From positions 1 through 63,502 of IMG/VR virus record IMGVR_UViG_3300037189_010748: 63,502 nucleotides of DNA; one strand, 5' to 3'. The notes beneath the pieces are model-generated. The model was not told the DNA's origin, did not search any database, and saw only the letters and a list, made by a program, of their open reading frames with translations. The stretch comes from a virus. The number at the start of each line of letters is the position of its first letter. Positions within the stretch are counted from its first letter, which is position 1. Shown in pieces: positions 1 through 63,502 of this stretch. Both the position numbers and the translations under genes were made by a program.

Positions 1-1
1 C

Positions 2-1684
2 AAGACCCCCGGTGCCATGGAGGTCATCGTTGAGCCTGAGGATCCGCTCACCCTGAGCATGATCGAGGTCACCGACGACAAGGTCCAGGCGATCATCGTC
101 AAGCGGGCTGGTATCAACCCCAAGTGCCCCGCCAACGAGATGAGCGTGCTGGAGCATCGCCGTGTGGAGGAGCTGTACGTCCGCCCCACCGTGGAGACCG
201 AAGTCTCTGACGACGACGACCAGCAGGACTTCACGTACCGCAGGGTCATCCTGAACACAGACGTTGACCTGTTCAACAACATGAACGTGGACCTGCATGG
301 CGCAGTGTTCAACAACCCTAAGAGCCAAGCCAACGAGTTCCTGGTGTGGGACGTGGAGAAGCCGGAGTCACTCTTCGACACGTTCCAGCTCACAGAGGAG
401 ATCGTTGAGGCTCTCAAGAAGTTGCAGTCGGACGATCCGCTCAAGCGGGCCAGGGAGATCGCCAAGGAGCTGGGCCAGCATGTGACCCGGCTGTACGGCC
501 GTGAGGACATGAACGTCTTCATGGACCTGGTCATGCACAGCCCCCTGTGGATCAAGATGACGCCCAACGACGTAGTTATGAAGGGGTGGCTCGACTGCTT
601 GATCGTAGGTGACACCCGTACCGGCAAGAGCCAGATGGCCAAGGAGCTGTTCAAGGAGTACGGCGTAGGCGAACTGGTCAGTTGTGAGGCGGCTAGCTTC
701 GCTGGTGTGGTTGGCGGTCTGGAGAAGACCAACGAGGGCAAGTGGTATGTCAAGTGGGGAGCAATCCCCATGCATGACAAGCGCATCGTCGCCATGGACG
801 AGCTCAGCGGCCTCAGCTTGGACGGCATCAGCCTGATGAGTGACCTCCGCAGTAGTGGCCAGGTCACCCTCACCAAGATCGAAAGCCAGCGTGCCCACGC
901 CCGGACCCGGCTGCTATGGCTGGGCAACCCTCGGGAGGGCAACATGGATAACTTCCGGTTCGCCGTGGACACTCTCAAGGGGTTGATCGGCAGGGACGAG
1001 GACATTGCCCGGTTCGACATGGTGATGGGTGCGTTCAAGAACGACGTGTCCGCCAACGTGATCAACCAGGCCCGGTCCAAGCCTGGCCGTCGCAAGTGGA
1101 ATCGGCAGACGTTGCGCTGGTGCCTGCACTGGGCGTGGACCCGCACCGCAGACCAGATCCTCTTCCCGGAGGACACCTTCGAGGCGATCCGTGCCGCCAG
1201 TGTGATGATGGGCACCACCTACGAGAACAGCCCGCCGCTGGTACAGGGCGAGAACGTGCGTGGCAAGATCGGGCGCATTGCTGCCTCGTTCGCTCTGCGC
1301 ACGTTCAGCATTGACGAAGACCCCGAGATGTGCGTGGTGCGCCAGTGCCACGTCCAGGCCGCAGTGGACTTCCTCCAGTGCATCTACGACAACCCCCGGT
1401 TCGGATACAAGCGGCGCAGTGAGAGCCGCCAGGACGATCGCAAGTTCCTCACAGAGCACGAGAGCCCGATCCGCCAGTACGTGGACAACTTCCCAGGCAT
1501 GTTGACGTTCCTGCTTGACACGCAGAGATTCAACGGCTATACCATGTGCCAGGCTCTCGGGTTGCCCAACGATTCGTCCAACGACATCATGGGTCGCTTG
1601 ACCGGCATGAAGATAGTTGAGATGACCGACGTAGGTTTCTTCAGAGTTAGACCCGACTTCCTAAGGAGCATTGATGAATCGTAA
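2..1684 (+). CDS. Primase-helicase, C-terminal MCM-like AAA+ helicase half (partial, 5' end outside window)
   Basis: This frame is open from base 2 with no start codon required; the ATG at 17 is probably internal. The product has an AAA+ ATPase core of the MCM type. Walker A GDTRTGKS is encoded near base 610, Walker B IVAMDEL near 790, a sensor-1-like segment (WLGNP) near 920, and an arginine-finger-like segment ARFDMVM near 1010. MCM-type ATPases unwind DNA at the fork. The first 190 residues look like the end of an OB-type N-terminal domain and a linker. The last residues overlap the next gene by 11 bases. The window ends inside a TOPRIM primase gene whose last residues resemble the start of this same OB region, so I infer one primase-helicase polypeptide split by the window boundary. 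Family is clear; the exact fusion is inference. Confidence 0.85.
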   Translation, partial: KTPGAMEVIVEPEDPLTLSMIEVTDDKVQAIIVKRAGINPKCPANEMSVLEHRRVEELYVRPTVETEVSDDDDQQDFTYRRVILNTDVDLFNNMNVDLHGAVFNNPKSQANEFLVWDVEKPESLFDTFQLTEEIVEALKKLQSDDPLKRAREIAKELGQHVTRLYGREDMNVFMDLVMHSPLWIKMTPNDVVMKGWLDCLIVGDTRTGKSQMAKELFKEYGVGELVSCEAASFAGVVGGLEKTNEGKWYVKWGAIPMHDKRIVAMDELSGLSLDGISLMSDLRSSGQVTLTKIESQRAHARTRLLWLGNPREGNMDNFRFAVDTLKGLIGRDEDIARFDMVMGAFKNDVSANVINQARSKPGRRKWNRQTLRWCLHWAWTRTADQILFPEDTFEAIRAASVMMGTTYENSPPLVQGENVRGKIGRIAASFALRTFSIDEDPEMCVVRQCHVQAAVDFLQCIYDNPRFGYKRRSESRQDDRKFLTEHESPIRQYVDNFPGMLTFLLDTQRFNGYTMCQALGLPNDSSNDIMGRLTGMKIVEMTDVGFFRVRPDFLRSIDES

Positions 1685-2462
1685 GTTCCAACCTCCCGTC
1701 GTCGTGATCGTCGGCTGCGGACCGGCCGGGTTGCTGGCCGCTGAGGCTGCCTACACCCGTGGGTATGAACCAATCATCCTCGGTGGGGCCAGGCCAGCCA
1801 TGAGCAAGATCCATGGCGCTCAGTACCTCCACCGCCAGATCCCCGGCCTGTGCACAGACGATGACAGCTTCACCGTGACCTACGTCAAGCACGGCACTGA
1901 CATCGGCTACGCCGCCAAGGTGTACGGTCCAGGGTTCGACGCCGCCCGCACAAGCTGGAGCAAGTTCCCAGCGGGTCCGACCAAGGCGTGGTCGCTGGAG
2001 CGTGTGTACCAGATGCTCTGGAACATGTACGAGCACCGCATCTACCCGGTGGATTTCTCCATGGCGCTGGCGCCCATGTTCCTCAACCACTTCAACGTCT
2101 CGAAGATCATCAGCACCATGCCTCTCAACCGGCTGCAACCACACCTGGAGTTCTTCACCGAGACGGTACTGGTGGACGACACCCGGTGCAGGCAGGAGGT
2201 CGGCTACAACGAGATCCACTACTTCGGCGATGGAGTGGAGTGCTACCGCAGCAGTTGGATCGGTGCCCACAAGAGCATCGAGTACCCCAGCAACGCCCGG
2301 ACGGCCGGACCGGCTGCCGTAGCCGTGGAGAAGCCGCTGTCCTTTGCGGGAGCACCGGACCCACGGGTAAACATGGTGGGTAGGTATGGCCAATGGCAGA
2401 AAGGAGTGTTGGTAGACGATGCATACGAACGAACACTCTCACTCTTGCGGCCCCTCGGATAG
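1674..2462 (+). CDS. FAD/NAD(P)-binding Rossmann-fold protein
   Basis: The N-terminus has a textbook dinucleotide-binding motif, VVIVGCGPAGLLAAEAA (GxGxxG followed by a helix and the acidic/polar end of strand 2). The protein is about 262 aa, shorter than most two-domain flavoprotein oxidoreductases. I see no second cofactor motif, so the substrate is unknown. ATG at 1674 is preceded by AAGGAG at the right distance and overlaps the helicase gene by 11 bases, so the two are translationally coupled. Position between replication and nucleotide-related genes suggests a role in nucleotide or nucleic-acid metabolism, but that is inference from context only. Confidence 0.7.
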   Translation: MNRKFQPPVVVIVGCGPAGLLAAEAAYTRGYEPIILGGARPAMSKIHGAQYLHRQIPGLCTDDDSFTVTYVKHGTDIGYAAKVYGPGFDAARTSWSKFPAGPTKAWSLERVYQMLWNMYEHRIYPVDFSMALAPMFLNHFNVSKIISTMPLNRLQPHLEFFTETVLVDDTRCRQEVGYNEIHYFGDGVECYRSSWIGAHKSIEYPSNARTAGPAAVAVEKPLSFAGAPDPRVNMVGRYGQWQKGVLVDDAYERTLSLLRPLG

Positions 2463-2715
2463 CAGTGCAGCCATGACCCCGAGCACATGCAAGATCGGAG
2501 ACATGGTCAGGGTCACGTTCATTGCTTCCAACAGGGAGCTGGACAAGGGCAACAACACCCTCTTCGGGAGGGTCAACAAGATGAGCGAGTACGGGGCCAT
2601 CATCGGCCCCTGGGATGAGCTTCGCCGGGTGCGCCTGGCCAAGCCGAGCATTTACTGTCCAGACGCCGAGTGCGTAGTAGAGGAGATCAACGGTGAGTCT
2701 TTGTTCGAAGTGTAG
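2419..2715 (+). CDS. Hypothetical protein, small KOW/SH3-like
   Basis: A 98-aa product that I do not recognise. The middle (IGDMVRVTFI ... LFGRVNKMSEYGAIIG) reads like a small beta-barrel of the kind used for nucleic-acid or ligand binding, but this is an impression, not a family match. ATG 2419 overlaps the previous gene by 44 bases and has AGGAG 12 bases upstream, which is long. ATG 2473 is an alternative start without a Shine-Dalgarno sequence. The 3' end overlaps the next gene. Confidence 0.5.
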   Translation: MHTNEHSHSCGPSDSSAAMTPSTCKIGDMVRVTFIASNRELDKGNNTLFGRVNKMSEYGAIIGPWDELRRVRLAKPSIYCPDAECVVEEINGESLFEV

Positions 2716-3343
2716 TGCGCAGGTCAAGCCGATCGTGGCTATTGACCTGGACGGCACCCTGAGTGAGTACCACGGAGCCATCAGCAAGTTCGCTTGCGAC
2801 TACTGGGATGTGCGCCAGCCCATGGTCGCCTGGAACGGCCGTGGCAACATGGAGGATCATCTCGGGCTGACGCAAGCTCAGTACCGGGAAGCCAAGCTGG
2901 CATATCGCCAGGGCGGATACAAGCGCACGGCCAACTGGCAGCCGGGAGCTCACGAGTTCATGAGCATGCTGGCGTTCGTCGAGGACATCGAGATCTGGAT
3001 CACGACCACCCGCCCCTGGAACCGGCTGGACAGCGTGGACCCGGACACCCGGTTCTGGCTGGACCGCCATCACGTGCGGTACGACCACCTGCTCTACGAC
3101 GATCACAAGTACCACAAGCTGGCCGAGCTGGTGGACCCCTCCAGGGTGATCCTGGTGGTGGAGGACCTCCCCGAGATGATCCGTGAGGCGCTGGAGGTCT
3201 TCAAGCCGGAGGCGGTCGTCCGCATGCACCGGCTGTACAACTGGCAGGTCGGCAACGAGTGCGGCCTGCAACTGTTCAGCAGCCTGAGCAGGGTGTTGCT
3301 GGACAACCTCCGCCTGTGGAAGGAGGGCAAGTGGACCGCATAG
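2693..3343 (+). CDS. HAD-superfamily phosphatase/5'-nucleotidase-like protein
   Basis: HAD motif I is DLDGT at residues 18-22, motif II is probably the ITTTR segment near residue 104, and motif III/IV is VVEDLPE near residue 153. Together these give the aspartate-nucleophile phosphohydrolase fold. Two cysteines near the N-terminus (CSKC) precede motif I. The likely start is GTG at 2693, with GAGGAG upstream. HAD enzymes in phages often act on nucleotides or polynucleotide ends; the neighbouring Nmad1-like and ThyX genes favour nucleotide metabolism. Substrate is not determined. Confidence 0.75.
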   Translation: MSLCSKCSAQVKPIVAIDLDGTLSEYHGAISKFACDYWDVRQPMVAWNGRGNMEDHLGLTQAQYREAKLAYRQGGYKRTANWQPGAHEFMSMLAFVEDIEIWITTTRPWNRLDSVDPDTRFWLDRHHVRYDHLLYDDHKYHKLAELVDPSRVILVVEDLPEMIREALEVFKPEAVVRMHRLYNWQVGNECGLQLFSSLSRVLLDNLRLWKEGKWTA

Positions 3344-3762
3344 AGGACCGCTGGGCGCAGCAGAACCAGGAAATGCGCAACGACATTCTCAAGCGCATCG
3401 TGCCTGACGTGGTGGAGCTGTGGGCCAAGAAGAACCAGGACTACGCAGGGCAGCAGATGTTCCTCGGTCTCAAGGCTCAGTTCTGCGACATCAACCGCAA
3501 GTTCTGGAAACTCAAGGCCGCACTGTGGGACGGCAAGCCCATGGAGTTCGAGGACCCGATCGAGGTCTGCAAGGACATGATCGGTCACCTGCTCATGACC
3601 ATCTACTTCCTGGAGCAGGACCGCCCCACCGTGGAGACTCCGTCATTCGCCCCGATGGTCGAGCGGTGCCCCGCCATGCTCCAGGGTGGTCACGACTACA
3701 TGGCCCTAAAGGACGGCCGCACCATGTGCAAGCAGTGCCACAAGGTTCTGCATAATGGCTGA
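3331..3762 (+). CDS. Nmad1/MazG-like nucleotide-metabolism protein
   Basis: The 143-aa product is helical. It has the signature LWAKKNQDYAG followed by a K-rich helix and EDPIEVCKDMIGHLL, resembling the nucleotide modification associated domain 1 (DUF1599) group related to MazG/dUTPase-type all-alpha pyrophosphatases. The C-terminus adds a short Cys/His segment (CKQCH). I chose GTG 3331 because GGAGGG lies just upstream; it overlaps the HAD gene by 13 bases. It overlaps DnaE by 8 bases. Family assignment is by motif recognition and should be checked by profile search. Confidence 0.55.
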   Translation: MDRIEDRWAQQNQEMRNDILKRIVPDVVELWAKKNQDYAGQQMFLGLKAQFCDINRKFWKLKAALWDGKPMEFEDPIEVCKDMIGHLLMTIYFLEQDRPTVETPSFAPMVERCPAMLQGGHDYMALKDGRTMCKQCHKVLHNG

Positions 3763-6700
3763 GTCCCTAGGAGCCAGTCAGGTCAAGCTGAACCTGAAGA
3801 GTCGTACCGGCGTCAAGCTTGGCCACGACTGCGAAAGCGACGGGCGCAAGGGCAAGAAGATCACCAACGAGGAGCCTGGCAAGCTCGATCGCAAGGGCGT
3901 GGATCACTACGTCAGCTTGCACCATCACAGCACGTACAGCTTCCTCGATGGATTCGCCCTCCCGGATGCACATGTGCGCCGTGCCGAGGAGCTGGGCATG
4001 CAAGCTCTTGCCCTCACCGAGCACGGCAACATCAGCAGCCACGTCAAGCTGGAACAGGCTGCGGTCAAGACCGGGGTCAAGCCGATCTTCGGTTGCGAGG
4101 TGTACATGGGTGAGGTGGGCGAGCAGCGCACCCAGCGCAAGAACCACCTCACGGTCCTGGCAACTGACCTGAACGGTTATCAGAACTTGATGCGCCTGGT
4201 CAGCCGGGGGTGGGAGCAGTTCTACTACGAGCCGACCGTCAGCTTCGAGGACCTAGAGGAGTTCAACCAAGGGCTCATCGTCCTGAGCGGGTGCACCGGC
4301 AGCCTGATGAGCACAAGCATGGTCGGTGGCAAGAACGTAGCCCCGGAGGACGCCAGCCTCAGACGGGCCAAGGCCGTGGCCAAGAAGTTCAAGCGTGTGT
4401 TCGGCGACAGGTACTACCTGGAGACCCAAGCCTTCCCCGAGCTGGAGAACGTGTGTCAGATCAATCAGGGGTTGGCGGTCCTCAGCAAGGAGCTCGAGAT
4501 TCCGTTGGTTGCCACGGGTGACGTCCACTACATCCGGCCGTCCGAGCAGGAGATGCAGCAGATCCTCCACAACGTTCGTGGTGGTAACAGGAAGACCCTG
4601 GAGGAGCAGGCCCGTGACTGGGGCTACGACATCAAGCTGTGCCCGCCCACCAGTGACCGCTACATCTACAGGCGGCTCCGGGCTACCGGGCTGAGCAAGC
4701 CTCAGGCGTGGGCTGCCGTGCACGCCACGGAGGAGATCGCCAACCGCTGCAACGTGACCCTGCCCAAGATGCCCATGGTGGAGTTCCCAGTGCCATACGG
4801 CTACGAGGACAGCCTCGACGTGTGGCGGCGCTGGATTGAGGACGGGTGGCGCTTCCGCAATGTGGCTGACCGTGACGACGTGGCCGAGTACAAGGCCCGC
4901 CTCCGGCACGAGATGAAGGTCATCGAGGACAAGAACTTCATCGACTACTTCCTCATCGTGAGCGACGTCGTCAAGTTCGCCAAAGACAACGGCATCCCGG
5001 TTGGACCCGCCCGTGGTAGTGCGGCCGCAAGCCTGGTGTGCTACCTGTTGCGCATCACCGAGGTTGACCCGCTGGCTTTCCCGAACCTGCTGTTCGAGCG
5101 GTTCATTGACCCGACCCGCAAGGACCTGCCCGACGTCGATCTGGACTTCGACGATACACGTCGCCATGAGATCCGTAGCTACCTCGTCAGCAAGTACGGC
5201 GAGGAATGTGTGGGCAACATCGGAACGTTCACCACGTACAAGTCCAAGCTGAGCCTTGATGACGTGGCCCGTGTGTACCGCATCCCCAAGGCTGACGTGG
5301 AGTCGGTCAAGGAACTCCTCATCGAGCGCAGCAGTGGTGACCTCCGTGCCAACGCCACCATCGCCGACACCGTGGATCAGTTCGAGGTTGCGGCGGATGT
5401 GTTCAGGCGATACCCTCAGTTGGCAGCGGCCGTCAAGCTGGAAGGCCAGGTCAAGGGCATGGGCGTGCATGCGGCGGGGCTGGTGGTGGCCAGCGGCCCG
5501 CTGACGGACGCCGCAGCCATGTACAGCCGCCACGTAGCCGGGCGTGACGTGCGGGTACTCAGCGTGGACAAGTACGACGCAGAGCACCTCAACATCCTGA
5601 AGATCGACGTGCTCGGCCTTACCACCCTGGGCATGATCAGCAACTGCCTGGGGCTGATCGGCAAGCCGTTGAGCTGGCTGTACGAGATCCCCCTGGACGA
5701 CCCCGAGACCATCAGGGGCTTCCAGGCCAATGACGTGGTGGGCATCTTCCAGTTTGATGGCCGTGCCATGCGTGGCGTGACGGCAGAGCTCAAGCCGGAC
5801 AACTTCCTGGAGGTGTGCGACATCACCGCCCTGGCACGGCCGGGTCCGCTGCACAACGGTGCCGCCGCTGAGTACATCGACGTCAAGCGTGGGCGCAAGA
5901 CGCCCCGGCAGTACCACCCCCTGGTGGAAGACATCGTGAGCTACACACACGGGCAGATCGTCTACCAGGAGCAGATCCTTCGTATCACTGGCGAGGTCGG
6001 CGGGTTTGACCACGTCCACCGTGCCACCATCCGCAAGATCATCAGCAAGAAGCTGGGCGAGCAGGAGTTCAACAGGTGGTGGGAGCAGTTCCGTGACGGT
6101 GCCAAGGAGCGTGGCGTCCCCGAGGCCGAGGCCAAGGCCATCTGGAATGCGTGCATCACCGCTGGGTCTTATGCGTTCAACGTGGCTCACGCTACGAGCT
6201 ACGGAATGCTGGCGTGGTGGACCATGTACCTCAAGCGCCACCACCCGCTGGAGTTCTATGCGGCGAGCCTCCGGGCATACGGCAACGACAAGCAGCTCGA
6301 ACTCCTGCGTGACGCTGAGCGCCATGGCATCAAGGCGTTGCCTCCACACCCCGCCCGCAGTGACGCTCAGTGGAAGCCTGGCAAGAAGAAGCTGATCGCA
6401 GGGCTGAGTCAGATCAAGGGCATCGGTGACGCCACCAGTGCCAAGATCATCGAGTACCGGGAGGCCCTGGACCGGCCGATGACGTGGGAGGACCTCACCA
6501 AGATCAAGGGCATCGGCCCCAAGACCTACGACTCCATCGTTCAGTTCTGCAACATGGAGGACCCCTTCGAGATCCACAAGCTCGAGAAGAAGGTCACGGA
6601 GGTCAAGGCTGCCATCCGGAAGATGGGTCCGTTCACTGACATCCCGTGGCCAAGCCACCGCAGCATCGACGTGCCGTACAGCCGTGAGACCCGGAACACG

Positions 6701-7018
6701 TTGGTGGTGTGGGCTGGCGTGCTCATCAAGCGCAACCTCAAGGAGCTGTTCGAGCTGCACTTCAGCCGCACGGGTGAGGAGCTGGACCGTGACACCGTCA
6801 AGGATCCGGACCTCAACGAGTGGGTGAACATGTGGGGCGACGACGGCACGGAGACCCTCAACATGACGGTAAGCAGGTGGAAGTACCCAAGCCTGCGTGA
6901 GAAGATCTGGAGCGTGGACCTCGACAAGGACATCGTCGTGATCCAGGGCTTCAAGCTCGGGAGCCAAGCAAGGAGGGCGATCTATGTCAACGACCTCTGG
7001 GTCTTTGCAAGCGAGTGA
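3755..7018 (+). CDS. dnaE: DNA polymerase III alpha subunit (DnaE-type)
   Basis: A 1087-aa C-family replicative polymerase. After an atypical basic extension of about 50 residues, the PHP domain begins at LHHHSTYSFLDG and includes TEHGN and GDVHY. The palm contains GPARGSAAASL and the catalytic DLPDVDLDFDD around residue 457, with KIDVLGL further on. Tandem helix-hairpin-helix motifs (IKGIGDATSAKI and IKGIGPKTYDSI) lie near residues 888-930. It is somewhat shorter than bacterial DnaE, and I do not recognise a tau-binding C-terminus. With the phage primase-helicase it would form most of an autonomous replisome; no phage clamp or clamp loader is visible, so the host clamp is probably used. Confidence 0.95.
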   Translation: MAESLGASQVKLNLKSRTGVKLGHDCESDGRKGKKITNEEPGKLDRKGVDHYVSLHHHSTYSFLDGFALPDAHVRRAEELGMQALALTEHGNISSHVKLEQAAVKTGVKPIFGCEVYMGEVGEQRTQRKNHLTVLATDLNGYQNLMRLVSRGWEQFYYEPTVSFEDLEEFNQGLIVLSGCTGSLMSTSMVGGKNVAPEDASLRRAKAVAKKFKRVFGDRYYLETQAFPELENVCQINQGLAVLSKELEIPLVATGDVHYIRPSEQEMQQILHNVRGGNRKTLEEQARDWGYDIKLCPPTSDRYIYRRLRATGLSKPQAWAAVHATEEIANRCNVTLPKMPMVEFPVPYGYEDSLDVWRRWIEDGWRFRNVADRDDVAEYKARLRHEMKVIEDKNFIDYFLIVSDVVKFAKDNGIPVGPARGSAAASLVCYLLRITEVDPLAFPNLLFERFIDPTRKDLPDVDLDFDDTRRHEIRSYLVSKYGEECVGNIGTFTTYKSKLSLDDVARVYRIPKADVESVKELLIERSSGDLRANATIADTVDQFEVAADVFRRYPQLAAAVKLEGQVKGMGVHAAGLVVASGPLTDAAAMYSRHVAGRDVRVLSVDKYDAEHLNILKIDVLGLTTLGMISNCLGLIGKPLSWLYEIPLDDPETIRGFQANDVVGIFQFDGRAMRGVTAELKPDNFLEVCDITALARPGPLHNGAAAEYIDVKRGRKTPRQYHPLVEDIVSYTHGQIVYQEQILRITGEVGGFDHVHRATIRKIISKKLGEQEFNRWWEQFRDGAKERGVPEAEAKAIWNACITAGSYAFNVAHATSYGMLAWWTMYLKRHHPLEFYAASLRAYGNDKQLELLRDAERHGIKALPPHPARSDAQWKPGKKKLIAGLSQIKGIGDATSAKIIEYREALDRPMTWEDLTKIKGIGPKTYDSIVQFCNMEDPFEIHKLEKKVTEVKAAIRKMGPFTDIPWPSHRSIDVPYSRETRNTLVVWAGVLIKRNLKELFELHFSRTGEELDRDTVKDPDLNEWVNMWGDDGTETLNMTVSRWKYPSLREKIWSVDLDKDIVVIQGFKLGSQARRAIYVNDLWVFASE

Positions 7019-7229
7019 ATGTGTGGCGTGCGCCAAGGGTGACCACGCTCACTGCGAGAAAGTGGAACAACCGTTCTGCGACTGCTGGCGGCACTACCAC
7101 TGGCAGGAACCCCAAGCCCTAAGTAAGCTGACCAAAGACGAAAGGACCAAGCCCCATGGCATTCATCACGAGAGAAGAGGTCGGACTGGTTCCGGCAAAG
7201 CCGGTCAACGCCCCGTTCGAAGGAGTTGA
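6984..7229 (+). CDS. Small Cys-rich hypothetical protein
   Basis: An 81-aa product with a compact Cys/His cluster in its first 40 residues (CVACAKGDHAHC, then CDC), compatible with zinc binding. ATG 6984 is preceded by GGAGG inside the end of the DnaE gene. The final 24 codons overlap the start of the endolysin gene in another frame, so either the tail is dispensable or the overlap is real dual coding. I cannot assign a function. Confidence 0.55.
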   Translation: MSTTSGSLQASECVACAKGDHAHCEKVEQPFCDCWRHYHWQEPQALSKLTKDERTKPHGIHHERRGRTGSGKAGQRPVRRS

Positions 7230-7983
7230 CCGCATCACGGCGCACTACGGCGGGGTGGACCCGCTGCTCCGTACCGAGGAAGATCTGTTCCGCCTGCTGC
7301 GGCAGGTCCAGTACCAGGACATGGTGATCAAGGGCTACAACGACATCATGTACAGCATGGCCACCAACCCGTTCCGGCCGGTGCCCATCATGCTGCGTGG
7401 CCTGGACCGGCGTGGAGCTGCCAACGGCACCGCCCTCGCCAACAAGATCAGCCCCAGCGTGTTGAGCGCCTTCGGCCCGAGCCTCAGCGGCGTGGCGCAC
7501 ATCCCCAACTGGCAACAGAACATCATCGAGAGCGCACGCATCGCCGACGACATCATCGAGTGGACCTTCGGGCGCATGCTGCCGTGGGTCGGCCACAAGA
7601 GCTGGAAGCCAACCGGCTGCCCCGGCGACTGGATGATGGGTCTCATCGGGACCAACTTCGACGAGCGTGAGCTGCCGCCGCCGACGCCCTACTGGGCCGC
7701 TGACCCCAATCACGAAGCGTGGCCGGTTGTCGGGTTCGGCTACCTGGAGCGTGACCGCCAGGGCTATGGCGACTACGTCAGCTTCTTCCAGGACTTCCTG
7801 AACAAGACCAGCCCCGAAGGCTGCCCGGTGGACGGCATCTGGGGGCCGCTCAGCAGTGACCGGCTCTTCAAGTTCCAGGGCTACTTCCAGGCTCAGGGGT
7901 TCCCGTGCCGCTACAACGGCGTCACCGACCGGGAGACCTGCGCCACCATCAAGTGGATCGGCACCGTGGAGGGCATCCTGTGA
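7156..7983 (+). CDS. Endolysin: N-acetylmuramoyl-L-alanine amidase with peptidoglycan-binding domain
   Basis: The 275-aa product has the layout of an Amidase_2 (PGRP-like) zinc amidase. Likely zinc ligands are H30 (ITAHYGG), H147 (GHKSW) and C155 (TGCPGD), and a conserved GYNDIMYS segment lies near residues 60-67. Residues about 221-265 (VDGIWGPLSSDRLFKFQ ...) form a peptidoglycan-binding domain of the PG_binding_1 type. The enzyme would cut the amide bond between muramic acid and the stem peptide. It lies in the rightward nucleotide-metabolism block rather than next to the holin, which is encoded on the other strand about 2.3 kb away beyond a shared terminator. Confidence 0.85.
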   Translation: MAFITREEVGLVPAKPVNAPFEGVDRITAHYGGVDPLLRTEEDLFRLLRQVQYQDMVIKGYNDIMYSMATNPFRPVPIMLRGLDRRGAANGTALANKISPSVLSAFGPSLSGVAHIPNWQQNIIESARIADDIIEWTFGRMLPWVGHKSWKPTGCPGDWMMGLIGTNFDERELPPPTPYWAADPNHEAWPVVGFGYLERDRQGYGDYVSFFQDFLNKTSPEGCPVDGIWGPLSSDRLFKFQGYFQAQGFPCRYNGVTDRETCATIKWIGTVEGIL

Positions 7984-8156
7984 AGTGGGTCGTCGTCAGC
8001 CACGGACTCGAAGCCGTCGTCCTGTGGGACGGCAAGAGCTACAACCCCGACCACCCTGGCGAGAAGGCCGGGACCATGACACTGTGGTTGGGTATTGACC
8101 ACGGATTCAAGACCGGAGACAAGGTCTCCCTCAGCATCAAGAAGGAATCAGAATGA
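7980..8156 (+). CDS. Small hypothetical protein
   Basis: A 58-aa product starting at GTG 7980, in a GTGA overlap with the endolysin stop. It ends in an ATGA overlap with ThyX, so it is locked between two translationally coupled genes. Predicted beta-rich; no family recognised. Confidence 0.65.
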   Translation: MKWVVVSHGLEAVVLWDGKSYNPDHPGEKAGTMTLWLGIDHGFKTGDKVSLSIKKESE

Positions 8157-9142
8157 GCAACATCCGCAAGTGGGCCGACGAGGCCATGTTCGTCGCAGCG
8201 CCGATGAACGCCAACCGAACCAAGGACGGGCACGTCGTCCCCAAGGTCACCCTCCTGTGGATGACCCCCGATCCGCTGGGAGCCAACGCTGCCATGGGGC
8301 GCATGTACAAGGGCATCCCCACGTACCACCTGGCCGACATCAGCAACGAGGAGCGTGAGCAGTTCTTCAAGGACAGCATGGCCACTCACCTCCGGGCACC
8401 GCTGGAGAGCATCAAGTTCCACTTCTTCATCGAGGGCGTGACACGCAGCTTCACGCATCAGATGGTGCGCCAGCGCACGGCGGTGTACGCCCAGGAGTCG
8501 CTCAGGTTCGCTGTCAAGGAGAACATGGCCAACGAGGTTAGCATTCCGCCGAGCCTGGCCGGTCTCCCGGCGGACAGCCCCACACGGGTGATCTGGGACG
8601 AGGCCATCGACGCCATGGACACGGCCTACAACCGGCTCGTGGCGGCGGGTGTTCCGGCCGAGGATGCACGGGGCATCACGCCGCATGCGGTCACCACCCG
8701 GTTGCACTACGTCACGGATCTGCGCAACCTGGCCGAGCACGCTGGCAACCGGCTCTGCACGCAGGCTCAGTTCGAGTGGCGGGTAGTGTTCATGGAGATC
8801 GTCCGTGCCATCCGCATGTACACCCCCGATATGGGCTGGGCAGACAGCGCATCCCGGGACCGTTGGGAACACGCCTACCGCTGGCAGTTCAACATGCTGG
8901 CAAGCAGTGAGCTGTTCCGCCCGGTGTGCTACCAGCTCGGTCGGTGCCCGTTCAATGCGAGCTTCGACCGGGGCTGCAAGATCAAGCTCCGTGTCGAGGA
9001 GTTCGAGAGCCAGGGCATCCGGAGCGAGCACTGGGGTGACCAGACCTACCTCGACCAGTGCGGCGGCAAGGCCATCGACCCGGCCGAGTGGCTGTTCGAC
9101 CACACGGCTGCTCGGATGGCTCCGGGTACCGGGGGTCACTGA
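8153..9142 (+). CDS. thyX: ThyX-family flavin-dependent thymidylate synthase (divergent motif)
   Basis: ThyX enzymes convert dUMP to dTMP using FAD, NADPH and methylene-tetrahydrofolate. The signature here is RQRTAVYAQESLRF at residues 106-119, in place of the usual RHRxxSxNxxSxR. The second position is Gln instead of His and the first Ser is Val, while the two outer arginines and the second Ser are kept. The protein is 329 aa, longer than the roughly 220-260 aa of most bacterial ThyX. ATGA overlap with the preceding gene. Family membership is secure; whether the product is dTMP or a variant base is open. Confidence 0.88.
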   Translation: MSNIRKWADEAMFVAAPMNANRTKDGHVVPKVTLLWMTPDPLGANAAMGRMYKGIPTYHLADISNEEREQFFKDSMATHLRAPLESIKFHFFIEGVTRSFTHQMVRQRTAVYAQESLRFAVKENMANEVSIPPSLAGLPADSPTRVIWDEAIDAMDTAYNRLVAAGVPAEDARGITPHAVTTRLHYVTDLRNLAEHAGNRLCTQAQFEWRVVFMEIVRAIRMYTPDMGWADSASRDRWEHAYRWQFNMLASSELFRPVCYQLGRCPFNASFDRGCKIKLRVEEFESQGIRSEHWGDQTYLDQCGGKAIDPAEWLFDHTAARMAPGTGGH

Positions 9143-9143
9143 C

Positions 9144-9620
9144 ATGTCGGGGGTCACAGACTTCGAGCACTACATGAACTATCCCGTGTGCGGGTACTGC
9201 AACACCGCCTGGGACATCGTCATGCAGCGCATGCGAGCCATCACGCCTCCCGGCCGGTGGCTGGACTGGTGCCCGTGCGGCGGCTGCGACCCCGACATCT
9301 GGGACTTCCTGGACGACGACACCGGCTGGCCGTGGGACTGGCCCTACGACGCTCGCACGGGCAGGCCGGTGTGGAGCAAGATCCCCAAGGAGATCATGGC
9401 TGCTGACAACAGGTGCTATCACCGCCGGACGGACAGTGGCCCCAACGCCCCGTGGCGCAAGAACAGTGAGAAGCTCCGCAAGAAGTCGATCGAACGGGCC
9501 GAGAAGAGGAGGAACATCACAGCCAGCGACATCGACTGGGATGAAGTCGAAGAAGAGGTCCGGGAGACCGTGCCGCCCACCCCTGAGAGTTCAGACGAGG
9601 ACATTGACTGGGACGACTAG
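9144..9620 (+). CDS. Cys-rich hypothetical protein with acidic tail
   Basis: A 158-aa product. The N-terminal third has a probable zinc site (CGYC and CPCGGC) and is rich in Trp and Asp. The middle is basic and helical, and the tail is strongly acidic. Start ATG 9144 lies directly after the ThyX stop. It is the last gene before the bidirectional terminator. No family recognised. Confidence 0.65.
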   Translation: MSGVTDFEHYMNYPVCGYCNTAWDIVMQRMRAITPPGRWLDWCPCGGCDPDIWDFLDDDTGWPWDWPYDARTGRPVWSKIPKEIMAADNRCYHRRTDSGPNAPWRKNSEKLRKKSIERAEKRRNITASDIDWDEVEEEVRETVPPTPESSDEDIDWDD

Positions 9621-9663
9621 CCCCAGACGGTCCTAGGAACCCGCTAGGAACTCGTATAACGAG

Positions 9664-9707
9664 AGAGACCCCCGGAGTAGCCTACAGGCTGCCAACCGGG
9701 GGTCTCT
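9664..9707. terminator. Bidirectional terminator between convergent blocks
   Basis: A perfect 12-bp inverted repeat (AGAGACCCCCGG at 9664-9675 and its complement at 9696-9707) encloses a second perfect 5-bp hairpin (AGCCT/AGGCT, 9679-9690). It sits between the rightward gene ending at 9620 and the leftward gene ending at 9724, as expected for a two-way terminator. Confidence 0.85.
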
Positions 9708-9723
9708 TACGTTGTAGGGGTTC

Positions 9724-10257
9724 CTACGCCTTGATGATGTAGTTCACCCCGATGTACTGCAAGCCGCTGGTGCCGGTCTGGAAGAACCCGGTCACGCCAC
9801 GGTCGCTGATGATGGGGTTGGCAGCCTCCGCTCCGGCGGGGACACGGGAGTTCATGTTGGGAACGTTGAACGTCGTGCTGCCGTTGCCGATGCCGTACTG
9901 CGAGCCGATCACGGCGAACAGGTTGGCGTAGGTGGTGCGACTGACCGCCTGGCCATTGGCCAGCAGCCAACCGGGCGGGATCGCACCGTTGGATCCGGTC
10001 CACGCACGGATCTCTCCACGCACGAAGCCGTCGATCTCCCACGCCGACCCGCTCCAGTACCAGAACTCCTTGGTCGTGCTGTTCCAGACCCTGCGCCCCT
10101 CCCACCGAGCAGTACCCGTCAAGGCGTTGATCTGCACGGTCGTCAGACCGGCCATGGCTGAGTTGATCCATGAAGCCAGAGCCAGCAGGTCGGCCGGGAC
10201 GTTGTTGTTGTCGGTTGCTTCGGGGTAGGGGACCCCGAGTGCGGTGGTCAGGGGCAT
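9724..10257 (-). CDS. Tail collar / receptor-binding tail tip protein
   Basis: A 177-aa product whose second half is a phage tail collar domain: GEIRAWTGSNGAIPPGW, then LLANGQAVSRTTYANLFAVI and the FNVPNM segment. Such domains form the knob of short fibres and bind receptors. Start ATG has GAGGAG upstream. Last gene of the leftward virion block. Confidence 0.8.
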   Translation of the reverse strand: MPLTTALGVPYPEATDNNNVPADLLALASWINSAMAGLTTVQINALTGTARWEGRRVWNSTTKEFWYWSGSAWEIDGFVRGEIRAWTGSNGAIPPGWLLANGQAVSRTTYANLFAVIGSQYGIGNGSTTFNVPNMNSRVPAGAEAANPIISDRGVTGFFQTGTSGLQYIGVNYIIKA

Positions 10258-10261
10258 GATC

Positions 10262-10588
10262 TCACTCCTCGATGAAGGGCGGGTGCGCCGCCGTGTCGGT
10301 GTTGTCGATGGCCTTCTTGAGCTCGTTGGCGAACATCGCCGTGCTGGCCAGGGTGAGGCCGACGAAGATCTTGCTCCAGGTGTTGAGGTCGTCGAGGTTC
10401 AGGTCCGCGATGACGACGGTGGTCGACCAGTCGGTCTCGCCGAACAGGAAGATGACGACCACGCCGACGACCCACACGATGAGCTGGGTCACGACGGTGT
10501 TGAAGTTGCCGGCCTTGAGAGCCTTGAAGAAGTTGACGAGAGCGATGACCAGCGTCACCGCCGCCACCAGGGGTACGAATTCGAGCAT
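10262..10588 (-). CDS. Holin-like membrane protein
   Basis: A 108-aa protein with two or three hydrophobic segments in the first 85 residues (FVPLVAAVTLVIALVNF, then TQLIVWVVGVVVIFLFG) and a charged C-terminus. Size, membrane topology and place at the end of the tail genes fit a holin that would release the endolysin. ATG 10588 is chosen because AAGGAG stands 8 bases upstream. Functional assignment is by topology, not by sequence family. Confidence 0.6.
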   Translation of the reverse strand: MLEFVPLVAAVTLVIALVNFFKALKAGNFNTVVTQLIVWVVGVVVIFLFGETDWSTTVVIADLNLDDLNTWSKIFVGLTLASTAMFANELKKAIDNTDTAAHPPFIEE

Positions 10589-10628
10589 TGGGGTCTCCTT
10601 GTGTCTTTGCCACGTTGGCACCCAAACC

Positions 10629-10880
10629 CTACCCCATGGTGGCAATGCCGAGCCACCTTCCCATGCCCATGTCCGCGATCCACAGTCCACCGCTCACCAC
10701 GGCCGTGACGTGCGTCGCCAGCAGAACTCCGGTGTACACCGTGCCGCCCAGGTTGACGGTCGCTGTACGGGGCGGGCCTGCCTGCACGGCCGTCACCAAG
10801 GCGTACCGCATGACGGCTTCGCGGTTGCGGTTCTCTCGGACGATCGTCTTGGACGCCTCGTCGATGGGGCGCTCCATCAT
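10629..10880 (-). CDS. Small minor tail protein (hypothetical)
   Basis: An 83-aa beta-rich product with an OB-like pattern (ATVNLGGTVYTGVLL ... GLWIADMG). It starts at tandem ATGs (10880/10877), overlapping the stop of the tail hub gene, with GAGGAG upstream. Proteins of this size often follow the tail hub gene in siphophages and form part of the tip. Confidence 0.6.
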   Translation of the reverse strand: MMERPIDEASKTIVRENRNREAVMRYALVTAVQAGPPRTATVNLGGTVYTGVLLATHVTAVVSGGLWIADMGMGRWLGIATMG

Positions 10881-11992
10881 CGCCGCCTCCTCAGGGTTCC
10901 GGTCATGGTACTCATGGACATGTCGACGGTCAGGCGCTGCACGCTGTAGCGGCCGGTCCCGTCGATCTCTTCGGCAACGGCTTCGATGACGTCTCCGACT
11001 TCCAGGCGAGGGTCTCGCAAGCTGCCGAAGTCTACGGTCTCGGCCACACCCCGGATGCGGTTCAGCTCTGCACGGGCGATTGACGTGCACTGAGCTTCAC
11101 TGGTGGCCAGGCCATCCGTGATTGTCTTGGGACGCCTACCCAGGGGACCCAGGTAATACGTTCTACTTGTGGGATCGTTGTCCCACACGGTGGCCCCCAC
11201 TGGGAATAGCAGCCACGGGACCTCGCTACGGCAGGTGACCCCGGTGAACAGCTCCCGGCGAGACGTATTGATGCTCGGGGGCTTGATGTTCACACCGAAC
11301 TCTCCGGCACCGAGGGTCCAGACCGCCTCCTTGCTGTCCGGGTCAACGATCTCCTTGGAGGTCAGCCAGCCGTACCGATCGAAGTACAGCTCTGAACTGT
11401 CCGCCTGGGCCAGCTTGACGGCTGCCTGCCACGGGTCGTCAGCCTCGCTGAAGAACAGGTTCGGCGTTGTGTTGGCGATCGCCGTCTGGAGGTCGTACAC
11501 GGGGGTGAACCCTGTGGCCCGGCTGTTGATGATGTTGCGGATGCCCGTGACGTTGGGCGTCCCGATCTCTACCTGGAAGGGTACCTCCCACGGGTTGCCG
11601 CTGATGCGCTCACTCCTATCCAAGCAGGAGCAGGTGTACGTCACCATGCCACCGTTGGCGCTGCGGTCCAGCTCCACGATCCCAACGATGCCCATCGGGA
11701 TCCACTCCCACTCGCCATCCACCAGCGCCCCGATGTACGGTGCGACCTCAGCGTTGGCCATGGGGTCCAGCATCTCCAGGGCGCTCTTCTTGCCGATCAT
11801 CGTGAGGTCGGCTTGCATGCGAGCGTCACCTTCACGGTCGTAGGTGACCTGGCTGCTATCGGCAAGCAGGCGGAGGTCGTCACCGTAGAACGTGTCCGTC
11901 ACCACGTCGCCGTTGATGATGACGGCTGCTCTGGCCGCAAACTGGCCACCGTACTTCACCAGCTCTCCGAAACGTTCGCTGCTCTGGATCAT
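10877..11992 (-). CDS. Minor tail protein, baseplate-hub type (DUF5047-like)
   Basis: The 371-aa product resembles the DUF5047 group of actinophage tail proteins, which are related to gp27-like baseplate hub proteins. An N-terminal beta domain contains VTYDREGDARMQADLTMIG, a middle domain contains YDLQTAIANTTPNLFFSE, and the C-terminal domain ends with a run of arginines. It follows the tape measure and the FN3-type tail protein, where the tail tip hub is expected. TGATG overlap with the upstream gene. Confidence 0.7.
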   Translation of the reverse strand: MIQSSERFGELVKYGGQFAARAAVIINGDVVTDTFYGDDLRLLADSSQVTYDREGDARMQADLTMIGKKSALEMLDPMANAEVAPYIGALVDGEWEWIPMGIVGIVELDRSANGGMVTYTCSCLDRSERISGNPWEVPFQVEIGTPNVTGIRNIINSRATGFTPVYDLQTAIANTTPNLFFSEADDPWQAAVKLAQADSSELYFDRYGWLTSKEIVDPDSKEAVWTLGAGEFGVNIKPPSINTSRRELFTGVTCRSEVPWLLFPVGATVWDNDPTSRTYYLGPLGRRPKTITDGLATSEAQCTSIARAELNRIRGVAETVDFGSLRDPRLEVGDVIEAVAEEIDGTGRYSVQRLTVDMSMSTMTGTLRRRR

Positions 11993-14031
11993 CAGACTGC
12001 CACCGGCTGCCCGACGACCGTTGCGTTGAACGTCATCACGTGAACGTGGTTGGGGGTGAGCCCTGCGCCGCTACTGCTGCGCTGTTCCAGGTTGATGCTG
12101 CCGGTGCACTTGAAGAAGAAACCATCGCCGATGTTGCGCTGGAGGTACAGCGTGTCGGAGCTCCGCAACATGTCGGTGATGGTTTCGTAGCCGAATGCGT
12201 CTCGGAGCCACACCGTGATGTTCATGGCTGTGACGCTGGGCTGCGTGGTGCTGACCACCACCGGGTACTTGGAGTTCTCCGGAGAGAACACCTGGGTCGG
12301 TGGCGTGCTGTCAAGCGTGAACTTTGCAGCGATGATCTGCTGGTCCATGATGGGCCTGTCGTAGCTGCGGAGCCACCAACCCTGATACTCCAGCTCGTCG
12401 ATGAGCGTGTCCACCGGGGCACTGTGCAGCGGCCGTGTGCTCTTGTTACTCACGGCGATCACACGGTAGATGATCTTGCCGCCACCGCCGATGGGCGCAC
12501 CCCGGTCGTAGTAGATGCCCTCGAACACCGTGGAGCTGTCCGGAGGGTAGGGGTGCTCGTGGTCGTTGCCCCAGAGGTAGGTCCACGTTTCACCGTAGTC
12601 GAGGCTGCGCTGGATGATGAAGCCCACGTCCACACTTGCGCCGCCCAGCGACCACTCCACCGCCGCCGACCGTGCGATTGCCGCATTGTCCAGGTAGATC
12701 CTGTCGCCTTCGGTGGCCGTGCTGATGACGACTTCCAGGCGAGCGTAGGCAGCATCGGCAGGGCTGGTGGCGTTCTGAACGGTGACGTTGGTCCACACGC
12801 CAGCGGGGCAGCTCGTCACGCTACCGGCCGTGAAAGCCGTGGTCGCTGCGGTGCCGTCGCTCTTGTACCAGCGAATCCTGCACTGAACGCTTTCCGCTGC
12901 GTTGGAGGGGCGCACGCTGATGACGCTGCTGTGGACGTTGTTGGGGGCGACGGCTGCGCTCTCGGCGTTGGTGGTACCGCTGACCACCACCGTGCCGCCC
13001 GCCCCAGCGTCGAACCCGCTGGACATGTTGGCGTAGGTGGTGAACGCAGTGTCCTGAGCGCTGTAGGTGGTGTGCGCCGTATCCAGGAAGCCGTAGGTGG
13101 AGCCGGACACTTCCACCAGCATTGAGCCAATGCCCTCCTTGACGAACGTGGCGTTGCTGTTGTACGACACCCGGCCGTTGGCGGAGACCTTCCACGTACC
13201 GATGCCGCTGTCGAAGTTGGCTGTCTGCGAGCCCAACAGGTTGAACCCGCTGCTTGCCGTGATGCTCACCCGGCCGAGGTTGGCCTGTGGCACCACCGCC
13301 ACGGCTGGCTGGGCTTGCAACGTGAACGACGTGGTGAAGGTTCCGCCCAGGACCCAACCGCTCGAGAGATCCATGTCGTCGACGAGGACGCCGTACATGC
13401 GATACGCAACGCCGTTCTCCAGGTCTGCTTCCACCCGGACACGGTTGGCGACGCTGCTGTAGCCGTAGTCGTCCATGATCCAGGCAGAGAGCTCCTGCCA
13501 CACATCCAGGCTCGGGTCGAACCCTGCCAGGTTGTACACGTTGGGGTGGTACACCGCCCAGCGGTACGCCTTCTGCCTCCGGCCGCTGCCGTAGGTGGCG
13601 TTCCAGATGATCTGCGGGCGGGTCTCACCAGTGCTGGATGCCGTAGCCGTGATGTTGGCCGGTACCGCATGCACCACCAGGATCCGCAAGGGCAGGTCGT
13701 CGCTGATGCTCTGCGTTGCCGTGTCCCTGGTGCGCACGGTCCACTCGTACACCTCGTTCACGAGGGTGGTCGTGCTGATGTCCACGGTGAAGGTCTGCCC
13801 GTCGACCACGGTCGCACCCGGAGAAGCGAAGCTGGTCGTGACCGAGGACCAGGTGCTGCCGTTCCAGTATTCGTTGTTCCCCACCACGGGGTACAGCTTG
13901 CGACGGCGGATCTGGTAGCCGTCCATGGTGTCGCCGGTCAAGGCGTTGAACTTGAAGCTGAACCTGACGGTGGGTCCGCTTGCTCCCCTGTCCTTGGGCT
14001 GGATGATGGTTGGCTTGAAAGGCTTGGTCAT
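11992..14031 (-). CDS. Minor tail protein with fibronectin-type/beta-sandwich domains
   Basis: A 679-aa beta-rich protein. Residues 1-250 look like tandem FN3-like modules (MDGYQIRRRKLYPVVG, YEWTVRTRDTA). The middle resembles a carbohydrate-binding jelly-roll (GIGTWKVSANGRVSYNSNAT ... RIYLDNAAI). The end repeats beta-sandwich features. Position directly after the tape measure and before the hub protein indicates a distal tail role in adsorption. ATG 14031 follows AGGAG closely. Confidence 0.7.
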   Translation of the reverse strand: MTKPFKPTIIQPKDRGASGPTVRFSFKFNALTGDTMDGYQIRRRKLYPVVGNNEYWNGSTWSSVTTSFASPGATVVDGQTFTVDISTTTLVNEVYEWTVRTRDTATQSISDDLPLRILVVHAVPANITATASSTGETRPQIIWNATYGSGRRQKAYRWAVYHPNVYNLAGFDPSLDVWQELSAWIMDDYGYSSVANRVRVEADLENGVAYRMYGVLVDDMDLSSGWVLGGTFTTSFTLQAQPAVAVVPQANLGRVSITASSGFNLLGSQTANFDSGIGTWKVSANGRVSYNSNATFVKEGIGSMLVEVSGSTYGFLDTAHTTYSAQDTAFTTYANMSSGFDAGAGGTVVVSGTTNAESAAVAPNNVHSSVISVRPSNAAESVQCRIRWYKSDGTAATTAFTAGSVTSCPAGVWTNVTVQNATSPADAAYARLEVVISTATEGDRIYLDNAAIARSAAVEWSLGGASVDVGFIIQRSLDYGETWTYLWGNDHEHPYPPDSSTVFEGIYYDRGAPIGGGGKIIYRVIAVSNKSTRPLHSAPVDTLIDELEYQGWWLRSYDRPIMDQQIIAAKFTLDSTPPTQVFSPENSKYPVVVSTTQPSVTAMNITVWLRDAFGYETITDMLRSSDTLYLQRNIGDGFFFKCTGSINLEQRSSSGAGLTPNHVHVMTFNATVVGQPVAV

Positions 14032-14041
14032 GACTCCTGCT

Positions 14042-17000
14042 TCACTTGATCGAGGCTGCGAACTTGGAGAACCCTTCGTCCACCGCTCGCTTGACATCGT
14101 CCATCGTGATGGAAGTCCCGGTGGCGTCCAGGCTCAGCGTGATGTCTCCGATGGTCATGTCGAAGTTCTGCTGTGATTGGATGACCGTGCCCACACTACC
14201 AAGGGCAATGCTGCTACCCAGGTCTGCGGCCATCTTGTTGATGTCGGCCATGCTGTCGTTGATGAACTTGATGCCGCCTGCGCCCATGTCGCTGATGCTC
14301 TTGGCGAAGCTGAGACCCTGCGGCCCCTGCTGGATGAGCTCCTTGAGCATCTCATCGTTGAGGCCCTGGTTCCGCAGGGCGTTGATGGTGTTGATCCACT
14401 CGGCAGTGCCCTGCTTCATGTGGCTGTAGAAGGCTTGGATATCCTTCTGCGTGGTGCCCATCTGATCTCCGAATGCACCGACGAGGCTGGTGGCTTCCTT
14501 GATGGGGTCCACCACATTGTCGAAGGCATCCTTGAGAGCGTCGTTGACCTGGTCGGCCCAGTCCTTGAGCTGATCCCCTGTGTCTTCCTGGAGGTCCATG
14601 AGCTCGCTCTGGATGTCCCACCACTCGTCGCTGTACCGCTCGAAGCTGTTCAGCATGTTGGTCAGGTACGCCCGATAATCAGCGAGGCTGATCTCATCCA
14701 GGGCGTACTTGCGCTGCATGATCGTCCGCTCCTTCTGGACGTTCTCTGCCTGCTCGTCTACGACCTTCTTCTCCAGGCTCTGGATCTGGAGCATCAAGTC
14801 GATCCACTCGTCGCTGTACTCCTTGAGCCCGACGAGCCTGCTGCGCAACTCGGCAAGGTACTGGCTGGTGTTCATCTGACCGGAGTCGTACTTGTAGTCC
14901 TGGATCTTCTGGTTGCGCTCGATGAGCTCGACGGTGGCAGCCACCCAGTCCTGATAGCTTTCCAGGCTGGTGTAGATGTTCAATGCCATCTTGGCGTTGG
15001 CCTCACCGACCAGGTCGGCCGCTTGCATGTAGGCCGTGGCGAGGTCCTGGATCTTGTCTGACGGGTCGATGCCGTCCGCTTCCGCCTGGCGGAAGATGTT
15101 GGCGCTGGTCCAGTTGGTGGCCTCGTTCAAGTAGGCCGTGGCGTACCAGCGGCGCACACGGTCAGCCTCCTCCATGAGGAAGCCCGTGTAGGCCGGGCCG
15201 CTGAGGACCCACGCCGCACCCTTGGCCAGCGTGTTGTTCACAGCGTTACGCAGCGCCGGGGACATCTTCCACTTGCCCTCGTCCACTTCCTCGGCGTCGG
15301 GGATGTTGGCCGTGGCCTGCTTGATCCACTCGCTGACCCAGTCGTTGGGGAGGTTGTTGGCTCCTCCCTTGCCAGGCTTGGGCGGAGCTGCGATGCCGAT
15401 TGGCACTGGCTGCCCCAGGACGCCGATGCCATTCCAGATGTTCTTCGGAATCTGCTTGACCTCGATGTCGATGCCAGCCTTGGCGACGAACCCGTCGATG
15501 TCACGGAGGTACGCCTGCGTAATCAACAACTGTGTTTGCGCTGCGTTCAGCCCCTTGACGTCCAGGAGCGTCTGGATGGTCTTCGGGGTCAATCCCATGA
15601 TGCCAAGCATCTTGGCGATGGCGTCGTCCGTCCACCCGGCGTGCTGCGCCATGGCAATCAGGCCAGCCACGTACTCGCCCATGACGTCGGCGCTTGCGGC
15701 AACATCACCGGTCTGTTCGTAGGTGGCAGCGGCCAGGTCACGGGCTGACTGGCTCGCACTGGAAAGCGCCGACTGCAACTCCCGACCCTTGAGGGTGGCC
15801 AGGTTGAAGTTGGAACCGTTGTCGATCATGACACGGGCGAGCTGCTCGAACGCATCCAGGAAGTTGGCCTGGAAGTTACGGATGTCCACAGGAGTACCGA
15901 ACAGCTTGTCCAGCACGACTCTGAAAGCGTCAGCTTTCTCCGTTGCGGTGGAGGCCTCGTCTCCGATGGTGATGAGCGCCTTGGCCAGCTCCATGCCGTT
16001 CTTGCTGGAGATCTTCTCGGCAGCGGCAACTTCCTTCTGCGTGTTGGCGTACTTGCCCAACTGCGGAGCCAGGGCGCTCCACTGCTTCTCCAACTCCTTG
16101 AGGCGCTCCTCCTCCAGGTTGGTGGGGTTCTTCATGTTCGCCAGGTCGAGGTACTCCAGGTAATCCTTAGTGAACGCCGCCAGGTCGATCTTGCCTTCTG
16201 CCGCAAGGCCGCTCAGTGCGGCGAGGGTGTCGTTGGTGGACATCCACGTTATGCCGGACATCATCCTGGCCGCAGCGGCGAGGTCCTGATACTTGTCCTC
16301 CAGCCCTTCGAGAGCCTGGCGCTGCCGCATGGCTTCGAGGATGGTGTTGTCTGTCCCAGGAGTCGCGATCTCAGCTGCGAACTTGAAGGACCTGATCGGG
16401 TTCCAACGGGTGTTCGTATCGGGGAGCTGCTCCAGGCGCAAGTGGATATTGTTCAGCTCGGTCTCGAGTGCGGCGAGACTGTCGATGCTGTTGTGCGCTA
16501 CGGCGTCCATTGTCTTGGCCAGCTCATCAGCCTTCTGATTCGCGATGGCGAAGGCGTCCGTCAGCATCGTGATGTACTGATACGCCGCAGTGGCCCAGCC
16601 CATGACGAACAAGCCACGCCCGAGGTTCTTGATCATGGAGGCCTTGGCCACGCTTGTGGCACGGCTGAACTCCAAGAGCTTGTCCTTGGCGTACTTCAGA
16701 GGCCCACCACTGGCCAGCAGCTCAGCCAGGAATGGCGTCAGCAATGTTCCGGTGCGGGTACCAGCCAGCCCCTTGATCATCAGGGGTAGCAGCTTCATGA
16801 ACAGGGCCTTCTTGATCATGAAAGCACCAAGAGTTGCCGTGAGGGCCAGCATCGTGGCCGAGAGGAGCTGGAACCCTGCGATGCCCTTCTTCAAGATGTT
16901 GGGCATGCCGTTGTACATTCCCAACAGTGTGTTGAGGAAGTTCAGTAGCTTGAGAGCCGGGCCGCTGAGCATGTCGCCCATGACCAGGGTCATCTCTCGC

Positions 17001-18463
17001 ATGTTGTTCTTCAACAACTGGAACTGCATCGAGAGGCCTTGCATCTGCTTGGCCATGGCGTCGTTGACGCTGCCCCCGGTGAGGCCCTTGTTGTACATCT
17101 CACTGACGGTGTCGCCGAAGATCTCTGCCTGGGTGGTGACGAGCGTCAGGGCACCACGGTAGCCCTCGACGTCGTTGAACATCTTGGAGAAGGTCGTCTC
17201 GTTCTTGCCGCTGGCCTCCCACAGATCGTTGAGCACCTTGACCAATCCGTACTGGTCGATGGCTGCCTTGCCGCTCTCCCAGCCGAGCCGCTTGTAGGCG
17301 TCGCCCATTTCCTCAGTGGGGCGGATGAGCTGGCGCAGTGCGCTGCTGAAGCTGGTTGCGGCCAGGGTGGCGGGCATACCACCACGGGTCAACGCTGCGA
17401 TACCGCCGGACGCTTCCTCGATGCTGACGCCGAGCTGGCTCGCCACGGCAGACCAGTCACCAATCTGAGTGACGAACTCACCGGCGGTCATCTGCCCGAC
17501 CTCGACAGCTTTGAACAACACGTCCGTCACGTTGGCGGCGTGCTCTGCGCTCAGGCCGTAGGCGTTCAGCAAGCTGGTCACGCCCTTGACGGCCACCTGC
17601 GTATCGGTCAAGCCTGCTACGGCGAACCGGGCACTGGCGTCCAGCACCTGGAGCCCCTCAGCACCTTGGAACCCTGCGCTGGCAACTTCGTACATGCCAC
17701 GGGCAAGCTCTTCCACTGTCTTGGGGATCTTGCTCCGGGACATCTCCCGGATCTCCATGCTCATCTTGCTCATGGACATGACGCTCTCGTCAGCCACGGT
17801 CGAGATGTTGTTCATCTGCGACTGGAAGCTTGCGAAGCTCACCAACGAACCCGTCGCCATGGCACTGGTGGTAGCCACCACTCCGGCCGCTGCCTTGGCG
17901 ATGTTCCTGGCCTTAGACATGAGCCAGTTCTCGAAGCTCTCGTACTGCGTCTGCAACCACTTCAAGCCCTGGGCCACGTTCTGAATGGCCTGGGCCATGT
18001 CGTTGAACGCCTCGATGAAGGTGCGCCCTGCGCCCTGCACTTCGCGTGCGCTCTTGTTGCTGGTGGTGCTGACCTCGTCCAGATCCTTGGACACGTCACC
18101 GATCTCGCCCTGGGTGGTGGTTTCCCCGAGCTTGTCGATGGCTTCGCTCATGTTGTCGACCGCAACCGTGGCGATGTCCGCCTGCTTGGCGCTGGCATCC
18201 AGCTTGGTCTGGAGTTCGGTCAGGTTGCCTTGGTCGGCAGCGGCTACGGATCCGGAGCTCGAGCGAAGATTCGCGAACGCCTCTTTGATCCTGGCAGCCG
18301 AAGAAAGGAACTTGGTCTCGGCCGCTGCCAGCTTGCTTTCCGCTCCGGTCAAGCTGGCAGCGACGTCTGAGACCGACTTCGATGCGTTCTGGAATGCTCG
18401 TACGAAAGCGGAGCTATCCGCCTTCAGCCCTACGTTGACGCTTTCGTCTGACACCTGCACCAC
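14042..18463 (-). CDS. Tail tape measure protein (TP901-like)
   Basis: A 1473-aa protein that sets tail length and helps DNA passage. The N-terminal 500 residues match the TP901-type tape measure core (MSMEIREMSRSKIPKTVEEL, SAVASQLGVSIEEASGGIAA, ALTRGGMP). Hydrophobic segments lie near residues 190-215 and 520-555. Long helical and coiled-coil segments follow (for example residues 1230-1360). The probable start is GTG 18463 (a second GTG follows), inside the end of the frameshifted chaperone reading frame. By the usual scaling of about 0.15 nm per residue, the tail would be about 220 nm long. Confidence 0.92.
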   Translation of the reverse strand: MVQVSDESVNVGLKADSSAFVRAFQNASKSVSDVAASLTGAESKLAAAETKFLSSAARIKEAFANLRSSSGSVAAADQGNLTELQTKLDASAKQADIATVAVDNMSEAIDKLGETTTQGEIGDVSKDLDEVSTTSNKSAREVQGAGRTFIEAFNDMAQAIQNVAQGLKWLQTQYESFENWLMSKARNIAKAAAGVVATTSAMATGSLVSFASFQSQMNNISTVADESVMSMSKMSMEIREMSRSKIPKTVEELARGMYEVASAGFQGAEGLQVLDASARFAVAGLTDTQVAVKGVTSLLNAYGLSAEHAANVTDVLFKAVEVGQMTAGEFVTQIGDWSAVASQLGVSIEEASGGIAALTRGGMPATLAATSFSSALRQLIRPTEEMGDAYKRLGWESGKAAIDQYGLVKVLNDLWEASGKNETTFSKMFNDVEGYRGALTLVTTQAEIFGDTVSEMYNKGLTGGSVNDAMAKQMQGLSMQFQLLKNNMREMTLVMGDMLSGPALKLLNFLNTLLGMYNGMPNILKKGIAGFQLLSATMLALTATLGAFMIKKALFMKLLPLMIKGLAGTRTGTLLTPFLAELLASGGPLKYAKDKLLEFSRATSVAKASMIKNLGRGLFVMGWATAAYQYITMLTDAFAIANQKADELAKTMDAVAHNSIDSLAALETELNNIHLRLEQLPDTNTRWNPIRSFKFAAEIATPGTDNTILEAMRQRQALEGLEDKYQDLAAAARMMSGITWMSTNDTLAALSGLAAEGKIDLAAFTKDYLEYLDLANMKNPTNLEEERLKELEKQWSALAPQLGKYANTQKEVAAAEKISSKNGMELAKALITIGDEASTATEKADAFRVVLDKLFGTPVDIRNFQANFLDAFEQLARVMIDNGSNFNLATLKGRELQSALSSASQSARDLAAATYEQTGDVAASADVMGEYVAGLIAMAQHAGWTDDAIAKMLGIMGLTPKTIQTLLDVKGLNAAQTQLLITQAYLRDIDGFVAKAGIDIEVKQIPKNIWNGIGVLGQPVPIGIAAPPKPGKGGANNLPNDWVSEWIKQATANIPDAEEVDEGKWKMSPALRNAVNNTLAKGAAWVLSGPAYTGFLMEEADRVRRWYATAYLNEATNWTSANIFRQAEADGIDPSDKIQDLATAYMQAADLVGEANAKMALNIYTSLESYQDWVAATVELIERNQKIQDYKYDSGQMNTSQYLAELRSRLVGLKEYSDEWIDLMLQIQSLEKKVVDEQAENVQKERTIMQRKYALDEISLADYRAYLTNMLNSFERYSDEWWDIQSELMDLQEDTGDQLKDWADQVNDALKDAFDNVVDPIKEATSLVGAFGDQMGTTQKDIQAFYSHMKQGTAEWINTINALRNQGLNDEMLKELIQQGPQGLSFAKSISDMGAGGIKFINDSMADINKMAADLGSSIALGSVGTVIQSQQNFDMTIGDITLSLDATGTSITMDDVKRAVDEGFSKFAASIK

Positions 18464-19321
18464 CGGCCCTTGTTAGAAACACGGTGACGAGATTCTTTCG
18501 GTTCTTCGGAATCTCGTCCCTGACTGCCTCTAGGGTAGCGCATCCCGGACAATACCTGCTGGCTACCTTGTAAGGAGGATCGTCCAGCTCCCGGCCGTCC
18601 TCATCGAGCCAGTCCTCGGGGATGGTGCCGCACCGATCACACGTTGTCCGCTTGAAGACGGAGTACGCCAGCGCCTTGTCTTGGTCCTCAGTGGGCCACT
18701 TCAGGAACTGACTGTGCTGAATCCCGAGGGGCGCACAGTACTCCATCTCCAAGCGGAACTTGTGATCTGACTTCAGTCTTTTCCCATGTGGACGACACGG
18801 GACGTCGTGTTCACGCTGAGGCAGGCGTTGAACAACTGCATGAGCTCGCTCTGGTTCCATGCCTCGCTGGTGAGCCAGTCCCGGAGCTCCTGCACCTCGT
18901 CCGGGTTGCTGCGGTCGATGGCCGGTTCGACGATGCAGGCGATGACCAGCTCCACCGGGAACACCTCGGGGTTGAAGGGCAGGTCCGCCCCCTGGTCCCC
19001 AGCCTCCTCACGCTGAGCGTCGGTGGGCGGGTTGTCGCTGATGAGGGCGTCGTAGGCCGTGCGGCTCACGGACTGGAACGTGAACTTGAGGGCGTCGTGG
19101 CGGAGCTCGTCACGCTTGGTGTTGAGCTCCGCCTCCTTGACGTCGAGCCGCTCCTGGGCGTCGGCAACGCTGCCTGCGTTGGCGAGCATCCGCAAGCGGC
19201 GGACTTCCTCTTCGATGTCCTGCACCTCTTCGGCCAAGGCGTTGTCGGCCGCGATGTACACGGTCTTGCGCTGCGGCTTCTTCAGGCTGCGGAGATGGTC
19301 GAGGGGCTGCTTGATGGTCAT
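18414..19321 (-). CDS. Tail assembly chaperone, -1 frameshift product (G-T type)
   Basis: A -1 shift at the slippery site at 18779-18785 would fuse the first 181 residues of the upstream frame to the 121-residue frame ending at 18414, giving about 302 aa. The added part has a probable zinc ribbon (CDRCG and CPGC, about 28 residues apart) and a basic end. Its coding region overlaps the start of the tape measure gene by 50 bases. Frameshifted chaperones are nearly universal in long-tailed phages; the heptamer and frame arrangement are directly visible. Confidence 0.85.
18773..19321 (-). CDS. Tail assembly chaperone, unshifted product
   Basis: A 182-aa mostly helical protein immediately upstream of the tape measure, the standard place for the G-type tail assembly chaperone. 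ATG 19321 has AAGGAC upstream. The frame ends 4 codons after a slippery heptamer. It binds tape measure protein and prevents aggregation before tube assembly, by analogy with lambda gpG. Confidence 0.85.
   Translation of the reverse strand: MTIKQPLDHLRSLKKPQRKTVYIAADNALAEEVQDIEEEVRRLRMLANAGSVADAQERLDVKEAELNTKRDELRHDALKFTFQSVSRTAYDALISDNPPTDAQREEAGDQGADLPFNPEVFPVELVIACIVEPAIDRSNPDEVQELRDWLTSEAWNQSELMQLFNACLSVNTTSRVVHMGKD
18779..18785 (-). promoter_or_regulatory. Programmed -1 ribosomal frameshift site
   Basis: Read leftward the sequence is GGGAAAA, with the zero frame split as G GGA AAA, an ideal X XXY YYZ heptamer. Two codons after it the zero frame stops (GAC TGA), while the -1 frame stays open for 121 codons. 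Confidence 0.85.
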
Positions 19322-19350
19322 GATTCTGTCCTTGTATCTGTTGTTGTTGG

Positions 19351-19830
19351 TCAGGCGGCGACGGTTGCGTCGACCTTGGGGTCGGTGCAGGCGAAGACCA
19401 CGTTGAACTTCGCGGCTTCGTTGTCGGCGGTGTACTGGTTGCTGTTGCTGGCCACGACGGCGGGCCAGACCTCGCACTTGTCGGCGGCGGCGGCGTTGGC
19501 ACCGGCCGTGCCGCGATCGAAGATCACGACGTGGCCGACGTTGCCCTTGGCGAGCGCCGCCTTGATGGTGTCCGTGCCGGTCTTCTTCTGGTAGAACACG
19601 ATCGAGCTGTCGTCGATCGAGTCGCCGCCCGTGATCTTGCTGGTGAAGGTGCTCGCCATGTCCGGGGTCTCGATGAGCTGGTTCACGAACTCGAACCCGT
19701 TCACCTCAGCGATCTCGGCGGTGAGCGCCGTCCCTGCCGTGATCTCGGCCACGGTGGGGGCGGTCTTGGTGGTGATGGTGGGGACCCAGAAGAACTTGGT
19801 GATCCCCTTCCGCATGAACCTGTCTGCCAT
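19351..19830 (-). CDS. Major tail tube protein
   Basis: A 159-aa beta-rich protein located just upstream of the tail assembly chaperones, as expected for the tail tube subunit. The N-terminus (KGITKFFWVPTI) and the central GDSIDDSSIVFYQKK segment resemble actinophage tube proteins. AGGAGG precedes ATG 19830. Confidence 0.85.
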   Translation of the reverse strand: MADRFMRKGITKFFWVPTITTKTAPTVAEITAGTALTAEIAEVNGFEFVNQLIETPDMASTFTSKITGGDSIDDSSIVFYQKKTGTDTIKAALAKGNVGHVVIFDRGTAGANAAAADKCEVWPAVVASNSNQYTADNEAAKFNVVFACTDPKVDATVAA

Positions 19831-19845
19831 GATGGATTCCTCCTG

Positions 19846-20079
19846 TTACTCGGTGGGGGTGTCGGTTGCGGGGACCGACGGTGCTTCCGCTGAGGTCGCG
19901 TCGGAACTCGCGACCTTCCAGCCCTTGCCTTCCCACAGCTCCTTGAAGGAGCCGTAGGTGACCTCGGCGGTGGTTCCGCCGGGGAGATCGGGGTGCGTCA
20001 TCAGGATGACGGCGTTGGGCTCCAGCTCCGGCTCGGCTGGTGCCGCTGCTGCCGGTGCGGGGAGATTCTTGTTGCTCAT
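19846..20079 (-). CDS. Small proline/acid-rich structural accessory protein
   Basis: A 77-aa product. The first 25 residues are Pro/Ala/Glu-rich and disordered. The rest contains a module with LMTHPDLPGG ... TYGSFKELWEGKGW. The same module (MTHPN ... YESFVTYWQQRGW) forms the N-terminus of the 1119-aa tail protein encoded at 36475-39834. It overlaps the tail terminator stop by 4 bases. Location between tail terminator and tube genes suggests a virion or assembly role. Confidence 0.65.
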   Translation of the reverse strand: MSNKNLPAPAAAAPAEPELEPNAVILMTHPDLPGGTTAEVTYGSFKELWEGKGWKVASSDATSAEAPSVPATDTPTE

Positions 20080-20474
20080 GATGCGCTCACTTTCATGGTG
20101 ATTGACAGCGTCGACTGCCAGAGGTTGTCCTGGACTCGTACTGTACCTCGCCGGGCGACCTGCGGTGTACCACACGCCACTGTCACGTCGCTCCAGTGCT
20201 CATCCAGGGCTTGGACTGCACGATCTTCGGCGACACCGGCCTGTGCGTTGTTCTTGCCGACGCACGTCAGGGTGTAGGACAGGTCGCCCATATCGAGGGG
20301 GTTGCCCATGCTGCCGTAGAACGGTGCCGTCTCACGCACGGTCAGCACGTAGAACGGATAGCTGGGGTTCTTGGGGGCCTCGCCCATGCCGACACTCCGG
20401 CCGGTGCGGGTGGCCAACATGGTCTGGAGCTGCCCGTCAGCGGCTGCGGCGTTGATTCTCACGATGACCTCCAT
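20076..20474 (-). CDS. Tail terminator / tail completion protein
   Basis: A 132-aa alpha/beta protein with YPFYVLTVRE and LSYTLTCVGKN strands around an AVQALDEHWSDV helix, the pattern of tail terminator proteins that cap the tube and join head to tail. Gene order (HK97 gp10-like, then this gene, then tail tube) supports it. Confidence 0.65.
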   Translation of the reverse strand: MEVIVRINAAAADGQLQTMLATRTGRSVGMGEAPKNPSYPFYVLTVRETAPFYGSMGNPLDMGDLSYTLTCVGKNNAQAGVAEDRAVQALDEHWSDVTVACGTPQVARRGTVRVQDNLWQSTLSITMKVSAS

Positions 20475-20854
20475 GCTCGGAACGGTGCCTTTGCGATGTC
20501 AGCAATGAACAGCGGACGGACCTCAAGGATCGCAGGGCCGAAGTGCGGGAAAGGCGGCTGGTTGTACTCGCGACCCAGGCTGTCCAAGCCAACGAAGCCA
20601 TACTCCAGCCGATGAGCCTGAGGATCCGAGTTGCTGACGTATGCGCCACCGTCACGAAACTCGAGAACGAAGCTTTGGCGGTAGTGGCCAGTGATAATGT
20701 TCGGACCAGGACGACCAGAAGCATTACGAACAGTCGCATCCAGCAGTCGTCGGCCGTGGTCTTGGGTCGCTTCATCCAGCAGCATCCTTGTCTTGGTAGG
20801 GGTGTCCTTGACCTTGCGAGCCAGCCTGTTGAGCTCGGTCATGTCGAACTTCAT
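20459..20854 (-). CDS. HK97 gp10-like head-tail joining protein
   Basis: A 131-aa product with the family pattern: a helical N-terminus, then GRPGPNIITGHYRQSF, then AHRLEYGFVG and NQPPFPHFGPAI. These proteins sit at the neck and help tail attachment. It overlaps the head closure gene by 4 bases. Confidence 0.75.
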   Translation of the reverse strand: MKFDMTELNRLARKVKDTPTKTRMLLDEATQDHGRRLLDATVRNASGRPGPNIITGHYRQSFVLEFRDGGAYVSNSDPQAHRLEYGFVGLDSLGREYNQPPFPHFGPAILEVRPLFIADIAKAPFRAWRSS

Positions 20855-21252
20855 TGCGAGTCCTGGTCGAGGATTGCACTCAGGCGGCGCATGACGCTGT
20901 ACGTGGCGGGGATCTCCGCGACCACCCGGATGGTCTTGCCCACCAGGCGGGGATCCTCGCTGGCCGTCACCGTGATGATGTCGTTGGGGTTGATAGCCGG
21001 TGACGCAGCCGGGATGCTGACTTCCACCATGAGCCTGGCCACGGGGACACCTTCGCCGAGGGTCTGGGGTGACGATGTTCCCATGACGGCCACCATACCC
21101 TTCCCGGTGTAGATGGCGGCGCTGTCGATCGTGAGGGCCATGGTCACCGGGTCCAGCACCATGGAGGCGTCGTCCTCCGGCCGGGTGATGGTGAGCGTGT
21201 CCCGCATGTACCGCTCAGCCACGGTCTTCAGTCTGTTCAGGTTGATCGCCAT
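20851..21252 (-). CDS. Head closure / head-tail stopper protein
   Basis: A 133-aa product with an N-terminal helix and then a beta-barrel-like part (ARLMVEVSIPAASPAINPND ... GKTIRVVAE). It resembles the phage head-tail adaptor/stopper group (DUF6093-like). Order between the connector genes and the gp10-like gene fits. Confidence 0.65.
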   Translation of the reverse strand: MAINLNRLKTVAERYMRDTLTITRPEDDASMVLDPVTMALTIDSAAIYTGKGMVAVMGTSSPQTLGEGVPVARLMVEVSIPAASPAINPNDIITVTASEDPRLVGKTIRVVAEIPATYSVMRRLSAILDQDSQ

Positions 21253-21568
21253 TGTCCACCCCCTTCAGGATGCCGATGATGTTCTGCCGCATGATAGACA
21301 ATGCTATCATGACCGGGCTTTGGTTGCCATCTCCCCACTCCAGGGAGTCGAACGCCTGCTCCTCGATGCGCTTGAGATCAACCTCCATCATCGACTGACG
21401 CAAGATCGAACCAATATCCGAGGTAGGCATCGAGGAGAGCATCTGAGCCATCTCGGAGCTCAAATGTGGCCCGCTCGTCGGCAACGGGGTCGACATGCGC
21501 CAGAGCTCCGTTCCAGAATACGTCAGGGACACCGTCAGGGAAAGCGGTGCAGGTTGGGGGTTGTCCAT
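21215..21568 (-). CDS. Hypothetical protein overlapping the upstream Cys-motif gene
   Basis: A 117-aa product unlike any family I know. Its first 64 codons are read in a different frame across the end of the gene at 21378-21629. AGGA precedes ATG 21568; internal ATGs at 21496 and 21448 would shorten the overlap. The C-terminal half (VDLKRIEEQAFDSLEW ... MRQNIIGILKGV) looks helical and genuine. Without it, 21253-21377 would be a gap in an otherwise gap-free operon. Confidence 0.55.
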   Translation of the reverse strand: MDNPQPAPLSLTVSLTYSGTELWRMSTPLPTSGPHLSSEMAQMLSSMPTSDIGSILRQSMMEVDLKRIEEQAFDSLEWGDGNQSPVMIALSIMRQNIIGILKGVDNGDQPEQTEDRG

Positions 21569-21629
21569 CGTAATCCTCTTTCGTGTTGAGATGCTTGCAT
21601 GCGTTGCACATGCTGGGAAACTGGATCAT
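21378..21629 (-). CDS. Small conserved-type phage protein with Cys motif
   Basis: An 83-aa product beginning MCNACKHLNTK-like after seven residues, with TCTAFPDGVPDVFWNG and HVDPVADERATFEL. This pattern (CxxC, AFPxGxP, then H and a D-x-x-x-x-F end) recurs in short proteins of many actinophages and tailed phages near connector genes. Function unknown. Confidence 0.65.
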   Translation of the reverse strand: MIQFPSMCNACKHLNTKEDYDGQPPTCTAFPDGVPDVFWNGALAHVDPVADERATFELRDGSDALLDAYLGYWFDLASVDDGG

Positions 21630-21630
21630 G

Positions 21631-24600
21631 TCACACCGACCTCAGGTTGGGCCTGCGCCGTAGCACCCTGCCACGGGCCACCGACTCCAGGAACTCGCCG
21701 ACGGCCTCGGCAATGGGGCGGACGCTCTCGGAAGGCGAGGTCATGTATTCGCTGAGGGCGTCAGCCAGGAACTCATCCGGTGTGTACACACCGTGAGCGC
21801 CCAGGCGGTAGGAGATGTTCAGGATGGTCTTCTTCTCGCTGAACCAGCGGTGCAGTTGCCGCTCGAACAGGGCGTGGTCCCGCACTTGACCACGGGGGCT
21901 GGTGGTCGTAGGGATGACTGGCGGCTTGACGTCCCACGAGTTGTGACTGGCGAACACTGCTTGCCACATATCCTCACGCTCGCTCTTGGTCAGGCGGCTG
22001 AGCAGGTCGTGGGTAGCTTCGTGCACGAGGCTGGCCGCTGCGCTCTGCGTCCCCTGCGGGAAGTGCCCAATGGCTACGGCCTTGGCACGCATGCGGCTGT
22101 GGTTCGCCCAGGTTGTTGCGGTCTGGCGGCTCACCACGATTGCACCCTCGTCGGGGCGGTAGACCAGCATGGCGCTCAGGCGCTCGTTCTCGTCGGCCAG
22201 CCGGAAGAACGGGAGCGAGCTCTCACCAAAGGAACGCTTCCACAAGCGGAGTGTGTCGCTGATGTCCTGGTTCAGAGTCTGATTGTCCAGCCCCACGATG
22301 TCCGGGTCCACTACTGCCGGGTTCAGCAGGTCGGGGTCAAACCCCTTGCCGATGGCATCCCTTGCCACCCATGACTGACGGCTGCCGTTGCTGGCGAACC
22401 GGATCTCCCTGAGCTTGTTCTCCAGGTCCTCCAGGTTGCGGACGGTGCCCAGGCTGTACTCCTTGGCCAGCTTGACGAACGTCTCGATCTTGGCGTACTC
22501 AGCACCGACCGACCGTGCGAACCCGGCCGCATAGTTCTTGAGGTCGTGATGCAGGGTGCGCAGCAGATGCTCGTAGCTGATGCCGGTCTGCACGGCAACT
22601 TCGCTCAGGTTGCCACGCCAGAGCCACAACCGTGCGATCACCGTTGAGAAGTCGATGGTTCGCAGTTCATCCTCGAGCTGCTCCCTCAGCTTGAACTTTC
22701 CGCCTGGCAGGGTGGCACTGACGCCACGCTCCTCGGCCAGCAGGCGCAGGTTGCCGATGTCGTACTCGTTCAAATCTTCGATGTACGGGCCTGAGGTGTG
22801 CAGGTACAACCCACGAATCGGAGCCACGCCCACGTCGTAGGTGTGATCCATCTTGGCGACGTTGCGCACCACACCGTTGACCTTGACTTCGGTGTTGTGG
22901 CGGTACAGGCCATAGTTGAACCTCAAGTTGGCTCGGTCAGGGCGCAGCTTGATGCCGAACGCCTGCTCGTGCAAGCCATCGAACCTGAGGCTCGCCCGGA
23001 TGGGGCCGTTGCGGAAAGCGTCAATCGTGAAGATGAGCTCGTCGTCGGCACGCTTCAGCAGGTATTGCAGTGCGATCTTGCGGTCCGTGTTGGTGCCTGT
23101 GAAGCTGTAGTACAACACCCGCATATCTTCCATGATCTCATCCATGGACTGGCTCCGGAGGCGTGCTTGCATCTTCAGCCAGCGGAAGCCCTCGTTCTCC
23201 GGCATGAAGCGCAGCACCGGCACCAGCTTGCCGTTCTCCAGGCTGACCGTGGCACTGAACGGCTTGCCCAGGTACGTCACACGAGGGATCAACGCATTGA
23301 TGATATCCCGCTGCGTGATGCTGCGTGGCCCCAGCGTGATGCCCAGGCGCTTGGCCCACTCGATCTCGGTGTCGCTGAAAGCAGGCTGCCCTCGCATGCG
23401 TTCGTACAGGGCTTGAGCCAGGTCTTGCCTGCCACGGCTGCTGAACCCAGCGGTGAAGCGCCACTGACCCATGCGTGCGCCCAGCCACGGCAGGGGGTCC
23501 AGCACTGCGGCCGCTGCACGCACCAGTTCCAGCGTGGCCCGGTCAGGGTCGCTGTCGATGACGGACTTCAGGTGGTAGGCAGTGCGGGACCAGTTGTCCA
23601 TCACGGCTTGGCCCGGCTTGCGGCTCATGTGGAAGTTGATTGCGGCCTCACCGTACAGCCGCTCCCTGGCCTCGCTGAAGATCTGTTCGGTGACGAGGTT
23701 GTCGTACAGGTTGGCCTCAGCCGCCCCCTGGTGGACGATCCACGTACCGTAGTTCTCGATGCCCTCCAGGATGTCAGCCTTGGTCGGGTTCTTCTTGAGC
23801 CTCATGACCCTGGACATCTCTTCCGGCACGTCGAACCGGGCAGCCCGTGGCGCATCCAGGAACTCGATGTTGCCGAAGTGGCTGTCGATCCCGGCCGCTA
23901 CCCGGCTGCGGAACTGTTGTGCCGTCTCAGTGGATCCGCTGAACGCCATGGCGGCAGCTTCCTTCTTGAGATAGTTGCCGGACCATGCGGTGAGCGCACG
24001 GCGCATCAGCGATGGGATATCCATGTCCACGTCGTTGAGGATGCGCTGCGTCACCTCTCGTACGAACGGGTTCTTGCCTGTGATGGCCACGGCGTTGACC
24101 GCCAGGCCCACCACGGCACCAGCCTTAGCGATCCGCTGGAGGTCTCGCTTGGTGGTGACGCCCGTGAGGCGCTTCATCTGTTCACGATACTTCTTGGTAC
24201 CGGGCTTATCAATCGGGATGATCTGCCGAGCGCAGCCAGGGTGAGCGCTGATGAACACCGGCTCCTCATTGGCATTGAGGACCATGCCGTTGGCCTTCTG
24301 CTTATCTTCGTGGCGTTCCCAGCCGCACCCTGGCCCGTCGCTCACGAGGATCCAGCCACCGTTCTGCTTGGCCACGTCCAGCGCAGCGATGGCCGCTGCC
24401 TGATTGTAGTACGTGTCCGTCATCATCTTGATGTGCTTGGTGGCGGGGACGATCTTCGTCTTGATCTTCTCCGGGTCGCCACGCTTCTTGCCCTTGGCCC
24501 GGTAGTACACGTTCGGCTCGCCTACATTGGTCAGAGCCTTGATGCCCTTGTCCTCGAGTTCTTTGTTAAGTCTCTTCAGTTCCCGTCTATAATTTTCGAG

Positions 24601-25050
24601 TGAATTTTCGAGCTCTAGTCTTTCCTTATTGTTCCTAAAGTCACCGATCTCCAACTTGGCGTTGATCCGGTTCATCTCTTTGCGGAGTGCGCCCACCGTC
24701 TTGCTAGCGACGGACTCCTTCTCGGCGTTGTCTGCCCACCGCTTGAGATCGTTGGCAGTGTTGTCCACCGACTTGACGGCCCGGTTGACCAAGGTAGTGA
24801 GGTTCTTGGTGCCGTCCGGGCTGAGGGTCGCATTGTTCCGCAAGCTAGCGGCGTTCATGCGAGCCTCAGCCCGGAGTTCCTTCCTGGCCCAGTAGTACCC
24901 GTCCTCGCGGAACCCCTCCACCAACTCGTACATCTCGCCCCGGATGCGAGCCACGTCTGCGGGGCTCTTGGCCTTGTCCATGGCCGTCTGGAGGTTTCCA
25001 AGCTCAGCGATCTGAGCCAGAGCGAAGTTGGTGAAGGTTGAAGTTGACAT
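21631..25050 (-). CDS. MuF-like minor head protein fused to a HExxH metalloprotease-like domain
   Basis: An 1139-aa protein. The N-terminal 300 residues are helical, with a coiled coil near 130-180. They end in the MuF-type motif SDGPGCGWERHED ... ISAHPGCARQI, which belongs to minor head proteins that enter the capsid near the portal. About 700 residues of unknown helical and beta segments follow. Near residue 1009 stands VHEATHDLL, a HExxH zinc metalloprotease signature, with a downstream PDEFLADALSEYM helix offering the third (Glu) ligand, as in gluzincin-like peptidases. Such MuF fusions are known to carry toxin or effector domains ejected with DNA. No other capsid protease is evident here, so capsid maturation is an alternative. 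No Shine-Dalgarno sequence; coupled to the upstream stop. Codon use between 24560 and 24650 is strikingly AT-rich. Confidence 0.7.
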   Translation of the reverse strand: MSTSTFTNFALAQIAELGNLQTAMDKAKSPADVARIRGEMYELVEGFREDGYYWARKELRAEARMNAASLRNNATLSPDGTKNLTTLVNRAVKSVDNTANDLKRWADNAEKESVASKTVGALRKEMNRINAKLEIGDFRNNKERLELENSLENYRRELKRLNKELEDKGIKALTNVGEPNVYYRAKGKKRGDPEKIKTKIVPATKHIKMMTDTYYNQAAAIAALDVAKQNGGWILVSDGPGCGWERHEDKQKANGMVLNANEEPVFISAHPGCARQIIPIDKPGTKKYREQMKRLTGVTTKRDLQRIAKAGAVVGLAVNAVAITGKNPFVREVTQRILNDVDMDIPSLMRRALTAWSGNYLKKEAAAMAFSGSTETAQQFRSRVAAGIDSHFGNIEFLDAPRAARFDVPEEMSRVMRLKKNPTKADILEGIENYGTWIVHQGAAEANLYDNLVTEQIFSEARERLYGEAAINFHMSRKPGQAVMDNWSRTAYHLKSVIDSDPDRATLELVRAAAAVLDPLPWLGARMGQWRFTAGFSSRGRQDLAQALYERMRGQPAFSDTEIEWAKRLGITLGPRSITQRDIINALIPRVTYLGKPFSATVSLENGKLVPVLRFMPENEGFRWLKMQARLRSQSMDEIMEDMRVLYYSFTGTNTDRKIALQYLLKRADDELIFTIDAFRNGPIRASLRFDGLHEQAFGIKLRPDRANLRFNYGLYRHNTEVKVNGVVRNVAKMDHTYDVGVAPIRGLYLHTSGPYIEDLNEYDIGNLRLLAEERGVSATLPGGKFKLREQLEDELRTIDFSTVIARLWLWRGNLSEVAVQTGISYEHLLRTLHHDLKNYAAGFARSVGAEYAKIETFVKLAKEYSLGTVRNLEDLENKLREIRFASNGSRQSWVARDAIGKGFDPDLLNPAVVDPDIVGLDNQTLNQDISDTLRLWKRSFGESSLPFFRLADENERLSAMLVYRPDEGAIVVSRQTATTWANHSRMRAKAVAIGHFPQGTQSAAASLVHEATHDLLSRLTKSEREDMWQAVFASHNSWDVKPPVIPTTTSPRGQVRDHALFERQLHRWFSEKKTILNISYRLGAHGVYTPDEFLADALSEYMTSPSESVRPIAEAVGEFLESVARGRVLRRRPNLRSV

Positions 25051-25051
25051 G

Positions 25052-25369
25052 TCAGCGAGGAACGATGCGCTTGAGCTTGGCGGAGTTGACGGTCAGCGTC
25101 GTGGTGCCCAGCCCAGTCCCGCCAGCGGCTTCGAACTTCTTGAGCATCCCTTCGATGCTGATCATGTTCTGGCCGTTGGTGATGCTGAGACCGGGCACGC
25201 TGAAACTGGCCGGGTCACTCGTGAAGTTGGACAGGCGCTTGCGGAGCGTCTGCAAGACGACCTCGTCGTAGTTGCTGGTGGCGTCGAAGATCGCATCCAG
25301 GTCGGCGGTGAGTGGCTCATCACCGACCCAGCTACGAACGACCGCCAGCTCGTCAGCCGACAGTGGCAT
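25052..25369 (-). CDS. Head-tail connector (gp6-like adaptor)
   Basis: A 105-aa mostly helical protein (ADELAVVRSWVG, YDEVVLQTLRKRLSNFTSD) placed directly downstream of the capsid genes, the place of the HK97 gp6-type connector that binds the portal. The start overlaps the SAP-domain gene by 17 bases. Confidence 0.6.
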   Translation of the reverse strand: MPLSADELAVVRSWVGDEPLTADLDAIFDATSNYDEVVLQTLRKRLSNFTSDPASFSVPGLSITNGQNMISIEGMLKKFEAAGGTGLGTTTLTVNSAKLKRIVPR

Positions 25370-25658
25370 CGTGTTCCTGCAGGCGCTCGATCAGGTCGGC
25401 ACGGTTGCCCTTGGCCTCCAGGCCACGCTCGGCCAGCAGAGCCTTGAGCTCGTCGATCTTGAGCTCGGTGTAGTTCTGCCCCTCTTCGGGATCGAACAGC
25501 TCCTCGCCCTCGTCTTCGTCGGGGGCCTCGAACACCCGCTTGTTGGTGACCTCGGCCTCGGCCCAGGTGGTGAGCTCTTCGCCGGGGCGGAACCAGCGGG
25601 ACTTGTTGGGATCGGTGGGATGGTGGACGAACACATCGCGCTGGACGGTCTTGGCCAT
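25353..25658 (-). CDS. SAP-domain protein of the capsid operon
   Basis: A 101-aa protein: a basic N-terminus, an acidic middle (DEDEGEELFDPEE), then a clear SAP motif at residues 64-98 (LKIDELKALLAERGL ... NRADLIERLQ). SAP helices bind DNA or act as protein docking modules. ATG 25658 has AAGGAG upstream. A second SAP domain occurs at the end of the protein at 61249-62082. It may link packaged DNA and the shell; this is inference. Confidence 0.75.
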   Translation of the reverse strand: MAKTVQRDVFVHHPTDPNKSRWFRPGEELTTWAEAEVTNKRVFEAPDEDEGEELFDPEEGQNYTELKIDELKALLAERGLEAKGNRADLIERLQEHDATVG

Positions 25659-25681
25659 GATTGTCTCCTTGTGAAATGGCT

Positions 25682-25717
25682 GAGGGCCGGACCCACCTTT
25701 CGGCAAGTCCGACCCTC
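25682..25717 (-). terminator. Hairpin terminator after the major capsid gene
   Basis: An 11-bp inverted repeat (GAGGGCCGGAC at 25682-25692 and GTCCGACCCTC at 25707-25717, one G-T pair) with a 14-base loop lies between the capsid gene and the SAP-domain gene. No T-run follows. It probably reduces read-through so that capsid mRNA is in excess. Confidence 0.6.
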
Positions 25718-25752
25718 ATTGTAGTCACCCGGTGCGGCTCACGCCGCTACGG

Positions 25753-26793
25753 TCACGGGATGACGTCGGCGCAGATCACCAGGTCCGGGTTGGGGAGGAC
25801 CGGCACGGCGATGGCCGAAGCCAGCGTGTAGGTCTGGACCGGGCTCTCCTGCTCCAGCGCCACGCACACCACGCCGGGCATGTCCGCCGCCGTCATGAGG
25901 CCCTTCTCGGCCAGCTTGATGGCTTCGGCGGTGATGCCGTAGTGCGTCGCACCGATCGGCTCGTCCGACGACGGGAGGAACAGCACCTTGTCCGTCGGGA
26001 TGATGCTGGTGATGGTGCCCTCGACTCGGGCCTTGGTGTCGTACAGCATCACCGGGGGCAGACCGTTCGCCGCGAAGATCGCGTCGATCATCTCGTTGTT
26101 CAGACGAGACGGGGTCGTCCCTGCGAAGGCCGCAGCCTCACGCATCTTGGTGTTGTTGTACATGTAGCCCAGCACCGTGCGGGACATCATCAGCAGGGCA
26201 GGCTCGACGCCGGTGTCGTCCACGTAGAGCTGCATCCACGTGAGCAGGTCGGCGAGGATGTCCGTGCTGGCGGTGGCCCAGCTCGCGGCCGCAACGGGCT
26301 TGTGCGAGCTCTTCATGCCGAAGTCGGCTTCGATGTTCAGGCCGTTCTCGGCGAGCGTGAACTTGCCGGTGGTGAGGACCTGGCCACGAGCGAGCTCCAG
26401 ACGCATCTGGACCGAACGGATCATGCGCTCGGCGTCGGCGTAGATGGCATTCATCATGCCCTCCTGGCCCTGGGCGTTCTGGATGGCCCGCAGGCGGAGC
26501 ATCTCCTCCTCACCGAGGGGGATCTGCCGGCTCACGGGGACCAGCTCGCCACGGATGCTGCTGAAACCCTGGCGACCCGTCATACGGGGCTGGGTGTCGA
26601 AGGCCCGGTACAGCGCCACGTCGACGTCGCGGAACGACGAACGGGTGACCCGGTACTCGAGCTCGGGGTTCGGGGTGTTGGGCAGGAACTGCTCCAGCGC
26701 CATCTGGTTGCGGAGGACCTCGTTGTCGTACTCACGGACGTACTGCGTGAGGACGACCGGGTCGACCAGGTCATAGATCATGCGAAGGCTCAT
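25753..26793 (-). CDS. Major capsid protein (phage protein E family)
   Basis: A 346-aa HK97-fold protein of the lambda gpE-like family. Features seen are the N-terminal LEQFLPN region, the E-loop segment (RGELVPVSRQIPLGEEE), the long helix with MNAIYADAERMIRSVQMRL, and the C-terminal domain containing the ALEQESPVQTYTLASAIAVP end. Flanked by decoration and scaffold genes in the lambda order. Confidence 0.9.
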   Translation of the reverse strand: MSLRMIYDLVDPVVLTQYVREYDNEVLRNQMALEQFLPNTPNPELEYRVTRSSFRDVDVALYRAFDTQPRMTGRQGFSSIRGELVPVSRQIPLGEEEMLRLRAIQNAQGQEGMMNAIYADAERMIRSVQMRLELARGQVLTTGKFTLAENGLNIEADFGMKSSHKPVAAASWATASTDILADLLTWMQLYVDDTGVEPALLMMSRTVLGYMYNNTKMREAAAFAGTTPSRLNNEMIDAIFAANGLPPVMLYDTKARVEGTITSIIPTDKVLFLPSSDEPIGATHYGITAEAIKLAEKGLMTAADMPGVVCVALEQESPVQTYTLASAIAVPVLPNPDLVICADVIP

Positions 26794-26807
26794 GTGTCAG
26801 CTTCCTC

Positions 26808-27224
26808 TCACTCGAACCGGATGTTGGGGAGGTCTGCCTTGCCGTTGGCGTCGAGTTCGCCATCGGTGCCGGTGAAGACGGGGAGCTTGGACTCGATGAC
26901 GATGCCCTCCCAGAACATGGCGACGACGGACTTCGCGAATGCGTTGCCGTCGGCGTCCTGGAAGCGCACGTCGTCGAACAGGAGCCCGGTTGCGACCTCG
27001 GTGCCGTCGGAGGCCGCACGGACGTAGGGGCCGTACAGCCCCGTCGCCGTGATCTTGCCGAGCGCCGTGCCGGACGGGATCTGGCCGCTGGCCTTGATGT
27101 TCGCGCTGAACGCCGTGAGATCCAGCGTGACCGAACGCATGGTGTCGAGGCCCTTACGGTTGGCGAGCCACGACTTGTCACCACCTGCGACTGTGTCGGT
27201 CGTGATCGTGAGAGAGATACCCAT
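26808..27224 (-). CDS. Head decoration protein (lambda D-like)
   Basis: A 138-aa protein with the decoration protein pattern: IPSGTALGKITATGLYGPY followed by ATGLLFDDVRF. Such trimers cap the capsid three-fold sites and stabilise it after expansion. The upstream Shine-Dalgarno sequence is CAGGAGG. Confidence 0.8.
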   Translation of the reverse strand: MGISLTITTDTVAGGDKSWLANRKGLDTMRSVTLDLTAFSANIKASGQIPSGTALGKITATGLYGPYVRAASDGTEVATGLLFDDVRFQDADGNAFAKSVVAMFWEGIVIESKLPVFTGTDGELDANGKADLPNIRFE

Positions 27225-27255
27225 TGCTGTTCACCTCCTGGTGAAGTTGAAGTTG

Positions 27256-27957
27256 TTACTGCTTGGCTGTCTTGGGGTGCCGTGCGTGGAGGATCGCTCG
27301 GGCAGCTTCTTGGGGGCTGGACCCCTGCTGACCGGGCTTGCCCTTGGGCGGCGTGCCGGGGTTGCTGTTGGGCGGGGTCTTGCCCTGCTCACCATTGCCC
27401 AGGCCGGTGAAGAGATTCGGCATCTCTTTCTCCAGGGTCTCGAGCTCCGCCTTGATGTCCTCGGCGGTTGCCTTCGTGTCCAGCTTGACGAGCCCTCGGG
27501 CACGCTCTGCTGCTGCGACGGTGAGACCCTTGTTGATGAGCGCCTTCTCGATGCGGACGGTCAGGTCGAGTTCGGCCAGGGTGGACTCGGTGCTCTCGCG
27601 CTTCGTCTTCTCCTGACCCAGTTCTCCCTGGGCCTTCTCGAGATCGGTCTTGTTCTTGTCCTGGTTGGAGCGGTGGGCTTCCAGAACCTTCTTGACCGAA
27701 TCCACGTCTTCCACATCGAGGAGCTTGAGGATCTCCTTCTCAGCGGAGCCCTTGGCCTTGCGGCGCACTTCAGCGGTGATGTTGTCGAGGTCGGCCTGGG
27801 TGTAGGTCTTCTTCGACTTGTCCTCGCCATCGCCATCGCCGTCGCCATCGTCGCTGGCCCCGCTCACCACCGGGAGAACGGTTCCGTTGGGCCAGATGTA
27901 ATAGCGACCGACTCGCCTTGGGCTGGTCTGATCTTCGATGCGGTTCTTGTGGATCAT
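27256..27957 (-). CDS. Capsid scaffolding protein
   Basis: A 233-aa highly charged protein. An acidic Gly/Asp stretch (SDDGDGDGDGED) is followed by a long coiled-coil (residues about 55-190) and a Pro/Gly-rich basic C-terminus, the classical scaffold plan. It lies between portal and decoration/capsid genes. There is no fused or adjacent protease domain. Confidence 0.8.
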   Translation of the reverse strand: MIHKNRIEDQTSPRRVGRYYIWPNGTVLPVVSGASDDGDGDGDGEDKSKKTYTQADLDNITAEVRRKAKGSAEKEILKLLDVEDVDSVKKVLEAHRSNQDKNKTDLEKAQGELGQEKTKRESTESTLAELDLTVRIEKALINKGLTVAAAERARGLVKLDTKATAEDIKAELETLEKEMPNLFTGLGNGEQGKTPPNSNPGTPPKGKPGQQGSSPQEAARAILHARHPKTAKQ

Positions 27958-28049
27958 CTTCTTCTCCTGTGTTTGCCCCTTGCGTGGGGAACCTCCCTCA
28001 TCGGGCGGATGAGCGCAGGATAGCAGACGGTGACCTCACTTGTGCAACA

Positions 28050-29708
28050 TCACTGGACGGGGTCGTTCTCCGCCATTGGATCCTCGACGACGGGCGTGTC
28101 GGCGGGCAGGCCCAGGTACTCCAGGCCGCTGGCGGGGTCGCCGGTCAGCAGCATCAGGTCGTTGGCAGCGGTGAAGTCTCGACTCTGGATGCGCTGGATC
28201 TCCGTGACCCAATCCTCGATCGGGTAGCCAGCTTCCATGAGCATTTGCACGGCCGTCTCCAGGCTGATGGCCTTGCTGGTGAGGAGGTTCTGCACCAGGG
28301 TCATGGTCTCGCTCTTGTCCGCCGGGAGGAAGCTGCCGAACACCAACTCGCTGGTCTCCAACGGTGCCGCCTCCAGGATGCCCGCCTGCTGGTAGAACCG
28401 CAGGACGAACTTGAACATGAGCGAGTACTTCTGCCTGCGCACCATGCGCATCTCGCGGATCATGTTGATGTGCGGCGTGAACCCCAGCGTCAGGGCAATG
28501 CCGCTGGGCACCTCGTTGGGCTTGACCCGGCCGAGCAGCGCCTCAGGCGTGCGGCTGTTGATGCTCAACCGGCTGAGGAGCGCATCCTTGAGCTTCAGGA
28601 GGGCGTCCAGGCTGCGGCTGGTATCCACGACGGTTGCGTTGCCGTCGCCCACGTAGAGCACGGTGCCGGGGCCGTAGGTGCTGATGGTGCCGCTGCCGTT
28701 GCCCTTGCCGCTGATGACGATTGGCGGGCTGCCCGTGGTAGCTGCGCTGGCCTGCACGTCGGTGTCGGTGGCCTGCACGTCGTCGAGGATCTGCAACACG
28801 TTGGCCAGCACGCTCGTACCGAAGTGCCCCTGGATGTTCACCGTGTTGGGGAAGTGCACGACCGGCAAGAAGTCGATGTCCAGCATGACCGCCGGGGTGA
28901 TCCACACCACCTGGCTCTGGCTGAACGTCGCGAAGTCACCGTCGGTGCCGATGCCGCTCAACGGCCAGATTCCGTCGCTGTACTGGCAGTTCACGTTGGT
29001 GGTCCCGCCGCCGTCGTACCTGGCGGTGTACGCAGCCTCCTGGACGGTCAGCTCCCAGGTGATCTTGCGCACGAAGACCTCGTCCTGCCCCTGTGCGTTC
29101 TCGTCCTCGAACTCCCATGCGATGTGGACCTTCTCTGGGAAGTCCTCGCCTCCACGGGCTGCCTTGTCGAACACCGGGAAGTAGAAGCCGGGGTCGTACA
29201 CGTTGGCACGGGGACGGCCGACGGCGCTGTCCCACCCGATGGCCATGACGCTGTCGCCCAGCTTGATGGCCTGGCGCTCGTTCTCCCAATACTTCATCTC
29301 GAGCATCTCACGCTCGGCCCACTCTTCGAGGAGGCGCTGCTGCATGACGCTGAAGCTGGCTTCGGTGGACTCCAGGTCCACGCTGCCCTCCGTCACGATG
29401 CGTGCCTGGTTGCCGATCACGCTGCTGAGGGCCGTCTCCACCAGGACGGTGGGGTCGCCGTACTCACGACGATCCTTCTTGGCTTCGGAGAGCTCGCCCG
29501 TACCAAGCGCCTGCGATTGCAGCCAATGGCGGCTGGCGTTGCGGCAGTAGCTTTCCAGCACTGCGTAGCTCTTGAGCCTGCGGAGGTCGTCCTCCGGGAT
29601 CCACTGCGGCGGACGCATGGGAGCCACGGAAGAAGTGAACGACTCCTTGTAGTCGTAGAACGACCACTGGTCCAACACCTTTGCGAGAACATTCTGGATA
29701 CGGTTCAT
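28050..29708 (-). CDS. Portal protein
   Basis: A 552-aa protein directly downstream of the large terminase (2-base gap). Predicted layout of wing beta domains and a long crown/stem helix near residues 400-470 (RMVRRQKYSLMFKFVLRFYQ) fits the portal fold. It forms the dodecameric vertex through which DNA is packaged. Confidence 0.85.
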   Translation of the reverse strand: MNRIQNVLAKVLDQWSFYDYKESFTSSVAPMRPPQWIPEDDLRRLKSYAVLESYCRNASRHWLQSQALGTGELSEAKKDRREYGDPTVLVETALSSVIGNQARIVTEGSVDLESTEASFSVMQQRLLEEWAEREMLEMKYWENERQAIKLGDSVMAIGWDSAVGRPRANVYDPGFYFPVFDKAARGGEDFPEKVHIAWEFEDENAQGQDEVFVRKITWELTVQEAAYTARYDGGGTTNVNCQYSDGIWPLSGIGTDGDFATFSQSQVVWITPAVMLDIDFLPVVHFPNTVNIQGHFGTSVLANVLQILDDVQATDTDVQASAATTGSPPIVISGKGNGSGTISTYGPGTVLYVGDGNATVVDTSRSLDALLKLKDALLSRLSINSRTPEALLGRVKPNEVPSGIALTLGFTPHINMIREMRMVRRQKYSLMFKFVLRFYQQAGILEAAPLETSELVFGSFLPADKSETMTLVQNLLTSKAISLETAVQMLMEAGYPIEDWVTEIQRIQSRDFTAANDLMLLTGDPASGLEYLGLPADTPVVEDPMAENDPVQ

Positions 29709-29710
29709 GT

Positions 29711-31075
29711 CTATCTCCGATTGGCGAGTCGAGTGTCTTTCGGCGTCTCTTTGCGGATCTCAACGGTGTCCAGCATGAGCTCGGTGATGCACCATACCAT
29801 GGCGTCCATGCGGTCAGGAGACCAAGCGGGGTCAGGATCCTTGGCATCCCAGCCGACCATCTGGTCTTCCAGCTCGGGGAACATGCCGACGTGGTGCACC
29901 CGGAACTGGCTGTACAGGTTGGCCACAGGCTCAGCACGCTTGGTCTTGCCACGGCTGGCGTGCACCAGCTTGACCGGGATGCGGTCGTCCACGCCCTTGA
30001 TGACCTGCGCCACCATGTCGCCACCGTTGTTCTTCTCTGCGACGATGAGGTCTGCCTTGTGCTCCTGGTAGGCACGCACCGCACGCTTGGCCCATTCGTT
30101 GGGGGAGCCTCGCAGGCTGCAATCCTCCAGGATGAACCCGTGGCTGGTCCCGTTCATGATGCCGCCGATGATCTCGTGCTTGTAGACCACGCCGCCCACT
30201 ACGATGCCGTTCTCGTCACCGTTCTCACTTGCTGCCGGGTCCACCGCCACCACAATGCGATCGTACTCCTCCGGCACCTGCCAGGGGTGCGGCCGCAGTG
30301 CGTCGAGCTGCTCGCCGGTCCACAGTGCGTTCTCGGTGTCCTCGAGGAGTTCACCGTAGAGCTCCTGACGGCCCATGCGGGTACCGGCGTAGTCCTTCTC
30401 GAGCTGCTCCTTGATCTCGATCGGCAGGTGCGGGTTCATGTACATGGTGCCCACGCTGAGGCGGGTCTTGCCTGCTGGGTCTTGGCTGTCCTTCACCAAG
30501 GACTTGATCAGCTTACGACTACGTGGCGTAGTCGTTGCGATCATGTGAGGTCTGGGACCAACGCGAAGGCCATACCGGATTTGCTGGTAGGACTCTTCCA
30601 GGTAACGCCAAGCTGCGAATTCTTCCATCCAGACGAGACACCTGTTACCACCCGCACGGAAGCGCTCAACGTCTTCCGGGGAGTGAGCACCAAAGAGCTT
30701 CGCCTCGGCTCCGTTACTCCAGCGGGCAATGATGCCGCCAGGTCGGTTGAGGACCTTGATGCCGGGGTCGTGCGCCCGTAGACCGCTTGGGCCTTCCACA
30801 CAACTGGTGACGGCGTCACCAAGCGTCGGAGCGACGATACTGATCCAGTGTCCACCCGGAACGTGTGGGAGGCAGGGAGGGCCATGGACGTGGTCGTGAA
30901 CATACTTGGCTCCGTGCGCTGTCTTGCCGCTACCACGCCCGCCGAACAGCATCCACAGGTACCACGGCGGCATGGGGCTCTTGAAGTGATCGAAGGGCGT
31001 GAACTCGGACCCCTTGGGTTCAAGCATGGTTGCCGCATGCTCGAATGCAGCCATGAGGTCCGAGTCCAGGCTCAT
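29711..31075 (-). CDS. terL: Terminase large subunit
   Basis: A 454-aa packaging motor. Walker A is GGRGSGKT at residues 45-52 and Walker B is CLVWMEE at 146-152. The nuclease domain shows VVAVDPAASE, then AEKNNGGDM and DRMDAMVWCITEL as the acidic metal-binding triad. ATG 31075 stands one base after the stop of the small upstream gene, so it is translationally coupled; longer upstream reading in this frame has no family similarity. Confidence 0.92.
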   Translation of the reverse strand: MSLDSDLMAAFEHAATMLEPKGSEFTPFDHFKSPMPPWYLWMLFGGRGSGKTAHGAKYVHDHVHGPPCLPHVPGGHWISIVAPTLGDAVTSCVEGPSGLRAHDPGIKVLNRPGGIIARWSNGAEAKLFGAHSPEDVERFRAGGNRCLVWMEEFAAWRYLEESYQQIRYGLRVGPRPHMIATTTPRSRKLIKSLVKDSQDPAGKTRLSVGTMYMNPHLPIEIKEQLEKDYAGTRMGRQELYGELLEDTENALWTGEQLDALRPHPWQVPEEYDRIVVAVDPAASENGDENGIVVGGVVYKHEIIGGIMNGTSHGFILEDCSLRGSPNEWAKRAVRAYQEHKADLIVAEKNNGGDMVAQVIKGVDDRIPVKLVHASRGKTKRAEPVANLYSQFRVHHVGMFPELEDQMVGWDAKDPDPAWSPDRMDAMVWCITELMLDTVEIRKETPKDTRLANRR

Positions 31076-31076
31076 C

Positions 31077-31262
31077 TCAGGCGTCGTCGTCTTCGTCGGG
31101 GAGGTTCTCGAGGAGGTCGGCGAGGTTGGCGCTGGCTTCGTCGAGGGTGATGCCGTCACGTGCGGCGATGACGCTGCACGCAGCCGTCCAGATGACGACC
31201 GGGTCCAACTGCATCTCTTCCATGATCTCGACTGCACGCTCGAGGATTTCGTTGAGGTCCAT
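31077..31262 (-). CDS. Small acidic hypothetical protein upstream of terL
   Basis: A 61-aa helical, very acidic protein (ends DLLENLPDEDDDA). AAGGAG precedes ATG 31262. Too short and acidic to be a typical small terminase. Coupled to terL. Confidence 0.65.
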   Translation of the reverse strand: MDLNEILERAVEIMEEMQLDPVVIWTAACSVIAARDGITLDEASANLADLLENLPDEDDDA

Positions 31263-31319
31263 ACATTCTCCTTGTGCTTGGTGGGCATGCCTAGCCTAGC
31301 CGGTTGCTACGGCTCATGG

Positions 31320-34300
31320 CTATGCCGGGATGAGAACTCGCAGCGTCGTCCAGTCGATCTGGTTCAGCGCCATCCAACCGTCGGTGCCGCCCGTCACACC
31401 TGACTCCCAGCCGTAGGAGCGGTAGAGGCCGATCTCGTATGCGTTGCCGGGTCGTGGGCGGACGCAGCCGTAGGTCATCATGGCCCCGGCATAGTCCGTG
31501 ACGAAAGCACCGTAGTCCTTGAGCGCCCTTGCCATCAGACGCTGCCCCGGATGGGAGATGGAGTTGATCGCTGAGTCTGACATCTGGAGCTGGATGCGGG
31601 CACCGGCTTCGATCCGGTCGTTGCCGTAGGCGCTGCCGTCGTTCGTCGTAGCCGGGAAGTAGAACGCTGTGCCTGGCGACTGTGGCGGACCGGCGATCAT
31701 CTCCGTTGCGAAGCACAAAGCATGGTCAATCACGCCCCTCTCCAGGTCCTCGAACGTGATGCCTCCCTGATAGCCGCAAGTGCCGACGGCCGTGTGGCCG
31801 TACACCGCCCCCGCACCAGTTGTGCGGTTGATGGTCTGCGTCTGCTGATACGGGCCTGGCGAGTAGTTCGGGGCGTACGAGATGCCGTCGCCGTTGGCTG
31901 GCCACACGCCGCCCCAGTGAGCGTAGATCTTGCTGGCAGCTTCGTCGATCTCGCAGATCCACAAGCTGATGACCCGATCGTTGGCGTAGTCGCGGATTGC
32001 CAGAGGGGCATCCGTTCCGGAAGGCATCGTGACGCCAGACTGGATCTTGACCGTTGGGTAGAGGAACGTGGCGTTGTTGAAGCCCCACTGCCCCGACCCT
32101 CCCTGAGCGCCTGCGTAAATGCTGTCGTTGCGGATGATCAGCTGATAGGTCTTGCCAGCGTTGTCCCAGTCGACGACCGTGATCGCAAACGCCTCGATCG
32201 TGAGGCCTCGGCCTGAAGGGGCTGCACCGCCGAGCGTCGCCACGATAGCAGCGGAGCGTGGATGCACTTGCACACTGGCGTTGGCGATCGGGGTGTTGAA
32301 GATCCCCGTGCCACCGTAGAATAACCTGGCCGGGGTTGGGCCTGTTGGGTTGCCTGACGGCGGCGTGATCGGCGTTGTTGTTTCTGCCAACCCATCCATG
32401 GTGACCCATCTGAAGTTGTACGGGAACCCAGGCGTCGGAGTTGAGTTGGTCGGCAATCCCAACTGGTTCGCCACGTTGCTGATGAGTGGGCGTCCGTTGC
32501 TGATGCTGGGGTTGAGCCATTTGGTGCCGACCGCCGAGATGAACGGGTTGGTGGCTCCGGTTGAGAGCTGCCCGTTGACTTCGAACCCTGTGCCCTGGAT
32601 AGCTGCCAGGTTGTTGTACGTGGTGTATGCGTTGCCAGCGGCGGTCTCCAGGGTCATGGCCCACCGTGGCGTGTTGGCGCTGCCACTGGCACCGTTGCTG
32701 ACCGCAGCGGACCAGTAGCGGTTCCCGTTGATGACCAGGCCTCGGCCGTTGTACGGGGTGGTGTTGCTGGTGTCCTCGTATCCGACAAAGGCGCTCTCCG
32801 CCAGGGAGGGCGCACCGCTCACCACGTTGTTGCAGAAGCTGATGACCGTCGTTTGCCAGGTGACGATACCGTTGGCAACATCGTTGGGGTAGCGGGCATC
32901 CAGGTCACCGGCCAGGGGTGGGCTGGTGGGCACTCGGCCACCCTCCATGATGCGGAACCCCCACGGGCCGCAGTTGTGGATGGTGTTGTGCCACACGTCG
33001 CAGTCGTGGCTCTCGTTGATGAGGATACCACCGCTGTCGAGGGTGCCGCAGTCGTGAACCACGTTGCCGTGAACGTTGAACGAGGCGCTGATCTCGATCT
33101 CGATGCCGTTGCGGGTGGCACCCTTGACGTAGTTGCGGTACACTGTGCCGTTCACGCACGACTGGTCGAACCAGATACCGTTGGCGGTGACACCGTTGAT
33201 GACGTTGTCCTGCACGAGCACCGGGCGGCTGTTGGTGATCTTGATGCCACCCGTAGCGTGCTGAGCCGCGAACGTCTTGTTGTTGGACTGAACGATGTCG
33301 TTGGCCTCGAGCCTGAGGTTGTTGGCCCGGTACGCCCCGATTCCGATCTGCCCAGCACGGCGCACGGTGCAGTTGCGCACGATGACGTTGTCAGCCTGGC
33401 TGATGTAGATCCCGCTGTTGGCTGTGTCCTCGACGATGCAGTCCTCCATCACGCACCCAGTGGCGAACAGCTTCACCGCTGCCTGCTGCGCCATTGTCGT
33501 GGCGAACTTGCGGAAGTTAATGCCTTTAACCTTGGTTCCAGCAGCCGCCAACCCATCGACGAACAACCCGTCCACCTTGCCAGCAACAGTGATCACTGTC
33601 GCACCAGTCCCGAGAGCGAGGACGAGCTGATTATTGACCCGGTCTGCGTAGAAAGAGTTGGGGGTCACTCCGATAGCCGTGATGTCCGCAACCTGGGTCA
33701 GCTCGGTGGTGCCGTTCCAGACCATCTCTGGCCACCCGGCGAAGGCGTTGGCGGGTGGGCTTGCCGTGGTGCTGACCTGCGGCCAGGCGGCATCGTTGGC
33801 GAGGACCGGGGTCTGCCAACTGAAGAACGGGAAGATTCTGGCGCTCCCGGTGACGCTGGGATTGGTGTGCGTGCTACTGCCGTCGACCCACACCTCCTCG
33901 CCTGGGTAGTTCTGGATGGTGATGGACTTGCCCTGGACGGTCAGAGACCCTTCGTAGTAGGTACCGCCCCTGACGACCACGGTACCGTTGGTCTGGCATG
34001 CTGCGATGGCGGATGCGATCCTCAGCTTGGGGCGGCTGATGGTTCCTGGGTTGGAGTCGCTGCCGCTATTGCTGACGAACACGCAGCTACCGTTCAGCGG
34101 ATACGGGAAACTCGGTGCGGCTCCCGATGCACCGACCCGGACCGTGTTGGTCACTGAATTCGGACGGCTCATGAGGGACGTCATATTGCCGACCGGGCTG
34201 ACGATGGTCTGCGTGCCATGCGTGGTGATGCAGCCGTTGGCGCAGATCTGCACGTTGTACACGCCTGGAAGCATCTTGTACGGAACCTCGATGCTGAAGC

Positions 34301-36224
34301 TGCTAACCCTCGTCGGGCTGATGCCTCTGTACTCGAAGTCGAAGCTGCGGCAGTACACCACCTGATTGGTCGTGGTGCTGGCCAGCCGGACGATGGGGAA
34401 GTTGGTTCGTGGTGACTTGTCATCACCGAAGAGCCCACCTTCGTTCACGCCGTTGACACGGGTGCCGGTCAGGCGGTAGGTGTTACCCGGGATCACCTTG
34501 GCCGGGAAGCTGCTCAGAACTGGTGCGGCCTGGACGGGCGTGGTGTGCGGCGTGCGCTGGCTGAGCGTCAGCGGGAAGATGATGAGATCTCCCACCGTCC
34601 ACTTGAGCATCTCACCGCTCGGCAGCATGAACAAACCCTGGTTGTATTCCGCACCTTTGAAGAACGTCTCAGGATCTGCTGCGTCCCACAGGGTCGGGTT
34701 GCCGGTGCCGGTCCACTTGAGGATGGCACTGTTGCCTTGCGCCCAGTTGCCATATTCGTACGGCCCTCCACACCCTGCGATGTAGACGAAGTCTCCATTC
34801 GGCAGGAAGCAGCCAGGAGCGTCCATGCTCTGATAGTGAGGATTCTCGAGTGTGAGCTGCTGACCGGTGAGGATCGTGCTGGACTTCGAGCCTGCATACC
34901 AGACGTCCGTCGAAATGCCGCCGAGCACGATGTTCCCACCGGACTTGGTGACGGTGGTGTACGACATCTTGGCGAACCGTGTGTTGTTGTCAACCCGGAT
35001 GAATACGGTGCGACTCCGCAACGTTGTGAGCCCGCCTGGGATGTTCGGATTTGAATCCTGGGGTCCTCCAGGAGCGAGAGCCGAGTTGTTGAGCCTGGCC
35101 ACGGTCTGGTCGATATCGAACCTTGGCGTGAACGTGAGCGACGTGAGGGCGCTTGCCGTGATGTTGTTGCTTGCCGCTGCCACTGTCCCCAAGTAGCACG
35201 CATCACTGATGTTGTTGAAGTCGTTGGCCAAAGGAGCGATGCTGTCTTCATAGTAGGACCACTCGAAGGTGCCCCGGTCAGGGTGCTGAGGGCTCATCGG
35301 GTTGGTTCCACCAAGAGCGATGGAAGCCTTGACGTCAGCAGCAAACGGGTCCACCGTGTAGACGTAGCCGATCCCGCTGGCGAACACCACTCGCTGGATC
35401 TTGGGCATCCAGCCGCACGGTCCTTGCTCGTAGAAGACTGCGGGACCTTCGCTGAGCCAGCGCTGGCGCAGGATGTCGTATGGAGTTCTCCACGGGCTGC
35501 CGCCAACGGCAGCCAGGATGTTGGTCTCGCAGTTCAGGTACTGGGTGATCAATGGGCTCCGGTTGTTGCTGCCTGCGGCCTCCATGGCTGCCGAGTACCC
35601 ACCTGGGTAGATCCTCTCCAGGAATGGATTCTCGAAGAGGTTGATGCTTGTGCTGAAGCTGAACGCAGTCCCATCCGGGAGCAGGGCCAACGCCTGCTCT
35701 CCGAACCTCCATAGGATCTGGCCACCCTGGCTGAACGCAGCAGTGGGAGCATTCTTGATGGCACCGGGCTCGAAGATGTTGGTGGCCATCACCTCCTTGA
35801 GCCCGCCGTACAACCGGCCGTCATCCGTGACGAACATGGGCAGGTGGTTCTCCACGCTGCCGGTGCCAGCGTCGTTGCTGATGTTGCCTGTGTTGACCGT
35901 CCACGACTCCTTCTTGACGTCGAACTGGCAGTTGTACCCGCCCAAGTAGGCGATACCCGTTGTGTTGTTGGGGATGCTGTAGGCGGTGTCGTACTCGCCG
36001 GGGGTCTGGATCATGTTCCCTTCGTTGGTGATCCACACCTGGCCGTACAGTGCTCCGTACGGAGCTGGCTGCACTGCCCTGATCGCTCCATATTTGTAGG
36101 TTCCGTCGTCCGAGGGCTCGAGGATCCTTGAGTTCCCTCCGGGGCCGCAGATCAACACGTTGCCGTTGGGGAGGAGCTGGCAGTAGTAGACCTGACCACC
36201 GGCGAACCTCTTGAGGCCGGGCAT
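31320..36224 (-). CDS. Giant tail spike: kelch/galactose-oxidase-like head and right-handed beta-helix
   Basis: A 1634-aa protein. Residues 1-610 contain repeated blade motifs such as YYCQLLPNGNVLICG, ALALLPDGTAFSF and FLPNGDFVYIAG. These resemble galactose/glyoxal oxidase-type propellers and are followed by an E-set domain near 610-730 (VIPGNTYRLTG ... PGVYNVQICANGC). Residues about 760-1180 form a parallel beta-helix of the pectate-lyase type (CVFVSNSGSDSNPGT, GGILINESHDCDVWHNTIHN, CTVRRAGQIGI). The C-terminus repeats beta-sandwich features. This is a likely polysaccharide-binding or -degrading adhesin. Unusually, it is encoded upstream of terL rather than after the tape measure. TGATG overlap with the upstream gene. 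Confidence 0.8.
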   Translation of the reverse strand: MPGLKRFAGGQVYYCQLLPNGNVLICGPGGNSRILEPSDDGTYKYGAIRAVQPAPYGALYGQVWITNEGNMIQTPGEYDTAYSIPNNTTGIAYLGGYNCQFDVKKESWTVNTGNISNDAGTGSVENHLPMFVTDDGRLYGGLKEVMATNIFEPGAIKNAPTAAFSQGGQILWRFGEQALALLPDGTAFSFSTSINLFENPFLERIYPGGYSAAMEAAGSNNRSPLITQYLNCETNILAAVGGSPWRTPYDILRQRWLSEGPAVFYEQGPCGWMPKIQRVVFASGIGYVYTVDPFAADVKASIALGGTNPMSPQHPDRGTFEWSYYEDSIAPLANDFNNISDACYLGTVAAASNNITASALTSLTFTPRFDIDQTVARLNNSALAPGGPQDSNPNIPGGLTTLRSRTVFIRVDNNTRFAKMSYTTVTKSGGNIVLGGISTDVWYAGSKSSTILTGQQLTLENPHYQSMDAPGCFLPNGDFVYIAGCGGPYEYGNWAQGNSAILKWTGTGNPTLWDAADPETFFKGAEYNQGLFMLPSGEMLKWTVGDLIIFPLTLSQRTPHTTPVQAAPVLSSFPAKVIPGNTYRLTGTRVNGVNEGGLFGDDKSPRTNFPIVRLASTTTNQVVYCRSFDFEYRGISPTRVSSFSIEVPYKMLPGVYNVQICANGCITTHGTQTIVSPVGNMTSLMSRPNSVTNTVRVGASGAAPSFPYPLNGSCVFVSNSGSDSNPGTISRPKLRIASAIAACQTNGTVVVRGGTYYEGSLTVQGKSITIQNYPGEEVWVDGSSTHTNPSVTGSARIFPFFSWQTPVLANDAAWPQVSTTASPPANAFAGWPEMVWNGTTELTQVADITAIGVTPNSFYADRVNNQLVLALGTGATVITVAGKVDGLFVDGLAAAGTKVKGINFRKFATTMAQQAAVKLFATGCVMEDCIVEDTANSGIYISQADNVIVRNCTVRRAGQIGIGAYRANNLRLEANDIVQSNNKTFAAQHATGGIKITNSRPVLVQDNVINGVTANGIWFDQSCVNGTVYRNYVKGATRNGIEIEISASFNVHGNVVHDCGTLDSGGILINESHDCDVWHNTIHNCGPWGFRIMEGGRVPTSPPLAGDLDARYPNDVANGIVTWQTTVISFCNNVVSGAPSLAESAFVGYEDTSNTTPYNGRGLVINGNRYWSAAVSNGASGSANTPRWAMTLETAAGNAYTTYNNLAAIQGTGFEVNGQLSTGATNPFISAVGTKWLNPSISNGRPLISNVANQLGLPTNSTPTPGFPYNFRWVTMDGLAETTTPITPPSGNPTGPTPARLFYGGTGIFNTPIANASVQVHPRSAAIVATLGGAAPSGRGLTIEAFAITVVDWDNAGKTYQLIIRNDSIYAGAQGGSGQWGFNNATFLYPTVKIQSGVTMPSGTDAPLAIRDYANDRVISLWICEIDEAASKIYAHWGGVWPANGDGISYAPNYSPGPYQQTQTINRTTGAGAVYGHTAVGTCGYQGGITFEDLERGVIDHALCFATEMIAGPPQSPGTAFYFPATTNDGSAYGNDRIEAGARIQLQMSDSAINSISHPGQRLMARALKDYGAFVTDYAGAMMTYGCVRPRPGNAYEIGLYRSYGWESGVTGGTDGWMALNQIDWTTLRVLIPA

Positions 36225-36460
36225 CAGCGACCACCGCCATACTGCCGGGTGAAGTGCTGGTACGACTGGCGCAGTTCAGCTTCTTCCTCTGGGGTGAGGC
36301 TGCCTTCCAGCAGGAGGCCCACCTTGCGGATGAATGCGTGGTAGTCCAACAGCTTGGCCACGTCAGCACGCACTTGCATGTACTCGTCGTACTTCATGGC
36401 GATGTACTCGGGCTGAGGTCCGGGCGGGATCTCAGTGTGGATGGTTGCTTGAACTTGCAT
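36224..36460 (-). CDS. Small helical hypothetical protein between tail genes
   Basis: A 78-aa helical product (KYDEYMQVRADVAKLLDYH, LTPEEEAELRQSYQHF). ATG 36460 is selected because AAGGAG lies 6 bases upstream; an ATG at 36478 overlaps the preceding stop. It may be a chaperone for the adjacent giant fibre, by position only. Confidence 0.65.
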   Translation of the reverse strand: MQVQATIHTEIPPGPQPEYIAMKYDEYMQVRADVAKLLDYHAFIRKVGLLLEGSLTPEEEAELRQSYQHFTRQYGGGR

Positions 36461-36474
36461 GGTGGTCTCCTTGG

Positions 36475-39400
36475 TCATCCGGGGCTGAATGCGCTGGTTC
36501 CGTATCCGACTGCGCTCCACTTGGCCGTGCGGCTTGCGGTCTTGGCCCTCACCTGGATCATGTATTCCTGGTAAGCCAGGCCACCGCCGCCCAGCGTGAT
36601 GTTCTTGTTGAACGCATTGCCGTTGAGCTGAGCGTTGGTGTAGCTGGCCTGCGTCCAGGTGGCGGCGGTGTTGGCCTTGTAGCGCACGTCGTACCCGGTG
36701 ATTGCGCTGCCACCGCTGGCGCTGGTGCCATCGTACGGGACGGACCAGTACGCAGTGACGAACCCATCATCACCGACAGTATCGATCAAGGTGACGGGTG
36801 CCGGGTCGACCGGCGTGGGCATGGCACCACCGGCTGGACCGACGATCATCGCGATCTTGCAACCGGCAGTTGGCTGAGGGATCGTGAGGTTGCTGGACCC
36901 AGCCCCAGGGGCAACGTTGGTGATCTGGTCGTTGCTTGCGATGACGAACTTGCTGATACCAGCCGGGTTGAGCACGTCGCGGAACTGGTTCACGGTGGCC
37001 AGGCCGTCCTGCGCAATGATCGGCTGGCCGAATCCGCTGGGCCACGTCGCGCCCCTGTTGAACTTGAGCTCGGCTCCACGGTTGAGAGCCGCGAGTTGCG
37101 TGTTGCTGCGGAAGTCTGCCGTGGTGGGAGGGTTGTCACCGTAATCGTATGGCATCAGGACGACCGTGAGATCGTGATTGTTACCAGCGGGGATGACGTC
37201 GGTGAAGTCGGTGTCCTCCTCGTCGAATTCGAGCCATGCCGCCTTGATCTCCTTGCCTGCGGCCAGGGTGGTGTCCCACTGCATGAACGTCTGAGTGACT
37301 GTGTACACCCCACCTGACAGGATCGCTGTTCCGTTGAAGCTGGCTCCGAGCAGCAACGTCAGACCACTGCCCGCCGCAGCGGTGGCCCAGGTTGCGTTCG
37401 AGCTGCTGACGGTCTTCATGCCGTTGGCAGTGAACTCGCCAATGTGGGGCACCAGTTGCAAGCCGTCGCCCAGACCACCCGCAGCACCGGCCGCAGTCGT
37501 GAAGCTAACCGAGGCGTAGGTATCACTCCCGACACTGTTGATGGCCCGCACTCGTGCGCTGTAGTTGGTGGCGGGCGTGGGCAGGTTGGCGATGGTGTAC
37601 GTCAGCACGTTGCCCAGCACGCCACTGTTGCCGATCGGACTGGCGAAGTTGTCCGCCTGCTGGTCCCATTCGACGTAGTAGCCGGTGATGTCGTTGGTCG
37701 CCCCTGCGAACTGCGGTGCCACCCACGTGAGCGTCACGCCGGTTGCGGTTGGCGTGCCAGCGGCCAGCGTCCTGGGGGCGCTCGGGGTCTGGCGGCACTG
37801 CTTGTTGAACAGGTCGACCCAGGCACTCTGACCACCGGGGCCAGTGGTCCTCACCCGGAAGTCCCACAACGCATCACGGAAGAGCGCCGGAGTGAACGTT
37901 GTGGTGCCTGCTGCGTTGCTGACCGGCGTGTTGCCGTAGGTCTGCGTGGATTGCTTCCATTCGACATCGACGCCTGTGCGGTTGGCATCGGTCGGGAGGG
38001 ACCAATCGTAGTTGATGGTGGTCGCACCGCTGGCTGCGACATCTTGCACCAGTGCCGTAGGGGCCAGCGGTGCAGGAGTGCCGCCGCCGCTTGCTGCCGT
38101 GGTCACATCCAACGTGGCGAACGGGCCTATGCCAGCTTCGTTCTCGGCTGCGATACGCACCCGGTACGCCGTGGAAGGCTGGATGGTCGTGGTGCCCTGA
38201 TTGAAGAAGTCCCAGAACGTGAACGTGCGGCTGGTCGGGGTGGCCGCAACCGATCCGCTAGCGGTGATCGTGCTGGTCCCACCGTTGACCGGGCCAACTT
38301 CGATGTAGTAACTGAGGATGGGCAATCCGCCGGTGTTGGCGGTGCCGGTCGGGGCGACCCACGTCACGCCGAACTGGTTGCTCAGCACGCCGGTGCTGGC
38401 AAGGCTGGTCGGTGCGCCACCGGGGACGTCACCGGCCGTACCGCTCAGGCTGGAGCTGTAGTTGGACCACAACCCTGCTGCGTTGTGCGCACGAACCCGA
38501 TACCAGTTGGTGACCCCGTTGGCGATCGGCCCGTGCTGATACTGCACTGCCCCGAGCTGCGCCTGCAACACCGTCCAGTTGGTGTTGTCCGTGCTGACCT
38601 GGAGTTCGTAGTAGTCGATGGTGCTGTTGCCGCTGCTGCCCGGCTGCCACTGCGGCGTCAACCCGCCGAGGTTGCGTGGCACGCTGAGCATGCTGGGGGT
38701 GCCGGGGTTGGTGGGCGGCGTCACGTTGCCGACGTTCCGCTTGCCGATGACCCACAACGTCAGGTTTCGCACTGTGCTGGCGAGGCTGTCCGCATAGACG
38801 CTGATGTAATCGCCCTTGTTGGCGGCGTAGCTGGCACCCGTGGTGAAGGCGCTGGTCGTGCCGAACGTCTGCCCGATGGGGACGGTGACCTTGCCCGCCC
38901 CGAGGATGCTGGTACCACCACCGCCACCGACGTGAACGTCACATGTTGTGATGCTTGCCGCCGTCGCGCTCTGGCCGATGAGGATCTCCTCGATGGTCAT
39001 GGCATACGGCAGGGGGAAGCCGTCCTTGGCGTTGGCCGGGTCTCCGAGGATGATGTCTGCCGGGCCACCAAGCCGCACAGCGAAGCTCTCCGGGAAGTTC
39101 TGCGCCAGGGTGTTGGCACTGCCCGCCAGTGCGGCCACCGCCTGAGCAATGCGCTGCGGGGTCCACCGCAAGACCGTGGTGCCGGTGCCACCTTCGGCGT
39201 CGCCTTGGGTTGCCACTGCCACACGATTGTTGTAGGCAGTTTCCACCTGGGGGTCTGTCATGGTGCCGCCGCCCGTTGCGCCCGGAATGGTCACCAGCAC
39301 TTCACCTGCGCCGGCATCGGTCACGGTCACGCCACTGCCGCTGAAGTTGATTGCCGTGGCAAGGCTCTGCACCGTGAGGGTCTCGTCCTCCACCCGGATG

Positions 39401-39834
39401 CCGCTGAGGCCACCGCCCCCGCCTCCACCACCGGGAATGGTCACGGTCACTTCACCACTGCCTGCGTTGGCAACGCTCACTCCGGCCCCGACGAAGTTGA
39501 TTGCCGATGCAGTCAGAAGCGTGGTGGCTCCCTCGTCCTCGACGCGAATGGTGGTGCTGCCACCAACGCCGATGCCGCTCTTCAGCTCAGCCAGCACGGC
39601 CTGGACTGTGGTGCCCGTCACACCTGCGATGGCATTCACACTGATGCTGCTGGCCGGGTGTGCACCGTCGGCGTCGGCAAGGTGGGCGTTCAGGCCGCTG
39701 AGGTCAGCGCCACCACTGGTGCCACTGTCGAGCTGCCATCCACGCTGTTGCCAGTATGTGACGAAGCTCTCGTACTTGACCTGAGCCTTGAGACTTGGAT
39801 TGTTGGGGTGTGTCATGAACACTGAGGACGGCAT
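36475..39834 (-). CDS. Tail/fibre protein with tandem fibronectin type III domains
   Basis: A 1119-aa protein. The N-terminus carries the MTHPN ... YESFVTYWQQRGW module shared with the small protein at 19846-20079. Gly-rich beta repeats with TIRVEDEG and GIRVEDETLTVQSL follow at about 80-200. At least four FN3 domains occupy about 390-830 (for example NWYRVRAHNAAG, AYRVRIAAENEAG, NYSARVRAINSVG). A jelly-roll-like region and another FN3-type domain end the protein. A probable adhesion protein. GGAGGA precedes ATG 39834. Confidence 0.75.
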   Translation of the reverse strand: MPSSVFMTHPNNPSLKAQVKYESFVTYWQQRGWQLDSGTSGGADLSGLNAHLADADGAHPASSISVNAIAGVTGTTVQAVLAELKSGIGVGGSTTIRVEDEGATTLLTASAINFVGAGVSVANAGSGEVTVTIPGGGGGGGGLSGIRVEDETLTVQSLATAINFSGSGVTVTDAGAGEVLVTIPGATGGGTMTDPQVETAYNNRVAVATQGDAEGGTGTTVLRWTPQRIAQAVAALAGSANTLAQNFPESFAVRLGGPADIILGDPANAKDGFPLPYAMTIEEILIGQSATAASITTCDVHVGGGGGTSILGAGKVTVPIGQTFGTTSAFTTGASYAANKGDYISVYADSLASTVRNLTLWVIGKRNVGNVTPPTNPGTPSMLSVPRNLGGLTPQWQPGSSGNSTIDYYELQVSTDNTNWTVLQAQLGAVQYQHGPIANGVTNWYRVRAHNAAGLWSNYSSSLSGTAGDVPGGAPTSLASTGVLSNQFGVTWVAPTGTANTGGLPILSYYIEVGPVNGGTSTITASGSVAATPTSRTFTFWDFFNQGTTTIQPSTAYRVRIAAENEAGIGPFATLDVTTAASGGGTPAPLAPTALVQDVAASGATTINYDWSLPTDANRTGVDVEWKQSTQTYGNTPVSNAAGTTTFTPALFRDALWDFRVRTTGPGGQSAWVDLFNKQCRQTPSAPRTLAAGTPTATGVTLTWVAPQFAGATNDITGYYVEWDQQADNFASPIGNSGVLGNVLTYTIANLPTPATNYSARVRAINSVGSDTYASVSFTTAAGAAGGLGDGLQLVPHIGEFTANGMKTVSSSNATWATAAAGSGLTLLLGASFNGTAILSGGVYTVTQTFMQWDTTLAAGKEIKAAWLEFDEEDTDFTDVIPAGNNHDLTVVLMPYDYGDNPPTTADFRSNTQLAALNRGAELKFNRGATWPSGFGQPIIAQDGLATVNQFRDVLNPAGISKFVIASNDQITNVAPGAGSSNLTIPQPTAGCKIAMIVGPAGGAMPTPVDPAPVTLIDTVGDDGFVTAYWSVPYDGTSASGGSAITGYDVRYKANTAATWTQASYTNAQLNGNAFNKNITLGGGGLAYQEYMIQVRAKTASRTAKWSAVGYGTSAFSPG

Positions 39835-39863
39835 CGGAACTCCTCCTGGCGGGACCTTGGCGC

Positions 39864-39872
39864 AATATAGCA
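39864..39872 (-). promoter_or_regulatory. Candidate extended -10 promoter for the fibre operon
   Basis: Read leftward, TGCTATATT gives a TGn element plus a TATATT hexamer about 30 bases before ATG 39834. It partly overlaps one arm of the terminator hairpin at 39871-39906. No good -35 is visible. Confidence 0.45.
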
Positions 39873-39906
39873 CAGAGCCCCCACTCCCGAGGGCAGGGGC
39901 TCTGTG
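39871..39906 (-). terminator. Hairpin terminator between virion operons
   Basis: A perfect 11-bp inverted repeat, CACAGAGCCCC (39871-39881) and its complement (39896-39906), with a 14-base loop lies in the 130-bp gap between the leftward gene ending at 39965 and the fibre gene starting at 39834. Confidence 0.7.
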
Positions 39907-39964
39907 TCCAGAGGTTCAGTTGTGGTCTATCCGGGTAGCACCCGGTCAGAACCTCAGCGGTTGT

Positions 39965-40537
39965 TCAGCGGAACTTCCCACGGCTGTCACGGCCGCGACG
40001 TCGGGCCATGGCTGCACGCTGCGCACTGCTGAGCTGCGGTGGACGCCGCCCGCCGCCGCTGGCCTTGTTGCGTGCAACCCGGCGAGCCTGATACTTCTGC
40101 GGGTTCTGCAGCGTGATGGCTGCCCGCTGCGTGTAGCGGCTGGCCTTCATGCTGCGCTGCTTGGCACCCTTGCGGGCGATGGTCGCCTGCTGAACGTTGC
40201 CGCCCCGCTTGATGGTTCGGGCGTATGCCTTGCGGCCTGCCATGGCGCTGTTGGCCTTGCGACCCAGGTACACACCGGCCTGATACCCGATGTAGGCACC
40301 GCCCACCCGTGCACCGATCTGCAAGGCGGCAGCCCTGGCGAAAGGGCTCGGGCGGTAGCGCACACGGGTGGTCCGCATGGCGTTGAGGCGTGGTCCCCCG
40401 AACGCACCAGCCTTCTTGAAGCTGACGGTTCGGGGGCGCATGCCACGGAGCACGGCATCAGGCGTGATGCTTGCCTGACCCATGCTGCGCCTGAACTCCT
40501 GGTTCCAGGCGAGCTCACGCTCCCACATGGTGGCCAT
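39965..40537 (-). CDS. Basic hypothetical protein
   Basis: A 190-aa protein with many Arg/Lys and Gln residues, a Gly/Ala-rich stretch near residues 70-95 (IGARVGGAYIGYQAGVYLG), and a very basic C-terminus. It may bind nucleic acid or the virion interior. Coupled to the preceding gene (stop and ATG 3 bases apart). No family recognised. Confidence 0.65.
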   Translation of the reverse strand: MATMWERELAWNQEFRRSMGQASITPDAVLRGMRPRTVSFKKAGAFGGPRLNAMRTTRVRYRPSPFARAAALQIGARVGGAYIGYQAGVYLGRKANSAMAGRKAYARTIKRGGNVQQATIARKGAKQRSMKASRYTQRAAITLQNPQKYQARRVARNKASGGGRRPPQLSSAQRAAMARRRGRDSRGKFR

Positions 40538-40540
40538 GGG

Positions 40541-40768
40541 TCAGCCGGGCTGCGGGCCGTCGGGGGTGGGAGTGAACGCCGGGTTCGTCTGGATGACGTC
40601 GACGCTGGGCACGGCACCGCCGCTGGGGCCGCTCTGGCGCATGGTGGCACGGGGGTAGTTCCCCAGGCCCATGTACACGGACTTCATGGTCGGGATCACT
40701 CGGGCGAACCGGCGTGCCGGTGCCTTCACGATCGGACTGATGCTGCGCTGGCTTGCTCCGAAGCTCAC
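40541..40768 (-). CDS. Small hypothetical protein
   Basis: A 75-aa, Pro- and Arg-rich protein starting at GTG 40768 after AAGGAGG; GTGA overlap with the DUF2746-like gene. No function can be assigned. Confidence 0.6.
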   Translation of the reverse strand: MSFGASQRSISPIVKAPARRFARVIPTMKSVYMGLGNYPRATMRQSGPSGGAVPSVDVIQTNPAFTPTPDGPQPG

Positions 40769-41223
40769 TGGAGACCTCCTTGGTCGTCACTGGTCAATGT
40801 AGCACCCAAGTCGGTGATGAGCTGGTCTTGGTCGTCCATGCGGCCGGTGAGGGCTTGCAGCATCTTGCCGTTCTCTTCCACGTGGGATTCGATGGTTAGT
40901 TGCCGGTCTTCCATGACGACGTGCCTACGGTCCATGATGTGCACACGGTCCAGGATCATGTCGATGCTGTAGCGCATCTTCACGATGTTGGCTTCCATAC
41001 GGTTCATGGTGTCTCGAGCGCTCATGCCGCCGTTGACCTGGAGTTCTTGCGTGTCGGTACTGATCTTGCTGAGCACTGTGTTCTGGTCTGTGAGGACCTT
41101 GTCCTGCACTTCCTGGCGCTTGCGTATCGGCTTGTTGATCTGGTGGTTGGTGAGCACCGCTGCCAGAAACACTAGGCCCGCTGTTGCCAGGGTCCCCCAG
41201 AATGGGTCGATCAATCCGTACAC
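40765..41223 (-). CDS. Membrane-anchored coiled-coil protein (DUF2746-like)
   Basis: A 152-aa protein with one N-terminal membrane helix (GTLATAGLVFLAAVLTN) followed by a basic patch and a long amphipathic coiled-coil. The plan matches DUF2746 proteins of actinophages. GTG 41223 is chosen because GGAG lies 5 bases upstream and it leaves the membrane helix at the N-terminus. Possible role in lysis or membrane remodelling; not established. Confidence 0.65.
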   Translation of the reverse strand: MYGLIDPFWGTLATAGLVFLAAVLTNHQINKPIRKRQEVQDKVLTDQNTVLSKISTDTQELQVNGGMSARDTMNRMEANIVKMRYSIDMILDRVHIMDRRHVVMEDRQLTIESHVEENGKMLQALTGRMDDQDQLITDLGATLTSDDQGGLQ

Positions 41224-41267
41224 GCTTACTCCGTCGGTGGTGGGGAACCTAACGGGGTGGCAGCGTA

Positions 41268-41399
41268 CTACACAACGGGCTTGGCTTGGCGGCTCCCCTT
41301 GGGCCACGCCTTGCGGAGCTGGTGCAGCACCACGGCCAGGGCGGCGTTGAGGCCAAGGCTCACGCCAAGTACGAATGCCAACAGGGTGTTGATGTTCAT
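41268..41399 (-). CDS. 43-aa single-pass membrane protein
   Basis: A very short gene: ATG 41399 overlaps the stop of the gene above (ATGA). It encodes a hydrophobic helix (LLAFVLGVSLGLNAALAVVL) and a basic tail, ending TAG at 41268. The membrane plan and position beside the DUF2746-like gene suggest the two act together at the envelope. Confidence 0.65.
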   Translation of the reverse strand: MNINTLLAFVLGVSLGLNAALAVVLHQLRKAWPKGSRQAKPVV

Positions 41400-41677
41400 G
41401 AGTTCTCAAGCATCTCGTGGTAGGCGGCAGCGGCGAGCCCCACACTCGTGAAGTGGCTCTGGTGCAGCGGGTCCGTCCAGAACAGCTCGTTGTAGGCGTC
41501 CATGTTCTGGTAGCTGAGCACCAGCAGCACTCCCGTGAGCATCTTGGGGCTGTCGGGGTCGAAGCCGCAGTCGCAGTCTTCGTGGTACTCGGGCTCGTTG
41601 CTGAGGCCTGGGTACTTGGCGATCAGCTCTGCCAGCTCTTCGTGGAACTTGTTGCGCTCGTCGGTGTCGAGGCTCAT
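41396..41677 (-). CDS. Hypothetical protein
   Basis: A 93-aa acidic product with one Cys pair (CDC) and a helical C-terminal half. ATGA overlaps on both sides tie it to the small terminase candidate and to the 43-aa membrane protein. No family recognised. Confidence 0.65.
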   Translation of the reverse strand: MSLDTDERNKFHEELAELIAKYPGLSNEPEYHEDCDCGFDPDSPKMLTGVLLVLSYQNMDAYNELFWTDPLHQSHFTSVGLAAAAYHEMLENS

Positions 41678-42453
41678 GCGACTTCCTCACTGTGGGCGTT
41701 GATGATTGCGGGTGGGTTGGGGTTCTCATTGGGTAGGGCCAGCAGGTGCTTGCGCATCAGGGCTGGGGCACGCATGAGCTGGTCCGGGTTCAGGCCCAGT
41801 TGCGGGTCGTTGATGAAGGCCATCATCATCGCGACAATCAAGCGGCCTTGCTGCTCCGCGATCTGGACCTTGCGCTCCTCGAGCCCTGCCTTGATTGCGG
41901 CCGTGGTGGCCTTCAACAGGAATTCACGCTCTTGCTTGTGGAGGGTGGCCCACACGCTCGGCTGGTAACCGTTCTTGATGTCGTACTGCTGGAAGATGCC
42001 TGAGTTGCTGACGCCCTGTTGGCGCAGCTCTTCCATTTGCGCTTCGATCCACTCGACGATGTAGGCGCTGCGCTGGATCTCCTCCATGAGGGCTTCGGCT
42101 GGGCCGATGGGCTTCCTCCCGAAGAACGTCGCCTGCTGCCATGCGAACTGGCGTGCCGCCTGGGTCTGCGCACCTTGGCCGTCCAGGGCCAGTTCGAGCT
42201 CCACTTCGTGGTAGTCGCAGAAGCCTTGGTTGGGGTGGCTGGTGTTGGCACCGCTGTTCCGCATGCAGATGGCTTCGGTGGGTTGCCAATCGGGCGGAGC
42301 GTTGGCTGGCTTGCGCCGTGTGTAGCTGTACCCGCAGATCTGTGGCAGGTGCAGCCCACGGGCGATGCCTTCTTCACGGGTCTTGGCCGCAATGCGTTCG
42401 AGCTTGCGCTGCTCCTTACCACTGCGAGGATACTTGTTGCTTTGGACTGGCAT
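41674..42453 (-). CDS. Probable terminase small subunit
   Basis: A 259-aa protein. A basic N-terminus is followed by a Cys/His cluster (CMRNSGANTSHPNQGFCDYH) and then a helical body. The GPAEALMEEIQRSA ... IVEWIEAQMEEL segment and a coiled coil, with ERKVQIAEQQGRLIVAMM, match the plan of small terminases annotated in actinophages. If correct, terS lies about 10.6 kb upstream of terL with tail fibres between. No Shine-Dalgarno sequence; a -10-like TAGCCT sits exactly 6 bases before ATG 42453, so it may be translated from a leaderless mRNA. Confidence 0.55.
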   Translation of the reverse strand: MPVQSNKYPRSGKEQRKLERIAAKTREEGIARGLHLPQICGYSYTRRKPANAPPDWQPTEAICMRNSGANTSHPNQGFCDYHEVELELALDGQGAQTQAARQFAWQQATFFGRKPIGPAEALMEEIQRSAYIVEWIEAQMEELRQQGVSNSGIFQQYDIKNGYQPSVWATLHKQEREFLLKATTAAIKAGLEERKVQIAEQQGRLIVAMMMAFINDPQLGLNPDQLMRAPALMRKHLLALPNENPNPPAIINAHSEEVA

Positions 42454-42459
42454 GGCGGC

Positions 42460-42465
42460 AGGCTA
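42460..42465 (-). promoter_or_regulatory. Candidate -10 element of a leaderless promoter
   Basis: Read leftward: TAGCCT, then GCCGCC, then ATG 42453. The TAG is also the stop codon of the upstream gene. Same hexamer and same 6-base spacing as at 55654. There is no TGn and no clear -35. Confidence 0.45.
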
Positions 42466-43629
42466 GCTGGTGTGACTGGCCAGTTGCAGCAGCTTGTCAG
42501 CGCAACGGCGGAGCCAGATCATGCTGTCGTGCATGGTGGTGTCACCTTCGGTGTAGCTGAGCATGCGCCACAGGGCCGCACTGGTATCGGGTGTGATGTC
42601 CGTGCCGAAGGTGCTGTAGGGCAGGTATTGATACTTACCGATGCCCAGGAAGTTCAGGTCCGTGTAGGTGTGCTGAGCCTTGTGGTAGTGCAGCACTGCC
42701 CGAGCGCTTTCCACACGGCGAAGATCGCTCTTGGTGCCAGTTGGGAGGCGCTCCTTGTAGGCGTTGTGCATCTCCGCCATGTGGTGGAACATGGTGATGT
42801 CCGGGTTGGCGTATGTTTCACGCCAGTTTCCTGCGATCTTGCGCCACGCACTGCGGATTGGCCGTGTGTCCTTGGGCATTAGCGGTAGCACGAGCTGGAA
42901 CGGGTAGATGTATTCGGGGTCCCAGGGTGTGCGGTTGAACATGCACTGGACATCGATGTAGTGCAGGAGCCAGGCCGTGTGCAGTGGCTTGCCCGTATCA
43001 ACAAGGCGGATGGTCTCGGTCCACCATTCAACGCTCGCTAGGAACCTTGTAGCCGTCGCCAGGGGCCGAGCACTGTCAAACACTGACCCGTTGCGCCAGT
43101 AGTGCGGGTTTGGGTCTGGTAGCCGTTCGCTGAGCTCGGCTGCGTTGATCAGCATCACCTCGTGACCGATATCGGCGCTGCGCCCCTGCTCGGGCATGGC
43201 TGCGAGCAACTGAGCGTTGTAGGTCTCACGGCATTCTTGGCTGCAATACTTTGGCACACGCTTGAACTCTCCCGTGCGCACGAATGCGGTGTTGCAGTTG
43301 CGACACGTCAGCTCTTCCAGTCCGCAAGCCTTGAGCATGCACGGGTAGCTGCACCACAAGGTTCCATTCTGGAGGAGCGGAGTGCTGCACTGCTTGCACA
43401 CGGTGGCGTGCTTGTGGGCGGCTTCGCAATGGACACTGCACCAGGCGTAGTGCCCACCATGCTCTTCGCTGAGGATGTAGGGGTTCCCGCACTGGAGGCA
43501 CATGCGATCCATTGGCCTGCTGGTCTTCATGATGCTTCGGCAGCTTTCACTACACAGGCGGGGAGGGCGACCTGGCTTGGTCTCGTAGGTGAATGGATCA
43601 CCGCATAGGTTGCAGAACTTGGTGGGCAT
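42463..43629 (-). CDS. Multi-zinc-ribbon protein, first gene of leftward block
   Basis: A 388-aa protein. The first 145 residues hold about four to five treble-clef or ribbon-like Cys clusters: CNLCGDPF ... CSESC, CLQCGNPY ... CSVHC, CKQCS ... CSYPC, CRNCNTAF ... CSQEC. The remaining 240 residues are helical, with conserved-looking His and Trp residues, and are unfamiliar. It could be a DNA- or RNA-binding regulator or a nuclease that has lost its core motif; I do not claim a function. Start ATG 43629 has no Shine-Dalgarno sequence but a good promoter ending 6 bases upstream. Confidence 0.7.
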   Translation of the reverse strand: MPTKFCNLCGDPFTYETKPGRPPRLCSESCRSIMKTSRPMDRMCLQCGNPYILSEEHGGHYAWCSVHCEAAHKHATVCKQCSTPLLQNGTLWCSYPCMLKACGLEELTCRNCNTAFVRTGEFKRVPKYCSQECRETYNAQLLAAMPEQGRSADIGHEVMLINAAELSERLPDPNPHYWRNGSVFDSARPLATATRFLASVEWWTETIRLVDTGKPLHTAWLLHYIDVQCMFNRTPWDPEYIYPFQLVLPLMPKDTRPIRSAWRKIAGNWRETYANPDITMFHHMAEMHNAYKERLPTGTKSDLRRVESARAVLHYHKAQHTYTDLNFLGIGKYQYLPYSTFGTDITPDTSAALWRMLSYTEGDTTMHDSMIWLRRCADKLLQLASHTS

Positions 43630-43635
43630 GGGACC

Positions 43636-43664
43636 AGTATGGCACACCGGCGCATCTAATACAA
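43636..43664 (-). promoter_or_regulatory. Leaderless promoter for the leftward block
   Basis: Read leftward: -35 TTGTAT, a 17-base spacer ending TGC (extended -10), -10 CATACT, then 6 bases and ATG 43629. The expected transcription start coincides with the A of ATG. Confidence 0.7.
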
Positions 43665-43817
43665 ACGCAATACTCCTTGGCGGGCGCAGGCGTATAGTGG
43701 TCTCGCCGATGAGAGTGAGTGAGAGAGTGAGATAGGTCTCTTCCTATATAGAGTGAGTGATATACAATACACTACACTACTCTCTCTTCCTATCCCCGCC
43801 TGTGCCCGTACAACGAG
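43665..43817. promoter_or_regulatory. Divergent intergenic control region with direct repeats
   Basis: An AT-richer, purine-skewed stretch between divergent genes. GAGTGAGTGA occurs twice (43713-43722 and 43751-43760), with the palindrome CTATATAG at 43744-43751 and a TACAAT -10-like hexamer at 43763-43768. Repeats between two divergent promoters suggest operator sites for a regulator. Confidence 0.5.
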
Positions 43818-43846
43818 TTATGCGTTTGTGTTGGGTGTGCTACGCT
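43818..43846 (+). promoter_or_regulatory. Leaderless promoter for the RuvC-like gene
   Basis: A weak -35 (TTATGC, 43818-43823), a 17-base spacer ending TGC and -10 TACGCT (43841-43846), followed by 6 bases and ATG 43853. The block GTGTGCTACGCTGG closely matches GTGTGCCATACTGG of the opposing promoter. Confidence 0.65.
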
Positions 43847-43852
43847 GGGAGC

Positions 43853-44797
43853 ATGGCAAATACTTCAGAAACGAGACGTAGCTTAGTTCCTAGCCCGGGA
43901 GTGTCAATCTTGGCTATTGACCCCGGTGGAACTACTGGCATTGCACTGTGGGATGCGTGGGACCAGCAGTTGTACCTGGATCAGCTGGATGCTGGTGCTG
44001 GGGTGGTGGCGCAGGAATGGGTGTGGGCTGGCAAGGTACCGTCGTGGGCAAGGCGGAAAGCCGAGGTCAAGTTGGAGATCGAAGACATCATGGCTGGGCT
44101 TGATGGTTCGGTGAGCAAGGTCAACGCTGGACGTGGGCGGCGCAAGGGCATTGCGGGGGAGCGTGCGGTGATCCATGACCTGGAGCGTGGTGTGACGAAC
44201 CTCATTGAGCTGTTGATGTTGGCCATGGGTCCGCATGGGTTTGTGGTGGTGGAAGACTTCATCCTGGGGTGGGGTGATCCCAAGGCTGTTGGTGGCAGCA
44301 ATCGGGAGGGGTTGTCGCCTGTGCGCATTGGTGCACGCCTGGATGACCGCATGGAAATGCACGGGTTGAAGAATGGCGATGCCTGGCGAACCTGGCCGGG
44401 ACACAACTGGCGTGGTGTTGATGACCGAGGCTGGACCGTTGGTGGTGCGGGGGTGCCCGTGCTGTACGACAGGATTCGTGCTGCCATGCACTGGTCCATG
44501 ACCGGCCGTGTGATCCCACTGCCTGGTGTTGATAGTTCGGCTACTGATGGTGTGTGGGGCGGCAAGGGTCACAAGATGGTGTGGCAGATGCCCAACGAAC
44601 GGCTGTGGTTGCCCAAGGGGAAGCCTGCCTGTGTGGAGCGGTTGAAGGACTGCGGGTTGTACATCGCCAGTCGGCCGCATGCGATGGATGCGCTGATGCA
44701 CATGGTGGTGTTGTGCCGCAAGATCGGGGTTGAGATCAAAGGTGAACCGAAACGAGTTTGGTCGAGCCAGGGAATTGCGAGAACTCTCGATGAATGA
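43853..44797 (+). CDS. RuvC/RNase H-fold nuclease (Holliday junction resolvase-like)
   Basis: A 314-aa protein. The first strand carries ILAIDPGGTTGIALWD (first catalytic Asp), a later strand FVVVEDFILG (Glu), and near the C-terminus HAMDALMHMVV (final Asp). These are the spaced acidic residues of RuvC-like resolvases, which cut branched DNA before packaging. ATG 43853 is preferred to an in-frame start at 43757, because the upstream part is not protein-like and the promoter lies there. Confidence 0.7.
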   Translation: MANTSETRRSLVPSPGVSILAIDPGGTTGIALWDAWDQQLYLDQLDAGAGVVAQEWVWAGKVPSWARRKAEVKLEIEDIMAGLDGSVSKVNAGRGRRKGIAGERAVIHDLERGVTNLIELLMLAMGPHGFVVVEDFILGWGDPKAVGGSNREGLSPVRIGARLDDRMEMHGLKNGDAWRTWPGHNWRGVDDRGWTVGGAGVPVLYDRIRAAMHWSMTGRVIPLPGVDSSATDGVWGGKGHKMVWQMPNERLWLPKGKPACVERLKDCGLYIASRPHAMDALMHMVVLCRKIGVEIKGEPKRVWSSQGIARTLDE

Positions 44798-45386
44798 GGA
44801 GGTGGCATTCGGGCCACCTGCACCCCCGTGGTACCCTGGTGTTGTAAGGCAAGTGCAGCGGCAAGCGGCAAGCGGCCCCCATTGGGCGCCAGCGGCCACG
44901 GCCCACACTGCCAGCGCCAGGCCCGCTAGGCCAGCAGTTGTTGCAAATGCAACAGCAGTACATTTACATACGCACCACGGTTATAGGCAGGCCCTATAAC
45001 GGCGCAAGCGGCCCGCCCCCAACGGGGCCAGCCCGTGGCATAAATGCGGTTTAGGTTGTATGCAAATGCAACAAGGCAAGCGGCACCAACAAGCGGTGCG
45101 CAGCGCATGCCAACGGCGGTACCGCCAACACACCCCCGGCTAAGCGGGGCAATATGTTGGGCTGCGGCACCGTGCGGGCTACCTAGTTGCAAATGCAATA
45201 ACAACAGGGTGCAAGTGCACTACAAGCGGCCATGCGGTTGGCCACCAAGTTGCAGCACCACGGAATTGGGTTCGACTAAGCTTCGGGCAGCCCCTCGCTT
45301 CGGTGGGGGTTGCTCCAGAGGATTCAACTGCGGTAGAATCTTGTGGAGCAAGGGGAAGTACCCCGGTGCACAAAGGAGCCACTGTC
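44798..45386. repeat. 589-bp noncoding region with iteron-like and palindromic repeats
   Basis: No convincing gene on either strand. Near-palindrome GTTGCAAATGCAAC stands at 44940-44953, with variants at 45055-45072 and 45186-45199, so three copies about 120 bases apart. CAAGCGGC occurs five times exactly (44862, 44869, 45005, 45077, 45223) and twice with one or two changes (45090, 45141). A hairpin GTTATAGG/CCTATAAC lies at 44980-45000 and a GC-rich stem near 45288-45312. The architecture suggests an origin of replication, a partition site or an operator array. Confidence 0.65.
45310..45339 (+). promoter_or_regulatory. Promoter upstream of the HTH gene
   Basis: -35 TTGCTC (45310-45315), 18-base spacer, -10 TAGAAT (45334-45339), then a leader of about 40 bases with AAAGGAG before ATG 45387. 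Confidence 0.6.
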
Positions 45387-46127
45387 ATGAACAACACCAC
45401 CACTTCCATCTTCGCCACCGAGGACACCCCTGCGGCGGAAGTCAGCGCACTGATCGCGGCAACGCTCGAAGTGTGCACCTCCGCCGGGGACGAACTGAAG
45501 TGGGCCGAGCTCAGCTCGGTCTGCCCCAGCATCAAGTACTCGCGTGGTTGGCTGATCGCCCGTCGGGCTCAGCTGGAAGAGTACGCGCCGGAACTCCTGA
45601 CCCGGCTGGTCAAGGCCAGCAAGGGCAGCGAGGAGCGGTACGCACACGCCAAGAAGTTCCACGCAGCACGGCTGGGCACGAAGCTCAGCTGGGGTGAGCT
45701 GGCCGTGCGCTTCGGCGTGAGCGAGAGCTACGTCCGCGAGTGCTTCAAGCTCGCGGGTGTGGAGAAGGACCTGGGCCTGCGGATCGGCAAGGGCGGACGC
45801 TTCGCCTACGGTGATCCCACCCTGTACCTGGAGAACCGCAAGGCCGAGGGAGCTCAGATCCCCGTGGAGCTCAAGGGCCGTCCGGCCGTGGAGCAGCTCC
45901 TCAACTTCAAGGCCGACCGTACCATGAGCACCGCCGCTCAGAAGGGCAAGGCCATGAGCACGATCGTCAAGCTGCAGAACCTGCGTCAGGACAAGGCCAC
46001 TCCGGCCGAGCAGCACGACGCCATCGACGAGAAGATCGCCGACCTGATGAACAAGCACAACATCACGGTCGCCGACCTCGGGGCCTGGAAGGCAGCTCGG
46101 GCCAGCAAGGGCCGCAAGGCGAGCTGA
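45387..46127 (+). CDS. Helix-turn-helix DNA-binding protein with RIGKGGR motif
   Basis: A 246-aa protein. The N-terminal region has two helix-turn-helix-like units; the clearest is KLSWGELAVRFGVSESYVRE (residues about 98-117). GLRIGKGGRFAYGDPTLYL follows and then a helical C-terminus. The protein at 56048-56704 shares the LSW...ARxG unit and the RIGKGGR motif. As the first gene after the repeat region it is a good candidate to bind those repeats, as origin-binding protein or repressor; that is inference. AAAGGAG precedes ATG 45387. Confidence 0.7.
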   Translation: MNNTTTSIFATEDTPAAEVSALIAATLEVCTSAGDELKWAELSSVCPSIKYSRGWLIARRAQLEEYAPELLTRLVKASKGSEERYAHAKKFHAARLGTKLSWGELAVRFGVSESYVRECFKLAGVEKDLGLRIGKGGRFAYGDPTLYLENRKAEGAQIPVELKGRPAVEQLLNFKADRTMSTAAQKGKAMSTIVKLQNLRQDKATPAEQHDAIDEKIADLMNKHNITVADLGAWKAARASKGRKAS

Positions 46128-46149
46128 AGCAAGGCAAGGCAAGGGGTTC

Positions 46150-46190
46150 GGGGGTACGGCATGCACAGGGGTTCGAGCCCCCTGCCCCCA
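46150..46190 (+). ncRNA. Miniature tRNA-like element 1 (acceptor stem plus T-arm)
   Basis: 5' strand GGGGGT (46150-46155) pairs with GCCCCC (46184-46189) as a 6-bp acceptor-like stem. The T-arm is AGGGG / TTCGAGC loop / CCCCT (46167-46183), and a single A follows like a discriminator base. The 11-base linker ACGGCATGCAC replaces the D- and anticodon arms. A CCACCC/GGGTGG hairpin follows at 46195-46210. It lies between a stop codon (46127) and the next Shine-Dalgarno-led gene (46226). Confidence 0.6.
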
Positions 46191-46225
46191 CGATCCACCC
46201 TCCTGGGTGGGCAGCAAGGAGCCAC

Positions 46226-46375
46226 ATGTCAAAGGGAAGCAAGTTCCTGCTGTGCCTGCTGTGCACAGCACTCATCATCCAGATGATGGTGTTCTGGCAC
46301 CTGAGCCGTGATCCGATGTTTCTTTGGATCGCTGGAGGGATGCTCAGTACACTGGTGTTCGGTGTCGCCTGGTGA
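46226..46375 (+). CDS. 49-aa membrane protein
   Basis: AAGGAGCCAC precedes ATG 46226. The product has two hydrophobic segments (FLLCLLCTALIIQMMVFW and FLWIAGGMLSTLVFGVAW) and no soluble domain. GTGA overlap with the next gene. Small membrane peptides like this recur in the right arm; function unknown. Confidence 0.65.
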   Translation: MSKGSKFLLCLLCTALIIQMMVFWHLSRDPMFLWIAGGMLSTLVFGVAW

Positions 46376-46617
46376 ACATCAACACGATGCAGGCTCACCG
46401 TCTGCGAGCACAAGTACGCCGAGCCAGCCTCAAGCTGGATGCGCTGCATGCACAACGCACGAGGCAGGCTCATGCAGTACGGGGCACGTCGCCTTCCACC
46501 GTCAGGAAGCGGGCTCAACTGTTCAACGCTGCTGAGCGCCTCCGCTTGAGGCAGGCTCAGGCATGGTCGTTCTACATGAGCGCCGATGCTGCGTACGAAG
46601 AGGTTCGGAGGGGGTAG
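46372..46617 (+). CDS. Basic helical hypothetical protein
   Basis: An 81-aa Arg/Ala-rich, helical protein from GTG 46372 (GTGA overlap); ATG 46387 is an alternative start. The stop codon TAG sits in the loop of a GGGGG/CCCCC hairpin. No family recognised. Confidence 0.6.
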   Translation: MNINTMQAHRLRAQVRRASLKLDALHAQRTRQAHAVRGTSPSTVRKRAQLFNAAERLRLRQAQAWSFYMSADAAYEEVRRG

Positions 46618-46633
46618 CCCCCGAATTCGGCTC

Positions 46634-46655
46634 AGGGGGAGAGGAGCCACCCCCT
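46634..46655 (+). terminator. Hairpin downstream of the small basic gene
   Basis: AGGGGG (46634-46639) pairs with CCCCCT (46650-46655) across a 10-base loop. An AT-rich stretch (TAATATTTGAG) follows, so it may be a terminator. TAATAT at 46658-46663 could also be a -10 for the next gene. Confidence 0.4.
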
Positions 46656-46694
46656 CCTAATATTTGAGAACCCACCAACCCGAAAGGAACTGAA

Positions 46695-46895
46695 ATGAGG
46701 GAATCTCTCTTGAAGACCATCACCTGCACCCCGGACGAACTGCTCCCCGGCGACATCGTCCACGACCACGACGACAAGCTCGTGCTCAACGTGGAAGTCG
46801 ACGAAGACAGCACCGTGGCCACCATCCGCTGGATGGGAACCGAAGTGCGCAGCCACGCCGGTATCCGAGCCCAGCTCACCGTCAGCCGCCGCTGA
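46695..46895 (+). CDS. Small acidic beta-rich hypothetical protein
   Basis: A 66-aa product (ELLPGDIVHDHDDKLVLNVE ... GTEVRSHAGIRAQLTV) with the look of a small beta-barrel. GAAAGGAA precedes ATG 46695. Coupled by TGATG to the next peptide. Confidence 0.65.
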   Translation: MRESLLKTITCTPDELLPGDIVHDHDDKLVLNVEVDEDSTVATIRWMGTEVRSHAGIRAQLTVSRR

Positions 46896-46996
46896 TGAGA
46901 CCGGCCGATCCCAACCGACGCCAGCCCTCCCGGATGAAGGGCTCAGGCCGCCATCACCCCAACCACGGCAGCAAGAAGCCCAAGTCCAAGAAGTAA
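46895..46996 (+). CDS. 33-aa very basic peptide
   Basis: ATG 46895 overlaps the previous stop (TGATG). The peptide is rich in Arg, Lys, His and Pro and ends in KKPKSKK. Short basic peptides can bind RNA or host proteins; translation is inferred only from the coupling. Confidence 0.45.
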   Translation: MRPADPNRRQPSRMKGSGRHHPNHGSKKPKSKK

Positions 46997-47040
46997 CACC
47001 CGCTAGCGTGAACCCACCACCAACCAGTAAAGTAGGAGCC

Positions 47041-47304
47041 ATGCAAACACTGCTCAACCCAACCACCTTCGTGGTGGCCGTATCCGAAGACAACAGGGGC
47101 TTCGAGTTCCAGATCGGTGTGTACAGCAGCACCCGACGGGATCACGACCAGTACGAAGGCCACCTGGCCATCTGGGTCGGTGATCCGGGGTACTACATCC
47201 TCGACGGCGAGGAACAGGCACAGTTCTTGCGTGAACTGGCCCCGCTGCTCACCGGCCGTGGCCCCACCCAGGACGAACTAGACGAGGAAGCCAGCCTCGC
47301 ATGA
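47041..47304 (+). CDS. Small hypothetical protein
   Basis: An 87-aa alpha/beta product (TTFVVAVSEDNRGFEFQIG, HLAIWVGDPGYYILDG). GTAGGAGCC stands just before ATG 47041. Tail end acidic. ATGA overlap with the following 30-aa peptide. Confidence 0.65.
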   Translation: MQTLLNPTTFVVAVSEDNRGFEFQIGVYSSTRRDHDQYEGHLAIWVGDPGYYILDGEEQAQFLRELAPLLTGRGPTQDELDEEASLA

Positions 47305-47393
47305 CCAGGGCCATCCTGAAGACCATCGCCACGGTTGCCGCACTGGCTCCCTTGGCCGCCCTCACCGCCTACCTGGCAGGTTCACGCAAGTAG
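47301..47393 (+). CDS. 30-aa membrane peptide
   Basis: ATG 47301 overlaps the previous stop (ATGA). The peptide is almost one hydrophobic helix (ATVAALAPLAALTAYLAG) flanked by basic residues. Its TAG stop is 3 bases before tRNA-like element 2. Confidence 0.55.
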   Translation: MTRAILKTIATVAALAPLAALTAYLAGSRK

Positions 47394-47396
47394 CCT

Positions 47397-47445
47397 GCCC
47401 GCCCGAACGGCATACACCCAGGGTTCGAGTCCCTGGCGGGCACCA
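47397..47445 (+). ncRNA. Miniature tRNA-like element 2, with encoded CCA
   Basis: GCCCGC (47397-47402) pairs perfectly with GCGGGC (47436-47441); one more T-A pair is possible at the outside. The T-arm is CAGGG / TTCGAGT / CCCTG (47419-47435). A (47442) and then CCA (47443-47445) follow, as in a mature tRNA 3' end. The 16-base linker includes ACGGCATACAC. A 7-bp hairpin ACCGTGG/CCACGGT (47445-47463) comes next, then AAGGAGCCA and the next gene. The regular D-arm and anticodon arm are absent. Confidence 0.65.
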
Positions 47446-47477
47446 CCGTGGAGCCACCACGGTAGCAAGGAGCCAAC

Positions 47478-47963
47478 ATGACACCCGAACAGATCATCCA
47501 CGACGAGGATGCCTACCTCAACTGGCCGTTCCCGCACGGCCCCTGGGGTTGGAACCCCGACGGCACCAGCCTCGCCCCCACGGCGGAACTGCGAGCGGCG
47601 CACATCGCCTGGTACCACGACGTGAAGGAGGGCATCACCACCAGCACCGAGTGGATCGCCATCCAGGACGCCATCAAGGCGTTCAAGTTGAGCGGCATCG
47701 GCGGTGCCGGAACGCCCATCGACCCCGAGATCGTACTGGCCTTGCTGATCGAGGAGATCAGCACCATCTACGACGTGGATCTGCACGCCATGGCCCAGCA
47801 AGCCGAAGACGAACAGCAGATCCACCTGCACGCTGCCCTCGCCGCCCTGCGAGCCGTCGACGGTGAAGCGTCCGACCAGTACCGCCGCATCGAGGCTGCC
47901 TACGCAGCCACCTTCCAGGACAACGAGGCCATGGACCACTACGACCGGAACCTGGGCACCTGA
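47478..47963 (+). CDS. Hypothetical protein
   Basis: A 161-aa acidic protein. The N-terminal part is Trp/Pro-rich (NWPFPHGPWGWNPDG) and the rest helical. AAGGAGCCA precedes ATG 47478; TGATG overlap downstream. No family recognised. Confidence 0.7.
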   Translation: MTPEQIIHDEDAYLNWPFPHGPWGWNPDGTSLAPTAELRAAHIAWYHDVKEGITTSTEWIAIQDAIKAFKLSGIGGAGTPIDPEIVLALLIEEISTIYDVDLHAMAQQAEDEQQIHLHAALAALRAVDGEASDQYRRIEAAYAATFQDNEAMDHYDRNLGT

Positions 47964-48184
47964 TGGCCAAGCGACGAACCTTCAGCGCAGTGATCAAGGA
48001 CTGCGAGATGCAGGAAGTGCCCGCCAACGATCACGACAAGGCCAGGGGCATCCACAACGAGGAAGGCATGGTGCGCCTGCTGGTCGGCACCGCCTTCCAC
48101 CCCAACGGAACCGAGTTCGACTTCGAGTTCAAGTTCCACGTGGACGGCGACCTGGATCAGTACTTCCTGCCAGACCCCCGCTAG
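47963..48184 (+). CDS. Small hypothetical protein
   Basis: A 73-aa product with a basic start and an acidic beta-rich end (FDFEFKFHVDGDLDQYFL). Coupled to the preceding gene by TGATG. Last gene before tRNA-like element 3. Confidence 0.65.
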   Translation: MAKRRTFSAVIKDCEMQEVPANDHDKARGIHNEEGMVRLLVGTAFHPNGTEFDFEFKFHVDGDLDQYFLPDPR

Positions 48185-48204
48185 CACGAACACCGCCGGT
48201 GTAC

Positions 48205-48210
48205 TACACT
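48205..48210 (+). promoter_or_regulatory. Candidate -10 element at the start of tRNA-like element 3
   Basis: TACACT within GTGTACTACACTGG, close to GTGTGCTACGCTGG of the 43841 promoter. The hexamer 17 bases upstream (TAGCAC) is a weak -35. A transcript would start near 48217, at the first bases of tRNA-like element 3. Confidence 0.4.
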
Positions 48211-48215
48211 GGCAC

Positions 48216-48256
48216 GAGCGAAAGGAATACACCCCGGTTCGAGTCCGGGGCGCTCA
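48216..48256 (+). ncRNA. Miniature tRNA-like element 3
   Basis: GAGCGA (48216-48221) pairs with GCGCTC (48250-48255) over 5 of 6 positions. The T-arm is CCCGG / TTCGAGT / CCGGG (48233-48249), followed by A. The 11-base linker is AAGGAATACAC. Size and plan (41 nt) equal element 1. A copy of the ACGGCATAC linker motif follows immediately after the element. The next gene starts at 48286 after ACAAGGAGCCACC. Confidence 0.55.
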
Positions 48257-48285
48257 CGGCATACCCACCAACACAAGGAGCCACC

Positions 48286-48708
48286 ATGCCAACCGAAACC
48301 GACGAGATCCTCGGCTACGATGCCGACCACGACGATCCCCGGCAGTATTGCCCACACGGAGCCTTCATCGGCTCGTGGTGGGGGCCGGACTACCTCTGCG
48401 GCGCATGCGAACAGGGCATCAGCGCAGCCGCCTACCGCTACAGCGGGATCCAGCGCAACATCTTCGCCTGGGAGGACCGGCTGGGCTGGTTCTGCCGCCT
48501 GGCCGACAACACGGCCGAAGTTGTCGAGCACAAGAGCCCGACCTACCGGAACTGGTTCCGCAACATCGTCGTCGACCTGGTCCTCACCAAGTACGACGAA
48601 TCCATGGCCATCATGCACCAGATCAACCTGGCCCACGGCCAACTGGTCTACTTCTGGCTCGACCACCCGGACTTCGACCCCGACGACGAGAGCCAGTGGG
48701 GCTACTGA
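48286..48708 (+). CDS. Cys/His-containing hypothetical protein
   Basis: A 140-aa product. The N-terminal 45 residues have a possible zinc site (YCPHGAFIG, CGACEQG). A Trp- and Tyr-rich helical part follows. AAGGAGCCA precedes ATG 48286; TGATG overlap with the next gene. Confidence 0.7.
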   Translation: MPTETDEILGYDADHDDPRQYCPHGAFIGSWWGPDYLCGACEQGISAAAYRYSGIQRNIFAWEDRLGWFCRLADNTAEVVEHKSPTYRNWFRNIVVDLVLTKYDESMAIMHQINLAHGQLVYFWLDHPDFDPDDESQWGY

Positions 48709-49052
48709 TGCTCACCATGACCATCAACGATTCCGAGGGGTTGGACATCGCCATCCCCGCCCGGTACGAAGTGTGCGGCCGATGCCACGGCACCGGCAAG
48801 CACGTGAACCCCAGCATCGACGGGCACGGCATCAGCGGCGACGATGAGTGCTGGGACGATGACGACTTCCGGGAGAACTACTTCGGGGGCTTGTACGATG
48901 TGACCTGCCAGCAGTGCGATGGCCGCAACGTGGTGCTCATCCCCGACGATGAGAGCCTCACGCCCGAACAAGCCGCCCAGCTCGAAGCGTGGCAGGAGTT
49001 CACCTGGCGAGACGCCGAGGAGCGCCGCATGGAAGCCCGGTGGGGCTTGTGA
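48708..49052 (+). CDS. DnaJ-type zinc-finger small protein
   Basis: A 114-aa product with CGRCHGTGKHV near residue 23 and CQQCDGRNV near residue 67. These are the two halves of a DnaJ central-domain-like CxxCxG zinc site, separated by an acidic insert. It could bind unfolded protein or RNA; unproven. Coupled on both sides. Confidence 0.7.
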   Translation: MLTMTINDSEGLDIAIPARYEVCGRCHGTGKHVNPSIDGHGISGDDECWDDDDFRENYFGGLYDVTCQQCDGRNVVLIPDDESLTPEQAAQLEAWQEFTWRDAEERRMEARWGL

Positions 49053-49306
49053 ACCGCCCCGTCGAGCTGCCCATCCCCGAAGACCACGACAACTACGACG
49101 AGGAGCACTACGGCCTCAAGTTCGATTCAAGCCGCTGCCAGAGCGGCGACTGCGTGGCCGAGCCGCCAAGCCCCATCGGGTTCTACCTGGAGGTGCACCC
49201 CGTGCACGACTACGAGATCTGCGAGTGGGGCCTCGTGTTTCGCTTGTCTGATGGCAAGCTGGTCTGCGAGGATTGTGCCATCATCTGGGAGGAGCACCAC
49301 CAATGA
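49049..49306 (+). CDS. Small Cys-containing hypothetical protein
   Basis: An 85-aa product from GTG 49049 (GTGA overlap). It has a C-terminal CEDCAIIWEEHH segment and an earlier CQSGDC that together could hold zinc. No family recognised. Confidence 0.65.
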   Translation: MNRPVELPIPEDHDNYDEEHYGLKFDSSRCQSGDCVAEPPSPIGFYLEVHPVHDYEICEWGLVFRLSDGKLVCEDCAIIWEEHHQ

Positions 49307-49443
49307 CCAGCAGGGAACCCATACCGGAGGGCATGAGCTGGAAGGAGTTCGATGTCTGGATCCGCTGGGTCTTTGGCGGGGAGCTCAGCCTGAAGGACAA
49401 GTTCATCCTTCGGCGAATGAACAAGAGGAGAGCCCGCCAATGA
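49303..49443 (+). CDS. 46-aa hypothetical protein
   Basis: ATG 49303 and stop 49443 form 4-base overlaps with both neighbours. The product is helical with aromatic residues (WKEFDVWIRWVFGGE) and a basic end. Short, but its coupling on both sides supports it. Confidence 0.6.
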   Translation: MTSREPIPEGMSWKEFDVWIRWVFGGELSLKDKFILRRMNKRRARQ

Positions 49444-49784
49444 CCACCGAACGACCCATCACTCACCAGCCGCACAGCTTTGTCCTTGTGTTCAGGCATG
49501 ACTGCGGCGTCAGGCACATCCTCGCCGCCTTGTGCGATGAGGGCCGCTGCAACCGGGAGATCACAGACAGCAAGATCCCCCGGTACGCTGCCATCGGCGT
49601 CGAGATGCTGAACGTACCCGGCTTCCCGCTGGGCAACGGCTTCTACTGGACCCACGAAGACGAGACGCTGTTCATCATGACCGCCCTCACGCTCGCCCTC
49701 CACGAAGGGCGCCAGAGCTCAATTCACAGCCTGCGGGCCAAGCTCGTGGAGCTTGCCCGAACCCGCCCGCACCACTACCGTTAG
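49440..49784 (+). CDS. Hypothetical protein
   Basis: A 114-aa product with scattered Cys (CGVRHILAALCDEGRC) and a helical C-terminus. ATGA overlap upstream. No family recognised. Confidence 0.65.
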   Translation: MTTERPITHQPHSFVLVFRHDCGVRHILAALCDEGRCNREITDSKIPRYAAIGVEMLNVPGFPLGNGFYWTHEDETLFIMTALTLALHEGRQSSIHSLRAKLVELARTRPHHYR

Positions 49785-49807
49785 TGGTGGCCAAACAAAG
49801 GAGCCCC

Positions 49808-50134
49808 ATGCCCACCTTCGGAATCCACACCATCGATGTCAACGGTGATCCGTACGACATCAGTCACACCGGGTTGATCTACTACCCCAAGGAGACGATC
49901 CCCAACTACGAGAGCCTGCCCAAGCAGGTGCTGCACTTCGGCAACGGCAGCATGGTCCTCAACAACCTCGACGAACCCGACATCTGTGTCGGCACCTTCG
50001 ACGACTACCTGGAGGACGTGCTGCACCAGTACCGCATCGCCAACGCCGACGAGCCGTTGGTCGCCTACTGGGACGGAACCAAGTACACCGACCAGCTCGT
50101 GCCCCACGCCCGGTTCTGGCCGAGCGAAGCCTGA
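49808..50134 (+). CDS. Hypothetical protein
   Basis: A 108-aa alpha/beta product (NYESLPKQVLHFGNGS, VGTFDDYLEDVLHQYR). ATG 49808 follows AAGGAGCCCC. It ends just before a strong hairpin. No family recognised. Confidence 0.7.
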   Translation: MPTFGIHTIDVNGDPYDISHTGLIYYPKETIPNYESLPKQVLHFGNGSMVLNNLDEPDICVGTFDDYLEDVLHQYRIANADEPLVAYWDGTKYTDQLVPHARFWPSEA

Positions 50135-50141
50135 CCCGCAC

Positions 50142-50186
50142 CCCCACCCTGCTTGCCTGAACTATGTTCGTGTAAGCAGGGTGGGG
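50142..50186 (+). terminator. Strong operon-boundary hairpin
   Basis: A perfect 13-bp stem, CCCCACCCTGCTT (50142-50154) with its complement (50174-50186), and a 19-base loop lie in the 80-bp gap between two operons. No T-run; likely a terminator or mRNA-stabilising hairpin. Confidence 0.6.
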
Positions 50187-50214
50187 TTGCACCACCAACA
50201 CAAAGGAGCCAACC

Positions 50215-50463
50215 TTGAAGTTCACAGCCACGCTGTTCCATTCGCCGGGCATCGGTTTCCAGACCGACGTCCTGGTCAGGAAGAACGCCCAACCCGTCAC
50301 CACCGAGCCCTGCACGCTGATCACCCGCAAGGGTTTGATCCTCAGGGCTGACCTCCCCACGGACGAGCGCATGCGCCACCGTGTCGTCGACGACATCGAC
50401 AGCCAGATGTCGTGGAACTGGGAGGACCGCATCGCCGAGGTCAAGCAGGGAGAACCCGCATGA
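50215..50463 (+). CDS. Small hypothetical protein with TTG start
   Basis: An 82-aa beta-rich product. The start is TTG 50215, directly after AAGGAGCCAACC, the same leader used by ATG genes nearby. ATGA-type coupling to the next gene. Confidence 0.65.
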   Translation: MKFTATLFHSPGIGFQTDVLVRKNAQPVTTEPCTLITRKGLILRADLPTDERMRHRVVDDIDSQMSWNWEDRIAEVKQGEPA

Positions 50464-50711
50464 CCTCCATCGACAACGCATTGCTCATCACCTGGGCAAT
50501 CGAGTACGAAGGTGGCTCCTTCGCCCGGGAGGCGGGTCAGGTCTTGTACGACCTGGCCTTCCTCACCGGGGTGAACTACAAGGTGGTGAGCCGCACCCTG
50601 CTCGAAATGGAAGCAGTCGGTGCGGTCACCATCACCCGGTTGAGCCACCCCGACCCCCGCCGAGCCAACCGCATCATCGACATCAGAATCACAGGAGGAA
50701 CACCAACGTGA
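50460..50711 (+). CDS. Winged-helix DNA-binding-like small protein
   Basis: An 83-aa product. Helices with VLYDLAFLTGVNYKVVSRTL are followed by a beta wing (GAVTITRLSH ... RIIDIRITG). This looks like a winged helix-turn-helix and is a candidate transcription regulator of the right arm. ATGA overlap upstream. Confidence 0.6.
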   Translation: MTSIDNALLITWAIEYEGGSFAREAGQVLYDLAFLTGVNYKVVSRTLLEMEAVGAVTITRLSHPDPRRANRIIDIRITGGTPT

Positions 50712-50989
50712 GCGCACCGCTCCCACCGGACACGCACCGTTGCCGCAACTGCGGGAACAGTGTGGTGTACGCCTACGTTCAGGCTGGCAGGACCCGCATG
50801 CTGAGCGCCAGCTACGACGCCGAACCCGTCGCCAACGGCGGCTACCACCTCGAAGAAGAGGAGACGCCCGAAGGCGAAGTCACCGGCAACTGGATCGCCA
50901 CCTACGTCAAGGTGGCCGATCGCAACGGAGCCGATGGCCACCGCAAGCACGATTGCCCCGCCAAGTACAACTTCCAGGAGGAAGCATGA
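50708..50989 (+). CDS. Zinc-ribbon-like hypothetical protein
   Basis: A 93-aa product from GTG 50708. It has CRNCGNSVVYAYVQ near the N-terminus and HKHDCPAKYN-like residues near the end, so one zinc site is likely. No family recognised. Confidence 0.65.
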   Translation: MSAPLPPDTHRCRNCGNSVVYAYVQAGRTRMLSASYDAEPVANGGYHLEEEETPEGEVTGNWIATYVKVADRNGADGHRKHDCPAKYNFQEEA

Positions 50990-51219
50990 GCCAGTACATC
51001 ATCACCATCAAGTTCGACTCCCCCGGCCAGGACTTGGCCGAGGACATCTGCGCCGGGATCGCCGACTACGTCTACAACGACGACCACGAGCACGAGCCCC
51101 AGTTCGCAGTGAGCATGGTCGTCGTGGTCCCGGCGACCACCAAGATCGTCTTCAGCGACGCCCCCGGCCGTGGCGAGCTGGCCATCCAGCGCCAGAACTT
51201 CATCGACGGGGAGGAGTGA
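50986..51219 (+). CDS. Small hypothetical protein
   Basis: A 77-aa alpha/beta product (QYIITIKFDSPGQDLAEDI ... FAVSMVVVVPATTKI). AGGAGG precedes ATG 50986, which overlaps the previous stop. Resembles in outline the next gene product, which may be a diverged duplicate. Confidence 0.65.
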   Translation: MSQYIITIKFDSPGQDLAEDICAGIADYVYNDDHEHEPQFAVSMVVVVPATTKIVFSDAPGRGELAIQRQNFIDGEE

Positions 51220-51434
51220 TGAGCACCTACCGCCTCACCTTCATCGCCGAGCTGCCCGACGACTACGACGGTCACCACGAAGAGGAGGACGACCCGGTTC
51301 ACCACCTGGCTCAGCACCTCGAACTGGAGGCGACGGTGTGGTTCGAGAAGAGCCCCATCTACGGCGACTTCGACTTCGAGTTCGAGCTGCAGAAGCTCGA
51401 GCGCCAGACCGTCAACTGGGAGGAGCTGCCGTGA
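51219..51434 (+). CDS. Small acidic hypothetical protein
   Basis: A 71-aa product with a beta strand, an acidic loop (DDYDGHHEEEDDP) and a second strand. TGATG overlap upstream with GGAGG nearby; GTGA overlap downstream. Confidence 0.6.
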   Translation: MSTYRLTFIAELPDDYDGHHEEEDDPVHHLAQHLELEATVWFEKSPIYGDFDFEFELQKLERQTVNWEELP

Positions 51435-51769
51435 ACAGCAAGTTCTTCTGGAGCTACTTCAACGTAGCCGACGAGCTGGACGGTGGCCTCACCCTGTATG
51501 ACCTGGAGCGCCAAGCCATTGCCGAAGCCCGCCAAGCCAGCGAGCGCCACGGCCTCCCCTGGCCACCCGACCTGGCCGAAGCTGAGGTGTTCCTCCAGGA
51601 CCACCGGGACGACCTCACCGTCAGCGGCATCGAGGTTCGGGACTGCGAGATCTGCGGTGAGCGTGTGGTGCCCATCCACGACGAAGCCGCCGAGATGCAC
51701 CGCCCCGACGAGACCAGCGTGTTCTGCCATGCCCAATGCGGGCTCGACCAAGGAATGGAAGTGTCATGA
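51431..51769 (+). CDS. Cys/His-containing hypothetical protein
   Basis: A 112-aa product from GTG 51431. The first half is helical. The second has CEICGERVVPIHDEAAEMH and FCHAQC, the residues of a treble-clef zinc site. No family recognised. Confidence 0.65.
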   Translation: MNSKFFWSYFNVADELDGGLTLYDLERQAIAEARQASERHGLPWPPDLAEAEVFLQDHRDDLTVSGIEVRDCEICGERVVPIHDEAAEMHRPDETSVFCHAQCGLDQGMEVS

Positions 51770-51960
51770 CCAGACGAACAGAACCAGACCCGATCCCGTG
51801 GAAGGGGATCAACGTGACCGCTGGCGTCGTGGGCGCGATCATGTGGGCAGCCACCTGGGCATTCATTGCCGGGTGTGCAAAGTCCGAGCAGCGACGTCAG
51901 GCTGAGGAGATCCGCCTTCAGAACCGCTGGACTGACGAGAACAGGTGGGACAAGCCGTGA
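51766..51960 (+). CDS. Small membrane protein with lipobox-like cysteine
   Basis: A 64-aa product. One hydrophobic helix (AGVVGAIMWAATWAFIAGC) ends in a Cys that could be a lipobox (IAGC), followed by a charged tail. ATGA overlap upstream; GTGA downstream. Confidence 0.6.
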   Translation: MTRRTEPDPIPWKGINVTAGVVGAIMWAATWAFIAGCAKSEQRRQAEEIRLQNRWTDENRWDKP

Positions 51961-52127
51961 GCGAGGAAGTGAAGAACATCCTCGGCATCGCCCTGGCCAT
52001 CGCGATCGTTGTGACCGTGACGGCTGCGTTCATCACGTGGAACAACAACATGATGACAGCCTGCGAGGACTCCGGCGGCGAGGTGCTCACCGGCATCCTC
52101 GACATCTACAGGAAGTGCCAACGATGA
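51957..52127 (+). CDS. Small membrane protein
   Basis: A 56-aa product from GTG 51957, with one membrane helix (ILGIALAIAIVVTVTAAFI) and a short tail with two Cys. Coupled to both neighbours. Confidence 0.6.
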   Translation: MSEEVKNILGIALAIAIVVTVTAAFITWNNNMMTACEDSGGEVLTGILDIYRKCQR

Positions 52128-52459
52128 CCACCAACAAAGAACTCAACGCGATGCTGCATCGCCTGGACGCAGCTTGCAAGGCCACGGGCATCATCAAGCC
52201 CACCACCGACCTGTGGCTCGACCACGGGAGCATCACCAACGGCATCGCTTTCAGGATCTGGATCCTGGGCGAGAAGATCGCCGCCAACACGACCCAGCCC
52301 TTCGGCACGTTCCATTTCGGCCTGACCAAGCGGGACTGCGAGGACCGCATGCACGCCATGGCCGTCGCGCTCGAACAGGTCAAGTACGTGCAGGAACAAG
52401 CTGACCGTGCAAGACTGTCAGCGGACACCACCAACCCCAGGGAGCCAACATGTCAGTGA
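52124..52459 (+). CDS. Hypothetical protein
   Basis: A 111-aa helical product (ELNAMLHRLDAACKATGI, DRMHAMAVALEQVKYVQEQ) with a central beta hairpin. ATGA overlap upstream. No family recognised. Confidence 0.65.
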   Translation: MTTNKELNAMLHRLDAACKATGIIKPTTDLWLDHGSITNGIAFRIWILGEKIAANTTQPFGTFHFGLTKRDCEDRMHAMAVALEQVKYVQEQADRARLSADTTNPREPTCQ

Positions 52460-52728
52460 AGGTGACGGTCAGTGAACTGCCGCAGTGCGACTTCTGCGCT
52501 GGCACTGCCAAGTACGACGGGAAGACCATTCATGGCCCGTGGGCCAACATGTGCCAGCAGCACTTCAGCCGGTACGGCATCGGACTCGGCACTGGCAAGG
52601 GTCAGGAGCTGGTTCTGCGCCAGCCAGACCTGAACGACCCCGTCGACGCCATCCACGCCGACAGCGTCGCCCGCACCGCCCAGATCCGCCAGGACTTCGA
52701 CGACGCACGGAACAGGCTGGGCCTGTGA
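52450..52728 (+). CDS. Small zinc-site hypothetical protein
   Basis: A 92-aa product. CDFCAGTAKYDG ... MCQQHF gives a CxxC...CxxH pattern near the N-terminus, common in short phage proteins. GGGAGCCAAC precedes ATG 52450. GTGA overlap downstream. Confidence 0.65.
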   Translation: MSVKVTVSELPQCDFCAGTAKYDGKTIHGPWANMCQQHFSRYGIGLGTGKGQELVLRQPDLNDPVDAIHADSVARTAQIRQDFDDARNRLGL

Positions 52729-52967
52729 AGAAGAAGCGAGTCCGCATCAGCCCGGACAAGGTCTACGTCTTCCCGGACGGCACCGCCGTCACGTGGAGCG
52801 AGAACTTGTTCCGGGTGTGCATCAACCCCGCCAAGGAACACGGCCTGGTCGCAGCTCACGGGAGCTTCGGCGGGATGCTGGCTGTGGTGAGCTGGCCCAA
52901 GGACGAACTTGGCAATCCCGCCAAGGACGCATTCACACAACGACAAGGAGCCAAGGATGCCCGGTGA
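52725..52967 (+). CDS. Small basic hypothetical protein
   Basis: An 80-aa product from GTG 52725: basic N-terminus (KKKRVRIS), then a beta-rich part. The end overlaps the next gene by 11 bases. No family recognised. Confidence 0.6.
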   Translation: MKKKRVRISPDKVYVFPDGTAVTWSENLFRVCINPAKEHGLVAAHGSFGGMLAVVSWPKDELGNPAKDAFTQRQGAKDAR

Positions 52968-53076
52968 AGACGACTGGCTGGAAGCAGCCTACGAAGACCG
53001 CTACCAGATCGACCACGACAACGAGCTCGAAGACGAAAGCGGCCCGTGGGAGGACGACGACTATGATCGCGACTAG
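52957..53076 (+). CDS. 39-aa strongly acidic peptide
   Basis: ATG 52957 stands after AAGGAGCCA. The product is mostly Asp, Glu and aromatic residues (ends PWEDDDYDRD). Very acidic short phage proteins sometimes mimic DNA to inhibit host enzymes; here that is only a possibility. Confidence 0.6.
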   Translation: MPGEDDWLEAAYEDRYQIDHDNELEDESGPWEDDDYDRD

Positions 53077-53167
53077 CTCCCTCATCCGCAGCGGCCTGCC
53101 GCTCGCAGTGGCCGCTCTCGCCTACATCAGTTGGGAGGCGTGGCAATGGCTGAAGAACCGACGCTGA
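53063..53167 (+). CDS. 34-aa membrane peptide
   Basis: ATG 53063 overlaps the acidic peptide gene by 14 bases. One hydrophobic helix (LPLAVAALAYISWEAW) and a basic tail. Confidence 0.5.
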   Translation: MIATSSLIRSGLPLAVAALAYISWEAWQWLKNRR

Positions 53168-53403
53168 TCGTCACTGCCGATGGCATGGCGCACTTCCGGA
53201 TCTGCCAGTTCATCGGCAGGCTGAAGATCGAGATCAAGGGCATGAAGTTCCGCCAGAGCACGCTCGCCATGGTGCGAGAGGTGTACGGCGTCAAGTCCCG
53301 AACCAAGCAGGGCGCTCTGGAAGAGCTGCTCCGCATCTACAAGGAGCACTATGGTCGCGACTACGGAAGCGACCAGCCGTTTGCAAGAACTCCGGAAAGC
53401 TGA
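53146..53403 (+). CDS. Hypothetical protein
   Basis: An 85-aa basic product (MAHFRICQFIGRLKIEIKG, TKQGALEELLRIYKEHYG). ATG 53146 has GGAGG upstream and overlaps the membrane peptide gene. No family recognised. Confidence 0.65.
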   Translation: MAEEPTLIVTADGMAHFRICQFIGRLKIEIKGMKFRQSTLAMVREVYGVKSRTKQGALEELLRIYKEHYGRDYGSDQPFARTPES

Positions 53404-53442
53404 CAAGCTGTCCACAAGCCGTCCAACCGACAAGGAGCCAAC

Positions 53443-54465
53443 ATGAACGAAGACGGAATCCTCAGAAAGGTCCAAGCCCTGATCGACAAGGCGTGGTCCA
53501 CCACCTTCCCGGCCGAGCGCGATGCTCTGCTGGCCAAAGCAGAAGCCATGATGCTGAAGCACAGCATCGATCAGTTCCAGCTCATGGACCCGAGCCGCCC
53601 CAACACGGCAGCGAGCATCAAGGCCAGCCAGCCCGAGCTCCGGGAGATCCACTACTGGGGCACCAACAGCGATGGTCGCCCTCACTACCCGGCCGACGTC
53701 AGCGACGACATCTGCGCCAAGATCAGCAGCCTGTTCTACAGCCTGGCTGAGCACAACCGTGTTCGCCTGGGGCATTACGGCTACTACGGGAGCAAGGCCG
53801 TCGGCTACCCGGCTGACCTGGACTTCCTGGAGATGATGTTCCTCAGCCTGAAGATGCACCTCGTCAGCCACATGGACCCGCAGATCGATCCCGCTGCCAG
53901 TTGGGAAACCAACCTGGCCGTGCTCAAGGCGGCGGGCAACAAGTGGATCGACATCCACGCTCAGCTCCAGGCACACCCGAACTACAAGTACAAGGGTCAG
54001 CCGTGGGTGCGAGCCATCGGCGTCAACTTCACCAGCGTCTACAAGAAGTGGTGCGAGGCCAACCTCACCGAGGACGAGCAGCGTGTCATGATCAGCCCCA
54101 AGCAGTGGCGTGAGGGCTTGATCACCGGGTACGTCGTCGAGATCCGCGACCGCCTCGCCAAGATGCGCCGTGACGCCATCAACGAGAACCCCAACCTGCC
54201 GGACCTGCTGGCCTCCATGAAGAACCCGCTCGACGAGTTCCTGTGGGACAACTTCCCGCACCTGCGCCCCGCCACCCCCGAGGAGATCGCAGCCCGTGAG
54301 GCAGCCCGAGCCGCCGACAAGCGCAAGCCCGCTCGCTACCGAGCTCCCAAGGTCCACTACGTGAACACCGCCGCCATGAACGCTGGCAAGCGGGTCGCCA
54401 AGACCGCCGACCTGACCAACCCCAACGGGCGGGTCAGCGGATCCAAGGGGTCGATCGGTGGCTGA
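53443..54465 (+). CDS. DUF2786-like phage protein
   Basis: A 340-aa protein. Residues 5-45 match the DUF2786 pattern (KVQALIDKAWSTTFPAERDA, LLAKAEAMMLKH). The middle is helical with aromatic residues, and the last 50 residues are basic and disordered. DUF2786 proteins are common in phages but lack a settled function. AAGGAGCCA precedes ATG 53443. Confidence 0.75.
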   Translation: MNEDGILRKVQALIDKAWSTTFPAERDALLAKAEAMMLKHSIDQFQLMDPSRPNTAASIKASQPELREIHYWGTNSDGRPHYPADVSDDICAKISSLFYSLAEHNRVRLGHYGYYGSKAVGYPADLDFLEMMFLSLKMHLVSHMDPQIDPAASWETNLAVLKAAGNKWIDIHAQLQAHPNYKYKGQPWVRAIGVNFTSVYKKWCEANLTEDEQRVMISPKQWREGLITGYVVEIRDRLAKMRRDAINENPNLPDLLASMKNPLDEFLWDNFPHLRPATPEEIAAREAARAADKRKPARYRAPKVHYVNTAAMNAGKRVAKTADLTNPNGRVSGSKGSIGG

Positions 54466-54853
54466 CGTCGAGCACACGCACGAGCACGATCCCTTGTGCG
54501 ATGACGACGGCTGGGATCACACCGGGCCGTGCGTCCAGGAGTTCGTTCGTGGCGACCACTGCACCAGCCCCGAGCTCCCCGGTGTGGCCCTGGTGTTCCT
54601 GCACCTGGAGGAGGAGCCGTACCTCCCGGAGATGCCGGAGCACGAATGCCAGTACGACGAATGGGACACGGCAGTGTGCGAGGAGTGCGCCGCATGGGGC
54701 AGCGACCCGGAAGACTGGGCTACCGCCTACACTGGCCAGGCAGTCGTCCGCATGGTCGGCGACGACACCAACCGCACGGTGTCGCCAGACGGCCTCGTAA
54801 AGCTCGAAGGCGACGTGTGTATCTGCGGGCAGCTCGGCTGTCCGTGGTTCTGA
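54458..54853 (+). CDS. Acidic Cys/His-rich hypothetical protein
   Basis: A 131-aa product starting at GTG 54458 (8-base overlap). Histidines at the start and several Cys pairs (CEEC, CICGQLGC) suggest metal binding. Strongly acidic. No family recognised. Confidence 0.65.
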   Translation: MADVEHTHEHDPLCDDDGWDHTGPCVQEFVRGDHCTSPELPGVALVFLHLEEEPYLPEMPEHECQYDEWDTAVCEECAAWGSDPEDWATAYTGQAVVRMVGDDTNRTVSPDGLVKLEGDVCICGQLGCPWF

Positions 54854-54874
54854 GATCCACCCACAAGGAGAAAC

Positions 54875-55126
54875 ATGAAGAACAAGAAGGAACCCAAGCC
54901 GTTCAAGCTGAGCGGCAAGCAGAAGATCAAGGCAGACCTCCGGGCGCAGGCCCGAGCCCTGGAGCTCATGGAGCGTGCGCTGGCCGACCTGGCCGAACGG
55001 GTCAGCTCCGTGGAGGACCACCTGATGCCGCTGACGCCGGAGGAGGCCGACATCGCAGCGGCCGTCGCCGCCGAAGCTGACCTGTCCATCCACACGGTCG
55101 ACGGCGGTGAGTTGCACTCCGTCTGA
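54875..55126 (+). CDS. Coiled-coil hypothetical protein
   Basis: An 83-aa protein: basic first 25 residues, then a heptad-like helix (ALELMERALADLAERVSSVE), then an acidic end. AAGGAG precedes ATG 54875. Confidence 0.65.
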   Translation: MKNKKEPKPFKLSGKQKIKADLRAQARALELMERALADLAERVSSVEDHLMPLTPEEADIAAAVAAEADLSIHTVDGGELHSV

Positions 55127-55141
55127 GGAGTGTGACATACT
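55112..55141 (+). promoter_or_regulatory. Candidate promoter upstream of the gene at 55222
   Basis: TTGCAC (55112-55117), an 18-base spacer ending TGA (extended -10), and CATACT (55136-55141). The block GTGTGACATACTG resembles GTGTGCCATACTG of the leftward leaderless promoter. Overlaps the end of the preceding gene. Confidence 0.5.
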
Positions 55142-55160
55142 GCCCACCGTCGCGGTGATG

Positions 55161-55196
55161 CCGGGGCGGGTAGGTTGGCTCCTACTCCCGCCCTGG
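55161..55196 (+). terminator. GC-rich hairpin in an operon leader
   Basis: GGGCGGG (55164-55170) pairs with CCCGCCC (55187-55193), extended inward by TAGG/CCTA with a 2-base bulge and outward by three more pairs. It lies downstream of the candidate promoter, so it may be a 5' leader hairpin or attenuator as well as a terminator. Confidence 0.5.
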
Positions 55197-55221
55197 CTCC
55201 CGCACAACCCAAGGAGCCAGA

Positions 55222-55656
55222 ATGACAGACAGAGATCACGCCATCAGCAATGCGATGGCCACGGCAGTTGACTGCCTCATCAGGGGATCGTTCGAGGGGG
55301 ACTGCATCGGGTACTTCACCGATGAGTCAATCGTAGGGCTCTTGGAGTTCAAGGGCATCTACAACCACGAGGCCCTCGGCCACATGATTCGAGCCGCAGC
55401 CCTGCAAGGTGCTGACCGAGGTCATTGCGCCGGAGTGTTCTGGGCTTACAGAACCGCTCCGGACTCCACGCCGGTCCCCGACTCCTACGACGAGTCCGGT
55501 GCCTACGTGATCGCCGCCATGGACACGTCCGGGTACGGCGGTAGGTTGATCTACCCGGTCAACCCAGCGTTCGAGCACAGTTGGGGCGCTGACGCCCGTG
55601 ACCCCTCCAGCCCCATCGACCGCATCTTGTGGTTTGGGGTGTCTGGGGAGTGGTAG
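55222..55656 (+). CDS. Hypothetical protein
   Basis: A 144-aa alpha/beta product (AMATAVDCLIRGSFEGD, GAYVIAAMDTSGYGGRLIY). AAGGAGCCA precedes ATG 55222. Its TAG stop is part of the -10 hexamer of the next gene's candidate promoter. No family recognised. Confidence 0.7.
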   Translation: MTDRDHAISNAMATAVDCLIRGSFEGDCIGYFTDESIVGLLEFKGIYNHEALGHMIRAAALQGADRGHCAGVFWAYRTAPDSTPVPDSYDESGAYVIAAMDTSGYGGRLIYPVNPAFEHSWGADARDPSSPIDRILWFGVSGEW

Positions 55657-55659
55657 CCT
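55654..55659 (+). promoter_or_regulatory. Candidate leaderless promoter (-10 element)
   Basis: TGG TAGCCT, then TGAGCC, then ATG 55666. The spacing of 6 bases and the extended TGn match the promoters at 43641 and 43841. Confidence 0.5.
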
Positions 55660-55665
55660 TGAGCC

Positions 55666-55869
55666 ATGAGCAGCACGACACTCTTCTGGGTAGCCGGAGT
55701 CGCAGCCGTCCTGTCAATTCTGACGATCGTTCTGGCAATCGCGATCGCAGCAACGACAGACAACCGAGAACAAAGCTGCGGGCAGATGCTAGCGGCGGGA
55801 GTGCTGGGCATGGCTCTGGCGGCAGTGGTGATGACCCTGGCCGTGATTGCGTACATCTCCCCAAGCTGA
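55666..55869 (+). CDS. 67-aa membrane protein
   Basis: Two membrane helices (LFWVAGVAAVLSILTIVLAI and AGVLGMALAAVVMTLAVIAY) joined by a short polar loop. No Shine-Dalgarno sequence; a -10 element lies 6 bases before ATG. Possible second holin or host-membrane effector; topology only. Confidence 0.6.
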   Translation: MSSTTLFWVAGVAAVLSILTIVLAIAIAATTDNREQSCGQMLAAGVLGMALAAVVMTLAVIAYISPS

Positions 55870-55979
55870 TGGAGCGGGGCGAGGTTCACACCAAGTGTGG
55901 CCTCGTCGGCAAGAAGATCAAGACCACCCTCTGGTGGCGAGACGTAACGTGTCCGGATTGCTCCACGGAGTGGTCCTGA
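55869..55979 (+). CDS. 36-aa zinc-ribbon-like peptide
   Basis: ATG 55869 overlaps the previous stop (TGATG). The peptide contains HTKCG and CPDC about 20 residues apart, enough for one zinc ion. Short but coherent. Confidence 0.55.
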   Translation: MERGEVHTKCGLVGKKIKTTLWWRDVTCPDCSTEWS

Positions 55980-55982
55980 CAC

Positions 55983-56012
55983 TTGCGAGAACACCACATG
56001 TCGTGGTACAAT
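55983..56012 (+). promoter_or_regulatory. Promoter upstream of the second HTH gene
   Basis: -35 TTGCGA (55983-55988), 18-base spacer, -10 TACAAT (56007-56012), then a leader with AAGGAG before ATG 56048. One of the best sigma-70-like matches in the window. Confidence 0.65.
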
Positions 56013-56047
56013 CTGTCCCTATCAAGTCAACAAACAAGGAGCAAGTG

Positions 56048-56704
56048 ATGACCACCAAGGAGAAGGAAGTGACGGCGGCTCGGACGCCGAAGACCGTCAC
56101 CTTCGACGAGAAGACGTCCGACGAGATCGTGCGTCTGCGTGACAACGAGGGCTACAAGTGGAACAAGATCAGCGACGCCGTGGACACGCCCATCGGCAAG
56201 TGCATGCTGATCTACAACTTCGCCAAGGTGCCCAAGAAGGATCGCATCAAGAACGCCACGGGCGAGGACATCGCCAAGCTGCGGGATGACTCCCGGCTGT
56301 CGTGGGGCGTCATCAGCGCCCGCACCGGCTACCCGGAGGGTTCCTGCAAGAGCATGTACGCCGCCCACACCGGCCGTTCGGCGCTCGGCAACCGCATCGG
56401 CAAGGGTGGCCGTCACCCCGGCGACGGTTCCGGCGAGCCCAAGACCCCGAAGTCCAAGGCCACCAAGGAAGCCCCCGCAACGGGCGGCAAGCTCGAAGGC
56501 CTCACCGCCGAAGAGGTCAAGGAGGCCATCGAGGGCTACGCCATCAAGGTCAACGTGGCCGGTGGCGAGCCCGAGATGATCAAGGTCAAGGCCGTCAAGT
56601 CCGTCAAGAAGGGCACCATCGTGCTCACCGACGACAAGGGTGCCGGTCGCACCATCAAGCAGGCGGCGGTCGCAGCCGTCAGCAAGAAGAAGATCGCTGC
56701 CTGA
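56048..56704 (+). CDS. HTH DNA-binding protein with RIGKGGR motif
   Basis: A 218-aa protein. It has two helix-turn-helix-like repeats (IVRLRDNEGYKWNKISDAV and IAKLRDDSRLSWGVISARTG), then NRIGKGGRHPGDG, then a basic Pro/Lys-rich linker and a C-terminal domain ending in a Lys-rich tail. It shares the LSW...RIGKGGR arrangement with the protein at 45387-46127, which suggests an old duplication. Probably an abundant DNA-binding or regulatory protein; it has its own strong promoter and a hairpin after it. Confidence 0.7.
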   Translation: MTTKEKEVTAARTPKTVTFDEKTSDEIVRLRDNEGYKWNKISDAVDTPIGKCMLIYNFAKVPKKDRIKNATGEDIAKLRDDSRLSWGVISARTGYPEGSCKSMYAAHTGRSALGNRIGKGGRHPGDGSGEPKTPKSKATKEAPATGGKLEGLTAEEVKEAIEGYAIKVNVAGGEPEMIKVKAVKSVKKGTIVLTDDKGAGRTIKQAAVAAVSKKKIAA

Positions 56705-56733
56705 AGCCGGCAGTTCAACTCAGTTCCGCTGAA

Positions 56734-56760
56734 GAGTCGCCCCCGTTGTGGGGGCGGCTC
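56734..56760 (+). terminator. Hairpin terminator after the HTH gene
   Basis: An 11-bp stem, GAGTCGCCCCC (56734-56744) with GGGGGCGGCTC (56750-56760), including one G-T pair and a 5-base loop, stands 30 bases after the stop codon. Confidence 0.65.
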
Positions 56761-56783
56761 CTCAGCCGTTTACAGGAGCCAAC

Positions 56784-57377
56784 ATGGAGAACACAGAAGA
56801 GCTCAAGGGCACTTGCCGTGAATGCGGCCAGCCCATCACCTATCGGTGGCCAGCGACAGTCAGGGAAGAAGATCGTGGATGGCGAGCCAAGGAGTGGCGC
56901 ACTGCCACCCCGGCCGATGCCGACGACGGGCAGTCCTCCTACTGTGGGGATTCGGGGAGCCACAAGCCACGGGAGTGGTGCTGCCACCGCAAGGGCGACA
57001 ACACGTTCTGCTTCCGGCGCATCAAGCCGGAGGACATCCTCAGCGAGATGTATGCCTGCGGCGTGCACATGCGCCACGAGCGTGCAGCAGCAGAAGCCAA
57101 GCTCATGCGCCAGGAGGCCGAGCTGCGCAATCAGGAGCGTGCCGCTGAGCGCAAGTGGATGGGCGAGGTGTACGAGCAAGCCCACAAGGACCTGATCCAG
57201 ATCTTCCTCGGAGATGAGTACGTCCTGAAAGAGCTCATGGACAGCAGCCCGGTCAGCCGTGATCGCAGTGGCGAGGTGTACTCCATCCACAAGAGCATCG
57301 AACTGGACATGGTGCACCTGCGAGAGTCGATCCTCAACCTGCTCAAGCGAGCCAAGGAGGAGTTCAGCAATGGGTGA
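56784..57377 (+). CDS. Zinc-finger and coiled-coil protein of the recombination module
   Basis: A 197-aa protein. The N-terminus has a zinc-ribbon start (CRECGQPITYRW) and more Cys/His (WCCHRKGDNTFCF). The centre is a coiled coil rich in Glu, Ala and Arg. It overlaps the SNF2 helicase gene by 8 bases and may be its partner. CAGGAGCCA precedes ATG 56784. Confidence 0.65.
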   Translation: MENTEELKGTCRECGQPITYRWPATVREEDRGWRAKEWRTATPADADDGQSSYCGDSGSHKPREWCCHRKGDNTFCFRRIKPEDILSEMYACGVHMRHERAAAEAKLMRQEAELRNQERAAERKWMGEVYEQAHKDLIQIFLGDEYVLKELMDSSPVSRDRSGEVYSIHKSIELDMVHLRESILNLLKRAKEEFSNG

Positions 57378-59271
57378 CGTTCTGGTAGAGATGTTCAAGG
57401 AAGAGCGCATCATCGTTCGGTGCGACTACATCGACTACAAGCGGGTCCGTGAGACCATCGGCGGCCGGTTCGTCGGGCCGGAGCACGGTGGTCCGGGTCT
57501 GAGCTTCGTGCTCGAGATGGAGACCTGCCGCAAGATCCGCAGCAAGATCGAGGACGCCATCTTCAGCGAGGAGCTACTGGACTGGGGGCGCAAGGTCCGG
57601 GACGAACAGGTCAGCCTCGTCGAGCTTGCGGCCGAGCAGGACGTCGACCTGAAGATCGTGCCAGTGCGCATCCCCGAGATGGGCGAGAAGCTGCGTGACT
57701 ACCAACGGGTAGGTATCAAGTTCATCTCTGAGTGCCCCAACCCGCTGATCGCCGACCAGCCGGGCCTCGGCAAGACTTGGCAGGTGATCGGCGGTGTGTA
57801 CGAGTCCGGCCTGGCCGATGGTCCCAACCTCGTCGTCTGCCCGAAGATCGCAATCGAGGACGTGTGGCTGAAAGAGCTGCACCGCTTCCAGGAGAACCCG
57901 GTGTTCGTGGCTCCGGAGGGAGCCAAGCAGCGTGACCGCCTCCTGGATGAGGTCGAGATGTGCCTGGAGATCGATCAGCCGTTCTGGTTGGTGGTCAACC
58001 CGCACATGCTCACGTTCCGCAAGACGGCCGATGGCGACCCCCGTGGCACCTACGACAGCGTCAGCGGCGAGTACTTCCGGACGCAGTTCCCGTTCCTGAT
58101 GCGCACTGTCTGGAACAGCGTCATCGTTGACGAGGCCCACGACACCGGCCTGGCCAACCCAGGAACCAACACGGCCCGTGCCATGGCGGCGCTGCAAGGC
58201 CGCAAGCGCATAGCCATGACAGGCACCCCCGCTGGCGGCAAACCGCTTCGGTATTGGGGAATGCTGCACTGGCTGGAGCCGCACCAGTTCCGCAGCAAGT
58301 GGCAGTGGCAGGATCGCTGGCTCAAGACCGAGAAGCGCATCAACAAGTCCACGGGAGCCAAGTACACCGTGGTCAGCGGGTTCGAGAGCGAGGCCATGGA
58401 GAAGAAGTTCTTCGAGGAGCACGGGCACTACATCCTGCGGCGCACCAAGTCCGAGGTGGCCCCGGACCTCCCGGACAAGAACTACATCGACATCTGGGTC
58501 AACATGACCGACGACCAGCGTGCTCAGTACGAGACCATGGAGGACGAAGCCGAAGCTCGCTTGTACCAGGAGGAGGTGGAAGTCGGGCGGCTCAGCAGCC
58601 CCAACGTGCTGACCACCAACACCTGGCTCAAGCAGTTCAGCTTCGGGCTCTGCGAGATCTACGAGAAGGGCAAGGTGCTGGACGTCCAACTGGAAGAGTT
58701 CGTGATGAAGTACGGCGCTCGTGCTATGGCCCGTGATGCCAACGGTGACCACACCAGCCCCAAGCTCGAAGCCCTCTACGAGCGCATCATGAAGCCCATG
58801 GGCATGGAGGACGGCGAGAGCGGTGGCAAGCTGATCGTGTTCAGCCAGTTCAAGCATGTGGTGGACACGGTCACGGAGGATCTCAAGGCTCACGGCTTCA
58901 AGGCTGACAAGATCACCGGAGGCACCGCCAAGCGGGAGTACCGTCAGGCCGTGATGGAGGCGTTCCAGAACGGGGACCTCCAGATCGTGGTCATTAGCAT
59001 GAAGGCCGGTGGCACGGCTATCACTTTGGACGCTGCCGACGACGTGGTCTTCCTGGACGAGGACTTCAACCCAGACGTCATGGAGCAGTGCGAGGACCGT
59101 GCGCACCGCATCAGCAGGATCCACAAGGTCAACGTCTGGAAGATCCGGACGAACGGAAGTGTTGACATCGAGATCCAGCGAGCCGTCAACGAGAAGCGTG
59201 AGATCAACGACGTACTGCTCGACCGCTACCGGCGACGCAGAGAGAACCAGGAGGAAACGGAATGGGAGTGA
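57370..59271 (+). CDS. SNF2-type superfamily 2 helicase/ATPase
   Basis: A 633-aa protein. Motif I QPGLGKT is near residue 133, motif II DEAH near 255, motif III TGTPAGG near 283. The C-terminal RecA-like domain contains IVFSQFKHVVDTV, VISMKAGGTAITLDAAD, and motif VI RAHRISRIHKV near 580. This order is typical of SNF2-like ATPases found in phage replication modules, which move along dsDNA or remodel forks. ATG 57370 overlaps the previous gene. Confidence 0.9.
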   Translation: MGDVLVEMFKEERIIVRCDYIDYKRVRETIGGRFVGPEHGGPGLSFVLEMETCRKIRSKIEDAIFSEELLDWGRKVRDEQVSLVELAAEQDVDLKIVPVRIPEMGEKLRDYQRVGIKFISECPNPLIADQPGLGKTWQVIGGVYESGLADGPNLVVCPKIAIEDVWLKELHRFQENPVFVAPEGAKQRDRLLDEVEMCLEIDQPFWLVVNPHMLTFRKTADGDPRGTYDSVSGEYFRTQFPFLMRTVWNSVIVDEAHDTGLANPGTNTARAMAALQGRKRIAMTGTPAGGKPLRYWGMLHWLEPHQFRSKWQWQDRWLKTEKRINKSTGAKYTVVSGFESEAMEKKFFEEHGHYILRRTKSEVAPDLPDKNYIDIWVNMTDDQRAQYETMEDEAEARLYQEEVEVGRLSSPNVLTTNTWLKQFSFGLCEIYEKGKVLDVQLEEFVMKYGARAMARDANGDHTSPKLEALYERIMKPMGMEDGESGGKLIVFSQFKHVVDTVTEDLKAHGFKADKITGGTAKREYRQAVMEAFQNGDLQIVVISMKAGGTAITLDAADDVVFLDEDFNPDVMEQCEDRAHRISRIHKVNVWKIRTNGSVDIEIQRAVNEKREINDVLLDRYRRRRENQEETEWE

Positions 59272-60425
59272 CCACCACGCCAGTGATGGTGCGCACGAGC
59301 GAGCGCAAGCTGTTCACGCAGTGTCGGCAGCACTGGTACTGGGCCTACGTCAAGCAGTGGGGTCCCAAGGAGAGGCGGTTCGGTCCGTTGATCTTCGGTG
59401 ACCTGACCCACCGGGCGCTGGCCGAGTACTACCAACCGGAAGTGCACCGCAAGCTCCACAAGCCTGCCGTCCGAGGCCCCCACCCGGCCGACACGTTCGC
59501 CAAGCTGTTCGACGTGATGGCGGCGGCGTCCCGCACCCGTGAGTTCAAGGTGTACGTGGACGACGATGACGAGGACATCATGGACGCCCGTGCTCTGGGC
59601 ATCGAGATGCTGACCAACTACATCGACCTGTACGGCGACGACCGGCGCTGGCTGATCGTCTACCCGGAGATGCCGTTCCAGATGGAGCTCAAGGACGGCA
59701 ACGGTGTGGTGGTCGCCATCTACGTGGGCACCACCGACGGCCTGGCCTACGACCTCGAGACCGGCCGGTACATCATCCTGGAGCACAAGACCGCCAGGGT
59801 CATCGACACCCGTCACCTGTTCCTGGACGAGCAGGCGAACACGTACTGGGCACTGATCCCTATGTGGCTGCGTCAGAACGGCGTCATCGGCCCGGACGTG
59901 GACATCGATGCCATGGAGTACAACTTCCTGCGGAAGGCTGGCAAGCCGACCAAGCCCACCGACGCCGATGGCCGGGTTCTCAACAAGCCGCTGAAGGAGG
60001 CCCTCGCCAAGAAGTTGCAGCAGCTCACCAAGGAGCCACCGCCCAAGGGGTGGAAAGTGGAAGACCTGGAGGAGGAACTGCGCAAGCACGGCGTCCAGCC
60101 GGAGCTCCTCGGTGAGCCAAGCAAGAACCAACCCGCACCGCTGTTCCACCGGGAGCTCGTCTTCCGTGGTGAGGCTGAGCGGTTCAACACCTACGACCGC
60201 ATCCTTGCGCAGATCCATGAGATGAACATGGTGCGCAGCGGTGAGCTGGAGGTGTACAAGGCTCCCGGCGATCACTGCAAGTGGTGTGAGTTCCGGGACG
60301 TGTGCGAGCTTCACGAGCAGGGGTCCAACTGGAAGCAGCTCGTCAAGCTCACCATGAAGAAATGGGAGCCATACACGGACCACGTTTGGTCCCTAAGGCT
60401 GGCGGGAGCCAGCGCCACCAAGTAG
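59262..60425 (+). CDS. RecB/Cas4-like PD-(D/E)XK nuclease with probable 4Fe-4S cluster
   Basis: A 387-aa protein. Catalytic motifs: GTTDGL near residue 156 (Asp) and LEHKTA near 173 (ExK), followed by the Q/Y-containing helix DEQANTYW. One Cys near residue 21 and the C-terminal CKWCEFRDVC (about 339-348) reproduce the four-Cys iron-sulfur cluster seen in AddB and Cas4 nucleases. It likely processes DNA ends for recombination. AGGAGG precedes ATG 59262; overlaps the helicase gene by 10 bases. Confidence 0.85.
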   Translation: MGVTTTPVMVRTSERKLFTQCRQHWYWAYVKQWGPKERRFGPLIFGDLTHRALAEYYQPEVHRKLHKPAVRGPHPADTFAKLFDVMAAASRTREFKVYVDDDDEDIMDARALGIEMLTNYIDLYGDDRRWLIVYPEMPFQMELKDGNGVVVAIYVGTTDGLAYDLETGRYIILEHKTARVIDTRHLFLDEQANTYWALIPMWLRQNGVIGPDVDIDAMEYNFLRKAGKPTKPTDADGRVLNKPLKEALAKKLQQLTKEPPPKGWKVEDLEEELRKHGVQPELLGEPSKNQPAPLFHRELVFRGEAERFNTYDRILAQIHEMNMVRSGELEVYKAPGDHCKWCEFRDVCELHEQGSNWKQLVKLTMKKWEPYTDHVWSLRLAGASATK

Positions 60426-60451
60426 CCTGTCAAGTCCTAAGGAGGAAATAC

Positions 60452-61246
60452 ATGGCAACCAAGAGAGCCAAGCCAGCCAGACCACCGCAGATCGTGCCCC
60501 TCGGGCAAGGTCTCGACAAGTTCATCCGGATCCTGGTCTACAGCCGCCCCGGACAGGGCAAGACCGTGCTGGCCGGTACGGGTGGGGCCAAGACCCTCAT
60601 CCTCGAAGCTGACCGTGGCACCGAAAGCGCCGTGGTCAGGGGCAGCAAGGCTCAGAAGTGGGAGCTCACCGACTGGGAGTCCCTCTACGAAGCCATCAGC
60701 TACCTGCGCCACGGCGGTGCCAGCGACTTCGACTGGGTCTGGCTCGACAGCCTCACCCTGTTCCAGGAGCGGGGCATGGACGACATCATGGAAGAGCTTC
60801 ACGCACGCAAGCCCCACCGTGAGATCTGGGCACCGGACAAGGGGGAGTACGGACAGAACATGAACCGGCTGTCCCGTGCGATTCGTGAGCTCAAGGACCT
60901 GCCGATCAACCTGGGGATCACCGCCCACGAGTACCTCTGGGAAGATGAGAACGGCGTGGTCGAGCCGACGATCATGCCAAGGATCCAGGGGAGGGGTATG
61001 CCCGAGAAGGTGTGCAGCTACATGGGCGTCGTCGGGCGCATGGAGCTCAAGGCCAGCAAGGACGGCAAGGATTACACCGTCCTTGACTGCCGTGGTACCG
61101 AACGGTTCTACGGCAAAGATCGCTATGGCACGATCGGACGCATGGTGCGACCCACCATTCCGAAGATCGTCCAGGCGGCTGCCAGTGCCAGTGCGCAAGG
61201 CACTGGCGGCAAATCAACATCAGACACCGAAGCAGAGGAGAAGTAA
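60452..61246 (+). CDS. Sak4-like RecA-fold recombination ATPase
   Basis: A 264-aa protein with Walker A SRPGQGKT (residues 31-38), an acidic LEADRGTE segment after strand 2, and Walker B VWLDSL near 97. Size, motifs and position between an exonuclease and a probable SSB match Sak4-type single-strand annealing ATPases. AGGAGG precedes ATG 60452. Confidence 0.8.
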   Translation: MATKRAKPARPPQIVPLGQGLDKFIRILVYSRPGQGKTVLAGTGGAKTLILEADRGTESAVVRGSKAQKWELTDWESLYEAISYLRHGGASDFDWVWLDSLTLFQERGMDDIMEELHARKPHREIWAPDKGEYGQNMNRLSRAIRELKDLPINLGITAHEYLWEDENGVVEPTIMPRIQGRGMPEKVCSYMGVVGRMELKASKDGKDYTVLDCRGTERFYGKDRYGTIGRMVRPTIPKIVQAAASASAQGTGGKSTSDTEAEEK

Positions 61247-61248
61247 GG

Positions 61249-62082
61249 ATGGGTTGGAAACTCAAGCATGACGGGACCAAGGTCGATCGATCCAAGGCCA
61301 ACGTCACGCCCCCGCAGCCGGGGGTGTACAAGCTCAAGATCATCGAGGCGAAGTACGAGAAGGACAACGGCTCCCACCCGGACCGCATCGTCTTCAAGGC
61401 CCAGCAGGTCGAGGCCGATGACAAGGGCAAGGGCGTCGGCTACACGTACTGGGACTACGTCAACCTCGACATCGACTGGAAGATCGACAACTGGTTGAAC
61501 GCCGTGGGCGTCGAGACCGAGGGCAAGAAGAACGTCAGCTTCGGCGAGGAGACGTTCCTCGGCAAGGAGATCTCCGGTCGGATCATCAAGGACACCTTCG
61601 ACGGCGAGTACCGGCCGAAGCTCAAGTCGGTCATGCCGCTCGAAGACGAGGACGCTGACGACGAGGACGAGGACGATCTCGACGAGGACGAAGACGAGAC
61701 CGAGGAAGACGACGCCGGCGATTCGGACGACGACGAGGAGGAGGGTGACGACGAAGACGACGAAGAAGACGACGAAGAAGACGACGAAGAAGACGACGAA
61801 GACCCCGACTTCGAAGACGACGACGAGGACGAAGACGAGGACGACGAAGACGAGGACGAGGAGGAGGAGACCCCGCCCCCGCCGCCCGCCAAGAAGAAGA
61901 AGGCACCGGCCCCGGAGCCGGAGCCCCCGGCCAAGAAGACCTCGGCCAAGAAGAAGAAGTACGAGGACATGACCGACGAGGAGCTCCAGAAGGAGCTCAA
62001 GAAGCGTGAGCTTCCCGTCAAGGGTTCCCGCACTGCGGTGATCGCTCGGCTGCGCAAGAACGACGCCGAGCCCTTCGCCTGA
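61249..62082 (+). CDS. Probable ssDNA-binding protein (DUF669-like) with acidic tract and SAP domain
   Basis: A 277-aa protein in three parts. Residues 1-125 form a beta-rich domain (GVYKLKIIEAKYEKDNG ... DYVNLDIDW) like DUF669/SSB-type partners of Sak4. Residues about 130-206 are almost only Asp and Glu, encoded by repeats of GACGAAGAAGAC type near 61745-61800. A Pro/Lys linker is followed by a SAP domain at about 237-272 (MTDEELQKELKKREL ... SRTAVIARLRK). The acidic tract is like the acidic tails of SSBs that recruit partners, but far longer. Confidence 0.7.
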   Translation: MGWKLKHDGTKVDRSKANVTPPQPGVYKLKIIEAKYEKDNGSHPDRIVFKAQQVEADDKGKGVGYTYWDYVNLDIDWKIDNWLNAVGVETEGKKNVSFGEETFLGKEISGRIIKDTFDGEYRPKLKSVMPLEDEDADDEDEDDLDEDEDETEEDDAGDSDDDEEEGDDEDDEEDDEEDDEEDDEDPDFEDDDEDEDEDDEDEDEEEETPPPPPAKKKKAPAPEPEPPAKKTSAKKKKYEDMTDEELQKELKKRELPVKGSRTAVIARLRKNDAEPFA

Positions 62083-62104
62083 CGCTGGCACCACCTGAGC
62101 AACA

Positions 62105-62134
62105 GGAGGGGGTAGGCTGCGGTCTACCCCCTCC
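62105..62134 (+). terminator. Hairpin terminator after the recombination module
   Basis: A perfect 11-bp stem, GGAGGGGGTAG (62105-62115) with CTACCCCCTCC (62124-62134), and an 8-base loop, 22 bases after the stop codon. No T-run. Confidence 0.65.
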
Positions 62135-62172
62135 GCTCTGTGTGGGCTGGAAGTGTCAGAAGATAAGGATCA

Positions 62173-62433
62173 ATGATGGACTCCGAAGTATTCAGAACAA
62201 ACGATATGGGCATGGTGGCGTGGCTGCGGTACAAAGGTCACGAGACCACGACCCATGCACGGGACGAGCACGGCACCTGCTGGTGGACGTTCCGGTACGG
62301 CCAGCAACTCCAACTGGACGCCAACACCTTCACGGGTGGTGAGGCGCTGGTGGACCCGAAGCTGTACAACATGTTCTATGCCAGGGGTAAGAGTGACTTC
62401 CATCAATTGATCGGTCCACGAAAGATCAACTGA
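62173..62433 (+). CDS. Small hypothetical protein upstream of the primase
   Basis: An 86-aa product (MVAWLRYKGHETTTHARDEH, CWWTFRYGQQLQLDANTF). The shape recalls a short family of phage proteins with one alpha/beta unit, unknown role. AAGGA precedes tandem ATGs at 62173/62176. Confidence 0.65.
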   Translation: MMDSEVFRTNDMGMVAWLRYKGHETTTHARDEHGTCWWTFRYGQQLQLDANTFTGGEALVDPKLYNMFYARGKSDFHQLIGPRKIN

Positions 62434-62443
62434 AGGGAACCCA

Positions 62444-63502
62444 GTGCTAGGCAAGAGATCGCTCGAAGCTCTCGCCCCACTGCTGGAGTCAGACCAAGCC
62501 AACGTTAGTGGGGAAATCTACATGTACTGTCCCTACCATGGGGACAGCGACCGAAGTGCAAGCCTCAACATTGAAACGGGGCTGTGGGACTGCAAGGGAT
62601 GCGGTTCCAGCGGGCATGCTCGCGACATCATCAAAGATCGAGACGCCTGGGTCATCGAGCCCAACCGCACCCGTGGCGGTGGCGTCGTCAACGGAGGAGC
62701 CGCACAGAAGAGGAAGTTCGATCTCAGCGAGGCCGAGGTCGAGGGGTGGCACAGTGCCCTCATGGGGAACCGTGATGCCCTGGAGCAGTTCCGTACACGC
62801 AGAGGGCTGAGCATTCGCACCATCAAGCGCCACCAGATCGGGTGGGACGCCGGGTACCGTGCGTACACAATCCCAGTTCGTGACGTGTACGGCGAGATCG
62901 TCAACATCAGGTTCTACAAGCTGGACCCGTCAGAGGGCAGGCGCAAGATCTGGTCAGTGGCAGGGCATGGAGAGCCGACCCTGTATCCCATCGACCAGTT
63001 GGAGCACAACAAGATCATCATCTGCGAGGGCGAGTGGGATGCCCTGTGCACCATCCAGAAAGGCTTGCACGCCATCACCCGCACCAGCACGGCCGATGCC
63101 TGGGACCCGGCTTGGAACCGGCTGTTCCATGGCAAGGACGTGATCTTGTGCCACGACATGGATGCCAAGGGTCAGGTCGCCAACGACAAGATGCTCAGGC
63201 AGCTCACCGGGTGGGCCAGGAGCATCAGTGTCGTGCTGTTGCCGTACAGCATCGAAGTCAAGCACGGCAAGGACCTCAGCGACTTCTGGCTAGAGGGGCA
63301 TACCCGTGAGGACTTCTACGCCCTGGTCGAAACGGTGGAGATGGGCGACGAGCCGGAGAAGCCCCTCATCGACGTGGCCGACCCTATCAAGTGCACGGTC
63401 AAGGACACGTTCAAGGCAAGCCTCCACGGCAAGCCACTGCGGGTGCCCATCACCGTGGCCGGTATCAGCAGCAAGCCATACGTGATCCCCAGCAGGGTCG
63501 TG
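62444..63502 (+). CDS. Primase-helicase, N-terminal TOPRIM primase half (partial, 3' end outside window)
   Basis: Open from GTG 62444 (AAGGGAA upstream) to the last base, 353 codons. A primase zinc finger is formed by C29, H32, C50 and C53 (CPYH ... CKGC). The TOPRIM domain has CEGEWDAL near residue 194 and HDMDAKG near 238. The last 40 residues (LRVPITVAGISSKPYVIP) look like the start of the OB-type region of an MCM-like helicase, which is what the first bases of the window encode. The enzyme would make RNA primers at the fork. Confidence 0.88.
   Translation, partial: MLGKRSLEALAPLLESDQANVSGEIYMYCPYHGDSDRSASLNIETGLWDCKGCGSSGHARDIIKDRDAWVIEPNRTRGGGVVNGGAAQKRKFDLSEAEVEGWHSALMGNRDALEQFRTRRGLSIRTIKRHQIGWDAGYRAYTIPVRDVYGEIVNIRFYKLDPSEGRRKIWSVAGHGEPTLYPIDQLEHNKIIICEGEWDALCTIQKGLHAITRTSTADAWDPAWNRLFHGKDVILCHDMDAKGQVANDKMLRQLTGWARSISVVLLPYSIEVKHGKDLSDFWLEGHTREDFYALVETVEMGDEPEKPLIDVADPIKCTVKDTFKASLHGKPLRVPITVAGISSKPYVIPSRVV

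Follow-up and report, generated by a model that had tools for sequence, protein, structure and literature searches.

Three short elements lie between small genes of the window, the term used here for the entire stretch of DNA that was analysed, a 63.5-kb IMG/VR virus record. All three were found in the sequence where the original prediction had put them, and a covariance model scores them (Table 1) far above its next-best match in the window (16.7 bits). The alignment behind that model took in these three elements themselves; the independent evidence is provided by the other copies described below. Pfam and PHROGs assign no function to the flanking genes, with the exception of one weak PHROG match (RecE-like exonuclease, E 0.007) for the gene upstream of element 1. 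Comparison of the segment from 44 to 52 kb with phage records (megablast) and a tblastn search with that same upstream gene gave no match, the 161-aa gene has no relatives in IMG/VR, and the terminase shows distant kinship only, the best match being Streptomyces phage mu1/6 (49.8%). These searches thus brought up no close relatives of the window, and conservation was consequently followed through the motif rather than through synteny. A search of the window with ARAGORN gave no tRNA, and no Rfam family reaches its gathering threshold there or in 11 element-bearing loci.

Table 1. Elements of the window and the features that adjoin them (positions of the window; ORF, open reading frame)
Feature	Position	Strand	Score or remark
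246-aa gene 5' of element 1	45387..46127	+	
Element 1	46150..46191	+	57.5 bits
Hairpin 3' of element 1, UCCACCC UCCU GGGUGGG	46194..46211	+	RNA fold; position matches family-wide pattern
Shine-Dalgarno AAGGAG (46216-46221) and ATG (46226) of 49-aa ORF 3' of element 1	46216..46228	+	
Element 2	47401..47443	+	61.5 bits
Hairpin 3' of element 2, ACCGTGG AGCCA CCACGGT	47445..47463	+	
Shine-Dalgarno AAGGAG and ATG (47478) of 161-aa ORF 3' of element 2	47467..47480	+	
73-aa gene 5' of element 3	47963..48184	+	no family; stop 31 nt ahead of element
Element 3	48216..48257	+	62.4 bits
Shine-Dalgarno AAGGAG and ATG (48286) of 140-aa ORF 3' of element 3	48275..48288	+	

The elements are built on one plan. 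In element 1 an acceptor stem GGGGG/CCCCC (46150-46154 paired with 46185-46189) encloses the linker TACGGCATGCA (46155-46165) and a T-stem CAGGGG/CCCCTG with the loop TTCGAGC, and is followed by A73 C74; linker positions 2 and 8 form an A-U contact, and linker position 9 pairs with loop position 60 as G-C. Element 2, which begins 7 nt after a TAG stop codon (47391-47393), has the acceptor GCCCG/CGGGC (47401-47405 with 47437-47441), the 12-nt linker AACGGCATACAC and the T-stem CCAGGG/CCCTGG; element 3 has the acceptor GAGCG/CGCTC, the linker AAAGGAATACA and the T-stem CCCCGG/CCGGGG. Both of these carry the loop TTCGAGT and A73 C74, and their linker A9 faces loop U60, in place of the G9 and C60 of element 1. 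Elements 1 and 2 have a hairpin ahead of their AAGGAG; unlike them, element 3 is followed by none. The acceptor and T-stem pairing had been recognized at the outset, but as 6 + 5 bp, and the division is in fact 5 + 6. For element 2 the original prediction took a GCCCG four bases further upstream, an alternative pairing; the element is there, but its 5' acceptor strand is the second GCCCG. The linker does possess a shared core, as proposed, but its length is 11-12 rather than 11-16 nt.

Folding of single sequences is uninformative (z of -0.25 to -1.14, with element 1 misfolding in the minimum-energy model), so the argument for structure rests on covariation. In 53 distinct copies, picked by their linker and loop sequence alone, 264 of 265 acceptor pairs are formed, while permuting the 3' strands yields 148 on average and never more than 175; that the pairing exceeds chance is settled by this comparison. 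Every one of the 341 pair cells in 31 aligned copies is standard, and 10 of the 11 pairs vary on both sides. When the alignment is enlarged to 118 distinct copies and 13 pairs (two of them tertiary), 99.8% of cells are paired, 12 of the 13 pairs vary on both sides, and the covariation score is 0.753, compared with 0.172 for shuffled and at most 0.132 for slid alignments; the stems had guided this alignment, whereas the two tertiary pairs had played no part in it. All the stem pairs co-vary save one invariant G-C. The two tertiary pairs hold their own: among 350 copies, mutual information ranks linker 2-8 fourth and linker 9/loop 60 tenth, amid the stem pairs. Linker 2-8 is CG in 173 copies, AT in 96 and GC in 73 (342/350), and linker 9/loop 60 is AT in 237, GC in 45 and TT in 27 (n = 311).

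What emerges is a family fold consisting of a 5-bp acceptor, an 11- to 12-nt D-loop-like linker with an invariant GG, a 6-bp T-stem, the loop TTCGANY, and R73-C74, the whole occupying approximately 40 nt, with acceptor and T-stem stacked in a coaxial helix of 11 bp. There is no space for a D- or an anticodon arm, and the 5 + 6 division of the stems differs from the 7-bp acceptor and 5-bp T-stem of canonical tRNA. The T-loop invariants T54 T55 C56 R57 A58 Y60 are present, although the T-loop pattern itself served in selecting the copies; G53-C61, which was no part of the selection, is found in 321 of 321. G1-C72 occurs in 88% of copies. By analogy with tRNA, the linker GG would be the equivalent of G18 G19, which touch T-loop positions 55 and 56, and linker 2-8 would be the equivalent of the 15-48 pair. 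The element, in short, looks like a tRNA cut down to its acceptor, its T-arm and its elbow. Mimicry of the tRNA acceptor/T-arm and selection on RNA structure had both been proposed from the three elements of the window, and both are upheld by the wider family; the D-loop-like contacts of the linker went unseen at that stage, as did the downstream hairpin, the association with 5' leaders and the spread beyond actinophages.

Which strand folds? A G-T combination is a pair in the sense RNA, while an A-C would be a G-U pair in the antisense RNA. Cells of the sense strand in 321 copies, picked by linker and loop without stem information, comprise 3419 Watson-Crick combinations, 63 G-T and 12 A-C (p 2e-9), and the folded strand is therefore the transcribed sense strand. 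This excess bears directly on the proposal that the elements fold as single-stranded DNA and serve recombination or cassette shuffling in the manner of integron attC sites. Small gene cassettes do flank the copies, and adjacent gaps are in some cases almost identical (L004 and phage Damien). The G-T excess nevertheless places selection on the sense strand rather than on the bottom strand that an attC site would call for; such sites would not be expected to have a discriminator, a tRNA T-loop with D-loop contacts, or a Shine-Dalgarno sequence at a fixed distance; and copies are present in unrelated phages. We consider this proposal very improbable. Nor do the bases past the stem (A, C, then T or G, then G, C or A) contain the T-rich run of an intrinsic terminator.

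The family was traced with a pattern joining the end of the linker to the T-loop (ATACAC N2-6 GGTTCGAGTCC), which matches in 69 viral stretches, several of them with two or three copies, the flanks sharing one plan. In 2.1 Mb of related loci a scan detected 548 copies, 426 of them non-redundant, whereas first-order Markov shuffles gave 3; these loci were chosen because they hold the motif, so that the count speaks for the reality of the family and not for its abundance. The covariance search among actinophages that the original prediction had suggested yields many conserved copies. Unannotated copies occur in Streptomyces phages of the Arquatrovirinae, in the Mycobacterium phages Papyrus, Damien and Cuke (each with its relatives), in Gordonia phage Rabbitrun, and in the Microbacterium phages Hubbs and ISF9. 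Copies per record include 7 in Lika, 9 in Sitrop, 10 in phiScoe10, 8 in Damien, 13 in Papyrus and 15 in the record of L004; a structured RNA that attains 7-15 copies in each of the richest genomes has apparently remained unannotated in phages that are common in teaching and research.

The family is phage-specific and nearly absent from bacterial chromosomes, in line with the phage origin originally claimed for it. At E 1e-4, matching genomes number 2 of 296 in Actinomycetota and 1 of 198 in Bacteroidota, both counts taking in the genome used as centre, and a pattern scan across 84,980 species returned 8 stretches. A bacterial genome has dozens of tRNA genes, yet few genomes match: the model passes over ordinary tRNAs. 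One of these 8 stretches, in Petrimonas, is located directly 5' of a transposase-like gene with an integrase core, which is followed by a gene for a MuB-like ATPase; this context places the element in Mu-like prophages of Bacteroidota as well. (A separate observation: a single tRNA-like half-element in Synechococcus phage S-RIP2 differs in geometry and is left out of the counts.) A search of the open-access literature found no description of the family. This large, phage-specific family is thus apparently undescribed so far, although an earlier mention in a subscription paper is possible.

Might these be decayed tRNA genes, or chance hairpins? T-loop and linker do resemble tRNA parts, and ARAGORN miscalls one Sitrop copy as tRNA-Arg and makes a like call in phiScoe10. 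Such an origin is already contradicted by the acceptor pairing, by the scan against its shuffles and by the covariation score; pairing that remains perfect despite variable sequence, in one geometry across unrelated phages, also speaks against it. Its probability is negligible.

The placement of the elements is as regular as their fold. In four annotated phages (Lika, Sitrop, Papyrus and Damien) all 34 copies are oriented in the sense direction with their flanking genes and 32 lie outside annotated genes, the other two overlapping gene starts in Papyrus, so that the claimed recurrence between genes of small-gene operons extends well beyond the window. In these phages the distance from the preceding stop codon is mostly 6-9 nt and that to the following start mostly 34-53 nt. 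The gap between element and start contains a hairpin of at least 6 bp in 22 of 30 cases; among gaps of these phages that lack an element, 5 of 35 have one (p 3e-6). Family-wide, the hairpin is found in 47% of cases, as opposed to 6.6% of shuffled sequences, and typically starts 3-5 nt past the acceptor strand; in Damien its sequence varies between copies and its pairing is kept. The order is accordingly stop codon, mini-tRNA, usually a hairpin, Shine-Dalgarno sequence, start codon. The tight tie to the downstream start, together with the hairpin, marks the mini-tRNA as a 5'-leader element. It also makes the suggestion of a decoy acting in trans on host tRNA enzymes unlikely: the copies are all in sense and stand at a nearly fixed position with respect to the gene that follows.

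What, then, might read such a leader? We regard it as very nearly an even proposition that the element, standing in the 5' leaders of small early phage genes, acts in cis as a mimic of the tRNA elbow, that its reader is most likely host RNase P, and that it leaves structured 5' ends. The scheme would run as follows. 1) The D-loop-like linker would dock on the T-loop and so rebuild a tRNA elbow atop the 11-bp helix. 2) Host RNase P would recognize that elbow within the polycistronic transcript and cut just 5' of the element, a few bases past the preceding stop codon. 3) This cut would place the mini-tRNA, usually with the hairpin behind it, at the head of the downstream message, whose structured 5'-monophosphate end would withstand 5'-end-dependent degradation through RNase E or RNase J. 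4) Small genes of one transcript could in this way be expressed, and could decay, independently. With a promoter immediately upstream, the native 5' end would instead be the element itself.

We infer RNase P as the reader, its cut site and the effect on stability from the substrate features of the element and from what is known of the enzymes. Hairpins of acceptor stem, T-stem and T-loop are cut by RNase P, which measures 12 bp in tRNA and for whose binding G19, G53 and A58 matter (PMC11143913); structured 5' ends block 5'-end-dependent decay, and 5' protection and RNase J have been reviewed (PMC3997798). The coaxial acceptor/T-stem helix, the T-loop and the elbow contacts of an RNase P substrate are all present by covariation. 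Set against the norm of 12 bp and a 3' RCCA, the element offers 11 bp and keeps R73-C74 (C74 follows a purine in 299 of 311 copies, 96%), but C75 is avoided (15/311, with C at the next position in 87/311), so that the RCCA contact would be partial. The shorter helix counts against a reading by RNase P, unless a stacked A-1/A73 mismatch supplies a twelfth layer, and so do the partial contact and A-1, which stands in 74% of copies in place of the usual U-1.

It is unlikely, though a serious possibility, that the element is a stable leader structure that is not cleaved at all, and that it stabilizes the message, aids downstream translation or alters transcription elongation, perhaps with the tRNA elbow recognized by a protein of the phage or the host. 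The near-constant 34-53 nt to the start codon, with a hairpin between, would suit such a function. Some Lika gaps contain a promoter-like TNNNACCTTCGCA motif at 6-14 nt ahead of the element, from which RNA would start almost at the element itself; the motif is suggestive in Lika-type phages only, and its presence in just some copies also counts against the reading by RNase P. The single copy of the Bacteroidota Mu-like prophage, standing directly before the transposase gene, is likewise compatible with an uncleaved leader. By itself, however, an uncleaved leader leaves unexplained why features of a tRNA end (G1-C72 and R73-C74) are kept beside the elbow.

Cutting of a polycistron by RNase P, which the original prediction had put forward, is plausible. 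The original prediction also had RNase P and RNase Z excise the mini-tRNA, or the upstream message end there and gain CCA. MascRNA, which is tRNA-like, is set free by RNase P together with RNase Z, and the best Rfam resemblance of element 2 is to the mascRNA-menRNA family (23.4 bits, E 0.1, below the cut-off of 42.5); in addition, the hairpins begin just past the discriminator. Element 2 does encode CCA, as had been noted (47443-47445), but the family rarely does. RNase Z cleavage and CCA capping are improbable, both on that account and because no anti-determinant of RNase Z is stronger than C74 (PMC3161902), so generally conserved here; the CCA-less pre-tRNAs that the enzyme cuts have no C74 past the discriminator.

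If the elements do direct RNase P, theirs would be a first operon-wide, cis-encoded system of tRNA punctuation in bacterial viruses, and the minimum tRNA needed for recognition would shrink to 40 nt, with an elbow rebuilt by an 11-nt linker. The elements could serve as compact parts with which to define mRNA ends in actinobacteria, and annotation that takes the family into account would lose its spurious tRNA-Arg calls and have some gene starts corrected. Somewhat short of even is the chance we would give to the broadest formulation: a new class of RNA in bacterial viruses, a minimal mimic of the tRNA elbow lacking D- and anticodon arms and present many times per genome, which would hand chosen points of polycistronic mRNA to the host tRNA machinery, RNase P first. 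That would amount to tRNA punctuation of operons in phages of Actinomycetota and Bacteroidota, of a kind otherwise known from organelles.

In kind these are tRNA-like structures; what is new is their anatomy, their host range and their use in operons. The t-elements, tRNA-like structures that define mRNA ends in plant mitochondria, are likewise folds lying in sense between genes of polycistronic transcripts, but they are organellar, of other sequence and not armless, and their processing has been demonstrated, whereas that of the phage elements is proposed. MascRNA/menRNA (Rfam RF01684), the one tRNA-like family of Rfam that element 2 matches, shares reduced arms; it is, however, a mammalian nuclear RNA with a remnant of the cloverleaf, the match lies below gathering, and elements 1 and 3 have none. 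Synthetic RNase P substrates such as AT1 contain the same acceptor stem/T-stem/T-loop domain and are cut by bacterial RNase P RNA (PMC11143913), but these are artificial, with a 12-bp helix and an RCCA tail and without the D-loop-like linker. The precursor of the C4 antisense RNA of phages P1 and P7 comes from phages too, and host RNase P processes it (cited in PMC11143913), yet it is a single antisense RNA and not a repeated element ahead of genes. Plant-virus structures of the TYMV type are viral tRNA mimics in cis, but they stand at the 3' end of an RNA genome, have a pseudoknotted acceptor and are aminoacylated. The stoperators of cluster A mycobacteriophages are repeated, intergenic and of one orientation relative to transcription (PMC3029335), as the mini-tRNAs are, but they are 13-bp DNA sites for a repressor and have no covarying stems.

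The mini-tRNA element (an acceptor stem and T-arm joined by a short linker) bears on how the genes and tRNAs around it have been annotated. ARAGORN predicts a tRNA-Arg (cct) in each of the Streptomyces phage Sitrop (L072) and phiScoe10 (L217); the Sitrop call, which is also in the deposited annotation, overlaps an element, and both tRNAs are probably spurious. In Mycobacterium phage Papyrus (L073) the start annotated for gene 78 falls within an element, so that its start codon has probably been placed too far upstream.

Coordinates of elements, related structures and associated features
Feature	Record	Position	Strand
tRNA-Arg (cct)	Sitrop, MT701598	11494-11576	minus
tRNA-Arg (cct)	phiScoe10	4431-4513	
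Element at gene 78 start	Papyrus	27972-28011	
Single element	Petrimonas AP018040	near 3198-3240	
Tract GCAAGGCAAGGCAAGGGG	window	46128-46149	
Half-element	S-RIP2	39619-39647	minus
Linker-less version	Damien	gap after 22541	

The one element of Petrimonas (L079) lies in a Mu-like Bacteroidota prophage, immediately 5' of a transposase-like gene. Versions resembling it, with T1-A72 as first acceptor pair (mostly G1-C72 in the family), occur in Tenacibaculum (L080, L083) and at loci L007, L028 and L054.

Two other tRNA-like structures were also noted. The single half-element of Synechococcus phage S-RIP2 (L074), near thymidylate synthase, is unlike the mini-tRNA family in geometry: its stem is longer and its linker measures 16 nt. 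The version in Mycobacterium phage Damien (L077), GCCCC C GGCGGG TTCGACT CCCGTC A GGGGC, is followed by a hairpin and is possibly a further reduced relative.

Degenerate arrays of GGCAAGGC-like repeats occur 5' of elements in one subset of phages (L029, L041, L047, L060 and L085); in the window, GCAAGGCAAGGCAAGGGG immediately precedes element 1, the first copy. In Streptomyces phage Lika (L071), TNNNACCTTCGCA recurs in several gaps, in some cases 6-14 nt upstream of an element, and resembles a stoperator or a promoter of the extended -10 type.
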